Origin: Rhodoferax sp.
GTDB lineage: Bacteria; Pseudomonadota; Gammaproteobacteria; Burkholderiales; Burkholderiaceae_C
Direction of reading: 5' to 3'
NCBI RefSeq assembly: GCF_011391645.1
Contig: NZ_JAABQC010000006.1
Coordinates: 1 to 47,634 of the forward strand
DNA length: 47,634 nucleotides
A model generated the notes under the pieces. It saw only the letters and a program-made list of their open reading frames with translations. It made no database searches and was not told where the DNA came from. Made by a program: the position numbers and the translations under genes. How positions within the stretch are numbered: the stretch's first letter is position 1; each line of letters opens with the position of its first letter. This document shows positions 1 to 47,634 of this stretch, one piece after another.

Positions 1-113
1 ACAACCACAAAGCTGTGTTCAATACGAACCACTTCGGCAGTGATTACTTCGCCCGTGCGCATCTCAGTGCGTTGCAGGGACTCTTCAAACAGGTCGGCAA
101 AAGATTCAGACAT
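1..113 (-). CDS. rpsA: 30S ribosomal protein S1, N-terminal part (cut by window edge)
   Basis: The first 37 codons are visible, reading MSESFADLFEESLQRTEMRT and then GEVITAEVVRIEHSFVV. This is the typical beginning of betaproteobacterial ribosomal protein S1, the mRNA-binding protein of the 30S subunit, ahead of its first S1 (OB-fold) repeat. The ORF track missed it because it runs off the left edge. The ATG at 113 has no clear Shine-Dalgarno sequence; in Escherichia coli rpsA is likewise translated from a structured leader without a strong one. It lies 132 bp downstream of cmk on the same strand, the cmk-rpsA order common in proteobacteria. Identity is firm; the rest of the gene is outside the window. 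Confidence 0.93.
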   Translation of the reverse strand, partial: MSESFADLFEESLQRTEMRTGEVITAEVVRIEHSFVV

Positions 114-245
114 TTTCGGTGCGGTAATGAAAACCGCGGGGTTAAGTTTTTTGAACCTCATTCGCAGTGCGCCAATGCAGCGCGAGGGGGCAAATGAGGA
201 CCTGTGCATTGGCCTGAGCCTTTGCGTTTTCGCCCTTGAGAAAGA
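114..245 (-). promoter_or_regulatory. cmk-rpsA intergenic leader of rpsA
   Basis: These 132 bp separate the cmk stop from the rpsA start. No ORF is convincing. No strong ribosome binding site precedes the rpsA ATG. By analogy with other proteobacteria the region could hold an rpsA promoter and the structured leader used for S1 autoregulation, but I cannot point to a specific box. Confidence 0.35.
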
Positions 246-2243
246 TCAGAAGGGCTGCTTGCCTTGCCACCAGTTCAACACCAGAAGAACCGATTCTTCA
301 ATCGATAAACCTGAGTTGTCGAGCAGCTTGGCATTCGTTGCCGGCTTGAGTGGCGCGACGCTTCGGGACGAATCCCGCGCGTCACGCGCATCCAGGTCAG
401 CGCGAAGAGCGTCGAGTGTAGTTGATTTCTCTTTTGAAATCAACTGTTTAAACCGCCGTTGCGCGCGTTGTTCGGCGCTGGCGGTTAAAAATACCTTGAG
501 CGGCGCCTCGGGAAAGATCACGGTGCCCATGTCGCGGCCATCGGCCACCAGGCCTGGCAGGCGGCGAAAACCGTGCTGCAAATCGACCAGCGCGGCGCGC
601 ACCTTGGGCAGGGCGGAGACTTTGGATGCACTCATGCCGGCGGCTTCGGTGCGAATGGCCTCACAAACGTCCTCGCCATTGAGCAGTACCTGGTCACCCT
701 TGAATTCAATGCACAGACCTTGGGCCAACTCGGCAATGGCTGCTTCGCCGGAGGCATCCAGCGGCAGACCGGCCCGCGTGGCAGCCAGCGCGGAGATGCG
801 GTAGAGCGCGCCCGAATCCAGCAGGTGGTAACCCAACTGGCCGGCCAGATGTGCTGCCAGTGTGCCTTTGCCCGACGCGGTGGGGCCATCGACGCAAATG
901 ACGGGAATTTTGGCCGGGTCGGCCTGCACCAGCGAGAAAAGCGCCTCAAAAAAGTCGGGGAAGGTCTTGGCAACACACTTTGGGTCTTCAATGCGCACTG
1001 GCAGGCCTGCCGGGTTGAAAGCGGCCAGCGCAAAACACATGGCCACGCGATGGTCGTCGTAAGTGTGGATGCTGGCGGCCTTCCAGTCGGCCGGGCTGGC
1101 AGGTGGCGTGACCTGGATAAAGTCAGCCCCCTCAACCACGGTGGCGCCGAGCTTGCGCAGTTCACACGCCATGGCGGCAATGCGGTCGGTTTCCTTGACG
1201 CGCCAACTGGCAATATTGCGCAGTGTGGTGGTGCCCTGCGCATACAAGGCCATCACGGCCAGGGTCATGGCGGCGTCGGGAATATGGTTGCAGTCGAGCT
1301 CAATGGCGGTGAGCGGCCAGGCGCCGCGCGACACTTCCAGCCAGTTGGGGCCGCTCAGCACCCGGGCGCCCATCATTTGGGCGGCCTCGATGAAGCGGAT
1401 GTCGCCCTGAATCGAATCGGCGCCCAACCCTTCGATGCGGATGCCGCTGTGACCCTTGTCTGCGGGCGCGATGGCACCCAGGGCGATGAAATAACTGGCA
1501 GACGACGCATCGGCTTCGACAAACAGGGTGCCTGGCGACTGGTACCGGCTACCTGCCGGAATGGTGAAACGCTGCCAGCCGTCGCGGCGCACCTGAATGC
1601 CAAAGCGCGCCAGCAGGTTCAGCGTGATCTCGATGTAAGGCCGGGAGATCAGTTCACCCACGACGTCGATCACGATGTCTTGTCGGGCCACCAGCGGCAA
1701 CGCCATCAGCAGGGCAGTCAGGAACTGGCTGGAGACGTCGCCGCGCACCCGGATTGGAGCGCCGAGCTTTAAATCAGGCTGGCCAATGTGCAGCGGCGGG
1801 AAGCCGTCGTGGCCGGTGTAGTCGATCTGGCAACCGAGTAGGCGCAGCGCATCCACCAGGTCGCCAATCGGGCGCTCGTGCATGCGTGGCACACCGCTCA
1901 GGTGGTAGCTGCCACCCATCAGGGCCAGCGCCGCGGTAAGCGGCCGGATGGCGGTGCCGGCGTTGCCCATGAACAGCTTGGCTTGACTGAGTTTGGGTGT
2001 TCCGGCCAGTCCGTCAATGACCACGGTGTTGCCGCTCTGCTCGATGTCGCAGCCCAGCGCGCGCAGGGCTGCCAGCATGATCCGGGTGTCGTCGGAATCC
2101 AGCACGTCATGCAAGGTGGTGCGACCCTGGGTCAGGGCGGCCAGCAGCAACACCCGGTTCGAAATACTCTTGGAACCTGGCAAGGTGATGGTGCCGCCAG
2201 CGGATTGCAGGGGCGGCAGGTCGATGAAGGCGGTGTTCAGCAT
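246..2243 (-). CDS. aroA-cmk: Fused EPSP synthase (AroA) and cytidylate kinase (Cmk)
   Basis: One 665-residue chain carries two enzymes. The N-terminal part (about residues 1-430) is 3-phosphoshikimate 1-carboxyvinyltransferase, step six of the shikimate pathway, with [38 protein letters not shown] and the catalytic VKETDR segment. The C-terminal part (about 435-665) is CMP kinase, with the P-loop GPTASGKGT and the ARDARDSSR lid region. No stop or linker gene separates them, so the fusion is real in this sequence. Annotated fusions of this kind are known in Comamonadaceae. I chose the ATG at 2243 ([12 protein letters not shown]), preceded by AGG, rather than the upstream ATG at 2279; it overlaps tyrA by 7 nt. 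It sits between tyrA and rpsA, consistent with both activities. Confidence 0.93.
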
Positions 2244-3124
2244 GCTTGCCTGGGGTTGTGATGTTGCTTGAGATGCCATTGGCTGCGCGCCGCGCTGGCC
2301 TGTTCGATCAGGGCCTGCAGCGCCGCACCATCACCTTCCTGCATCAGGCGCTCGAAAGCCTGCAATTGCGCCTGAAAGTATTGGCTTTGGGCCAGCAACT
2401 GCTGCCGGTTGGTCAGCAGGATGTCGCGCCAGACCTTGGGGTCGCTGGCGGCAATGCGGGTGAAGTCGCGAAAGCCGGGACCGGCCAGCGACAAAAATTC
2501 TTCCCCCTGCGGCTGACCGGTGACGGCGTTCATCATCGCAAATGCCAGCAGGTGCGGCAAGTGGCTGACTGCTGCAAAAGCGGCGTCATGGGCCTCTGGC
2601 GCCATGTTCACGACCTTGCAATCCAGCGCTTGCCAAAGATCCTGCGCTTGCTGGCGCTGCTTGTCCAAGGTCTCGGTCGTGGGCGTCAGAATCACCTGAC
2701 AGCCCTGGTACAGCCTGGCGTCGGCGTGCTCCACACCCGCCTTTTCTTTCCCGGCAATCGGGTGGGTCGGCACAAATGAGCCGATCTGTCCACCCAGCGC
2801 GCGCCGGGCAGCCGCCAGCACATCACTTTTGGTGGAGCCCACATCCATGATCAGCATCTGCGGCGTGACCGCGGGCTGAATCGCCTGCAGGGTGGCCTCG
2901 GTGGCGGAAACCGGCACGGCCACCAGCACGATGTCGGCACCGGTGGCTGCCTGCCCGGGCGAGGCGGCCGCCTCGTCGATGACGCCGAGTTGCAGGGCTT
3001 TCTGCAGGGTCGTGGTCGACGGACTGAACCCGACCACGCGTTGCACCAGCCCGGCATCTTTAAGCGCCAGCGCAAATGAGCCGCCCATCAGGCCGCAGCC
3101 GATCAAGCCGAGTCGTTCAAACAT
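2237..3124 (-). CDS. tyrA: Prephenate/arogenate dehydrogenase
   Basis: A 295-residue NAD(P)-dependent dehydrogenase that oxidatively decarboxylates prephenate (or arogenate) toward tyrosine. The N-terminal Rossmann loop reads [20 protein letters not shown], and the prephenate-binding and catalytic region contains [18 protein letters not shown]. There is no fused chorismate mutase; that activity is in the neighbouring pheA. The track ORF starts earlier, but the family-consistent start is [11 protein letters not shown] at 3124, which leaves a 2-nt gap after the pheA stop. Its 3' end overlaps aroA-cmk by 7 nt, so translational coupling in one operon is likely. Confidence 0.92.
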
Positions 3125-3126
3125 GC

Positions 3127-4209
3127 TCAGTCTGCCACCGGGTAAGTGCCCAGCACTTTGTAGAACGCGCACAGTCCGCGCAATTCTTCCAGCGCGGCGG
3201 CCACATGGGGCTGGCTGGGGTGGCCTTGCAGGTCGATGTAAAAGTAGTATTCCCACTGGCCCGAGCGCGCTGGCCGTGACTCGAACCGGGTCATGGACAC
3301 GCCGTGTTTCTTCAGCGGCACCAGCAGGTCATGCACGGCCCCGGGCCGGTTGGTGACCGAGACGATCAGGCTGACGCAGTCATTGCCGGTGGCCTGCGGC
3401 GCGGCCAGCGTCTGCGGCAGGCAGATGATGGCAAATCGGGTGCGGTTGAAGGCGTCGTCCTGGATCGCATAAGAGGCAATGTGCAGGCCAAATTCACTGC
3501 CGGCGCGTTCGCTGGCAATGGCCGCCCAGGCCGGGTTGGTGGCGGCGATGCGGGCACCCTCGGCGTTGCTGGCGGCAGCGCGCCGCTCGGCGTGGGGCAG
3601 GTGGGTGGTGAGCCAGTCCTGGCACTGCGCCAGCGCCTGCGGGTGGGCATAAACGGCCTCGATGTCGTGCAGCGAGGGCTCCAGGCGCAGCAGATTGTGG
3701 CGCACCAGAAAGCTGGTTTCTCCAATGATGTGCAAGGGCGAGTTGAGCAGCAAATCGAGTGAACGCGAGATCACGCCCTCCGATGAGTTTTCAATCGGCA
3801 CCACGCCAAATTCGGCGCTGCCGGCGGCTGTGGCGCGAAACACCTCGTCGATGCTGACGCACAACACGCGTGACATGCTGCCGCCAAAGAACTGGATCGC
3901 CGCCTGCTCGCTGAAGGTGCCCGCCGGCCCCAGGTAGGCCACCCGCTGCGGCGCTTCCAAGGCGCGGCAAGCCGACATGATTTCCCGCCAGATCAGGCTC
4001 AGGCTGTGGTCCTTGAGCGGTCCGCCGTTGTGCGCCTGCAAATTGGCGATGACCTGGGCCTCGCGGTCCGGGCGGAACACCGCCGAGCCGTCCAGGCGCT
4101 TGATTTCGCCCACCTCATGGGCCAGGCCAGCGCGCTGGTTGAGCAGGCGTAGCAACTCCTGGTCAAGGGCATCAATCTGGGTGCGCAGTTCTGGAAGGGT
4201 TTTTGCCAT
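3127..4209 (-). CDS. pheA: P-protein: chorismate mutase / prephenate dehydratase
   Basis: A 360-residue bifunctional enzyme turning chorismate into prephenate and then phenylpyruvate for phenylalanine synthesis. Domains in order: an AroQ-type chorismate mutase (about 1-85, LPELRTQIDALDQELLRLLN), prephenate dehydratase (about 90-270, starting VAYLGPAGTFSEQAA, with the active-site FNRTRF), and a C-terminal ACT domain with ESRP, where phenylalanine feedback normally binds. I chose MAKTLPELR at 4209 rather than the track start 14 codons upstream because the family begins there. It lies 59 bp downstream of serC and 2 nt upstream of tyrA on the same strand. Confidence 0.93.
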   Translation of the reverse strand: MAKTLPELRTQIDALDQELLRLLNQRAGLAHEVGEIKRLDGSAVFRPDREAQVIANLQAHNGGPLKDHSLSLIWREIMSACRALEAPQRVAYLGPAGTFSEQAAIQFFGGSMSRVLCVSIDEVFRATAAGSAEFGVVPIENSSEGVISRSLDLLLNSPLHIIGETSFLVRHNLLRLEPSLHDIEAVYAHPQALAQCQDWLTTHLPHAERRAAASNAEGARIAATNPAWAAIASERAGSEFGLHIASYAIQDDAFNRTRFAIICLPQTLAAPQATGNDCVSLIVSVTNRPGAVHDLLVPLKKHGVSMTRFESRPARSGQWEYYFYIDLQGHPSQPHVAAALEELRGLCAFYKVLGTYPVAD

Positions 4210-4268
4210 GGACCGGTTCAAGTAAAAGAGTAAGTGTCTTTGCGCGTGCAATGTGGCAAGCGGGGGTT

Positions 4269-5369
4269 TTAGCCGCGCCGGGCTTCAAAGTCCCGCATAT
4301 AAGCCACCAGTGCCTGCACGCCTGCGAGCGGCATGGCGTTGTAAATGCTGGCACGCATGCCGCCCACCGATTTGTGGCCCTTGAGTTGCAGCAGGCCACA
4401 CTCGCGAGCGCCGCTGAGAAAGGCGTCGTTGAGGCTTTCATCGCGCAGGTAAAACGGCACGTTCATGCGTGAGCGGCAGTCACGGGCCACCCGGTTTTGA
4501 TACAGCCCGGAGCTGTCAATGGCGTGGTAAAGCAGTTCGGCCTTGGCAATATTGCGGGCTTCAACGGCCGCAATGCCGCCCTGGCGCTTGAGCCACTGGA
4601 ACACCAACCCGGCCATGTAGATCGAATAGGTTGGCGGGGTGTTGTACATCGAATCGTTGTCGGCCACGGTGCGGTAGTTGAAGGCGCTGGGGCAAATCGG
4701 CAGGGCGCGGTCAAGCAGGTCTTCGCGCACCACCACCAGTGTCAGGCCGGCGGGCCCCAGGTTTTTCTGGGCACCGCCAAAGGCCAGCCCGACGCGCGAC
4801 CAGTCCACCGTGCGCGAGGCCACGTGCGACGAGAAGTCCAGCACCAGCGGCGCCTCGCAGCCCAGGGCCTTCAGATCGGGCAGGGCGTGGTATTCGACAC
4901 CGTTGATGGTCTCGTTGCTGCAGATGTGCACATAAGCCGGTTTGTCGCTGAGCTGCCAACTGGCAGGATCGGCCAGCGAGGTGTGGCCATTGCCCCGGGT
5001 GTGGGCCGCCTCATGGGCAGTGCAGTATTTGGCGGCTTCAGCAAGTGACTTCTGGCTCCAGCTGCCGGTCACCACAAAGTCGGCCGTCTGGCCTTTTGAC
5101 AGGTTGAGCGGCACGATGGCGTTTTCAGCCAGACCACCGCCCTGCATGAAAAGCAGTTTGAAATGCGCGGGCACCGCCAGCAATTCACGCAGATCAGCCA
5201 GGGCCTGTTCATGGATGGCGCCAAATTCCTTGCCCCGGTGGCTCATTTCCATCACGCCCATGCCGCTGCCGTGCCAGTCGAGCATCTCGGCGGCAGCCTG
5301 ACTCAGCACCTCATCGGGCATGACGGCCGGGCCGGCAGAAAAGTTATACGGGCGCATCGGTGTCGTCAT
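4269..5369 (-). CDS. serC: Phosphoserine aminotransferase
   Basis: A 366-residue class V PLP aminotransferase that converts 3-phosphohydroxypyruvate to phosphoserine; the family also acts in pyridoxine synthesis. Visible signatures are the N-terminal [15 protein letters not shown] and the PLP-lysine segment [15 protein letters not shown]. The track ORF begins at 5411, but a GAGG six bases before the ATG at 5369 supports [14 protein letters not shown] as the start. It overlaps the 3' end of gyrA by 26 nt. The order gyrA-serC-pheA-tyrA-aroA is a conserved betaproteobacterial run. Confidence 0.93.
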
Positions 5370-7977
5370 CGGTGGCCTCGTCTGCTGGTGGGATGGCATC
5401 GTTTTCCACAATGCGCTGCAGGCCGCTCAACTGCGAGCCGTCATCCAGCCCAATCAGCGTCACGCCCTGGGTGGCGCGACCCAGTTCGCGGATTTCAGAG
5501 ACGCGGGTGCGCACCAGCACGCCCCGGTCGGTGATCAGCATGATTTCGTCGTCAGCATGCACCAGCGTGGCAGCCACCACCTTGCCGTTGCGTTCACTCT
5601 GTTGGATGGCAATCATGCCCTTGGTGCCGCGCCCGTGGCGGGTGTATTCTGCAATGCTGGTGCGCTTGCCATAGCCGTTCTGGGTGGCGGTCAGCACGCT
5701 TTGCGTTTCGTCTTCGGCCACCAGCATGGCGATCACGCTCTGGCCTTCTTCGAGCATCATGCCGCGCACACCGCGCGCCTGGCGGCCCATCGGGCGCACA
5801 TCGTTTTCATCAAAGCGCACGGCTTTGCCGCCATCACTGAACAGCATCACGTCGTGCTGGCCGTCGGTCAGCGCGGCCCCAATCAGATAGTCGCCCTCGT
5901 CCAGATCGACGGCAATGATGCCGGCCTTGCGCGGGTTGGAAAACTCAACCAGTGCAGTCTTCTTGACCGTGCCCATGCTGGTGGCCATGAAAACATAATG
6001 GTCGGCTGGGAATGTGCGTTTTTCGCCGGTCAGCGGCAGTACCACGGTGACTTTTTCGCCGTCCTGCAGCGGGAACATGTTGACAATCGGGCGACCGCGT
6101 GAGCCGCGCGAGCCCTGCGGCACTTCCCACACCTTGAGCCAGTACATGCGGCCGCGGTTGCTGAAGCACAGGATGTAGTCGTGCGTGTTGGCAATAAAAA
6201 GCTGGTCCACCCAGTCGTCTTCTTTTGTGGCGGTGGCCTGCTTGCCACGGCCGCCCCGCTTCTGTGCCCGGTACTCGCTTAACGGCTGGCTCTTGATGTA
6301 GCCGCTGTGGCTCAGCGTGACCACCATGTCGGTTGGCGTGATCAGGTCTTCGGTCGACAGGTCAAACGAGCTATGCTCCACCAGGCTGCGACGCGCCCCC
6401 AACTTGGTCTGGCCAAATTCGGTTTTGATGGCGGTGAGTTCGTCGCTGATGATGATCGACACGCGCTCGGGACGGGCCAGAATGTCGAGCAGGTCATCAA
6501 TCTCGGCCATCACTTCTTTGTACTCGGCCACGATCTTGTCCTGCTCCAGGCCGGTCAGGCGTTGCAGGCGCATCTGCAGGATTTCCTGCGCCTGCGTTTC
6601 TGACAGGCGGTACAGGCCATCGTTGCCCATGCCGTATTGCGGCTCCAGCCCGTCCGGACGGTAGCTATCGGCATTGATGACGCCACCGTCGGCGCGCGTG
6701 CGGGTGAGCATCTCGCGCACCAATTTGCTGTCCCAGGGGCGGCTCATCAACTCAAGCTTGGCCACAGGAGGCGTGGGCGACTCGCGGATGATCCGGATGA
6801 AGTCGTCAATATTGGCCAAAGCCACGGCCAGGCCTTCCAGCACATGACCGCGTTCGCGCGCCTTGCGCAGCGTGAACACGGTGCGGCGCGTCACCACTTC
6901 GCGGCGGTGCTGCAAAAAGACCTCGATCAGGTCCTTCAGGTTGCACAACTTGGGTTGACCGTTGATCAGCGCCACCATGTTCATGCCAAAGGTGTCCTGC
7001 AACTGGGTTTGTTTGTACAGGTTGTTCAGCACCACCTCAGGCACTTCACCGCGCTTGAGTTCAATCACCAGGCGCATGCCCGACTTGTCGGACTCGTCCT
7101 GAATGTGGCTGATACCCTCGATTTTTTTCTCATGCACCAGTTCGGCCATGCGCTCCTGTAGCGTCTTTTTATTGACCTGGTAGGGCAGCTCGTCGACGAT
7201 GATGGACTGGCGCTGGCCTTTGTCGATGTCTTCAAAGTGGCACTTGGCGCGCATCACCACACGGCCACGGCCGGTGCGGTAACCGTCCTTGACCCCGTTG
7301 ATGCCATAAATAATGCCGGCGGTGGGGAAGTCGGGCGCCGGGATGATTTCCATCAGCTCGTCAATCGAGGCTTGCGGGTTGCGCAGCAGGTGCAGGCAGG
7401 CGTCCACCACTTCGTTCAGGTTGTGTGGCGGAATATTGGTGGCCATGCCCACGGCAATACCGCCCGAGCCATTCACCAGCAAATTGGGCAGGCGCGTGGG
7501 TAGCACCAGCGGCTCTTTTTCAGAGCCATCGTAGTTGGGACCGAAGTCAACGGTTTCCTTGTCCAGATCTGCCAACAGTTCATGAGCGATTTTGGCCAGA
7601 CGGATTTCGGTGTAACGCATGGCAGCCGCGTTGTCGCCGTCGACCGAACCGAAATTGCCCTGCCCGTCGACCAGCATATGGCGCATGGAGAAGTCTTGCG
7701 CCATGCGAACAATGGTGTCGTACACCGACTGGTCACCATGCGGGTGGTACTTACCAATGACATCACCAACGATACGAGCAGACTTCTTATAGGCCTTGTT
7801 CCAGTCGTTGTTGAGCTCGTGCATGGCAAACAACACGCGCCGGTGTACCGGCTTGAGACCGTCACGCGCATCAGGCAGGGCCCGCCCGACGATCACGCTC
7901 ATGGCGTAATCCAGGTAGCTGCGACGCATCTCGTCGGCAAGACTGGTGGGCAGGGTTTCTTTGGCGAACTGGGTCAT
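5344..7977 (-). CDS. gyrA: DNA gyrase subunit A
   Basis: An 877-residue type IIA topoisomerase subunit that breaks and rejoins DNA and, with GyrB, introduces negative supercoils. The breakage-reunion domain shows [14 protein letters not shown] and the catalytic tyrosine in [15 protein letters not shown]. The C-terminal beta-pinwheel carries a GyrA box, [11 protein letters not shown], and the length fits a full subunit. In the quinolone-determining segment the sequence is [10 protein letters not shown], so the position equivalent to E. coli Ser83 is Gln and the next is Ser. It is the first gene of the minus-strand serC-aroA run and divergent from the ompA-like gene, with 245 bp between. Confidence 0.97.
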
Positions 7978-8222
7978 GGGAAAGGCTTGAGGCGAAGCAA
8001 GATCTGAGTTAGCTCGCGATTTTAAGCTGCGAAAATGTGGCTCCGGCGCAACGAACCATTTGAAAAATTTAGTTCAACAGCCTTTGTCATGCGCTCTGTG
8101 CGCCAGCACACCAACGCCCCAATTCGTTGTGGCACAATTGATTCAACGTTTGAAGTGATAGGCATTTTGAGCGTCTTATTTACTTAACGCAGCGCGGCTG
8201 TGATCTTTCCCTTAGGAGAACC

Positions 8223-8942
8223 ATGATGAAATTTAACAATATTGCAGTGCTGTTCGCAGCAGTAGCTTTTGCCCTGCCCATGGCTTCGAGTGCTCAAAAC
8301 ACGCAGCCGTTTCCGGCCAAGCCTATCGCCAGCCCCACCGCTGATGACTTCAAGTACGCAACCGGCGAAAACCAGTGGCGCTCAGCTGACGGCAAACCCG
8401 TCATGAACGGTACCAACGAACTCTGCTGGCGCAATGCGTTCTGGACACCAGCCACCGCCTACCCAGGCTGCGACGGTTCCATCCTCAAACCCCTGCCTGT
8501 CGTTGCTCCGGCACCCGCTCGAGCACCGGTTGCTGTCGCACCCGCTCCAGCACCTGCGCCAGCACCCGCGCCAGCTCCAATGGCACCCGCCAAGGTGACT
8601 TACGCCGCTGACGCGTTCTTTGACTTCGACAAGTCTGTGCTCAAGCCCGAAGGCAAAGCCAAGCTGGACGAACTGGTTGCCAAAACCAAGGACATCAACC
8701 TTGAAGTCGTGATTGCAGTTGGTCACACTGATGCTGTCGGTTCCGACGGTTACAACCAAAAGCTGTCAGTGCGCCGTTCAGAAGCCGTCAAGGCATACCT
8801 TGAGTCCAAGGGCATCGAAAAGAACCGCATTTACACCGAAGGCAAAGGCGAAGCGCAGCCAGTGGCTGACAACAAGACCAGCGATGGTCGCGCCAAGAAC
8901 CGCCGCGTTGAAATTGAAGTCGTGGGTACTCGTGCCAAGTAA
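8223..8942 (+). CDS. OmpA-family outer membrane protein
   Basis: A 239-residue secreted protein. A signal peptide ends near MASSAQ, followed by a short region, an Ala-Pro repeat linker (APAPAPAPAPAPMAPA), and a C-terminal OmpA/MotB peptidoglycan-binding domain (FDFDKSVLKPEGKAKLDEL, VGHTDAVGSDGYNQKLSVRR, GKGEAQPVADNKTSDGRAKN). There is no eight-stranded OmpA barrel, so this is a short OmpA-like anchor of the type abundant in Burkholderiales envelopes. TTAGGAGA just before the ATGATG start is a strong ribosome binding site. A strong terminator follows, so it is probably a monocistronic, well-expressed gene. Confidence 0.9.
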   Translation: MMKFNNIAVLFAAVAFALPMASSAQNTQPFPAKPIASPTADDFKYATGENQWRSADGKPVMNGTNELCWRNAFWTPATAYPGCDGSILKPLPVVAPAPARAPVAVAPAPAPAPAPAPAPMAPAKVTYAADAFFDFDKSVLKPEGKAKLDELVAKTKDINLEVVIAVGHTDAVGSDGYNQKLSVRRSEAVKAYLESKGIEKNRIYTEGKGEAQPVADNKTSDGRAKNRRVEIEVVGTRAK

Positions 8943-8968
8943 TTGGTTCATGTCCTAGCGTTTCAATC

Positions 8969-9006
8969 GCAATAAAAAGACCCGCTTCGGCGGGTTTTTT
9001 TATTGC
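8969..9006 (+). terminator. Rho-independent terminator after the OmpA-family gene
   Basis: A CCCGC-TTCG-GCGGG hairpin with a stable tetraloop sits in an A-rich left and T-rich right flank. It begins 26 bp after the stop codon. The near-symmetrical A and T flanks would let it work in either direction. Confidence 0.9.
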
Positions 9007-9216
9007 TGCTCGCAACAGGCAGCCCCATGCCAGTGCGTGAAGTCGGTGAAGCTGTCCAAAATATTCACGCAAGCCATCCTGCTCTGTGCGTCGCCCACAA
9101 CGGCTCAACCGCATCGGGGCTCGTCGGTCTCCTGTTTCATACTGGGTAACCGCCTCCCTGCCGCATTACGGCAACAGCGCAATGAAGTTTTAAGCCTGCC
9201 ATCCAAGTTTGAGCTA

Positions 9217-9230
9217 TAGGGTTTACCCTA
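9217..9230. promoter_or_regulatory. Candidate operator dyad upstream of maoC-pta
   Basis: TAGGGT-TT-ACCCTA is a 6+6 inverted repeat 50 bp upstream of the maoC-pta start, running into an AT-rich TAAAAT that could be a -10 element. A transcription factor controlling the pta-ackA pair could bind here. The regulator is not identified. Confidence 0.45.
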
Positions 9231-9279
9231 AAATACAGGGTTGGCATCGACCTAATTTTTTTCTTGAACCTGGATCACT

Positions 9280-10701
9280 ATGAATTTGTCTCTGGATAAC
9301 GAGTTGATTGAAAACTACACCTTCTCCGAGATCAAACTCGGGCAAAGTGCCCGCCTGCTGCGCACTTTGACTCTAGAAGATATCCACGCATTCGCCGCCG
9401 TGTCAGGTGACACCAATCCGGCTCACATGGACTCCGTCTATGCCAGCGAAAGCCTGTTTCACGGTGTGATTGCCCACGGCATGTGGAGTGGGGCGCTGAT
9501 TTCAGCCTTGTTGGGAACCCAGTTTCCTGGTCCTGGCACCATTTACCAGGACCAGGCGCTGCACTTTGTCAAGCCGGTCCGAGTGGGTGACACGCTGACC
9601 GTGACCGTGACCGTGACCGCGTTAAATTCAGAAAACAAGAGTGTGGAGCTTGATTGCCGGGTTTTCAACCAGCGCGGTGAAATGGTGCTGAATGGTCTTG
9701 CCAAAGTGTTGGCACCCACCACCAAAGTGCGACTGCCACGCGTGATGGCGCCACAGATTCAATTGTTTGATCCACAGTCGCGCTTCAACCAGTTGCTGGC
9801 GCTCGGCGAAAAGCTCGAAGCGGTGCGTTGCGCTGTGGTGCACCCGTGCGACGCAGGGTCTCTCAGCGGGGCGATGGATTCAGCCCGCTATGGCTTGATC
9901 GTGCCAGTGCTGATCGGCCCCGAGGTGCGTATCCGCCACGTGGCCGAAGAGGCGGGCATCGATTTGACCGGCGTTGAAATCCTGTCTGTGCCGCACAGCC
10001 ATGCGGCAGCCGAAAAAGCGGCTGAAATGGCAGCCGCCTGGGATGTGGAGATGCTTATGAAGGGCAGTCTGCACACCGACGAGCTGATTCACGCGGTGCT
10101 GGCCAGGCCGCAACTGCGGACCGGTCGGCGCATGTCGCATGTGTTCCGCTTCGATGTGCCGCTCTACCACAAGCCTTTGCTCATCACCGATGCTGCGCTC
10201 AACATTCACCCCACCCTGAAAGAGAAGGTGGACATCATTCAGAACGCCATCGACTTCGCCCGTGTTTTGGGGGTGGCAGAACCCAAGGTTGCCATTTTGT
10301 CCGCGGTGGAAATGGTCAACTCCAATATTCCCTCCACGCTGGATGCCGCAGCCCTTTGCAAAATGGCCGAGCGCGGGCAGATCACCGGCGGCGTGCTCGA
10401 CGGGCCGCTGGCCTTTGACAATGCCATCTCGATGCAGGCAGCGCAAATCAAGAACATTGAATCGGTGGTTGCCGGCCATGCCGACATCCTTGCCGTGCCT
10501 GATCTGGAAAGTGGCAACATGCTGGCCAAGCAGCTGGAATACCTGGCGGGCGCCAGCGGTTCCGGCATCGTGCTGGGCGCCCGGGTGCCCATTGCCCTGA
10601 CCAGCCGCGCCGATGGTCCCTCGAACCGGGTGGCTTCGGCACTGCTCGCCCTGCTGGTCGCGCACAATTCGCGCCGCGACCACCCGCGTCCGGTCTGGTA
10701 A
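9280..10701 (+). CDS. Fused MaoC-type hydratase and phosphate acetyltransferase
   Basis: A 473-residue two-domain protein. The N-terminal part (about 1-155) is a MaoC hot-dog domain with DTNPAHMD and HGVIAHGMWSGALISALLG, typical of (R)-specific enoyl-CoA hydratases. The C-terminal part (about 165-473) is a phosphate acetyl/butyryltransferase domain, ending near SGSGIVLGARVPIALTSRAD. The second half would exchange CoA and phosphate on acetyl- or acyl-CoA to feed the acetate kinase that starts 11 nt downstream. The pairing suggests overflow acetate or acyl-phosphate formation, possibly linked to hydroxyalkanoate metabolism through the MaoC domain; that link is inference. A tandem (GTGACC) tract encodes TVTVTVT in the hot-dog fold. 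Confidence 0.88.
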   Translation: MNLSLDNELIENYTFSEIKLGQSARLLRTLTLEDIHAFAAVSGDTNPAHMDSVYASESLFHGVIAHGMWSGALISALLGTQFPGPGTIYQDQALHFVKPVRVGDTLTVTVTVTALNSENKSVELDCRVFNQRGEMVLNGLAKVLAPTTKVRLPRVMAPQIQLFDPQSRFNQLLALGEKLEAVRCAVVHPCDAGSLSGAMDSARYGLIVPVLIGPEVRIRHVAEEAGIDLTGVEILSVPHSHAAAEKAAEMAAAWDVEMLMKGSLHTDELIHAVLARPQLRTGRRMSHVFRFDVPLYHKPLLITDAALNIHPTLKEKVDIIQNAIDFARVLGVAEPKVAILSAVEMVNSNIPSTLDAAALCKMAERGQITGGVLDGPLAFDNAISMQAAQIKNIESVVAGHADILAVPDLESGNMLAKQLEYLAGASGSGIVLGARVPIALTSRADGPSNRVASALLALLVAHNSRRDHPRPVW

Positions 10702-10712
10702 GGAACGCAGCC

Positions 10713-11897
10713 ATGGCAATCTTGTCAGTCAACGCGGGCTCGTCAACCCTTAAATTCTCCCTCTACCCACTGGCGCAGCAGCAGGTTCAGCCGCAGATGC
10801 TCAACGGCAGCATCGACGGCCTTGAGCCCGGCGGTTTGCCTGAAATGCGCTGGACTTTCCAGGGTCAGAGTCACAGCCGCAAGCTCGACCTGGGAGACGA
10901 CCAGATCTTTGCCCGAGCCCTGTTGAGCCTGCACGAACTGCTTGCTGCAACGCCGGGCATGCCCGTCATGCAGGCTGTGGTGCACCGGGTGGTGCATGGC
11001 GGCGCGCGCTACCGCGCCAGCGTGGTGGTCACCGACGCCGTGCTGGCGGACCTGACGCAACTCATTTCGCTGGCGCCCTTGCACCAACCCGCCAATCTGG
11101 AAGGCATACGCGCCTTTTCGCAGGCTTTTGCCGGCTTGCCGCAAGTGGCATGTTTTGACACTGCTTTCCATGCCACTTTGCCCGAGGTTGATTACCGCTT
11201 TGCCTTGCCGGAAGCGCTGCACCAGCAGGGCCTGCGCCGTTACGGTTTTCATGGGTTGTCATACCAGTATGTGATGGGTGTGCTGCAGCAAGGCAGTGCC
11301 AACGGCAACGGCCGGGTACTGATGGCGCACCTTGGCAATGGTGCCAGTCTCTGCGCGGCCCAGGCCGGCCAGAGTTGCGCGACCAGCATGGGTTTCTCGG
11401 CGCTTGACGGCCTGATGATGGGTACCCGTCCGGGGTCGCTGGACTCAGGCGTCCTGCTGTATCTGGTTGAGCAGGGCTGGGACCACGACCGTCTGGTAAA
11501 GCTGCTGTACAAGCAAAGCGGTCTGCTCGGTGTGTCGGGGGTGTCGGCTGACATGCGGCGCCTGAGGGCAGACACTTCGCCTGCTGCCAAATTGGCGGTG
11601 GACATGTTTACCTACCGGGTGGCGCGTGAAAGCGGGGCGCTTGTCGCCTGCCTGCAAGGGCTTGATGTGCTTGCCTTCAGCGGCGGCATTGGCGAGCATG
11701 ACGTGGCCCTGCGTGCCGAACTTGGGCAGCGCATGGCGTGGCTTGGGGTGCAGATCGACCCGCTGCGCAATGCCCACGCCACCGCCGACCAGGTGATGTC
11801 GATCCACGCGCCAGGCAGTGCCGTCGAAGTCTGGGTGGTTCCCACCGATGAAGGTGTTGTGGCGGCGCGTGAAGCGGCGCGACTACTGCGCGCTTGA
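10713..11897 (+). CDS. ackA: Acetate kinase
   Basis: A 394-residue ASKHA-fold kinase that interconverts acetyl phosphate and ADP with acetate and ATP. All core motifs are present: N-terminal SVNAGSSTLKFSLY, substrate Arg in VHRVVHGG, ACFDTAFHATLP with the catalytic Asp, RYGFHGLSYQYV with the catalytic His, AHLGNGASLCA, and FSGGIGEHD near the C-terminus. It follows maoC-pta by 11 nt, so the two are almost certainly cotranscribed as a Pta-AckA pathway. Confidence 0.95.
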   Translation: MAILSVNAGSSTLKFSLYPLAQQQVQPQMLNGSIDGLEPGGLPEMRWTFQGQSHSRKLDLGDDQIFARALLSLHELLAATPGMPVMQAVVHRVVHGGARYRASVVVTDAVLADLTQLISLAPLHQPANLEGIRAFSQAFAGLPQVACFDTAFHATLPEVDYRFALPEALHQQGLRRYGFHGLSYQYVMGVLQQGSANGNGRVLMAHLGNGASLCAAQAGQSCATSMGFSALDGLMMGTRPGSLDSGVLLYLVEQGWDHDRLVKLLYKQSGLLGVSGVSADMRRLRADTSPAAKLAVDMFTYRVARESGALVACLQGLDVLAFSGGIGEHDVALRAELGQRMAWLGVQIDPLRNAHATADQVMSIHAPGSAVEVWVVPTDEGVVAAREAARLLRA

Positions 11898-11960
11898 GGC
11901 CTGGCCTGCGCTGCCGAACACCGGGCGCAGCGGCGCGCCGTACTTTGCGATACTCGGCGC

Positions 11961-12731
11961 ATGCAGCTTCAAGATATTCTTTATTCCCAGGGCTTTGGCA
12001 CCCGGCGCGTCTGCGCAGGGCTGATCCAGCAGGGGCTCGTCCAGGTTTATGAACCGGGTGAGCCGCCGACTTTAGCCAGATGTGTTCAGTCGACGGCTGA
12101 ATTCGAGGCAAAAGGTCTGCGCTTTCAGGTGCAGGGGGCAGACTGGCCCTACGCCGAAAGGGCTTACATCATGCTCCACAAACCGGCTGCCACCGAATGC
12201 TCGCAAAAGCCGTCCACTTACCCCAGTATCTACACCCTGCTGCCATCGCCCTTGCGTTTGCGGCCGCAAAAAGGCGCTGTGCAGGGCGTGCAGGCGGTGG
12301 GCCGGCTTGACCAGGACACCACCGGCTTGCTGCTGCTCACCGACGACGGCAAGTTCATCCACCGCATGAGTTCGCCGCGCCACCATGTGCCCAAGGTCTA
12401 TGAGGTCACAGTCAAACACCCGCTCGATACGCGCCAGGTCAGCCAGTTGCTGGCCGGTGTGGTGCTCGACGACGACCCCAAGCCGGTGCGCGCCGCAGCC
12501 TGCGAGGCCGTATCTGAATTCCATCTGCGCCTGACGCTCACCGAGGGCAAATACCACCAGGTCAAACGCATGGTGGCCGCGGTGAGTAATCGTGTCGAGG
12601 CCCTGCATCGCTCCCAGATCGGCGGGCTGCGTTTGCCTGACGACCTGGCGCCCGGCCAATGGCGCTGGCTCGGTCAGGCGGACCTCGCCAGCATCGCGGG
12701 CGAGCCCGCTGAGGTATGCTCAGACCAATGA
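11961..12731 (+). CDS. rsuA: 16S rRNA pseudouridine(516) synthase RsuA
   Basis: A 256-residue member of the RsuA/RluB family. An N-terminal S4 RNA-binding domain (MQLQDILYSQGFGTRRVCAG) precedes the catalytic domain with GRLDQDTTGLLLLTDDG, whose first Asp is the family nucleophile. The closely following SSPRHHVPKVYEVTV matches RsuA more than RluE/F. It modifies U516 of 16S rRNA during small-subunit assembly. Its stop overlaps the next gene's start in an ATGA. Confidence 0.9.
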   Translation: MQLQDILYSQGFGTRRVCAGLIQQGLVQVYEPGEPPTLARCVQSTAEFEAKGLRFQVQGADWPYAERAYIMLHKPAATECSQKPSTYPSIYTLLPSPLRLRPQKGAVQGVQAVGRLDQDTTGLLLLTDDGKFIHRMSSPRHHVPKVYEVTVKHPLDTRQVSQLLAGVVLDDDPKPVRAAACEAVSEFHLRLTLTEGKYHQVKRMVAAVSNRVEALHRSQIGGLRLPDDLAPGQWRWLGQADLASIAGEPAEVCSDQ

Positions 12732-13636
12732 GGCTCCTGTTTGATTCCTTCTGGCGTGCAGTGGCTTACGGCCTGAAGCCCCGGGTCGTGGCGCTGTCGT
12801 TTTTACCGCTGCTTCTCATCACCGGCCTTGCCATGGGCCTGGGTTACTTTTACTGGGACGGGGTGCTGACGTCGGTGCGGCTGTGGCTGGAAACGTCGAC
12901 GCTGGTGACCAGCATTTCTGGCTGGTTGCAAAGCTTTGGCATGGGTAACCTGAAAGTGGTGCTGGCACCCCTGATCGTGATTGTTGTGGTGACACCGGTG
13001 ATTGTGGTGTTTTCGCTGCTGGTGGTCGCGCTCATGATGACCCCGGCACTCACCGCTCTGGTGGCCAAAAACCGGTTTCCTGCACTCGAACGCAAACGCG
13101 GCGGCTCGCTGCTCGCCAGCCTTGGCTGGTCGCTGGTGTCCACCCTGCTGGCGCTGCTGGCGCTGGTGGTGTCGGTGCCGCTGTGGCTGATTCCACCCCT
13201 GATCCTGATCTTGCCGCCACTCATCTGGGGCTGGCTCACCTACCGGGTCATGGCTTTCGACGCGCTGGCCGAACATGCCAGCAGTGAGGAGCGGCGTGAG
13301 ATTTTTCGCCGCCACCGGCTCAGCCTGCTCGGTATCGGCCTGTTTTGCGGCTACCTGGGTGCAGCCCCGAGCCTGATCTGGGCATCGGGCGTGCTGTTTG
13401 TTGCCGCCTTTGTGGTGCTGGTACCGGTTGCCATCTGGCTTTACACGATGGTGTTTGCACTGGCCTCGTTGTGGTTTGCGCACTATTGCCTGGCTGCCTT
13501 GCAGGCGCTACGAAACGAACGCGCAGTTGCCGCTGCTGCGCCAGTGCCACCCGACGCCATGACGTTTGATCCTTTAACCCCTATCCTGAGTCATGAACCC
13601 GACCCCATCGATCCATCCCAACCTGTCCGGAAGTGA
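12728..13636 (+). CDS. EI24 (CysZ-like) family membrane protein
   Basis: A 302-residue integral membrane protein with several long hydrophobic segments (for example LPLLLITGLAMGLGYFYW, VLAPLIVIVVVTPVIVVFSL, LLALVVSVPLWLIPPLILIL). The N-terminal FDSFWRAVAYGLKPRVVALS is typical of the EI24 family that includes the sulfate permease CysZ. The C-terminal tail is soluble and proline-rich. I chose the ATG at 12728 because it gives an ATGA overlap with rsuA; the track's ATG at 12716 has no room for a ribosome binding site. Substrate is unknown. Its 3' end overlaps the next gene by 44 nt. Confidence 0.8.
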   Translation: MRLLFDSFWRAVAYGLKPRVVALSFLPLLLITGLAMGLGYFYWDGVLTSVRLWLETSTLVTSISGWLQSFGMGNLKVVLAPLIVIVVVTPVIVVFSLLVVALMMTPALTALVAKNRFPALERKRGGSLLASLGWSLVSTLLALLALVVSVPLWLIPPLILILPPLIWGWLTYRVMAFDALAEHASSEERREIFRRHRLSLLGIGLFCGYLGAAPSLIWASGVLFVAAFVVLVPVAIWLYTMVFALASLWFAHYCLAALQALRNERAVAAAAPVPPDAMTFDPLTPILSHEPDPIDPSQPVRK

Positions 13637-14441
13637 CCCGGCGCCAGACTTTGGCCTGATCATCATCGGCGACGAAATTCTGTCGGGCAAGCGTGTCGAC
13701 AAGCATTTGCCCAAGGTGATCGAGTTGCTCAAGGCGCGCAGCCTGCCCCTGGCCTGGGCGGAGTATGTGGGTGACGACCCGGAGCGCATCACCGCCGCCT
13801 TACAGCGCGCTTTTGCGTCGGGTGACGTGGTCTTTTCCACCGGCGGAATTGGTGCCACGCCAGACGACCATACCCGCCAGTGCGCCGCGCGCGCGTTGGG
13901 CGTGGAACTGGCGCTGCACACGCAGGCCAAGGCACTGATCGAACAACGCATGCAAGACACGGCGCTGGAGCAAGGCAAACCGTATGACCCCAGCCAGGCT
14001 GACAATTTGCACCGCCTCAACATGGGTGTTTTTCCGCAGGGCGCGCAGATCATTCCCAACCCGTACAACAAGATTCCCGGTTTCAGTTGTGGCAACGTTC
14101 ACTTCGTCCCGGGGTTTCCCGTCATGGCCTGGCCCATGATTGCGTGGGTGCTTGACACCCATTACGCGGCGTTTTTGGGCAAAAATGGCTGGCTGGAGCG
14201 TTCGGTGATCGTTTTTGGTGCCATGGAAGCAACCTTGACGCCACTGATGGAATCCATTGAGCGCGACTTTGCCGGTATCAAGGTGTTCAGCCTTCCCAGT
14301 GTCGACCATCCGGACTATGGCCGCCACATTGAGCTTGGCGTCAAAGGAGTGCCCGATGACGTGACCCCTGCCTTTGCGGCATTGGTGGACGGGTTGGCAC
14401 CCTTTGGGGTCAAGCTTGGCCCTGAAATGGTGCGCCGCTGA
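13593..14441 (+). CDS. CinA/MoaB-like molybdopterin-binding domain protein
   Basis: A 282-residue protein of the competence/damage-inducible CinA N-terminal type (MoCF_biosynth fold). Visible are LIIIGDEILSGKRVDKHLPK, the ligand loop FSTGGIGATPDDHTRQCAA and PNPYNKIPGFSCGNVHFVPG. The C-terminal nicotinamide-nucleotide amidase domain of full CinA is absent, so the biochemical role (perhaps nucleotide pyrophosphatase-like) cannot be fixed. It starts inside the end of the EI24 gene, a 44-nt overlap; no later in-frame ATG would keep the conserved N-terminus. Confidence 0.82.
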   Translation: MNPTPSIHPNLSGSDPAPDFGLIIIGDEILSGKRVDKHLPKVIELLKARSLPLAWAEYVGDDPERITAALQRAFASGDVVFSTGGIGATPDDHTRQCAARALGVELALHTQAKALIEQRMQDTALEQGKPYDPSQADNLHRLNMGVFPQGAQIIPNPYNKIPGFSCGNVHFVPGFPVMAWPMIAWVLDTHYAAFLGKNGWLERSVIVFGAMEATLTPLMESIERDFAGIKVFSLPSVDHPDYGRHIELGVKGVPDDVTPAFAALVDGLAPFGVKLGPEMVRR

Positions 14442-14466
14442 CTTTTTGATCCTGATTGTTGTTTTT

Positions 14467-14483
14467 TGCACCCATTCAGTGCA
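14467..14483. promoter_or_regulatory. NtrC (NRI) binding site upstream of glnA
   Basis: TGCACCCATTCAGTGCA is a TGCAC-N7-GTGCA perfect dyad of 17 bp, the geometry and half-sites of the classical NtrC enhancer (TGCACCAAAATGGTGCA). It lies about 135 bp upstream of the sigma-54 promoter, a normal enhancer distance. Confidence 0.85.
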
Positions 14484-14610
14484 TTTGTGTTGAGTCGATG
14501 TGACATGTAAGGGTCTCAATTCGCATACCCTGGCGTCTGTCCCATTTGAAAGTGTCAAAACTCAAGGCAAAATATGCCTCATGACGGATCTGCTCGAAAA
14601 GCGACGGGTC

Positions 14611-14626
14611 TGGCACAGAACCTGCA
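14611..14626 (+). promoter_or_regulatory. Sigma-54 promoter of glnA
   Basis: TGGCACAGAACCTGCA matches the -24/-12 consensus TGGCAC-N5-TTGCA with one mismatch and exact spacing. It ends about 50 bp before the glnA ATG. With the NtrC site upstream and ntrB/ntrC downstream, nitrogen-limited transcription of glnA is strongly predicted. Confidence 0.9.
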
Positions 14627-14674
14627 TTCCCAAGCTCAAACCCCTTTTTAACAACTATTCTTTTGGAGTAATCA

Positions 14675-16090
14675 ATGGCAAAGACTGTCGCAGACGTGAT
14701 GAAGATGGTGAAGGACAACGAAGTCAAGTTTGTTGACTTCCGTTTCACCGATACCCGTGGCAAAGAGCAGCACGTGACCGTGCCTGTGTCCCACTTTGAC
14801 GAAGACAAGTTCAGCTCGGGTCACGCATTTGACGGTTCTTCCGTTGCCGGCTGGAAAGGCATTGAAGCGTCTGACATGCAACTCATGCCCGACCCCAACA
14901 CAGCCAACATCGACCCGTTCTTCGAAGAAACCACGCTCTTTATGAGCTGTGACGTGATTGAACCCACTGACGGTAAAGGCTACGAACGTGATCCTCGCTC
15001 GGTGGCGCATCGCGCCGAGGCCTACCTCAAGGCATCCGGCATGGGTGACACCGCCTACTTCGGTCCCGAGCCAGAATTCTTCTTGTTTGACGACGTGCGC
15101 TGGAACACTGACATGTCCGGCACCTTTTTCAAGATTGACGACTACGAAGCACCCTGGAATTCCGGCAAAAAAATGGAAGGCGGCAACCGTGGCCACCGTC
15201 CCAGCACCAAAGGCGGCTACTTCCCGGTGCCCCCCGTGGACAGCACCCAGGACATGCGGTCTGAGATGTCCTTGATTCTTGAATCCTTGGGCATCCCGGT
15301 TGAAGTGCACCACCACGAAGTGGCAGCCCCTGGCCAATGCGAATTGGGCACCAAGTTCAGCACGCTGGTACAGCGCGCCGACTGGACCCAGGTCTTGAAG
15401 TACGTGGTGCAAAACGTGGCCAACGCCTACGGCAAAACCGCCACCTTCATGCCCAAGCCCATCGTTGGCGACAACGGCAGCGGCATGCATGTGCACCAGT
15501 CGATCTGGAAAGACGGCAAAAACCTGTTTGCTGGCGACGGTTATGCAGGTTTGAGCGACTTCGCCCTGTACTACATCGGCGGCATCATCAAGCACGCTCG
15601 CGCCCTGAACGCCATCACCAACCCCGGCACCAACAGCTACAAGCGCCTGGTGCCTGGTTTTGAGGCACCCGTCAAGTTGGCTTACTCCGCCAAGAACCGC
15701 TCGGCTTCGATCCGCATTCCCTATGTGGCCAACCCCAAGGGCCGTCGCATTGAGGCGCGTTTCCCTGATCCGCTGATGAACCCCTACCTGGGCTTCTCGG
15801 CCCTGATGATGGCGGGTCTGGATGGCATTGAAAACAAAATCCACCCGGGCGAAGCGGCCACCAAGGACCTGTACCACCTGCCTCCGGAAGAAAACGCACT
15901 GATTCCGACCGTCTGCCACAGCCTGGACCAGGCGCTGGAATGCCTGGATGCAGACCGTGGCTTCCTGACCAAGGGCGGTGTCTTTACCGACGGTTTGCTC
16001 GATGCCTACATCGAACTCAAAATGGGCGAAGTCACGCGCTTGCGCATGGCCACCCACCCAATTGAATTTGACATGTACTATTCGCTGTAG
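14675..16090 (+). CDS. glnA: Glutamine synthetase, type I
   Basis: A 471-residue GSI enzyme that makes glutamine from glutamate, ammonia and ATP as a dodecamer. Visible motifs include [16 protein letters not shown], the metal-binding [24 protein letters not shown], the ATP-binding [34 protein letters not shown], and a C-terminal [17 protein letters not shown] followed by [10 protein letters not shown]. The latter carries the tyrosine adenylylated by GlnE in proteobacteria. GGAG lies 8 nt before the ATG. It has a sigma-54/NtrC control region upstream and a terminator right after the stop, so it can be expressed apart from ntrBC. Confidence 0.98.
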
Positions 16091-16110
16091 TCGGCTGCCA
16101 AGGTCAAAGA

Positions 16111-16138
16111 AAAGGACGGCCTCGGCCGTCCTTTTCTT
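16111..16138 (+). terminator. Rho-independent terminator of glnA
   Basis: AAAGGACGGC-CTCG-GCCGTCCTTT is a perfect ten-base-pair stem followed by TCTT. It begins 20 bp after the glnA stop, separating glnA from the downstream genes. Confidence 0.93.
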
Positions 16139-16225
16139 ATTGTGGGAAACTCAACACCCGCCAAGCCTGCATTTGCGATCAAAGGATGCCGTGCTTCTGA
16201 CAGTTAGAAAAGGGTTTGAATTTTT

Positions 16226-16738
16226 ATGACAAGAATCACCTCGACAGGTTTGTTGCTTTTGGTGCTGTCAACGAGCGCGCAGGCGCAGGCGACAGATCGC
16301 ATCTACCGTTGCGGAAACGCCTACACCAATACGGTCACACAAGAGGAGGCCAAAAAATGCAAGCTGATTGAAGGCGGCAACCTCACCGTGGTGCAGGGCA
16401 CCCTCCCGGCCAAAGCGTCCTCGCAACCCAGTGCTGGCAGCACCGCCAGTACTCCCAGTTCCGGGCCACGCGTGAATAGCGTTGAACAAAAATCGCGCGA
16501 CTCCGATGCGCGTCTGATCTTGCAGGCAGAGCTTAAAAATGCCGAGGAGCGCCATGCGGAACTGCTCAAGGAATACAACAACGGCACGCCCGACCGGCGC
16601 AACGACGAGGGCCCCGATTCCCAGCGCTACCGAGATCGTGTGGCCGATCTCAAAGCCAAGCTGCTGCGCAACGAGAGCGATATCGCCGGCATTCGCCGCG
16701 AGTTGGAGCGCCTGCCCGCCAGCACAGCAGCGCGCTAG
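16226..16738 (+). CDS. Hypothetical secreted protein, DUF4124-like, with coiled coil
   Basis: A 170-residue protein with a signal peptide (TGLLLLVLSTSAQAQA). A short segment, DRIYRCGNAYTNTVTQEEAKKC, resembles the DUF4124 type seen in betaproteobacterial envelope proteins. A Ser/Pro/Ala-rich linker leads to a charged coiled-coil half (ILQAELKNAEERHAELLKEY, then RDRVADLKAKLLRNESDIAG). Two cysteines in the N-terminal segment could form a periplasmic disulfide. It ends 15 bp before ntrB and may share its transcript. Function is unknown. Confidence 0.72.
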   Translation: MTRITSTGLLLLVLSTSAQAQATDRIYRCGNAYTNTVTQEEAKKCKLIEGGNLTVVQGTLPAKASSQPSAGSTASTPSSGPRVNSVEQKSRDSDARLILQAELKNAEERHAELLKEYNNGTPDRRNDEGPDSQRYRDRVADLKAKLLRNESDIAGIRRELERLPASTAAR

Positions 16739-16753
16739 GTCATTTCAGCACCG

Positions 16754-17854
16754 ATGAACTTGAAGCTGCCTTTCCCCAAATTTCGGCCAGTCGCGGCCAG
16801 CATGCCAAGTCAGCGCTTTGGGGCATTTGACTTGCTGGCCACGCTGGTGGCGGTGGTGCAAAGCGACGGCACGGTGGTGTTCGCCAACGCGGCGCTGGAG
16901 GACGCGCTGGGCCTGTCGCGGCGCACCATCGTGGGTTCATATTTGCCAGACTCCTTTACCGAGCCCGCCCATTTGCAAACCGCCCTTCAGGCTGCTGGCA
17001 GCAATGAATTTGCCGCCCTGCGCTACGATGCCAAGCTGCTGCGCCTGGGGCGCGAATTGTTGCCGGTGCACGTGATCGTGACACAAACCGAAAGCGCCGA
17101 CATCATCGTGGAACTGCTGCCGCTGGAGCAGCAGGCACGTCAGGACCGGGAGGAGCGGCTGGCCGAACAGGCACAAGCCAACAAGGAGCTGATTCGCAAC
17201 CTGGCCCATGAAATCAAAAACCCGCTGGGCGGTATTCGTGGCGCGGCGCAGTTGTTGGAGCTGGAGCTGGCCCAGCCCGAGCTCTCGGAATACACCCAGG
17301 TCATCATCCACGAAGCGGATCGGCTGCAGTCGCTGGTGGACCGCCTGCTGGCACCGCACCGCCGGCCGCATGTGGTGGGCGATGTGAACATTCACGAAGT
17401 CTGCGAACGGGTGCGCTCGCTGATTCTGGCAGAGTTCCCCAGGGGGCTCAAGGTGGTGCAGGACTACGACACCTCGATCCCGGAGTTCCGTGGCGACCGT
17501 GAGCAGCTCATTCAGGCCCTCATCAACATCGCCCACAACGCGGCTCAAGCGTTGAGTGAGCGCATCAGTCAAGGCGATGGACAGATTATTTTTCGTACCC
17601 GGGTGGCGCGACAAACCACTTTCGGCAAACAACGCTACCGGTTGGCATTGGAATTGCATGTGATTGACAACGGGCCTGGCGTGCCAGACTCGATCAAAGG
17701 CCGAATTTTCTACCCGCTGGTGTCGGGGCGCGAGGGTGGCTCGGGGCTGGGTTTGACATTGGCGCAAACCTTCGTCCAGCAGCACCATGGACTGATCGAG
17801 TGTGACAGTGTGCCGGGCGCCACGGATTTCAAAATTCTGATTCCTCTGCCCTGA
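16754..17854 (+). CDS. glnL: Nitrogen regulation sensor kinase NtrB (GlnL)
   Basis: A 366-residue soluble histidine kinase. An N-terminal PAS domain (about 20-125) precedes the H-box LAHEIKNPLGGIRGAAQLLE with the phosphorylated His. The kinase core follows: N-box INIAHNAAQAL, G1 VIDNGPGVPD and G2 GGSGLGLTLAQTF. It phosphorylates NtrC under nitrogen limitation and acts as a phosphatase when PII (GlnB) signals sufficiency. It starts shortly after the hypothetical gene and precedes ntrC by 78 bp on the same strand. Confidence 0.95.
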   Translation: MNLKLPFPKFRPVAASMPSQRFGAFDLLATLVAVVQSDGTVVFANAALEDALGLSRRTIVGSYLPDSFTEPAHLQTALQAAGSNEFAALRYDAKLLRLGRELLPVHVIVTQTESADIIVELLPLEQQARQDREERLAEQAQANKELIRNLAHEIKNPLGGIRGAAQLLELELAQPELSEYTQVIIHEADRLQSLVDRLLAPHRRPHVVGDVNIHEVCERVRSLILAEFPRGLKVVQDYDTSIPEFRGDREQLIQALINIAHNAAQALSERISQGDGQIIFRTRVARQTTFGKQRYRLALELHVIDNGPGVPDSIKGRIFYPLVSGREGGSGLGLTLAQTFVQQHHGLIECDSVPGATDFKILIPLP

Positions 17855-17932
17855 TCGCGAGGGGGTTGCAGCGCATCGCAAGGTGACTGCAAGTGATTGC
17901 GGTGAGGGTACAACCTAAGGTAAGACAAAACA

Positions 17933-19435
17933 ATGAAGCCCATTTGGATCGTAGATGATGACCAGTCCATTCGCTTCGTTTTGGAAAAGGCGCTTTTGCG
18001 CGAGCAACTGCCAAGCCGCAGTTTTACCAATGCGCGCGATGTCCTCGCCGCCCTCGACGAAGACAAGGCGCCGCAGGTGCTGGTCAGCGACATTCGCATG
18101 CCGGGCGGGTCGGGGCTGGACTTGCTTGACAAGGTAAAAGCCAAGTTTCCGGGCCTACCGGTCATCATCATGACCGCCTACTCTGACCTCGACAGCGCGG
18201 TGTCATCCTTTCAGGGCGGTGCCTTCGAGTACCTGCCCAAGCCTTTTGACCTGACCAAGGCTGTCGAGCTGATCCGCCGCGCCGTCGAGGAAAGCCAGCG
18301 CGAGGAGGTGGTCGACGAAGGCATGGCCGACACGCCCGAAATGCTGGGCCAGGCGCCTGCCATGCAGGACGTTTTTCGGGCCATCGGCCGCCTGAGCCAA
18401 AGCAACGTCACGGTCATGATCACGGGTGAGTCGGGCTCGGGCAAAGAGCTGGTGGCGCGCGCGCTGCACAAGCATTCGCCGCGGGCCAATGGCCCGTTTG
18501 TGGCCATCAACACTGCTGCCATTCCCAAAGACCTGCTTGAGTCGGAGCTTTTCGGTCACGAGCGCGGCGCATTTACCGGCGCGCAAACCATGCGCCGGGG
18601 TCGCTTTGAGCAGGCCGATGGCGGCACACTGTTTCTGGATGAGATCGGCGACATGCCGTTTGACCTGCAGACCCGGTTGTTGAGGGTGTTGTCAGACGGC
18701 CATTTTTACCGCGTGGGCGGCCACAGTGCGGTCAAAACCAACGTGCGCGTGATTGCCGCCACCCACCAGAACCTGGAGCAACGCGTCAAGGAAGGCGTGT
18801 TTCGCGAAGACCTGTTTCACCGCCTGAACGTCATCCGCCTGCGGTTGCCGGCACTGCGTGAGCGGCTTGAAGACATCCCCATGCTGACGCGTCATTTTTT
18901 ACAGCAAAGTGCGCGCCAGCTGGGTGTTGAACCCAAGCGTATTTCAGAAGCCGCGCTGGCCTGGATCGGGAACTTTGCTTTTCCGGGCAATGTGCGCCAG
19001 CTGGAAAACATGTGCCACTGGCTCACCGTCATGGCACCCGCGCAGGTGATCGAGCCCAAAGACCTGCCACCTGAAGTCGCGGTCATGCAGGCGCCACCTG
19101 TGCCGCCCGTCGTGATTGGAGCCACCGCTGCGGCGGAACCACCGGCGGTGGTGCAAGTACAAACCGACAAGCCTGATTTGCATAAATCGCCTGATGTGCC
19201 AGCGGCGCCCGCAGCCTCGGAGAGTGGCTGGGAGCAGGGCCTGGATGCCGAGGCCAGTGCCCTGCTTGCGACCGATCGCACCGACGTGTGGGACACCCTG
19301 ACCGCCCGCTTCGAGTCGCGCCTGATTCAGGCGGCCCTGGCCGCCACCCGCGGCCGGCGCATCGATGCCGCGCAAAAGCTCGGCATTGGGCGCAACACCA
19401 TCACCCGCAAAATACAGGAACTTGGTCTGGAATAA
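17933..19435 (+). CDS. glnG: Nitrogen regulator NtrC (GlnG), sigma-54 activator
   Basis: A 500-residue activator with the three expected domains. The receiver (about 1-120) has the phospho-Asp in [13 protein letters not shown] and the KPFD lysine. The AAA+ ATPase (about 140-375) has Walker [15 protein letters not shown], the sigma-54-contacting GAFTGA and Walker [14 protein letters not shown]-terminal Fis-type helix-turn-helix follows ([20 protein letters not shown]). The linker before the HTH is long and rich in Ala, Pro and Val. It should bind the dyad upstream of glnA in this same window. It converges on xthA with only 9 bp between stops. Confidence 0.96.
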
Positions 19436-19444
19436 GCCCTTGGC

Positions 19445-20248
19445 TCAGGCAAGTTCGACCACCACGGGAGCGTGGTCGCTGGGGCGCTCGTTCTTGCGCG
19501 GGGTCTTGTCGATCCGGCAGGCCGTCACCCTGGGCCTGAGCGCGCCGCTCACCAGAATGTGGTCAATGCGCATGCCGTGATTGCGCCTGAAGCCAAAGTC
19601 CCGGTAGTCCCACCATGAATAACTCTTGGCGGGTTGTGGAAACAGCCGGTGCGCATCATGCAGGCCTAGCGCGATCAGGGCGTTCAACTCATAGCGCTCT
19701 TCGTCAGTGCAATGGATCTGGTCACGCATGCCCTCGGGATCCCACACATCGGCATCGTCAAAGGTGATGTTGAAGTCGCCCATCAGGACCAGCTTTGGGT
19801 GCACCAGCAGTTCGGTGCGAAGCCAACTGCGCAGACCCTTGAGCCAGGCCAGTTTGTACTCGAACTTGTCGCTGCCGGGCTCCTGGCCATTGGGAAAGTA
19901 GGCGCCCACCACGCGAATGCCGTTTGGCAGGTTGTCGGCTGCATCGGGCGCAGCGCCAAAGGCGAATGTGGCGCTGATCACGCGCGCCATATCGTCACCA
20001 AAGCCGGGAATATTACGCACCACATTGTCGGCGGGCGTCTTGCTGAGCAGCGCCACACCGTTGTAGGTCTTCTGGCCAAAACAGCTGGCGTGGTAGCCCG
20101 CTGCCGCAAAGGCGGCATGCGGGAACTTGTCGTCGCTCATCTTGAGCTCCTGCAGCGCCAGCACATCAACCGGGTTGGCGCCAAGCCAGTCCAGCACCTG
20201 GGGCAGGCGCACCGTGAGCGAGTTGATGTTCCAGGTGGCAAGTTTCAT
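19445..20248 (-). CDS. xthA: Exodeoxyribonuclease III
   Basis: A 267-residue Mg-dependent AP endonuclease and 3'-5' exonuclease of base-excision repair. Signatures are MKLATWNINSLTVRLPQVLD, the catalytic Glu in LALQELKMSD, LMGDFNITFDDADVWDP, and C-terminal RIDHILVSGAL and SDHAPVVVEL. I chose the ATG at 20248, with GGAG upstream, over the track start 40 codons earlier, which overlaps folA. It follows folA by 4 nt and is the last gene of a thyA-eamA-folA-xthA run. Confidence 0.94.
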   Translation of the reverse strand: MKLATWNINSLTVRLPQVLDWLGANPVDVLALQELKMSDDKFPHAAFAAAGYHASCFGQKTYNGVALLSKTPADNVVRNIPGFGDDMARVISATFAFGAAPDAADNLPNGIRVVGAYFPNGQEPGSDKFEYKLAWLKGLRSWLRTELLVHPKLVLMGDFNITFDDADVWDPEGMRDQIHCTDEERYELNALIALGLHDAHRLFPQPAKSYSWWDYRDFGFRRNHGMRIDHILVSGALRPRVTACRIDKTPRKNERPSDHAPVVVELA

Positions 20249-20252
20249 GGCC

Positions 20253-20738
20253 TCACTCCTTTTGGTAGGTGACAAAGCTGAACGCCAGACCGCTGCTGCC
20301 AAGGTGCGATTCCCGGGCCACCTCGCGCCACTCGGGCCCCAGGGGGGGGGCAAAGGCGTCGCCGGCAAAGTCGGCGTCGATCTCGGTCACAACGGCGGTG
20401 CTGGCCAGTGCCAATGCATGGGCGTAAAGCTCGGCGCCGCCAATGATCCAGGCCGTGCTGTCGGGGGGGCAGGCGGCACAGGCGGCTGGGAGTGAACTTG
20501 CCACCACGGCACCGTCAGCCGTCCAGTCGGTTTGCCGCGTGACCACCACATTGAGGCGGCCGGGCAGGGGGCGAAATTTTGGCGGCAACGAGTCCCAGGT
20601 TTTGCGGCCCATGATCACCGGGCAGCCCAGCGTGCTGCGTTTGAAATGTGCCATGTCCTCGGGCAGGTGCCAGGGCAGGGCGTTGTTGTTGCCAATGACA
20701 CCATTGCGGGCACGGGCGTAGATCAGGTTGAGTTTCAT
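20253..20738 (-). CDS. folA: Dihydrofolate reductase
   Basis: A 161-residue NADPH-dependent reductase that regenerates tetrahydrofolate, the partner reaction to ThyA encoded two genes upstream. It shows the N-terminal LIYARARNGVIGNNNALPWH, catalytic LPEDMAHFKRSTLGCPVIMG, RKTWDSLPPKFRPLPGR and IIGGAELYAHAL. The track hides it inside a longer ORF read through from another frame; the true start is the ATG at 20738, which overlaps the eamA stop by 4 nt. Near the 3' end the coding strand carries a nine-C homopolymer (AFAPPLG region), a possible slippage site or sequencing weak spot. Confidence 0.93.
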   Translation of the reverse strand: MKLNLIYARARNGVIGNNNALPWHLPEDMAHFKRSTLGCPVIMGRKTWDSLPPKFRPLPGRLNVVVTRQTDWTADGAVVASSLPAACAACPPDSTAWIIGGAELYAHALALASTAVVTEIDADFAGDAFAPPLGPEWREVARESHLGSSGLAFSFVTYQKE

Positions 20739-21622
20739 GGGATTTTGGCAGGGGTTCGGGGTGGCAACAGCACGGCGGCAATCGCAACCATCACGCACAG
20801 CACCGCCACAAGGTCTGGCCAGCCGGGCACTTCGTTGACGATCAGGGTGGCGCTCAAGGTGCCAACCAGCGGCACTGCCATGACGCTCATGGCGCTGGTG
20901 GATGGCGGCAGATGGCGCGCCATGCCAAACCAGATGACCTGGGCAAAACCGTAGTTGATGAGCGCCCCATAGGCAAGACTGCCCCACACCGGAGCAGAGA
21001 ACTGCCAGCTGGGCCAGGGTTCCAGCGCGGCCGCAAAAACCCACAGGCAGACGCTGGCCAGCACCAGCATCCAGACGGTGAGCGTCTCCATCGGAATTGT
21101 CAGGTGCATCCGGCGCATCATCAGGGTGCCCGCCGCCCAGCACAGGGCGGCCAGCTCCATCCAGACAATGCCCAGCGGTTTGCCGCTCAAGGCGGTGAGT
21201 TCGTTGAAGGTGAGCAAGCCAATGGTCAACGCCACGGCCACCATGGCAAAGACAAGGCGTTGGGTAAGCTTTTCCTTGAACAGCAACACGCCCAGCAGCA
21301 CGGTCCAGATCGGCATGGTGAAGCCCAGAATGGCGGCACGTCCGCTGGCAAGCTCCTTCACACCCAGAATCGACAGCGTGTGCCAGCCCAGCATATTGGG
21401 CAGCCCCAGGATCATGATGCTGCGCCACTCGGCAGGCTGCGGCCACATGCGCACGCCCTTCAAGCGGTAGTAGCTGAACAGCCACAGCGCGCCAAAGCTC
21501 ATGGTCAGCGCCCGAAAATACAGCGGTGAAATCTCGCGCAGGCTGTATTTCATCATTGGCCAGTTGATGCCCCACATCAGCGTGAGGGCCACCAAGCCCC
21601 AAATCTGGCGGCGACTGATCAC
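20735..21622 (-). CDS. EamA/DMT-family transporter
   Basis: A 295-residue membrane protein with ten predicted hydrophobic segments and two EamA repeats, in the drug/metabolite transporter superfamily. The N-terminus [20 protein letters not shown] is typical. I prefer the GTG at 21622, which overlaps the thyA stop in a GTGA, over the ATG at 21655. Lying between thyA and folA suggests a folate or nucleoside-related cargo, but these transporters also export amino acids and the substrate cannot be read from the sequence. Confidence 0.82.
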
Positions 21623-22452
21623 ACCGCCACCGGGGCCTTGATGGCGGGGTGGCATTGGTAGCCGTTCACCGCAAAATCTTCATAGGCGTAGTCAAAGATC
21701 GAGTCGGGCCGGCGTTTGATCTCCAGCGTGGGGTAGGCAAACGGCGTGCGGCTCAGTTGCAGCGCCACTTGCTCGGCGTGGTTGCTGTAGATGTGGCAGT
21801 CGCCACCGGTCCAGATGAAGTCGCCCACGTCAAGGTCACACTGCTGCGCCACCATGTGCGTCAGCAGCGCGTAACTGGCAATGTTGAACGGCACGCCCAG
21901 GAAGATGTCGGCGCTGCGCTGGTACAACTGGCAGCTCAATTTGCCCTTGCCGCCCGGCTCGCTTGCCGGCGCCACGTAAAACTGGAAAAAGGCATGGCAG
22001 GGCATGAGCGCCATCTTGCCGAGTTCGGCCACGTTCCAGGCGCTCACCAGCATGCGGCGCGAATCCGGGTTGCTCTTGAGGGTGGTGATGACTTGGCTGA
22101 TCTGGTCAATGTGACCGCCGCCCGGCGTTGGCCAACTGCGCCATTGCACGCCATAAACCGGGCCGAGGTCGCCAGTAACGGGATTGGCCCATTCGTCCCA
22201 GATCGTGCAACCGTTGTCCTGCAACCATTTCACGTTACTGTCGCCGCGCAAAAACCAGAGCAACTCGACGATGATGGCTTTTAAAAAAACTTTTTTGGTG
22301 GTGACCAGAGGAAAGCCCTGCGCCAGGTCAAAGCGCATCTGGTGACCAAACACACTTTTGGTGCCGGTGCCGGTGCGGTCGGCCTTGAAAACACCCTGGG
22401 TGTCGACTTGGCGCAGCAAATTTTCGTATTGGGAGCTGGGTGATTGAGGCAT
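21619..22452 (-). CDS. thyA: Thymidylate synthase
   Basis: A 277-residue enzyme that methylates dUMP with methylenetetrahydrofolate. Motifs in order: [52 protein letters not shown] with the catalytic Cys, [20 protein letters not shown], and [12 protein letters not shown]. It leads the minus-strand run with eamA, folA and xthA. The 168 bp upstream hold no gene and presumably its promoter. Confidence 0.97.
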
Positions 22453-22620
22453 GACAAAAATGAAAAACGCTCTTTTGAGATTGGTCCGTCATGTTAACGG
22501 AGAAGCCCGGCTTCCTTGCCTGACAGCCGGCGCTGGGGCGGGTAAACCGAATGGCGAAGTCTTGGGTCAGGTCACGGGCTCCGGTGGCCCGCCGTGCCAG
22601 CGCCAGCAGCCTGCGCGCGC

Positions 22621-23433
22621 TTATCGGCCTATGTCGTTGAGCGACCAGTCGTAGTCGAGAAAGCTCACGCTCAGCGTCTTGCCTTTCAGCGCGGCCTGCT
22701 CGGCGGGCAAGTCGCTCAGCAAATCGGCGTATTTTGCAAACACGTCTTCCACCTGCTTGAAGCCGCCGTGACCTCTTTCAAAGTCTTCCTTGAACCATTT
22801 GAAGATGCTGCTCACCTCCACCTTGTCCCCCGTCACCCGGTTGCGCGTGCGGTCGGCCATGAAGCGGCGCATGCCGTCCTCCAACTGCGCTTCCAGTTTG
22901 TCGGCGGTAAAGGCCTCGTCGCGCAGCGCCGGGCAGCCGATGCTGGCGCAGTTGACGGCGGCATGGATGCGCGGCTCGTTGTAGCGCGGACGCAGTTGCT
23001 CGTGCTCGATCCAGTCCAGGTGGCGCCCTTCGCCCAGCAGGGTGAAGAATTTCTTTTTCCAGGCCGACTGCACAAAGGAACCCAACTCCTTGATGGACTT
23101 GAGATCCGGGTATTTCGTCAGGATCAGCTCGACTGTGAAGGCGTTGTAGGCGTTGATCAAAAATGCCATTTGCTGCGGTCGGCTCCAGCCATCAAACATG
23201 GTCTTGGGCACTGCGCTCAAGGCTTCGAGCACCGCTTTCAACGCGGCGCGATCGGCCTGCAAGCCTTTGTAGTCGGTGCGCGTTTGTTGGCCATCGGGCA
23301 GCCAGCGCACGTGTTTTTTCAGCAACGTGTTCCATGCGGCGTGGCGGTGGTCAAAGGGGGTTTGGGCCGGCGCGGGCAGCGGCAGCAGGGCGCAGGCAGC
23401 CAGCAGGGCAAGGGTTTGGCGGCGCGTGTTCAT
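22621..23433 (-). CDS. DUF547 domain protein, secreted
   Basis: A 270-residue protein with a signal peptide (MNTRRQTLALLAACALLPLP) followed by a DUF547 domain. The conserved region includes FLINAYNAFTVELILTKYP, HAAVNCASIGCPALRDEAF and FLDYDWSLND. The Cys-His-type residues in AVNCASIGCP have led to the idea of a hydrolase-like fold, but no activity is established. It follows the VTT-flavoprotein gene by about 31 bp (or overlaps its tail if the upstream ATG at 23460 is used), so the two are probably one operon under the ECF-like promoter upstream of that gene. Confidence 0.82.
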   Translation of the reverse strand: MNTRRQTLALLAACALLPLPAPAQTPFDHRHAAWNTLLKKHVRWLPDGQQTRTDYKGLQADRAALKAVLEALSAVPKTMFDGWSRPQQMAFLINAYNAFTVELILTKYPDLKSIKELGSFVQSAWKKKFFTLLGEGRHLDWIEHEQLRPRYNEPRIHAAVNCASIGCPALRDEAFTADKLEAQLEDGMRRFMADRTRNRVTGDKVEVSSIFKWFKEDFERGHGGFKQVEDVFAKYADLLSDLPAEQAALKGKTLSVSFLDYDWSLNDIGR

Positions 23434-23464
23434 GGTGGGTGGCGTGTTTGGGTGCATCAACAGT

Positions 23465-25627
23465 TCAACCGCGTTTCCAGTCGTGAAACTTCTTCACCCA
23501 GACCAGCAACTGGCGTGGCTGGTGTGCGCGCTTCCATTCGCCGGCGGCGTATTTGTTGGCTTCGGCCAGCGTGGGGTAAGTGTGGATGGTGCCCAGGATC
23601 TTGTTCAGGCCCAGGCCGTGTTTCATGGCCAGCACGTACTCGGCCAGCAGGTCGCCCGCGTGCGTGCCAACGATGGTGACGCCCAAAATCTTGTCCTTGC
23701 CCGGCACGGTCAGCACCTTCACGAAGCCGTTGGCCTCGCTGTCGGCAATCGCGCGGTCCAGGTCGTCGATGCCGTACTTGGTCACTTCGTAGGGGATGTT
23801 CTTTTCCTTCGCTTCCTGCTCGTTCAGGCCAACGCGCGCCACCTCGGGGTCGATGAAGGTGGCCCAGGGGATCACCGAATAGTCAACCTTGAACTTCTTG
23901 AAGTCGCCGAAAAGCGCGTTCACCGCCGCGTACCAGGCCTGGTGCGCCGCCACGTGGGTGAACTGGTAGGGCCCGGCCACGTCGCCGGCGGCGTAGATGT
24001 TGGGGTAGATGGTCTGCAGGTACTCGTTGGTTTCCACCGTGCGGTTGGTGGGAATGCCCAGATCTTCCAGCCCGTAGCCCGTGAGCCGGGCCACGCGGCC
24101 CACAGCGCAGAGCAGTTGGTCAAACGGAATGCGCTTTTCCGCGCCCGCATGTTCCACCACCAGCGTCTTCTCGCCGTCCACCACTTCGCAGCGCAGCGCC
24201 TTGTGCCCGGTCAGCATCGCCACGCCATCGGCCTCCAGCGACGCTTTGGCCAGCGCGCTCACCTCTTCGTCCTCGCGCACCATGATGCGCGCGCCCATCT
24301 CCACCTGCGTCACCTGCGATCCCAAGCGGGCAAAGCTCTGCGCCAGTTCCGAGCCGATCGGGCCGCCGCCCAGCACCACCAGGCGCTTGGGCACCTCGTC
24401 GAGCTTGGCGAATTCGTCCCACAGCGTGTCGCTGGTCACGTAGCCGACCTCGTAGAGGCCAGGCAACGGTGGCACGAATGGCCGGGCGCCCGCGGCAATC
24501 ACGATGCTGCGTGCGGTGAGTGTTTGCGTGCCGCCACCGTTCAACGCGATCTCCACCGTCCACGGGTTCACCAGCTTGGCGTAGCCCTGCAGCACCTCCA
24601 CACCCAGAGCGGTGTAGCGCTCCACACTGTCGTGCGGCTCGATGGCTTTGATGACATCGTGGATGCGCTGCATCACCGCCCTGAAGCTGAAGCTTGGCGT
24701 GGAGTCCGAGAGGCCGTAGTTCGCGCCGTGGCGCATCTGGTGTGCCAACTTGGCGCTCTTGATGAGCGCCTTGCTCGGCACACAGCCGTAGTTAAGGCAG
24801 TCGCCACCCATCTTGTGCGCTTCGATCAGCGTCACCTTGGCCTTGATGGCGGCAGCGATGTAGGCCGAGACCAGGCCGCCCGCGCCCGCGCCGATCACGA
24901 TCAGGTTGCGGTCGAACCTGGTCGGGCGCACGCTGGCCCACTTGGCGTAGACCTTGCGCTTTTGCACCGCCTCGACGATCTTGCGCGCGATCAGCGGGAA
25001 CAGACCCAGCAACACAAAGCTGCCCAGCAGTGCCGGGCTCAGAATGCCCTGCAGCGAGTCCAGTTTGCCCAACTGCGTGCCCGCGTTCACATATACCGCC
25101 GTGCCGGCCAGCATGCCCACCTGGCTGACCCAATAAAAGGTGCGCGCCCTCATGGTCGTCAGGCCCATGAGCAGGTTGATGAGGAAGAAGGGCACCACCG
25201 GAATCAGCCGCAGCGTGAAGAGGTAAAACGCACCGTCTTTCTGAATGCCCTTGTTCACATCGGCCAAACGCTGGCCAAACTTGGCCTGAACCGATTCACG
25301 CAACAGAAAACGCGCCGTGAGGAAGGCCAGCGTGGCACCGATGCTGGACGCAAACGACACCAGCAGCAGGCCCCAGCCCAGGCCGAAAATGGCGCCGCCC
25401 GCCAGCGTGACGATGGTGGCACCCGGCAGCGACAGCGCAGTGACCGCCACATAAACCAGGAAGAAGCCCAGCGCCAGTTGCAGCGGCTGCTGCTCGCGCA
25501 GGGTGGCAAAGCCGGCCTGGCTTTCTTTCAAAAACGCGAGGCTGAAATAGCGGTCCAGTCCAAAAGCGAAAAAGGCCACGATGCCCAGCAGTACGGCGAT
25601 GAGGAGTAAGACTTTGCGAAGATTCAC
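23465..25627 (-). CDS. Fused TVP38/VTT membrane domain and mercuric-reductase-like flavoprotein
   Basis: A 720-residue fusion. Residues about 1-215 form a membrane region of the TVP38/TMEM64 (VTT/DedA-like) type, with LSLPGATIVTLAGGAIFGLG and RLIPVVPFFLINLLMGLT. Residues about 235-700 form a pyridine nucleotide-disulphide oxidoreductase: FAD site NLIVIGAGAGGLVSAYIAAA, redox pair in MGGDCLNYGCVPSKAL, NAD site LVVLGGGPIGSELAQSFARL, and interface HTYPTLAEANKYAAGEWKR. The N-terminal heavy-metal domain and C-terminal vicinal cysteines of true MerA are absent, so the substrate is probably not Hg(II). AAGGA before the GTG at 25627 favours that start over the TTG at 25633. The promoter region matches that of bufA. 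Confidence 0.88.
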   Translation of the reverse strand: MNLRKVLLLIAVLLGIVAFFAFGLDRYFSLAFLKESQAGFATLREQQPLQLALGFFLVYVAVTALSLPGATIVTLAGGAIFGLGWGLLLVSFASSIGATLAFLTARFLLRESVQAKFGQRLADVNKGIQKDGAFYLFTLRLIPVVPFFLINLLMGLTTMRARTFYWVSQVGMLAGTAVYVNAGTQLGKLDSLQGILSPALLGSFVLLGLFPLIARKIVEAVQKRKVYAKWASVRPTRFDRNLIVIGAGAGGLVSAYIAAAIKAKVTLIEAHKMGGDCLNYGCVPSKALIKSAKLAHQMRHGANYGLSDSTPSFSFRAVMQRIHDVIKAIEPHDSVERYTALGVEVLQGYAKLVNPWTVEIALNGGGTQTLTARSIVIAAGARPFVPPLPGLYEVGYVTSDTLWDEFAKLDEVPKRLVVLGGGPIGSELAQSFARLGSQVTQVEMGARIMVREDEEVSALAKASLEADGVAMLTGHKALRCEVVDGEKTLVVEHAGAEKRIPFDQLLCAVGRVARLTGYGLEDLGIPTNRTVETNEYLQTIYPNIYAAGDVAGPYQFTHVAAHQAWYAAVNALFGDFKKFKVDYSVIPWATFIDPEVARVGLNEQEAKEKNIPYEVTKYGIDDLDRAIADSEANGFVKVLTVPGKDKILGVTIVGTHAGDLLAEYVLAMKHGLGLNKILGTIHTYPTLAEANKYAAGEWKRAHQPRQLLVWVKKFHDWKRG

Positions 25628-25654
25628 GACCAATCCTTGACACTTGTGTTGTGA

Positions 25655-25685
25655 GTAAGTCGCAACAAGCGACCCATTCTTACAC
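25655..25685 (-). promoter_or_regulatory. Putative ECF-sigma promoter of the VTT-flavoprotein operon
   Basis: On the minus strand GTGTAAG (25685-25679), 16 nt, then CGACTTAC (25662-25655). The same two blocks with the same 16-nt spacing occur upstream of bufA. A second GTGTAAG lies 13 bp further upstream (25698-25692). The -10 block is about 28 bp before the chosen GTG start. Confidence 0.7.
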
Positions 25686-25729
25686 TCCGTTCTTACACCT
25701 CGACCCCTCAGGCACCCAGCGCAACCCCG

Positions 25730-26839
25730 ATGAATCCTGCAAACCCCTCAACCCGGGCAGAAAAACCGCTTGACCCCGCGCCCCAGCGACGGCCGGAACT
25801 GTGCAGCGCCTTGCACGCGGCGCTGGTCGAGGCGCAACACCCTGCTGCGCAGCAGCCGCTCGAGTTCCTGCGCGACAAAGGCCTGGCGCACGACCATGTG
25901 CGCCTGGTCGGCACCGGCCTGCTGGCGCGCGTGCCGAAGCAGAGTCAGTTGAACCTGGCGGCACAGGACAACCTGGACTACCAGCGCACCTGCTTTGAGC
26001 GCGCGGCGGCCAGCGGGCACACACCGCCCTTGCAAGGCGTGCTGCCGCCCTCGAGGCACCTGCCGCGCGGGGCGCTGCTGGTCCAGGAAATCCCGGGCCG
26101 CCCGGCCAGCCTGCCGCGCGACTTGCCCGCCCTGGCCGGCGCGCTCGCGGCGTTGCACGCGCTGCCGCTGCCGGGGGCGTTGGCGCGTTCACCGCTGCTG
26201 AATGCGCCCGATCCGTTGCAATCTTTGTTGGAGGAGATCGACGCCCAGGCCGGCTACCTCGGCGCGGCCGGGCTGTCGGCCACGGTGGTGGCCGTCATAG
26301 GCCGCGAGCGGCAGCGGCTGCTGCAATGCGCGCGCAGGCCTGAACGCCCCGAGCGCTGCCTCATCAGCTTTGACGCCCACCCGGGCAACTTCATGGTGCA
26401 GCCCGACGGCCGCGCCGTGCTGGTCGATCTGGAGAAGTGTCGCTACGCCTACCCGGGGTTGGACCTTGCGCACGCCACGCTCTACACCTCCACCACTTGG
26501 GACGTGGACACCCACGCGGTGCTCACGGTAGAGCAGGTGCAGGCCTTTTACGCGGCCTGGACGCTGGCGGTGGGGCCGCTGGCCGCAGGCGCTTGGGCGT
26601 GGCATGTGCCGCTGCGTCGCGCCATGTGGCTCTGGTCTGTCACCTGGTGCGCCAAATGGCGTGCGCTCTCGGGCGCTCATCGCCAGGCGCTGGCAGATGG
26701 TGAAGACTGGTCGGGCGAGCGCAGCGAAGCGGCCTTGGTGAACCACGTGCGGGGTCGGGTTGACCACTACCTCAGCCCGGCGGTAGTGAGTGAGGTGATG
26801 GACGGCTTTGATCAGCTTGGCCGGGGGTTGCGGGCGTGA
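25730..26839 (+). CDS. Aminoglycoside/choline phosphotransferase-like protein
   Basis: A 369-residue protein of the APH/ChoK kinase-like fold. The catalytic loop appears as ISFDAHPGNFMVQPDGRA and the metal-binding segment as VLVDLEKCRYAYPGLDLAH, with Asp replaced by the D-x-E pattern VDLEK. It is unlikely to be a resistance enzyme; the context points to a sugar or alcohol phosphotransferase. It is divergent from the VTT-flavoprotein gene and overlaps the next gene in a GTGA, so it is translationally coupled to the glycosyltransferase. No good ribosome binding site is visible before the ATG. Confidence 0.78.
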   Translation: MNPANPSTRAEKPLDPAPQRRPELCSALHAALVEAQHPAAQQPLEFLRDKGLAHDHVRLVGTGLLARVPKQSQLNLAAQDNLDYQRTCFERAAASGHTPPLQGVLPPSRHLPRGALLVQEIPGRPASLPRDLPALAGALAALHALPLPGALARSPLLNAPDPLQSLLEEIDAQAGYLGAAGLSATVVAVIGRERQRLLQCARRPERPERCLISFDAHPGNFMVQPDGRAVLVDLEKCRYAYPGLDLAHATLYTSTTWDVDTHAVLTVEQVQAFYAAWTLAVGPLAAGAWAWHVPLRRAMWLWSVTWCAKWRALSGAHRQALADGEDWSGERSEAALVNHVRGRVDHYLSPAVVSEVMDGFDQLGRGLRA

Positions 26840-28185
26840 GGCTGGCCATCGTCGTGCCGGTACTCAACGAGGCGGCCACCCTGGCCGGGCGGTTGCGGGC
26901 GCTCGCGCCCCTTCGTGCCCGTGGCGTCGAGGTGCTGGTGGTGGACGGCGGCAGCACTGACGCCACGGCGGACATGGCGCACCACCATGCCGACCGTGTG
27001 CTGCACGCCCCGCGCGGGCGCGCATCGCAACTCAACGCCGGGGCCGCTGCCGCACGGGCCGACGTGCTGCTGTTCCTGCACGCCGACACCCGGCTGCCCG
27101 CGGATGCCGACCACCTGGTCAGGCAAGCCCTGACCGCAGGTTACCGCTGGGGCCGGTTCGATGTGCGCATTGACGGCGGGCATGTGCTGCTGCCCATGGT
27201 GGCGGGGCTCATGAATTTTCGCTCGCGCAGCACCGGCATGGCCACCGGCGACCAGGCCATGTTTGTGCAGCGGCGTCTGTTTGAGCTGGTGGGCGGCTTC
27301 GCTCCCATGCCGCTGATGGAAGACCTTGATCTGAGCCAGCGCCTGAAGGCGATCGAGGCGCCCGCCTGCATTCGCGCGCGCGTGGTCACCTCGGGCCGGC
27401 GCTGGGACCAGCACGGTTTTTGGCGCACGGTGCTGCTCATGTGGCGCCTGCGCGCAGCCCACGCACTGGGCACTGATGCGCATTTGCTGGCCCTGCGTTA
27501 CGGCTACCGGCCGCGCGCGCCGGCTGCGCTGGCCATACTGGCCAAGGCGCCGGTGCCTGGGCTGGCCAAAACCCGGCTGATGCCGTTGCTCGGCGCTGCG
27601 GGCGCCGCGCGAGCACAGCGCGGCTTTGCCCTGCAAACCCTGGCAACGGCGCGGGCCGCCAGCACCGGTTCCGTCACGCTGTGGTGCGCGCCCGATGCCT
27701 CGCACCGCTTTTTTCGAACGCTGCAACAGCGGCATGGCGTGACGATCTTGACGCAGCCCGCGGGCGACCTTGGTCACCGCATGGCAATCGCCGCGAGCCA
27801 TCACTTTTCTCGAGCGCCACACGCGCCTCTGCTCATCATCGGCACCGACTGTCCGGTGCTCACGCCCGCGCACCTGCAGCAAGCGGCCGACACGCTGCAA
27901 ACTTGTGATGTGGTGCTGATTCCGGCTGAGGACGGCGGCTACGTGCTGATCGGCCTGCGACGACTGCTGCCCGGCGTCTTCAACGAGGTCGAATGGAGCA
28001 CACCGCAGGTGCTGCGCCAGACCCGCGAGCGGCTGAAAGCGGCCGGTGCAAGCTGGCGCGAGCTGCCGCCCTTGTGGGACGTCGATGAGCCCGCAGACTG
28101 GTTGCGGTGGCAGAGCCTCCAGCCATCTGGCAACCGCCGGCAGGCCGGCCCTAGCCGGCAGGGTTTAGCGCAATCAGGTGGTTAG
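26836..28185 (+). CDS. Fused family-2 glycosyltransferase (TIGR04283-like) and DUF2064 (TIGR04282-like) protein
   Basis: A 449-residue fusion with a GTG start. Residues about 1-220 are a GT2-type glycosyltransferase (RLAIVVPVLNEAATLAGRL, LVVDGGSTDATADMA, LLFLHADTRLPADAD). Residues about 230-420 are a nucleotidyltransferase-like DUF2064 domain (LAILAKAPVPGLAKTRLMPL, LLIIGTDCPVLTPAHL, LIPAEDGGYVLIGLRRL). The two families usually occur as separate neighbouring genes, annotated as rSAM/selenodomain-associated or arsenosugar-type transferases. No radical SAM gene is in this window. Its 3' end overlaps the convergent ynjD by 35 nt. Confidence 0.86.
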   Translation: MRLAIVVPVLNEAATLAGRLRALAPLRARGVEVLVVDGGSTDATADMAHHHADRVLHAPRGRASQLNAGAAAARADVLLFLHADTRLPADADHLVRQALTAGYRWGRFDVRIDGGHVLLPMVAGLMNFRSRSTGMATGDQAMFVQRRLFELVGGFAPMPLMEDLDLSQRLKAIEAPACIRARVVTSGRRWDQHGFWRTVLLMWRLRAAHALGTDAHLLALRYGYRPRAPAALAILAKAPVPGLAKTRLMPLLGAAGAARAQRGFALQTLATARAASTGSVTLWCAPDASHRFFRTLQQRHGVTILTQPAGDLGHRMAIAASHHFSRAPHAPLLIIGTDCPVLTPAHLQQAADTLQTCDVVLIPAEDGGYVLIGLRRLLPGVFNEVEWSTPQVLRQTRERLKAAGASWRELPPLWDVDEPADWLRWQSLQPSGNRRQAGPSRQGLAQSGG

Positions 28186-28801
28186 GGTCTGCCACGTCGG
28201 CAGCGTCGTGCGTGACCAGCACCGCTGGTATCTGGCGGGCGCGAACATGCTCGAAGACAAAGGTGCGGAACTGATCGCGCAGCGTGGCGTCAAGCTTGGA
28301 GAAGGGTTCATCAAGCAGCAAGGCACGGGGCCGGGCCAGCAAGGCGCGCATCAGCGCCACCCGGGCACGCTGGCCGCCCGAGAGTGTGGCCGGGTCGCGC
28401 TCGCCATAGCCTTGCAGACCGGCTTCGGTCAGCGCTTGCTGCACCTGGGCCATGCGTTGGGCGCGCGGGCCGGGCGGCACGGCAAACAGCAGGTTTTCTG
28501 CCACCGTCATGTGGGCGAACAGCAGGGCGTCCTGAAACAGCAGGCCCACGCCGCGCTGCGCGGTGGGCCGCTGGCTGACGTCTTCGCCGTTGAGCCGCAC
28601 GCTGGCCTGGGCATGCAGCGCCTGGGCGCCCTCGGCCACGCTGCCCAGGGTGCCGGCAATGGCCGCCAGCACCGAGCTTTTGCCGCTGCCGCTGGGGCCC
28701 ATGAGCGTGAGGATGTGACCTGGTGGCACCTCAAAGCGCAGGTCATGCAACAGCACGCGCTGCGCGCTGCCGAGTTGGGTGATGTGAACCTGAAGCGTCA
28801 T
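28151..28801 (-). CDS. ynjD: ABC transporter ATP-binding protein, YnjD type
   Basis: A 216-residue ATPase with Walker A GPSGSGKSS, the Q-loop (LLFQDALLFAHMTVAENLLF), signature LSGGQRARVALMRALLARP and Walker B LLLDEPFSKLDATLRDQ followed by the H-loop LVTHDAADVAD. It starts in an ATGA overlap with the permease gene. The set resembles E. coli YnjBCD, an importer of unknown substrate. Last gene of the presumed bufABC-ynjBCD run and convergent with the glycosyltransferase gene. Confidence 0.87.
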   Translation of the reverse strand: MTLQVHITQLGSAQRVLLHDLRFEVPPGHILTLMGPSGSGKSSVLAAIAGTLGSVAEGAQALHAQASVRLNGEDVSQRPTAQRGVGLLFQDALLFAHMTVAENLLFAVPPGPRAQRMAQVQQALTEAGLQGYGERDPATLSGGQRARVALMRALLARPRALLLDEPFSKLDATLRDQFRTFVFEHVRARQIPAVLVTHDAADVADPNHLIALNPAG

Positions 28802-30450
28802 GTGTGTGCGGGTTTGAAACGGCGGGGCGCGCCAAGCCAGGCGGCCAGCGCAAACGCCAACACGGGCAGCACAAACTGCAGCCCCGCGTAGGCGCCGGTG
28901 AGTGAGCGCTGCCCGCCAGCCGCCAGGTTAACGGCTTCGGTGGTGACGCTGCTGAAACGCCCGGCCCCGATGTAGAGGGTGGGCAGGTACTGTGCCACGC
29001 TGACGGCAAAGCCCACCGCAGCGCTGGCGGCCAGCGAGCGGCGCAGCAGCGGCCATTTGATGCGCCACAAAAAATGCCAGGGGCCGTGGCCCAGGCTGGC
29101 GCTGAGCTGGGCGTAGCGCGCGTCAAAACCCAGGTAGGCCGGGCTGAGCGCCAGCAGCACATAGGGCAGCACCATGAAGGTGTGCGCCAGCAGCAAGCCA
29201 AGCCACTGGCCCTCCAGGCGCCACTGCAGCGCCAGGCTGTACAAGCCCACCACCCACAGCACGGCGGGCAGCACCAGCGGCAGATACAGCACCGGGCGCA
29301 GGGCGTTGTCCCAGCGGCGCGGTGCCAGCTCCAGCCAGGCCACGCTCCAGGCCAGCGCCAGCGCGGCTGAAGCCAGCGCCAGGCCCAGCGTGGTGACCAC
29401 CGTGCCGCGGCTGTCCCACACGCGGTGCCAGGCTTGCCAGGTGACGGTTTCGGGCCAGGCGCGGGGAAACGGCCACACGCCGGCGATGCTGCCCACGGCC
29501 AGCGCCAGCAGCACGGCGCCGTACAGGCCAGCCAGAAGCAGGAAGCTCGCGGGCAGCGCCCCGGGCTGGTCCGCGCGGGTTGCCTGTGAGGCAGCACCGC
29601 GCCGGCCGTTCAGCCGCCGGCCGCCGCGCAGGTGCAGATGCTGAATGCCCAGCCACAGCAGCGCCGCCCACAGCAGGGTCAGCGCCAGCACGCCGCCTGC
29701 TGCCGCGCCTTGCGCGTTCACCGCCAGGTCGGCGTCTTGCAGCCACTGCCAGGCCAGCACCGCCAGCGTGGGCGGCGAGGCCGGGCCGATGACCAGCGCC
29801 ATGTCCACCACCGTGAGGCCATAGGCCAGCACCGCCAGCAACGGCCAGAACAGCCGCGCGCCCAGTTGCGGCCACACCACGCGCCAAAACGCACGCTGCG
29901 GGCTGTAGCCCAGCGTCTGGGCCAGCGCGTGTTCGCTGCGCCAGCGCTGGCGCAGGTCGTCGCGCTGCAGCTGGGTGGCGGCGGTCCAGAGCAAAAATGG
30001 AATCTCTTTGGCGGTGAGCGCGGCAATCAGCCCCAGGCCCCAAGGGTCTTGCGTGGTGGGCCAGGGCGGGGGAAATTCAAAACCCGTGAGCCAGGGCGAC
30101 AGCGCCCGCAGCAGCCAGCCGCTGGGCGCCAGCAAAAACACCAGCCCTATGGCAAACGCTGCATGCGGCGTGGCCAGCATGACCGGCAGACCGCGCAGCA
30201 GCCGCCCCAGCGACTGGCGCACAAAGCCTTGCGCCAGCAGCGCCGCCGACACCCACCAAGCCAGGGCGGTCGAGGCCAGCCCGGTCCACAGCGTGAGGCC
30301 CAGGGCGCGCAGCCATTGCGGCTCTTGCCAGAGCGCGCGCCAGGCCGCGGCATCGAACAGCGCGCCCAGCGCCAGCACTGCCGTGGCCAGCAGTGGCAGG
30401 CCCGCCAGCAGCAGCAGCGCGGTAGCGAAGGGCAAACGATAGGCCGTCAC
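28798..30450 (-). CDS. ynjC: ABC transporter permease, YnjC type (two-domain)
   Basis: A 550-residue permease made of two binding-protein-dependent inner membrane modules in tandem, each with about six hydrophobic segments (for example LPVLMLATPHAAFAIGLVFL in the first and VLYLPLVLPAVLWVVGLYSL in the second). This doubled architecture matches YnjC and Fbp/ThiP-type permeases. I prefer the GTG at 30450, which overlaps the ynjB stop in a GTGA and has AAAAGG upstream, over the track's GTG at 30468. Coding GC is very high. Confidence in family is good; the substrate is unknown. Confidence 0.85.
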   Translation of the reverse strand: MTAYRLPFATALLLLAGLPLLATAVLALGALFDAAAWRALWQEPQWLRALGLTLWTGLASTALAWWVSAALLAQGFVRQSLGRLLRGLPVMLATPHAAFAIGLVFLLAPSGWLLRALSPWLTGFEFPPPWPTTQDPWGLGLIAALTAKEIPFLLWTAATQLQRDDLRQRWRSEHALAQTLGYSPQRAFWRVVWPQLGARLFWPLLAVLAYGLTVVDMALVIGPASPPTLAVLAWQWLQDADLAVNAQGAAAGGVLALTLLWAALLWLGIQHLHLRGGRRLNGRRGAASQATRADQPGALPASFLLLAGLYGAVLLALAVGSIAGVWPFPRAWPETVTWQAWHRVWDSRGTVVTTLGLALASAALALAWSVAWLELAPRRWDNALRPVLYLPLVLPAVLWVVGLYSLALQWRLEGQWLGLLLAHTFMVLPYVLLALSPAYLGFDARYAQLSASLGHGPWHFLWRIKWPLLRRSLAASAAVGFAVSVAQYLPTLYIGAGRFSSVTTEAVNLAAGGQRSLTGAYAGLQFVLPVLAFALAAWLGAPRRFKPAHT

Positions 30451-31685
30451 AGATACCTTTTGGTCCACTCCTTCTCAACCGGCTCGACCCAGGCAGCGTG
30501 CGGCTCGGGCAGCGTGGGCGCGCTGTTGGCCACCTGGCCCGGCAGCGGCTGGCTGGGGAACAGGGCGCGCTCGGCGGCGGGCAGTCGGGTCAGGTCAAGC
30601 ACGGTCGGGTCGCCCCAGTGCTTGATGTCGGCCTTGCGCGCCTGGGCCTTTGCCGAGAGCAGAAAATTGGCCACCACTTGGGCGCCGGCGGCGGCTTTGG
30701 CGTTGTACGGTATGGCCACAAAGTGCGTGTTACCAATGGTGCCTTTGGCGAACTGCCAACTGATGACCGAGGCCGGCAGGCGCCGGGCGGCGATTTCGTT
30801 GGCCGGCTCATTGGGGTTGAAGGTGAGCGCCAGCAGCAGCTCACCGTCGGTCATCATCTGGCGGACGGCGGCAGGGTTTTGCGGAAACTGCTTGCCACCT
30901 CGCCACAGGTGCGGGTGCAGCGCGTCCAGAAACTGCCACAGCGGCGCGGTGACCTTTGCAAAGTCGGCGGCCACCGGTGGCTTGGTCAACACGCCAACAT
31001 CGGCCACATGCTCCAGCAGCGCCTGCTTCACAAATGTGGTGCCGGTGAAGTCGGGCAGGCGCGGGTAGCTGATGCGCCCGGGCTGACGGCGCGCCAGCGC
31101 CAGCAACTCGGCCATGCTTTGCGGTGGCTGCGGCAGGCGCTTGCTGTCGGCAAATAGGGTGAACTGCGCCATGCCCCAAGGCGACTCCAGACCGTCGGTG
31201 GGCACCGAAAAGTCGTTGCGGGTGGTCGGCTTGCCCACCGTGTCCACGTATTTGAAGTTCGGCAGCGCCTCGGCCCAAGGGGCCAACAGCAGGTTGTCGC
31301 GCTTCATGGCGGCGAAGTTTTCACCGTTGATCCACACCAGGTCCACCGTGCCCTCGCCTGGCTGACGGCCGGCGGCTTTCTCGGCCCGCACACGCTTGAC
31401 CACGTCGGCGGTGTCGGTGATTTTGACGTGCTCCAGTTTCACGCCGTGGGCGGTCAGCACTTCGGACGCCACCCACTGCAGGTAGGCGTTGGTGGGCTCG
31501 CTGCCGGCCCAGGCATTGAAATGCACGGTCTGGCCCCGGGCGGCTTTCTCCAGGGTGGCCCAGGCGGGCGGGGCAGGCTGGGCCATGGCGGACGGCAAGG
31601 CCACGGCGGCTGTGGCGGCGCCGGCGCCCAGCAGCCACTGGCGGCGGGTGAAGGGGTGCTGGATGGAGGGTTTGTTGAGCGGCAA
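30447..31685 (-). CDS. ynjB: ABC transporter substrate-binding protein, YnjB type, Tat-like signal
   Basis: A 412-residue periplasmic binding protein of the YnjB/COG4134 type (HFNAWAGSEPTNAYLQWVAS, GTVDLVWINGENFAAMKRDN, ADSKRLPQPPQSMAELLALA). The N-terminus FTRRQWLLGAGAATAAVALP resembles a twin-arginine signal, ending near AMAQ. The only sensible start is the TTG at 31685, preceded by GGAG eight bases upstream. It lies 30 bp after bufC with no visible terminator in between, so it looks cotranscribed with bufABC. The ligand is unknown; the family is related to iron- and thiamine-type binding proteins. Confidence 0.85.
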   Translation of the reverse strand: MPLNKPSIQHPFTRRQWLLGAGAATAAVALPSAMAQPAPPAWATLEKAARGQTVHFNAWAGSEPTNAYLQWVASEVLTAHGVKLEHVKITDTADVVKRVRAEKAAGRQPGEGTVDLVWINGENFAAMKRDNLLLAPWAEALPNFKYVDTVGKPTTRNDFSVPTDGLESPWGMAQFTLFADSKRLPQPPQSMAELLALARRQPGRISYPRLPDFTGTTFVKQALLEHVADVGVLTKPPVAADFAKVTAPLWQFLDALHPHLWRGGKQFPQNPAAVRQMMTDGELLLALTFNPNEPANEIAARRLPASVISWQFAKGTIGNTHFVAIPYNAKAAAGAQVVANFLLSAKAQARKADIKHWGDPTVLDLTRLPAAERALFPSQPLPGQVANSAPTLPEPHAAWVEPVEKEWTKRYL

Positions 31686-31715
31686 GATTGAGTCTCCGGT
31701 TGAATGGGGTGAAGC

Positions 31716-32603
31716 TTAAGGCAAGGCGGAACAAATTTGGGCGGACTCCAGCGCGTTGTGCACACCGATCACCAGGCCATCGGTGACCGCGGCGTTGAGC
31801 CAGACCGAAAAATCGAACGCGTCTGCCCGGGGGTCCTGCGGTGGGCAGGCGGCGTTCAGTGCGTCAGGGAGTGGCGCACCGCGCTGCAGTTGCCGAATCA
31901 GCGCCAGCACTGCCGGTGTGACTGCCGCGATGCGCGGGCGCAGGCCCTGGCGCCAGATCAGGGCATGCTCGCCCACGCCGTGCCGCAGGCGCTGGGCGGA
32001 CGCGCTTAGGTCTGGGGCCTGGCCTGGCGCCGCGTTCTGGTGGGCGGTGATCAGGTGCACCACCGGGAAGCGGCTGTCCGCGCAGGCGGTGCCGGGTGCG
32101 AGCGTGAGGGTGAGTTGCTCTGGCGGCTCGTGGGCCAGTCGGGCGAAGCTGGCCAGATCGGGTTGGGCGTCGGGCGCGCTGGCGGCGCGGTGCAGCGCCC
32201 ATTCGGCCCGCGCCACGTCCGCCAGGTAGGGCGCTTCGGCCAGCGCATGACTGGCCTGTAGAAAATTCGGCAGGGCGTTGCCCCATTGCGCCAGGTCGCC
32301 ACATGTGGGCGGGAAGTGGTGCCACAGTTGGCGCGCCAGCGGTGCGAAGTTGGCCGCACCCAGCAGGGCCGCCACCACCGGGTAGGCCGCCAGCAGGGCC
32401 GCTTCTGCGCTGGCGTGGCCGTTGGCCTGGTAGGCGCGCAGGCCGCGTTGTGACTGAGTGCGGGCCTTCGGGTTGCGGGCATTCAGCAGCGTGGCCAGCG
32501 CGACCTGTGCCACGTCAGCCGCCGCGCTGCCGGGTTGCGCAAACAGGGCTTGCAGCAGGGCCTGTTGCTGTTGGGCCAGCGGTGAGGGCGCGGTAAGGTT
32601 CAT
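31716..32603 (-). CDS. bufC: DUF2063 protein, BufC-type partner of the bufferin maturase
   Basis: A 295-residue protein whose first third is a DUF2063 domain ([60 protein letters not shown]), followed by a less conserved C-terminal half ([20 protein letters not shown]). In RiPP clusters DUF2063 proteins form a complex with DUF692 enzymes and help present the precursor peptide. Its start overlaps the bufB stop in an ATGA. The bufABC order here is the described bufferin order. Confidence 0.87.
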
Positions 32604-33541
32604 GCGGGCTGCCTGGCAAATTCGGCTTTGGGTGTGGCGGCGCGGCTCAGAGCGCGGCGGGACTGGGTGCGCGCGCGCCCGGCTTCGTCCAGCAGCACAG
32701 ACAGGTCGGGCAGATCAGTGTCCCATTCAATCAGCGTGGGCAAGGCGCCAAATTGGCGCACAGCATGGCGGTAGAGCGCCCACACTTCGTCTTGCACGCG
32801 GCTGCCGTGGTCGTCAATCACGATGTCGCCGCAATCCGCGTGTCCCGCCAGATGCAGCTCGACGACGTGGGCCGGGTGAATGGCGTCGATCCAGTGCCGG
32901 CAGTCGGTTAGAGGATCCTGCGTGTCGCCGCGCAGCTGCGCATTGCGTGCGTTCACGTAGATGTTGTTCACATCCACCAGCAGTTGGCAGCCGGTGCGCC
33001 GAGCGAGCGTGTTGAGGAACGTCGGTTCGTCCATGTCGGCGTCGCGCCACTGGATGTAGGCCGAGAGGTTTTCCACTGCGAGGGGGCGACGCAGCCGATC
33101 TTGCACGTGCTGCACGTTGGCGCACAGCGTGTTCAGCGCTTCGTGGCTTTGTGGCACCGGCAGCAGGTCGGCTGCGTGCAGCGCAGCGCCGTTGCCAGCG
33201 GCTGGCAAGTTGCGCGCAAAACTGGCATGGTCGCTCACCCGCACGGGTTCAATCGCTTGCATCAGGCTGGCCAATTGGTCGAGGTGCCAAGAGTCGATGC
33301 CGCAAGCAGAGCCCAGTGACAGGCCCACGCCGTGCAGGCTGACGGGGAAGTGTTCGCGGCCCTCGCGCAGCACGGCCAGCGCGGCGCCGCCGGCGGCGAA
33401 GAAGTTTTCGGAATGGACTTCAATGAAATCAAGCGCGGGCCGGCGCTGCAGCAGTTCAGCGTAATGGGGATGACGCCAACCGATGCCCAACGGCGCTCCC
33501 GCGGGCGCGGCGGCAATCGGCAACGGCGTGGCGTGCGGCAT
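32600..33541 (-). CDS. bufB: DUF692 multinuclear iron enzyme, BufB-type maturase
   Basis: A 313-residue TIM-barrel protein of the DUF692/MbnB family, iron-dependent oxidases that turn cysteines of RiPP precursors into oxazolone- or thiooxazole-type groups. Likely metal ligands lie in [85 protein letters not shown] and [11 protein letters not shown]. It starts 6 bp after the bufA stop and overlaps bufC by 4 nt, so precursor, enzyme and partner are tightly linked. No strong ribosome binding site is visible, suggesting coupling to bufA. Confidence 0.92.
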
Positions 33542-33547
33542 GGCGGA

Positions 33548-33850
33548 TCAGCTCTTTTTCATCATGTCGTCTTTTTTCATCATGTCGGCCTTGGCTTCGT
33601 CCATGGTCATGCCTTTCAGGGTAGCGCAGGTGCCTGCCGCGACATACTTCCACTCGCCCTTGTCGTTGTCCACCTTGGACTTTCCGGCGCAGGAGTGCGT
33701 GCCAGCAAGGTTGGCGCAATCGTTTTGGCCGGCTTTGGCAATGCCAAAGCACTTTTCCTTGGCGGTGCTTTGGGCCAGGGCGGGGGAGGAAAGCAAGGCC
33801 AGCGACATCAGTGAGGTGGCAGCGGCGGCGATCATTTGACGTTGGTTCAT
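33548..33850 (-). CDS. bufA: DUF2282 bufferin-type RiPP precursor with Met-rich tail
   Basis: A 100-residue secreted peptide precursor. A signal peptide ([18 protein letters not shown]) is followed by a DUF2282 core with exactly four cysteines: [29 protein letters not shown] and [10 protein letters not shown]. Bufferins of this family are copper-responsive RiPPs in which the central cysteines are converted to thiooxazoles by the DUF692 enzyme. The last 20 residues are unusual, [20 protein letters not shown], with six methionines, and contain an internal 18-bp tandem duplication. I chose the ATG at 33850 with GGAG upstream; the track's earlier start adds 17 residues that do not fit a signal peptide. 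Confidence 0.92.
33555..33587. repeat. 18-bp tandem duplication at the 3' end of bufA
   Basis: TTTTTCATCATGTCG occurs at 33555-33569 and again at 33573-33587, a period of 18 bp. On the coding strand it duplicates the MMKK-type segment of the BufA tail. Confidence 0.8.
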
Positions 33851-33920
33851 TTCGGGTGCTCCGGTAGGGGTGAGTGGGATAACCGGCACGCCTGTTTGCA
33901 AGATGGCCCACCGGTCGGAA

Positions 33921-33951
33921 GTAAGTCGGGGTGTCGTCCAGGTTCTTACAC
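33921..33951 (-). promoter_or_regulatory. Putative ECF-sigma promoter of the bufABC operon
   Basis: On the minus strand GTGTAAG (33951-33945), 16 nt, then CGACTTAC (33928-33921). The arrangement is the same as upstream of the VTT-flavoprotein gene 8 kb away. The adjacent divergent gene encodes an ECF sigma factor, the natural candidate to read it. ECF16/SigF-type promoters have GTAACC and CGNA-like boxes at similar spacing. The predicted 5' leader of bufA is about 65 nt. Confidence 0.75.
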
Positions 33952-33955
33952 AGGG

Positions 33956-33976
33956 CCGGGAAAAAGTTTTTCCCGG
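33956..33976. promoter_or_regulatory. Perfect 21-bp palindrome in the bufA-sigma intergenic region
   Basis: CCGGGAAAAAGTTTTTCCCGG is a fully symmetrical dyad around a central G. It lies just upstream of the bufA -35 block and 52 bp before the sigma factor start. It could be an operator for a dimeric regulator or a bidirectional terminator-like hairpin; the sequence does not decide. Confidence 0.6.
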
Positions 33977-34027
33977 ACGCCTTCGTCGGTTAATCTGCTT
34001 GTTGTTCCCTCATTACACTTGGCGTCC

Positions 34028-34603
34028 ATGACATCCTCTAATGCCTCCCCGTTTGAGCAACAGTTGGTCGAACAACGGTTGTACCTGCTCAAATTTGCGC
34101 GCCTGCAAATGCGCAACGATGCCTGGGCCGAGGATGCGGTGTCGGAAACCTTGCTGGCCGCCTTGTCGAAGCCGCAAAGCTTCGAGGCCCGCTCGCAACT
34201 GAAGACCTGGCTGGTGGGGATTTTGAAGCACAAAATCATCGATGCATTTCGCCATCATCAGCGCGAGGTATGCGTGTCACCGTTGTCCGACGACGACAGC
34301 AACGACCCGCTGGAGCATATGGCGTTCAAGAGCGATGGCCACTTTGCCGAGAAACCGGCTGACTGGGGCGACCCGGAGCAAGACCTGAACAGCCGCCAGT
34401 TTTTTGCCATTCTGGAGGCCTGCACTGACAAACTGCCAGCAGTGCAAGGCCGGTTGTTCCTGATGCGCGAGTGGCTGGAACTGTCCAGCGAAGAAATATG
34501 TAAGGAACTTGGGTTGACCCCGACCAACCTTTATGTTCAGTTGCACCGCGCACGTCTGCGCTTGCGTGAATGTCTGGAACTTAACTGGTTTGCCGCACGA
34601 TGA
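34028..34603 (+). CDS. ECF sigma factor (sigma-70 family)
   Basis: A 191-residue extracytoplasmic-function sigma factor with region 2 (QRLYLLKFARLQMRNDAWAE, then DAVSETLLAAL) and region 4 (LPAVQGRLFLMREWLELSSE, ICKELGLTPTNLYVQLHRAR). It has no sigma 3 domain. The ATG at 34028 is the family-consistent start; the track's earlier start runs back through the intergenic region. It is divergent from bufA and coupled by an ATGA overlap to the zinc-finger anti-sigma gene. This arrangement is typical of DUF2282-linked ECF loci. Confidence 0.92.
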   Translation: MTSSNASPFEQQLVEQRLYLLKFARLQMRNDAWAEDAVSETLLAALSKPQSFEARSQLKTWLVGILKHKIIDAFRHHQREVCVSPLSDDDSNDPLEHMAFKSDGHFAEKPADWGDPEQDLNSRQFFAILEACTDKLPAVQGRLFLMREWLELSSEEICKELGLTPTNLYVQLHRARLRLRECLELNWFAAR

Positions 34604-34818
34604 ACGCCTGGCTGAAAAAACTTCCCTTGATGCGCTCCTGCAAGGAGGTCGCAGCGCTTGTCATTGCCCGCGAGGACCGCGATTTGCCGGTTACCGAGCA
34701 ATGGGCCTTGCGCGTGCACATGACCATCTGCCAAGCTTGCCCCACGTTTGAGCGCCAAGTGCTCGGCATGCGCAACGCCATGAAAAACTGGCGCAATTAC
34801 GCCGACGACGAGCGCTGA
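34600..34818 (+). CDS. Small zinc-finger (zf-HC2) anti-sigma factor
   Basis: A 72-residue soluble protein with the zinc-binding anti-sigma pattern: an N-terminal cysteine (LMRSCKEVAALVIARED) and HMTICQACPTFE, which supplies His-x3-Cys-x2-Cys. There is no transmembrane segment, so it would sense a cytoplasmic signal such as metal or thiol oxidation, unlike the membrane NrsF of Caulobacter SigF. Its start overlaps the sigma factor stop (ATGA), which fits a partner pair made in step. Confidence 0.86.
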   Translation: MNAWLKKLPLMRSCKEVAALVIAREDRDLPVTEQWALRVHMTICQACPTFERQVLGMRNAMKNWRNYADDER

Positions 34819-34909
34819 CCAGTCAGACGTTTTTGGTTCAGGCCAGTGGCGCCCGGGCCAATTGGCGAACGCCAAACGGGCCGAGACTTGAGGCTTTCTT
34901 TGGCATCGC

Positions 34910-34940
34910 GTGTAAGAGAACGCAACGCCCTTAGACCAAT
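34910..34940 (+). promoter_or_regulatory. Weak third match to the ECF-like promoter, upstream of the YHS gene
   Basis: GTGTAAG at 34910-34916 is followed after 16 nt by AGACCAAT, matching CGACTTAC only partly. The -10 would end 4 bp before the ATG, giving a nearly leaderless mRNA. I rate it well below the bufA and VTT-flavoprotein sites. Confidence 0.3.
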
Positions 34941-34944
34941 AGGC

Positions 34945-35445
34945 ATGACAATTTCTCTGGCACTCTCCAAAAGCATTTTTCACATCCGCTGCGCTGCCCT
35001 GCTGGTGGTCGCCATGGGCTCATCCGCCCACGCCGCCGAGCCAGTCAGCACCGGCCTGCTCGGCCAAGTGGCCATTGGCGGTAAAGACACGGTTTCTTAT
35101 TACTCGGCAGAAGCCAGGGCCAGCCACCAGACGGCTGAGGGCAGCAGCGCGTTCACGGTGCAGCACCTGGGGGCGTCGTGGCGGTTTGCCTCAAAAGCAA
35201 GCGCCGAAAAATTCGCCGCCAGCCCGGCAGCCTATGTGCCGCAGTACAACGGGCACTGCTCCAATGGTTTGTCGCTGGGTGAAGGCCTGATCAGCACCAA
35301 CGGCTCTGTGTGGGAGTTTTTTGGCGACAGGCTGCATCTTTTTTATGCAGAGCGCGGGCGTCAGCGCTGGCTGACAGGCGACTGGCAAGCATACCGCCAA
35401 CAGGCGGACAAGGCCTGGAAAGGCATACTGGCCGCCGAGTACTGA
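34945..35445 (+). CDS. Secreted YHS-domain protein
   Basis: A 166-residue protein with a signal peptide (CAALLVVAMGSSAHAAE) and one YHS-like domain: IGGKDTVSYYSAEARASHQT, LGASWRFASKASAEKFAASP, AAYVPQYNGHCSNGLSLGEG. The single cysteine in NGHCSNG sits where many YHS proteins carry a metal-ligand Cys. YHS domains are found in copper and heavy-metal handling proteins, which fits the bufferin neighbourhood. I chose the ATG at 34945 rather than the track start 33 codons upstream, because the signal peptide begins there. It is on the same strand as the sigma pair, 126 bp downstream. Confidence 0.82.
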   Translation: MTISLALSKSIFHIRCAALLVVAMGSSAHAAEPVSTGLLGQVAIGGKDTVSYYSAEARASHQTAEGSSAFTVQHLGASWRFASKASAEKFAASPAAYVPQYNGHCSNGLSLGEGLISTNGSVWEFFGDRLHLFYAERGRQRWLTGDWQAYRQQADKAWKGILAAEY

Positions 35446-35479
35446 CCGTGGGCCTTATGCCGCGCCCCGGTATAGCAAG

Positions 35480-35567
35480 CTAACGGCCGGTGAAGACCGG
35501 GCGAATTCACTGGAGAGCCACCGCCGTCAGGTGGCGTGACCCCTACGCGGCTAACAGTTACCGTTAG
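35480..35567. other. Possible structured RNA element (multi-hairpin)
   Basis: CTAACGG (35480-35486) can pair with CCGTTAG (35561-35567), closing two internal hairpins: CCGGT-GAAG-ACCGG (35487-35500) and GCCACC-N7-GGTGGC (35517-35535). I do not recognise a known riboswitch class. It lies between the YHS gene and the VTT remnant, downstream of both flanking genes' coding ends. Confidence 0.4.
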
Positions 35568-35611
35568 AGCAGGGCAGTGAAGAGGCCAAATGTGCGGAGG
35601 CCAAAACTCGT

Positions 35612-35770
35612 ATGATGTTTCAGACCCTGCCGGCGCTCAATTACGCACTTGCCATGTCCGGCGTCCGCTTCCGCACCTATCTGCTCGGCACCTTGCTCGG
35701 GTTGCAGCTGCCGATCGTCTTGTATTACCTGTTTTTCGACACTCTGGCGCAACCGCTACATCTGGATTAG
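35612..35770 (+). pseudogene. C-terminal remnant of a TVP38/VTT-domain membrane protein
   Basis: A 52-codon frame, too short for the ORF track, reads MMFQTLPALNYALAMSGVRF and RTYLLGTLLGLQLPIVLYYL and ends in FFDTLAQPLHLD. The pattern NYALAMSGVRFRTYLLGTLLG is the end of a VTT (SNARE-associated) domain. The upstream in-frame sequence is unrelated and soon meets a stop, so the N-terminal part is missing. It is most simply the relic of a full gene, although expression of the short peptide cannot be excluded. Confidence 0.65.
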
Positions 35771-35786
35771 GTGGGCGCAATGATTA

Positions 35787-37733
35787 TTAAGTTGTGAAGG
35801 TTTGAGACGATTGAAGCCAACCAGCAAAGTCGCTGGCTGGAATCGGTTTGCTGAACAGATAACCTTGAAGAAGATCGCAATCCAGTGCCGCGAGTTGCGC
35901 CTGTTGCTCCGGGATTTCAACGCCTTCGGCAACGACTTTAAGACTGAGCGCTTTGGCCAGCGACAGAATGAGATTCACAATGGCAGCATCTTCAGTTGAG
36001 CTGCCCATCGTCCGGATGAAAGCCTGGTCAATTTTTAGCGTGTCAATCGGAAAACGCTTGAGATAAGAAAGCGATGAATAGCCCGTGCCAAAATCATCAA
36101 TCGCCAGCGAGACGCCAGTTTTCTTAAGTTCCTGCATGGTGGCAATGACACGTTCCGGATGGTCGGCTGCGACGGCTTCAGTGATTTCCAGTTCGATCAT
36201 GCCTTGTGGAATGGCGTGATTTTGCAAAGTGGCGGCCACCAGGCTCGGGAAAGCTTCGTCCTGAAACTGTTGCGCCGAGATGTTGACGGCAATCGGCAAG
36301 GGCGGCAGGCCGGCATCGGCCCAAGCGCGCCACTGGCGGCAGGCTTCGTTGAGTACCCAGGTGCCGATCGGCACAATCAGGCCGCTGTCCTCGGCGACCG
36401 GAATGAAAGCAGCGGGGGAGACCAGTTTTCCTTCCTGACGCCAGCGGATCAATGCTTCAGAACCTTGCGTTCGTTTGCCGTCGGCAGCTTGCTTGGGTTG
36501 GTAGTGCAATTCAAATTCGGCCTTTTCCAGGGCAACCCGCAGCAAGCCTTCGGTGACCAGCCAGTTGGTTGACTCATCGGTCATCCGCTTGTCGAAGAAG
36601 CGGTAGTGAGCCCCGCTGGATTTGGCGTTAAGCGCTGCATCGGCATTGCGCACCAGACAGCTGACATTGCCGCCATCACCGGGAAATAGCGAAATGCCAA
36701 TATCCAGTGCGATACGCAGGTCACGTTCCCCCAGAGAAAGCGATTGTTCGCTGATACTGGCCAGGTCCAGTGCCAGATATTCAGCCTCGACCTGCCCCGC
36801 GTTGCGCTTGGAAATAATGGCGAGACTGTCGGAATTCAAGCGATACAAACCACATCGGACCCCTTGCGAGTCCAGGTGAGCCTGCAGCCAGTTGGCGGTG
36901 GACTTGATCAACTGATCTGCTGTTTCGTGGCCATAAGTGCTGGCGACGATTTTGAGCCGATCAATGCGCAATATCTGCAGGAAACCGGCATTTTTTTGTT
37001 CGAGTTTGTTGCGCAGTTCTTCTTCTAATAGCCAACGATTGGGCAAGCCGGTGACACCATCAAAATAAGCTCGCCGATAGAGCTCGTCCTGATCCTTGAG
37101 GCGAGCATAAAGTGCAATCAGCACAAAAGCGGACACCAGCAACACTGACACACTGAAACCCAATTGCAGATCGGTCAGCCGCGCCACCCCAATGAGGGCC
37201 GTTTCACCGTCTTTTTGTGCGGCGACGCTGAGCTCATCGCTCCACATCGTGAGCATGACAGCCATTTCGTCAATCACGCTTTGGGCACTGGCCAGATGTT
37301 CGCGCAGCGTATCCCAACTGCGACCTTCACCCTTGGCCATTTCCTGATCGAAACGGTGTGCATGCAAGTCAAACGCTTGAACCATGCCAAGAAATTGCAG
37401 GCGTTTCATTTCGCTCAGACTGAGTTGAGACAGCGCATCAACATGGGCGTGAACGCGTTCGGCATGCTCTTTGTATTTTTCCTGCCAGACCAGGCGCTCG
37501 CCCGTGGAGTAGCTGAGATAAAGCTGTTTCACACGAGCCGACATGGCGGCTTGTAACGCGCCGATTTCACGCAATTCCGGAATGCGCTCCTTGGCCAGGG
37601 TTTCGGCCTGCTGACTGACTACTCTCCCGGAGCTAATGCTCATCCAGGCAACCGTGATAACGGCGATCAGGACACCGACGAAGACAATCAGCAACCAGCG
37701 TGCACGGCGCTTGGGATCAGCGGGTTTGGTCAT
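35787..37733 (-). CDS. Membrane EAL phosphodiesterase with degenerate GGDEF domain
   Basis: A 648-residue c-di-GMP signalling protein. Two transmembrane segments (WLLIVFVGVLIAVITVAWMS and FSVSVLLVSAFVLIALYARL) flank a periplasmic sensor region of about 150 residues. The GGDEF domain (about 218-375) is degenerate: LYRLNSDSLAII stands where the signature should be, so it is unlikely to make c-di-GMP. The EAL domain (about 395-640) keeps its catalytic set: SEALIRWR, VNISAQQF, IELEITEAV, IDDFGTGYSSLSYLKRF, KVVAEGVEI. It should therefore hydrolyse c-di-GMP. It is a single minus-strand gene without operon partners. Confidence 0.92.
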   Translation of the reverse strand: MTKPADPKRRARWLLIVFVGVLIAVITVAWMSISSGRVVSQQAETLAKERIPELREIGALQAAMSARVKQLYLSYSTGERLVWQEKYKEHAERVHAHVDALSQLSLSEMKRLQFLGMVQAFDLHAHRFDQEMAKGEGRSWDTLREHLASAQSVIDEMAVMLTMWSDELSVAAQKDGETALIGVARLTDLQLGFSVSVLLVSAFVLIALYARLKDQDELYRRAYFDGVTGLPNRWLLEEELRNKLEQKNAGFLQILRIDRLKIVASTYGHETADQLIKSTANWLQAHLDSQGVRCGLYRLNSDSLAIISKRNAGQVEAEYLALDLASISEQSLSLGERDLRIALDIGISLFPGDGGNVSCLVRNADAALNAKSSGAHYRFFDKRMTDESTNWLVTEGLLRVALEKAEFELHYQPKQAADGKRTQGSEALIRWRQEGKLVSPAAFIPVAEDSGLIVPIGTWVLNEACRQWRAWADAGLPPLPIAVNISAQQFQDEAFPSLVAATLQNHAIPQGMIELEITEAVAADHPERVIATMQELKKTGVSLAIDDFGTGYSSLSYLKRFPIDTLKIDQAFIRTMGSSTEDAAIVNLILSLAKALSLKVVAEGVEIPEQQAQLAALDCDLLQGYLFSKPIPASDFAGWLQSSQTFTT

Positions 37734-37817
37734 ATCTGCTGTTTTTAGTAAAGAAGTTCGGCGAGTTGTATGTTCAGGATCGTTGACAGCTGTTCTATAT
37801 GGTGGAGCCGAGCAAAA

Positions 37818-37862
37818 TGTAAGGTTCAGGTGATTCGTCGGCTGACCGACAAATACCTTACA
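37818..37862. repeat. Nested inverted repeat upstream of the EAL gene
   Basis: TGTAAGGT (37818-37825) and ACCTTACA (37855-37862) are exact inverted repeats enclosing the smaller hairpin GTCGG-CTGA-CCGAC (37837-37850). It lies 85 bp upstream of the EAL gene start and could be a regulatory dyad or the relic of a small transposable element. Confidence 0.45.
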
Positions 37863-38798
37863 AAATATGATTGAGAGGCTTTACGCGATGGAAAAAAATT
37901 CCGCTGGATGGCCGATTGGTTAAGGCCGTCTGATCAAGGTGCGTATTGAACAAGCGAACCATACGCGGGCTTCGCTTAGGGCTAAAAATGCTTGCCAATC
38001 GGTGTTTTCGGCATAAATGCGATCACCTTTGCTGAATTCAGAGCGCAAACACGATCATGCATTGGTGCCCATTTCGACCGTTGGTGGAGCAGAACCCCAT
38101 TGGCCGGATTGGCCGAGGTTACGTGCTCCAGTCAGCCTCCACGAACGGCAGGTGTACGGCGCGAAGCAGGCATTCAGTCGGCGCACGTCATTAGTTTTTA
38201 CAATTGCCTGCCAGTTTGAAGTATTGGGCGACGGATTGTCGGCCTGACCGGTCCGTGGAGGATTGCTAGTCGGGCGGCAGCTCGTCTTCACATTGCAGCC
38301 GTTTGACCATCGCCGACGAAAAATCAGCGGCGACAAATCGGAGCGGCTGCTTACCAAAAATCGCTACTCACCCTATCGACCCGGAAGCGACGGTCGGCCG
38401 TCGGCGTCATAGATGACAGGTTCCAGGGAGTAAGCCGCCGTTCAATATTTGAGGTGGGTGCCTGGGCGTCGGCCACGGCGGACTTGCCATTCTCGGGAAA
38501 CCGGATGCTCAGAAAGTAGCGGTGAGTGTGTCGGAGAGCGTCGCGCGGATCGGAATTGCAAGCGCAGATTGCAGTCCTGTATTCTCGACTGCCGGGTTAG
38601 CCGGCATTTCATTTACCACTTTGTGGAAGCTGAAGTATGCGTAGGTGCGGCCCAGTATTGCCATCCTGCCAATAGGCTTCAAGTTCAGAGAAAAGAGCGA
38701 TAAGTTGCCCAACAACCTGATCCGGTGCGTATCGGTGACAGCAACGGAGCGGTAGGCAGACATGACTGTCAGGTTTGGAGAAATTTGTGGACCAGCTA

Positions 38799-38814
38799 CG
38801 CAGCGGGAGCGGTC
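38799..38814. repeat. 16-bp word shared with 46411-46426
   Basis: CGCAGCGGGAGCGGTC occurs here and, in the same orientation, at 46411-46426. Both copies lie in gene-poor DNA on either side of the catabolic cluster. Confidence 0.6.
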
Positions 38815-39079
38815 TACAGAAGTTCAACTTGCCCGCCCGACAGCGGACACCGGCACCAATTTGCTCGATGTCGATTGCGGATACGCGAATTCAACAAAAC
38901 GGGAACCCGGAGTCCCCAGTAGCGTGTGCTCACGGGTATCAGCTTTTGACCAGCAGAAAGGTCCACACATTTAAGTTTCCATAAAGCTAGCGTTAAAAAA
39001 TGCGCCAAACAGGAACAAAGGGAACAATCCTACGTAAGTTGGCTAAGGGTTTCTACCAATAGCATTTTTTTATCGTTAA

Positions 39080-39097
39080 ATTAACGTATACGCTAAT
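39080..39097. promoter_or_regulatory. Candidate GntR/FCD operator at the start of the catabolic operon
   Basis: ATTAACGTATACGCTAAT is an imperfect dyad (16 of 18 positions symmetrical) around GTATAC, like the TNGTATACNA-type sites of FCD regulators. It overlaps a second dyad, CGTTAA-A-TTAACG (39074-39086), and the ATG of the lactonase gene. The GntR gene next door is the likely binder. Confidence 0.55.
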
Positions 39098-40100
39098 GCA
39101 TTCAATCGCAAAATCAATACAGTCAGATTTAGATCGCTCGCTTGAAAGCGTCCGAACCTTAGGTCACGGCTTGGCTCGTCCCGAATGTGTACTAGCCACA
39201 GCAACTGGCGATTTCTACTCAGCCGATTGGCGCGGTGGGGTAGCCCACTTGCATCCAGACGGTGCGCAATCACTCTACGCTGGCATTGCTCCCGATGGCA
39301 TCACCCTCAAACCCAACGGAATCGCCTTGCTGCGCAACGGCGACTTCTTAGTCACCCACCTTGGCGATGAAGAAGGTGGCGTGTACAGGCTTCAGCGCTC
39401 TGGGCAAGTGAGCCCATGGCTGATGTCGGTTGACGGGCTTGCTTTGCCACCGACAAACTTTGTTGTCGAGGATGGCCAAGGGCGGTTCTGGATTACGGTC
39501 AGTACGCGTTTGTTGCCTCGCTCGCTGGGTTATCGGAGCACGTGCAATGATGGATTTATCGTCATGGTCGACAAGCATGGTGCTCGGATCGTTGCCGACG
39601 GTCTGGGTTACACCAACGAAGTCGCGCTGCACCCCAATGGTCGTTGGTTGTATGTCAATGAGACATTTGCAAGACGCCTGTCACGTTTTGCGCTGCACCC
39701 GGACGGAATGCTTGGTCCCAAAGAGGTCGTGGTCGAATTTGGTGCGGGAACATTTCCGGATGGATTGGCATTCGATGAAGAAGGTGGTGTCTGGATTGTC
39801 AGCATCATCAGCAATCGCTTGATTCACGTTGCCCCCGACGGCAAACCTGCGGTATGGATGGAAGACTCTGATGCAGAGCATTTAGTCTGGGTGGAGGCCG
39901 CTTACAAAGCTGCGGCATTGGCGCGACCACATCTCGATGGCATCAAAAGTCGCTTATTGCGCAACATTTCAAGCATTGCGTTTTGTGGACCAGGACGGCG
40001 CAACGCTGTGCTTGGATGCCTACTCGCGGATCATCTGTTTACGCTTCCCATGCCTATCGCGGGCGTTGCCCCAACCCACTGGAACTATCCACTCGCATGA
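39096..40100 (+). CDS. SMP-30/gluconolactonase-like beta-propeller protein
   Basis: A 334-residue protein of the SMP-30/LRE family, which hydrolyse sugar-acid lactones. Possible metal ligands are Glu in GLARPECVLATATGDFYSAD, Asn in LPPTNFVVEDGQGRFWITV, Asn in YTNEVALHPNGRWLYVNET and Asp in FPDGLAFDEEGGVWIVS. First gene of the plus-strand catabolic cluster; the presumed operator overlaps its ATG, and no ribosome binding site is visible, so the mRNA may be leaderless or the start may be misplaced. Its stop overlaps the GntR start in an ATGA. The substrate is not identifiable from sequence. Confidence 0.83.
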   Translation: MHSIAKSIQSDLDRSLESVRTLGHGLARPECVLATATGDFYSADWRGGVAHLHPDGAQSLYAGIAPDGITLKPNGIALLRNGDFLVTHLGDEEGGVYRLQRSGQVSPWLMSVDGLALPPTNFVVEDGQGRFWITVSTRLLPRSLGYRSTCNDGFIVMVDKHGARIVADGLGYTNEVALHPNGRWLYVNETFARRLSRFALHPDGMLGPKEVVVEFGAGTFPDGLAFDEEGGVWIVSIISNRLIHVAPDGKPAVWMEDSDAEHLVWVEAAYKAAALARPHLDGIKSRLLRNISSIAFCGPGRRNAVLGCLLADHLFTLPMPIAGVAPTHWNYPLA

Positions 40101-40777
40101 GTAATCCGCCAATCAAAAAAAAGAACTCAATGGTCGACGCGGCCTACGTACAAATACGGCGGCGAATCCTTGACGTCGTTTGGTCTCCAGGCTACCAAGT
40201 GCTGGAGCAGGATGTCGCCATTGAGTTGAATATGAGCCGCACCCCGGTGCGCGAGGCGATGATACGGCTGCAACGAGAAGGTTTGCTCGAGGTCATTCCA
40301 CGCCACGGCATGCGCGTGTTACCCGTCTCTCCGAGTGACATGCGGGAGCTTTATCAGGTACTTACCGCCCTTGAATGCATGGCCGCTGAACTACTGGCAT
40401 CACGCAAACCCAGCGACACGGATTTAATGCCGTTGATCGCCGCAACAACCGCCATGGATGAGGCGCTCAAGGTAGACGATCTTGACGCCTGGGCGATGGC
40501 CGACGAACGTTTTCACGCCATGTTGGTGGATCTTTCAGGAAACCGGCAACTCAAGGAAACGGTTCTGAATTATTGGGACAGAGCACACCGTGCCCGCATG
40601 TTCACGCTCAGGCTGCGACCCAAACCGGTGAACTCCACAAAGGAGCACATGCGCATGGTCGAATGTTTTCTGGCGGGCGATGTAAAGGGCGCAGCAGAAA
40701 TAACCCGATCCCATCGGGAGCGTGCAAATCGCGAATTGGTGGCGATATTTGAGCGTTACAAGTTGGCGCAAATGTAA
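40097..40777 (+). CDS. GntR-family regulator, FadR/FCD subfamily
   Basis: A 226-residue repressor-type regulator. The N-terminal winged helix-turn-helix reads AIELNMSRTPVREAMIRLQR, followed by an all-helical FCD ligand domain with DERFHAMLVDLSGNR and a C-terminal EITRSHRERANREL that supplies metal-binding His residues. FCD regulators sense small organic acids. The ATG at 40097 gives an ATGA overlap with the lactonase gene; the track start lies inside that gene. It should control this operon through the dyad at 39080. Confidence 0.9.
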   Translation: MSNPPIKKKNSMVDAAYVQIRRRILDVVWSPGYQVLEQDVAIELNMSRTPVREAMIRLQREGLLEVIPRHGMRVLPVSPSDMRELYQVLTALECMAAELLASRKPSDTDLMPLIAATTAMDEALKVDDLDAWAMADERFHAMLVDLSGNRQLKETVLNYWDRAHRARMFTLRLRPKPVNSTKEHMRMVECFLAGDVKGAAEITRSHRERANRELVAIFERYKLAQM

Positions 40778-40792
40778 AAAAAGTGGAATGAA

Positions 40793-41884
40793 ATGACGCA
40801 AAAATATTATTCGATCGCAGTACTCCCAGGGGATGGAATCGGCCCGGAGGTGATGTCAGCGGCAACTGAGGTCTTGAACGGCTTGCAAAGCCGCATTGGC
40901 CGGCGGTTTGAATTCAACGTGTATCCAGCGGGTGCCCAGCACTACCTTGACAGTGGCGATGCTCTACCCGAGGCTACGCTCGATGCATGCAAGGCTGCAG
41001 ATGCCATTCTCTTTGGCTCGATGGGCCTGCCACACGTACGTGCCAAAGACGGTACCGAGATCATTCCGCAACTCGACATCCGGTTCGCGCTGGATTTGTA
41101 TGCAGGCGTGCGCCCCATCCGAAGTTTTGCTGGACTCAAAGGCCCACTGGCTGATCCTCGCGCTGCGCAGATTGATTTGGTGCTGGTGCGCGAAAACACT
41201 GAGGGCCTGTTTTTTGCCAGAAACCGAGGCCACATGGAGGGTCATGGTGATGCAGAAGCGGCGATTGATCCCATGAAAATCACACGTGGCGGCACCGCCA
41301 GGATTTGTGACTTCGCGCTAAATCTTGCCCGTCAGCGAAAAGCCAGAGGAAAACCTGGTCACGTCACCAGCGTTGATAAGGCCAACGTCTTTCTTTCGAT
41401 GGCCTTTTGGCGCAAAGTGTTTGAGGAGCGAGCCAGCGCATTTCCCGACTTGAGCAAAGACAGTGCGTATGTGGACGCAGTGGCATTGAATTTGGTAATG
41501 AGGCCCTGGACTTTTGACGTCCTGGTCACCGAAAACATGTTTGGCGACATTCTCTCTGACCTCATTGCGGCCTTTGCCGGCGGAATGGGAATGGCACCTT
41601 CGGCAGACATTGGTGACAAGTACGCGCTATTTCAACCCGCTCATGGCACGGCACCAGACATCGCAGGCAAGGGCATCGCAAATCCCAGCGCCATGATTCT
41701 GTCGGCTGTGATGATGCTTGACTGGCTTGCCGAAAAGCACAGTGATACTGCGTTGGCCGATGGCGCCCGCGCCATCGAAACTTCGATGGAACGTGTGTTC
41801 GCTCAGGGCGTGGTTCGTCCTCACGAGTTTGGCGGCAACTCCGGGACGGCTGAGATCATGCGTGCAGTTGCGGAGGGCCTCTGA
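40793..41884 (+). CDS. Isocitrate/isopropylmalate-family beta-decarboxylating dehydrogenase
   Basis: A 363-residue NAD-dependent hydroxyacid dehydrogenase related to LeuB and tartrate dehydrogenase. Visible motifs are VLPGDGIGPEVMSAA, VRENTEGLFFARNRG, the catalytic Lys in TSVDKANVFLSMAFW, NMFGDILSDLIAAFAGGMGM and FQPAHGTAPDIAGKGIANPS. The Tyr that family enzymes usually place in the GIYFG-type segment appears as Phe here (GLFFA). It is not the biosynthetic leuB; its position in a TRAP-transporter operon suggests oxidation of a tartrate-, malate- or similar substituted hydroxyacid. GGA lies just before the ATG. Confidence 0.87.
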   Translation: MTQKYYSIAVLPGDGIGPEVMSAATEVLNGLQSRIGRRFEFNVYPAGAQHYLDSGDALPEATLDACKAADAILFGSMGLPHVRAKDGTEIIPQLDIRFALDLYAGVRPIRSFAGLKGPLADPRAAQIDLVLVRENTEGLFFARNRGHMEGHGDAEAAIDPMKITRGGTARICDFALNLARQRKARGKPGHVTSVDKANVFLSMAFWRKVFEERASAFPDLSKDSAYVDAVALNLVMRPWTFDVLVTENMFGDILSDLIAAFAGGMGMAPSADIGDKYALFQPAHGTAPDIAGKGIANPSAMILSAVMMLDWLAEKHSDTALADGARAIETSMERVFAQGVVRPHEFGGNSGTAEIMRAVAEGL

Positions 41885-41885
41885 A

Positions 41886-42947
41886 ATGAATATGCACATA
41901 AAGAACGAGCGCGTTGTCATGATCGGGGCGGGATATTGGGCACAGTTTCAGGTCGAGGGCTGGCGAGATGCAGGCAGCCCATTGGTGGCCATTGCGAACC
42001 GGAATCCGGCACACGCCGAAGCTCTTGCACAACGTTATGGTGTGCCCAAGTGCTACGCTGATGTCGCAACGATGCTGGATGTTGAACAACCGACGTTGGT
42101 AGATATTGTGCTTCCACCTGTGGCTCAGGAATCAGCAGTCCGCGCCGCCATTGAGCGTGGTCTTCCGGTAATCTGTCAAAAGCCGTTTGGCATTGACTTA
42201 AAGCAGGCAGAAGCCTTGACAGCCCTGGCAGAGGATGCTGGTGTGCCACTTGTTATCCACGAAAACTTCCGTTTTGCGCCGTGGTTTCGCGAATTGCGCC
42301 GACTTATAGACGATGGGTTCTTCGGTCGTGTCCACGGTGTGTCTTTTCGGCTGCGTCCGGGCGATGGCCAGGGACCCGATGCCTATCTGGACAGGCAGCC
42401 CTATTTTCAGACCATGCCCGAGTTTTTGGTTCGTGAAACTGCAGTGCATTTCATTGACACCTTTCGCTTTCTGATGGGTGAAGTGCTAGCGGTCACAGCA
42501 AGGCTGCGCCGACTTAACCCTGTGATTCTGGGCGAGGATGCCGGGCTTTTGATCTTCGAGTTTTCAGATGAAAGCGTCGGCCTGTTCGACGGCAACCGCC
42601 TGAACGAACATCCGGCGAAGAATTTGCGCCGCACGATGGGCGAAATGTGGCTCGAAGGCGAGCGCGGTGTGATGCGTCTGGACGGTGATGCCCGCCTGTG
42701 GTGGTTGCCTCATCAAGGCGTCGAAGTCGAGCACCGGTATGACGACGGCGCCGGACGGGGTGCCTTTGGTGGCGCCAGCACCGCGTTGCAGGCACATGTG
42801 TTGTCGCACTTGAATCAAGACACGCCACTGCAGAACAGTGCGCGTAGTTACCTGAGAAATCTGTATGTGCAAGCGGCCATCTACCACTCGCATGCCAGTG
42901 GCCGTCGTGTACCGATGGCCGGTTTCAATCCCCACCAAACTCAATGA
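41886..42947 (+). CDS. Gfo/Idh/MocA-family oxidoreductase
   Basis: A 353-residue NAD(P)-dependent oxidoreductase. The Rossmann fold begins VVMIGAGYWAQFQVEGWRD, with the conserved VICQKPFGIDLKQAEAL lysine and IHENFRFAPWFRELRRLIDD of the substrate-binding region. Members oxidise or reduce sugars, inositols and related compounds. It begins one base after the dehydrogenase stop, so the pair is translated together. I took the ATG at 41886 rather than the track start in the previous gene. Confidence 0.9.
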   Translation: MNMHIKNERVVMIGAGYWAQFQVEGWRDAGSPLVAIANRNPAHAEALAQRYGVPKCYADVATMLDVEQPTLVDIVLPPVAQESAVRAAIERGLPVICQKPFGIDLKQAEALTALAEDAGVPLVIHENFRFAPWFRELRRLIDDGFFGRVHGVSFRLRPGDGQGPDAYLDRQPYFQTMPEFLVRETAVHFIDTFRFLMGEVLAVTARLRRLNPVILGEDAGLLIFEFSDESVGLFDGNRLNEHPAKNLRRTMGEMWLEGERGVMRLDGDARLWWLPHQGVEVEHRYDDGAGRGAFGGASTALQAHVLSHLNQDTPLQNSARSYLRNLYVQAAIYHSHASGRRVPMAGFNPHQTQ

Positions 42948-42958
42948 AGGAGACTCGT

Positions 42959-43951
42959 ATGAAGAAGCTATTTTCGATCACCGCTTTGGCCGCTGCTTTT
43001 ACCTTGACGTTGCCGGTAAGCGCACAGACCATGCTCAAGTTCAGTCACACCGACCAGCAACAGGGCGCGCGCCAAGCGGGTGCGCAGCTTTTTGCGAAGA
43101 AGGTCGAGGAGTACACCCAGGGGCGTTACAAGGTGCAGGTGTTCTGTTGCAGCCAGTTGGGAAACGATCCCAAGAACATTGAACAGTTGGCGCTCGGTGG
43201 TATTGACTTCACGGTGTCCGCGACCGGTTCTTACGCCGGTCAGTTGCCCGCGCTAAACCTGACCATGATGCCTTTCATCATCGACAGTTACGCACAGGGC
43301 TGGAAGTTTTACGACGAATCCAAATGGCTGAAGGCACAGTTTGACAAGGCCCCCGCCAAGGGCTTTCGCTTTCTCGCTACCTGGGAAGCCGGCTTTCGCA
43401 ATATGACGACCCGTGACCCGTTGAACGGACCCGAGGACGCCAAAGGCAAGAAGTTGCGCACTTTCCCCAACGAGATGATGCGCTGGCAGTTGGAAGCCAT
43501 GGGCTTTGGCATTCAGATCATGCCGCTGCCGGAAGTTTATCTTGCGATCCAGCAAGGCGCTGTATCGGGTCAGGAGAACCCGATCGACACCATAGCTTCC
43601 AACAAGTTTTATGAAGTGGCGCCACACGTCACGCTGACCAACCACGTGTACAGCCCTATTCCGATGGCAATTTCCGAAAAGACTTGGCAAAAACTCTCCC
43701 CCACGGATCAGCAGGCGGTAATGCGTGCCGCACAGGAGGTTGCGCCGTTTCAACGCAACATGATCAAGGGCAACGACGAAAAGTTGCTGGCGGACATGGC
43801 TGCCAAGGGAGCCAAGATCAACCGTACGCCCAATACCGCAGCCTTCCGCAAGGCGGTGGAGCCGGTGTATGCCAAGGCACGTGAGAAGTACGGTGCTGAT
43901 GTCGATGCCGTGCTGGCTGAGACCGCAGCCGTTCGCCAGGCCGTCAGGTAA
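42959..43951 (+). CDS. dctP: TRAP transporter solute-binding protein, DctP type
   Basis: A 330-residue periplasmic binding protein with a cleavable signal (FSITALAAAFTLTLPVSAQT) and the DctP/TakP core (FSHTDQQQGARQAGAQLFAK, QLGNDPKNIEQLALGGIDFT, AIQQGAVSGQENPIDTI). It carries a vicinal cysteine pair in VQVFCCSQLGN, where related proteins usually have Pro-Asn. AAGGAG lies 7 nt before the ATG, the best ribosome binding site of the operon, fitting the excess of binding protein over permease. Confidence 0.92.
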   Translation: MKKLFSITALAAAFTLTLPVSAQTMLKFSHTDQQQGARQAGAQLFAKKVEEYTQGRYKVQVFCCSQLGNDPKNIEQLALGGIDFTVSATGSYAGQLPALNLTMMPFIIDSYAQGWKFYDESKWLKAQFDKAPAKGFRFLATWEAGFRNMTTRDPLNGPEDAKGKKLRTFPNEMMRWQLEAMGFGIQIMPLPEVYLAIQQGAVSGQENPIDTIASNKFYEVAPHVTLTNHVYSPIPMAISEKTWQKLSPTDQQAVMRAAQEVAPFQRNMIKGNDEKLLADMAAKGAKINRTPNTAAFRKAVEPVYAKAREKYGADVDAVLAETAAVRQAVR

Positions 43952-43972
43952 AGCCAAACAGAGTTGATCGTC

Positions 43973-44482
43973 ATGCGTGCAACAACACATCCAATCCCGC
44001 CGCTGATTCGGTGGCTAGGCAAACTGATCGACTGGTCGGTCATTGGCTTGGGCGGCACCCTGGCCGTGATGATTTTCATCAATGTGGTGATGCATGCTGC
44101 GGGCAAAGACCTGGCCTGGTTGACCGAACTGGGTGAGTTTTTGATGGTGTGGGTCACCTTTCTGGGGGGCGCGGCCGCAGCCCAGCGGGGGGCTCACATG
44201 TCGATCAACGAGTTTTTGGACAAGCTCGGGCCCGCTGGGCGCAAATGGGCTGACGCAGCGGTACAAACATTCACCTTGTTTGTTGTGGGTGTTGTGCTGT
44301 TCTTTGGGGTGCGCATTGTGCAAGGTAGCTGGGGCACTGTGCTCACTACATTGGAGTGGCCCATGGCATGGCAGTACATGCCCTTGCCACTGGGCATGGG
44401 ACTGGTGAGTGTTTTCGTTGCTTGGGACTTGGTTCAAATTCTGCGCGATGTGCCCCGTGAACAACGTTACCCCGCTGACTGA
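43973..44482 (+). CDS. dctQ: TRAP transporter small permease, DctQ type
   Basis: A 169-residue protein with four hydrophobic segments (for example IDWSVIGLGGTLAVMIFINV and VQTFTLFVVGVVLFFGVRIV). It is the small membrane subunit of the tripartite ATP-independent transporter. The track starts at a TTG at 43964; I prefer the ATG at 43973. It lies between dctP and dctM, as usual. Confidence 0.88.
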   Translation: MRATTHPIPPLIRWLGKLIDWSVIGLGGTLAVMIFINVVMHAAGKDLAWLTELGEFLMVWVTFLGGAAAAQRGAHMSINEFLDKLGPAGRKWADAAVQTFTLFVVGVVLFFGVRIVQGSWGTVLTTLEWPMAWQYMPLPLGMGLVSVFVAWDLVQILRDVPREQRYPAD

Positions 44483-44497
44483 GCACAGGAATTCAAG

Positions 44498-45790
44498 ATG
44501 CTTTCATTGGTTATTTTTGGTTCTTTTTTTGCCCTGGCACTGATGGGGGTGCCGCTGATGGTGGCGCTGTTGGCCACCACGGCGGGTATCGTCACCCTGT
44601 ATGGCATGCAATATCCGCTGGAGAGCGTTTTTCTCTCATTCATTGGTGGGGTCGAACCCTTCATACTGATTGCTGTACCGCTTTTTGTGTTTACAGGCGA
44701 ACTGCTGGCGCAAGGCGGTGTTGGCAAGCGCATCGTTGAGTTTGCCAACGTGTTGTTTGGATGGCTTCCCGGTGGATTGGGTGTGGTTACCGTCATCTCT
44801 TGCCTGCTGTTTGGTGGCGTGTCGGGATCGGCCATTGCGGACACGGCAGCCATTGGCTCGCTGGTGATACCGGCCATGTTGGCGCGCGGATACGCCCGCG
44901 GTTTTGCAGCGGCGCTCGTCGCGGTTGCCGGAACCCTGGCGCTGTTGATGCCGCTTTCGATTCCCTTTCTTGTGTACGCGTTCGTGTCGGGTGTGTCAAT
45001 GCGCACCCTGTCGATGGCAGGCTTGGTTCCTGCTTTGTTGTCAGGCGCGGCGCTGATTGGTGTCTGTATGTGGCACGGCAAAAAGACCGGCGTGGACCCC
45101 GGTGGCAAACCCGCCTCATGGGGTGCAATCGCCAAAGCCGGTTACAGCGCCGGCCCCGCACTGCTGATGCCGGTGTTCATTGTGGGCGGAATATGGTCGG
45201 GTTACTTCACGCCAACAGAAGCAGCAGCCGTCGCCGTGGCCTATGGTCTTGTGATATCCATCTTTTTTTACAAGGATATGTCGTTCAAGGACATCCCGCA
45301 TCTGTTGCTCAAGGCGTTCATGACCAGCGCTACCGTGATGCTGGTGATTGGTGCAACCGGTGCACTAGCCTGGCTCATCACGGCAGAAGGCGTTGCGCAG
45401 CAGCTGGCGGACTGGGTCGGTTCGGTGGCCCACGTCAAATGGGTGTTTTTGATCATGCTGAATGTGGCATTGGTGCTCTTGGGTATCTTCATTGAGCCGC
45501 TGCCAGCCCTGCTGATGGCTGCGCCCCTGTTTCTGCCATTGGCCATGGCCTTTCAGATGGACTTGGTGCATATGGGCGTCATCATGACGGCCAACCTGGC
45601 CATTGCGTTGTACACGCCGCCCGTGGGTGGCACACTGTTTGTGGCAGCCAAACTGGCCAATGCCACGATTGGTGAAATCACGCGGCACCTGTGGGTCATG
45701 ATGGCGGCCACGTTCAGCGTTGTCATGTTGATCACCTATGTGCCGACTCTGACCAGCTGGTTGCCACGCTTGATAGCATCGATGAGGTAG
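44498..45790 (+). CDS. dctM: TRAP transporter large permease, DctM type
   Basis: A 430-residue membrane protein with about twelve hydrophobic segments, the Na+-coupled transport subunit. Typical segments are FGSFFALALMGVPLMVALLA, LFGGVSGSAIADTAAIGSLV and LYTPPVGGTLFVAAKLANAT. An AGGA is well placed before the ATG. It completes the DctPQM set that would import the acid handled by the upstream enzymes. Confidence 0.93.
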   Translation: MLSLVIFGSFFALALMGVPLMVALLATTAGIVTLYGMQYPLESVFLSFIGGVEPFILIAVPLFVFTGELLAQGGVGKRIVEFANVLFGWLPGGLGVVTVISCLLFGGVSGSAIADTAAIGSLVIPAMLARGYARGFAAALVAVAGTLALLMPLSIPFLVYAFVSGVSMRTLSMAGLVPALLSGAALIGVCMWHGKKTGVDPGGKPASWGAIAKAGYSAGPALLMPVFIVGGIWSGYFTPTEAAAVAVAYGLVISIFFYKDMSFKDIPHLLLKAFMTSATVMLVIGATGALAWLITAEGVAQQLADWVGSVAHVKWVFLIMLNVALVLLGIFIEPLPALLMAAPLFLPLAMAFQMDLVHMGVIMTANLAIALYTPPVGGTLFVAAKLANATIGEITRHLWVMMAATFSVVMLITYVPTLTSWLPRLIASMR

Positions 45791-45794
45791 CGCC

Positions 45795-46088
45795 ATGTTC
45801 GTGGTTACGGTTTTGTTCACCATTCATGCGGCGCATTGGGATTCCTTTATAAAGGCCATCCACCTCAATGCACAGACCTCACTTGCGATTGAGGCGGGCT
45901 GCCGTCAGTTTGATGTCTGTGTCGGGGAGCCGGAGCAATGCCGTGTATTTTTGTACGAGGTGTACGACAGCCAGGCTGACTTCGCGGCGCACCTGGCAGC
46001 ACCGCATTTTTTGCAGTTCAACACCCAAACCATGCCCTGGGTGATGGACAAGCAGGTTTACACCTTCACTCGTATGACACCAACCTAG
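45795..46088 (+). CDS. Antibiotic biosynthesis monooxygenase (ABM)-fold protein
   Basis: A 97-residue protein of the ABM/quinol monooxygenase dimer family (EAGCRQFDVCVGEPEQCRVF, LYEVYDSQADFAAHLAAPHF). Small ABM proteins often act as quinol monooxygenases or heme-free isomerases; the reaction here is unknown. It starts 4 bp after dctM and ends the catabolic operon. Confidence 0.8.
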   Translation: MFVVTVLFTIHAAHWDSFIKAIHLNAQTSLAIEAGCRQFDVCVGEPEQCRVFLYEVYDSQADFAAHLAAPHFLQFNTQTMPWVMDKQVYTFTRMTPT

Positions 46089-46768
46089 CGTCTTCAAAAC
46101 ATCGACTCACGGGCAGCGACAACAACAAAGGGAATGCATCGCCCATCCAGTCGAGCTGTATTGCTGAGGACTTCACTGGGGTCACCTAACCTGCAACAGC
46201 CTGTTACGCGCTGGCGTTTCAATAGTTGGGGCGTCGGAAACTGGCACGTTGAAATCTGCCGCGAAAAGAATTCTGACAAGCAATGAATTGGGCAACCCGC
46301 TAGCTGCCTTTCGTGGTCGACAGCAAGGGGTCTTCTGGAGCCTGTCAACCTTCTCGGATGCTGACCGTCAAAATTGAACGGCTGCAATGGTGAAAATCGT
46401 AAACCCGCATCGCAGCGGGAGCGGTCGCCCAATTTGAGTCAGGAGTTTCCGTCGAGTTATCCAGACCGGGCATTCCCAATGCTGATCCAGATTTGGCGTT
46501 TTCGGGTCCACGAAACCTGAAAGCTGTCGTCCACTTGAGAAAGCCGATATTTTTGATCGAAGGGTCGTTATCAGCGTCAAGAGTCGTGGGGTTTTGATCC
46601 TGAATGGTTCGTGAAAGCTGACAAAAAAAACACTAAGAATTGTTCCCTGGCAGGCTGGTCTCGACTCAATTTTGATGGTCGGTTTGAGAGAGTTGCAAGG
46701 ACCGTTGTCAGATTCGACGTGTCATCCAGCCTGCGCGCTAAGGTTGCCAGTTGTCGTTTAAGTAACCC
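46089..46768. other. Gene-poor region, 680 bp
   Basis: No convincing gene. The track ORFs here (for example 46094-46432 and 46368-46580) lack recognisable motifs. It shares CGCAGCGGGAGCGGTC (46411-46426) and ACGGCTGCAATG (46378-46389) with the 38-kb gene-poor region, suggesting a degenerate interspersed repeat family. An A-tract at 46621-46630 follows no clear hairpin. Confidence 0.5.
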
Positions 46769-47467
46769 TCATACAGCCAGCACATAGCCAACACCTTGAA
46801 CGGTGAGAATGATGCGCGGGTCGTTAGGCACCAATTCAATTTTTCGACGCAACCGACCAATCAGCACATCAATCGTGCGGTCGCTGGGCGCACGATCCCG
46901 GCCACTAACGTGGTCAATAAGGCTGTCCCTGCTCAACACACGACCGGGATTCTTGCTTAAGGTAACGAGCAGTTCAAATTCAAATCGGGTTAGTCGCACA
47001 TCCTCTCCGTTTGGCGAGGTCAGCGTCCGAGACGGGATGCTGAGCGACCAGCCGGCAAAACGCTTGACCGGCTCGTCCTTGACAACCAGACGTGCCGACA
47101 TGGTGCGACGCAGCAGATTCTTGGTGCGGGCAAACAATTCACGAATGTTGAAGGGCTTGACCACATAGTCATCAGCCCCCAACTCAAGAGCAACAATCCG
47201 GTCAATATCTTCGGCCTTGCCTGTCACCATGATTACCCCCACCTCAGACTGGCGGCGGATCTCTTTTAACAGTGAAAACCCATCCTCATCGGGCAGATTG
47301 ATGTCAAGCAGGATCAGGTCCACATCACCTTTTGCAAAAATGTCACGCATGGATTGACCGTCAGGCGCAGTACTGACCCGGTAACCTTCCTTGCTGATAT
47401 ACGCCGCCAAGGTGGTACTTGCGACCAGATCATCCTCAACAATCAGTATGTGGTTATTTGCAAGCAT
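46769..47467 (-). CDS. TorR-like OmpR-family response regulator
   Basis: A 232-residue two-component regulator. The receiver (about 1-120) has ILIVEDDLVASTTLAAYISK, the phospho-Asp in LILLDINLPDEDG and GADDYVVKPFNIRELFARTK. The C-terminal winged helix (FEFELLVTLSKNPGRVLSRD, RTIDVLIGRLRRKIELVPND) is of the OmpR type. The linker and KPFNIRELFARTKNLLRR resemble TorR/ArcA. The upstream DNA carries tor-box-like repeats. The sensor kinase is not in the window, and the true signal is unknown. Confidence 0.88.
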   Translation of the reverse strand: MLANNHILIVEDDLVASTTLAAYISKEGYRVSTAPDGQSMRDIFAKGDVDLILLDINLPDEDGFSLLKEIRRQSEVGVIMVTGKAEDIDRIVALELGADDYVVKPFNIRELFARTKNLLRRTMSARLVVKDEPVKRFAGWSLSIPSRTLTSPNGEDVRLTRFEFELLVTLSKNPGRVLSRDSLIDHVSGRDRAPSDRTIDVLIGRLRRKIELVPNDPRIILTVQGVGYVLAV

Positions 47468-47520
47468 GAATGGGCATTATTTCGGTGGTGATTTTGCTCA
47501 TCATAGCCTTTGTTTACGGT

Positions 47521-47573
47521 CTGTTCACATGTTTGGAAGTGGCGTTCATGCTACGCGCTCACGGCGTTCACAT
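47521..47573 (+). promoter_or_regulatory. Three tor-box-like direct repeats
   Basis: CTGTTCACAT (47521-47530), GCGTTCATGC (47542-47551) and GCGTTCACAT (47564-47573) share GTTCAY and are spaced 21 and 22 bp, two helical turns. E. coli TorR boxes are CTGTTCATAT; the first copy matches 9 of 10. They lie between the regulator and AAGGAG at the window end, which points to a divergent gene starting just beyond it. Confidence 0.6.
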
Positions 47574-47628
47574 CACATCCCTAAGCTATCCATTCAGTGG
47601 CGAAGTGCTCGTCACCCAATGCTGAATG

Positions 47629-47634
47629 AAGGAG
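47629..47634 (+). promoter_or_regulatory. Probable ribosome binding site of a gene beyond the right edge
   Basis: AAGGAG at the very end of the window is a strong Shine-Dalgarno sequence. A gene divergent from the TorR-like regulator probably begins a few bases outside the window; nothing of its product can be read. Confidence 0.5.

Follow-up and report, generated by a model that had tools for sequence, protein, structure and literature searches.

In the Rhodoferax sp. DNA considered here, a window of 47,634 nt (GCF_011391645.1, contig NZ_JAABQC010000006.1), the boxes GTGTAAG-N16-CGACTTAC occur exactly twice, both times on the minus strand (25655-25685 and 33921-33951), once in front of a bufferin operon and once in front of an operon encoding a membrane flavoprotein. 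The locus raises the question whether one ECF sigma factor, that encoded beside the bufferin genes, reads both sites, as had been proposed in a preliminary description. The positions, the strand and the 16-nt gap given there were right, and an identical gap of 16 in the two 31-mers has an expectation of 0 in shuffled sequences, also when spacings of 14-18 nt are allowed.

The locus and its sigma/anti-sigma pair

The predicted sigma-dependent promoter at 33921..33951 (minus strand), assigned from the motif and its recurrence in relatives, has its -10 end approximately 70 nt upstream of the bufA ATG (33850). Three minus-strand genes follow, bufA (33548..33850), bufB (32600..33541) and bufC (31716..32603), encoding a DUF2282 bufferin precursor, an MNIO maturase (309.9 bits with NF050167, cut-off 310) and a DUF2063 partner, namely the combination in a single operon by which Buf1 bufferins are recognized. 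A gene for an ABC substrate-binding protein of the PRK11622/YnjB type (30447..31685, minus strand) is found 30 nt after bufC and probably belongs to the same operon; in relatives, its homologue has a sigma promoter of its own or directly follows the sigma-adjacent one (L198, L212). Genes for a permease (28798-30468) and an ATPase (28151-28801) continue the string on this strand (28151..30468) as putative members of the operon.

The second predicted promoter (25655..25685, minus strand), assigned from the motif and its recurrence before VTT genes, ends approximately 25 nt upstream of the ORF of a VTT-domain membrane protein fused to a pyridine nucleotide-disulphide oxidoreductase (23465..25633, minus strand), which is related to the MerA, lipoamide dehydrogenase and RclA models, with all scores below cut-off. 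The gene for a DUF547 protein follows immediately (22621..23436, minus strand). At this promoter GTGTAAGAA is present as a tandem duplicate (25679-25702, minus strand), the two copies being approximately 15 nt apart, of which only the downstream one is followed at the correct distance by a CGAC box.

On the plus strand, the ECF sigma gene (34028..34603, from a presumed ATG start) encodes a product scoring 287.8 bits with NF009173 (cut-off 255) and 232.5 with TIGR02943 (cut-off 162.2). It is followed by the gene for a soluble zinc anti-sigma factor of the ZAS type (34630..34818, with an alternative start at 34600), which scores 60.6 bits with NF052368 (antisigmaE; cut-off 50) and slightly below cut-off with zf-HC2. 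Residue 11 is the first to match NF052368, which favours ATG 34630 as the start and thus a Cys4-His30-Cys34-Cys37 arrangement; the pattern C-x25-H-x3-C-x2-C is kept in 135/136 homologues. By these features the pair belongs with Neisseria sigmaE/MseR and Haemophilus RpoE2/HrsE, NF009173 and TIGR02943 having been scored on the Rhodoferax sigma factor alone. As in sigmaE/MseR systems, methionine sulfoxide reductase genes are among the predicted targets, sites being found before msrP and msrB in this genome and in relatives. The earlier assignment to the ECF16/SigF type was not borne out, and a filing with SigF-NrsF was rejected: the anti-sigma factor is a 62-72 residue zf-HC2/antisigmaE protein rather than a membrane NrsF/DUF1109 protein, the promoter is TGTAAGRA-N14-CGACNNA rather than GTAACC-N16-CGAA, and the sigma factor passes the NF009173 and TIGR02943 thresholds. 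Further downstream, a gene for a YHS-domain protein (34924..35445, plus strand, start uncertain; NF041384) may possibly be carried on the anti-sigma transcript.

The promoter motif and the genes it precedes

Alignment of 24 sites from outside the window gave the conserved core TGTAAGRA-N14-CGACNNA, in which TGTAAG and CGAC are separated by 16 nt, bearing in mind that TGTAAG and CGAC were imposed by the search pattern while the flanking R and A and the last A were not. Thus, GTGTAAG and CGAC at N16 stand as originally described, but the final TTAC falls outside the conserved box. This matters for the idea that the two boxes are the operator of a dimeric regulator, with no sigma promoter involved: GTAAG and CTTAC are reverse complements and form an equally spaced inverted repeat in both window copies. 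However, the -10 element across relatives is CGACNNA, so that the near-palindrome is coincidental; the sites are, furthermore, directional and shortly before ORFs, and their occurrence follows the sigma gene. With CTTAC varying freely in relatives, a palindromic operator was rejected, and the probability left to this explanation is very small.

Homologues of the sigma gene are present in 146/301 genomes of the family, and their neighbourhoods carry GTGTAAGGA...CGAC boxes on the strand leading to bufA. The pattern TGTAAGRAN{13,15}CGACNNA matched 158 sites in 60 sigma-positive genomes as opposed to nine in 60 sigma-negative ones, with 26 and 13 sites, respectively, for the reversed-pattern control, which indicates that the motif tracks the sigma gene; at least 102 of the 158 sites are left when one copy per genome embedded in the sigma gene (see below) is set aside. 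The pattern was derived from some of the sigma-positive genomes that were later counted again, and the recovery of bufA and VTT sites is therefore in part circular, whereas that of sites before MsrP, DUF1223 and similar genes is not. A scan of this and related genomes had been suggested with the first description. No copy of the 31-mer at 0 or 1 mismatch was found elsewhere in the 2.74 Mb assembly (167 contigs, 93% complete). In relatives, exact identity is a poor probe and the degenerate core is needed, since GTGTAAGN{15,17}CGACTTA matched in only 3 of the 301 family genomes. Two sites of the Rhodoferax genome have two mismatches, one of which (C67, before msrB) later proved meaningful. In the window, a weak promoter-like match, TGTAAGGTATTTGTCGGTCAGCCGACGAA (37834-37862, minus strand; score 17.0), located approximately 100 nt before a GGDEF-EAL gene (35787-37733), may be due to chance.

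With the degenerate pattern, five sites are found in the Rhodoferax genome, all with a sensible target: bufA, the VTT-flavoprotein gene, the anti-sigma gene and, as the only additional ones, the genes for MsrP (L336) and MsrB (L355). The two operons originally proposed are therefore retained as members, but the regulon is wider than initially described. Upstream of VTT-flavoprotein genes the box is present in 13/22 sigma-positive genomes, often approximately 50-60 nt before the ORF, a clear site being absent in the other nine, as opposed to two of eight scored sigma-negative genomes, one of these two being only 78% complete; the chance rate is 0.0023 per region, and 0/30 were found within ORFs. 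In several relatives a second box is observed on the opposite strand, directed away from the VTT gene. Sites upstream of bufA are present in many relatives, some of which have a TlpA-like gene between the sigma-proximal promoter and bufA, while two loci (L197, L199) have a second promoter immediately before bufA.

Among the targets in sigma-positive genomes, which have directional sites typically 20-30 nt before the ORF, the families recurring most by curated models are MsrP (20 sites) and DUF1223 (15 sites), and the same type of models identified ArsS, EgtD, EgtB, TlpA-like, thioredoxin-like, MsrB and DsbD-like proteins and a PRK11622-type ABC binding protein; for a second DUF2282-like precursor, recognition was by sequence only. 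Genes for ArsS (arsenosugar radical SAM) and for EgtD/EgtB of ergothioneine synthesis are found directly behind the promoter in several loci (L325, L168, L177 and L352; L150, L298, L321 and L344). The DUF1223 proteins, the second commonest target, contain a CSSCPP motif (L306, L309, L317 and 12 others), and their membership of the regulon suggests a role in envelope thiol chemistry. With MsrP, DUF1223, MsrB, TlpA/thioredoxins, ArsS and EgtB/EgtD as targets, the set looks like an envelope sulfur and methionine-repair regulon acting alongside the bufferin. Three lines of evidence thus support the proposal that one ECF promoter joins the bufferin and the VTT-flavoprotein/DUF547 operons: motif and sigma gene occur together across genomes, the box is conserved in front of bufA and VTT genes in relatives, and the further targets are coherent.

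A predicted promoter copy within the sigma gene

The window contains a third match to the 31-mer (34498-34528, three mismatches), which was first taken for a coding coincidence and was retained after codon tests. The predicted promoter copy, TGTAAGGAACTTGGGTTGACCCCGACCAA (34499..34527, plus strand), overlooked in the preliminary description, lies in the region 4.2 codons of the sigma gene, ahead of the anti-sigma gene, where it is spelled by TGT AAG GAA ... CCG ACC AA, and its consensus score (26.6) is above those of both reported sites (22.6 and 19.3).

This copy might be a by-product of protein constraint within an otherwise real regulon, the segment ICKELxxTPTN happening to spell the promoter. 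Cys151, Lys152, Thr159 and Asn160 are invariant in a 12-sequence alignment, so that most promoter bases would be fixed by amino acids alone. Codon choice among 141 homologues below 90% identity argues against it. Cys151 is encoded by TGT in 131/140 sequences, as opposed to 25/141 for Cys125 and 27/140 for Cys175 (18-19%), and Lys152 by AAG in 132/132, as opposed to 92/137 for Lys60 and 110/140 for Lys62 (67-79%). The third base of codon 158, which specifies the variable residue before Thr, is G in 135/141, whether Pro, Ser, Ala or Thr is encoded, and where the remaining motif is lost (for example in L359, L360 and L372) the Cys is kept, but as TGC. Since homologues share ancestry these counts are not independent, but the bias persists below 70% identity, with TGT in 30/36 at Cys151 and in 6/36 and 5/36 at the other cysteines. 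Protein constraint as the sole cause is, thus, unlikely.

In a ranking of third-base deviation over 181 codons in 70 homologues, P158 and C151 take ranks 1 and 2, E153 rank 6 and K152 rank 13. Ranks 3 and 4 belong to codons L51 and L59 (34199 and 34223), at which CTC is used instead of CTG, an unexplained synonymous bias. These additional peaks leave some room for the idea that the codon preferences in region 4.2 reflect a different nucleic-acid signal (RNA structure, ribosome pausing or an RNase site), the promoter likeness being secondary. However, constraint falls on precisely the bases of the promoter that had been derived independently, with an unchanged 16-nt gap, and in one locus (L275) the embedded boxes are lost and TGTAAGTATTGCATCCGTGATGCGACTAA is found between the sigma stop codon and the anti-sigma gene, the only such intergenic promoter in 139 homologues, which on this arrangement is a relocation of the promoter. 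Another signal is, if anything, a slightly poorer candidate than protein constraint.

Both embedded boxes are complete in 117 of the 141 homologues, and the TGTAAG/CGAC pattern is present in 76/80 named loci; a cultivable relative sharing the arrangement is Hydrogenophaga pseudoflava (L224/L230). The pattern recurs in further families of the order, in homologues of 46-66% identity, and only in part of the wider class, several lineages having lost both boxes jointly; outside Burkholderiales the copy is gone in a good part of the lineages, with TGT at Cys151 in 18/28. The most far-reaching interpretation, considered likely, is that the region 4.2 DNA doubles as the sigma factor's own promoter, synonymously held and driving only the anti-sigma gene, and that it would be an old dual-coding negative-feedback device of Burkholderiales and, with losses, of the wider Gammaproteobacteria. 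No report of an anti-sigma promoter inside the sigma gene was found for this system in the open-licence literature. A sigma-type promoter upstream of the sigma gene itself is absent in Rhodoferax and was found in 1/139 homologues; in that single locus (L203), where it lies directly before the sigma gene, a positive loop besides the embedded copy is possible.

The proposed circuit and known systems

The DNA itself shows the motif, where it occurs, which genes it precedes and the constraint on synonymous codons; from these we infer transcription, inducing signal, feedback and operon extents as follows. The anti-sigma factor would lose its grip, probably when its Cys/Zn centre is oxidized or attacked by a metal, and the freed sigma factor with RNA polymerase would read the TGTAAGRA-N14-CGACNNA promoters of bufABC with the ABC transporter genes, the VTT-flavoprotein and DUF547 genes, msrP and msrB, a set for envelope sulfur and methionine protection. 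The copy in region 4.2 would direct transcription at the anti-sigma gene and so probably drives the inhibitor. With no promoter before the sigma gene and this copy aimed at the anti-sigma gene, active sigma factor would raise its inhibitor and not itself. It is highly probable that the adjacent sigma factor reads all these promoters, including the embedded one, in a homeostatic negative loop. As to the trigger, the nature of the inhibitor, with its Cys/Zn centre, and of the targets would be consistent with HOCl and other oxidants of thiols or methionine, or with copper and other metals, and they point to thiol/methionine oxidation and to copper equally.

Thus, a regulon, a promoter and a likely purpose, namely to protect sulfur groups and methionine in the envelope beside a presumed copper-binding peptide, can be assigned to a poorly characterized ECF group common in Comamonadaceae, and the VTT-flavoprotein, DUF547 and DUF1223 genes find a place in it. 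If the embedded promoter is true, a single stretch of DNA encodes the recognition segment of a sigma factor and is that sigma factor's target site, and homeostatic rather than self-amplifying control is predicted.

The closest parallels are with Neisseria meningitidis sigmaE/MseR (NMB2140-NMB2145), with a soluble ZAS anti-sigma factor (Cys4, His30, Cys34, Cys37), rpoE inside its own positively autoregulated operon together with a DoxX-family gene and three hypotheticals, and control of methionine sulfoxide reductase (PMC2893595, PMC3240639). The -35 (GTMAGBWTT) and CGTC-type -10 elements are close to the Rhodoferax boxes, and the Cys4/His30/Cys34/Cys37 spacing is identical when ATG 34630 is taken as the start. 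In contrast to Neisseria, no sigma promoter precedes the Rhodoferax sigma gene, the predicted promoter of the anti-sigma gene lies within the sigma coding sequence, and the regulon additionally comprises the VTT-flavoprotein and MsrP, joined in relatives by DUF1223, ArsS and EgtBD. The missing positive autoregulation makes the circuit less like that of Neisseria but leaves the assignment to the sigma family untouched, Haemophilus RpoE2 being likewise barely autoregulated. According to the Haemophilus influenzae report (PMC7907618), RpoE2/HrsE comprises an ECF sigma factor and a 67-residue ZAS anti-sigma factor, responds to HOCl and controls msrAB and a doxX operon, and rpoE2 and hrsE are co-transcribed; on that basis a promoter inside the sigma gene would supplement other anti-sigma transcription rather than be its sole source. 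No test of a promoter within rpoE2 was found in the consulted passages of PMC7907618, and no VTT-flavoprotein is reported there.

Caulobacter SigF/NrsF is an ECF system over DUF2282-DUF692-DUF2063 operons and YedY (MsrP), with a membrane DUF1109 anti-sigma factor and a GTAACC-N16-CGAA promoter (PMC3511200). Rhodoferax shares with it a DUF2282 operon and MsrP under predicted ECF control, but neither its type of anti-sigma factor nor its promoter was found at the Rhodoferax locus. Surveyed Buf1-type bufferin clusters combine a DUF2282 precursor, MNIO and DUF2063 with nearby sigma genes and NrsF-type anti-sigma factors (PMC12452194), whereas Rhodoferax has a soluble ZAS anti-sigma factor and its gene string runs on into an ABC transporter.
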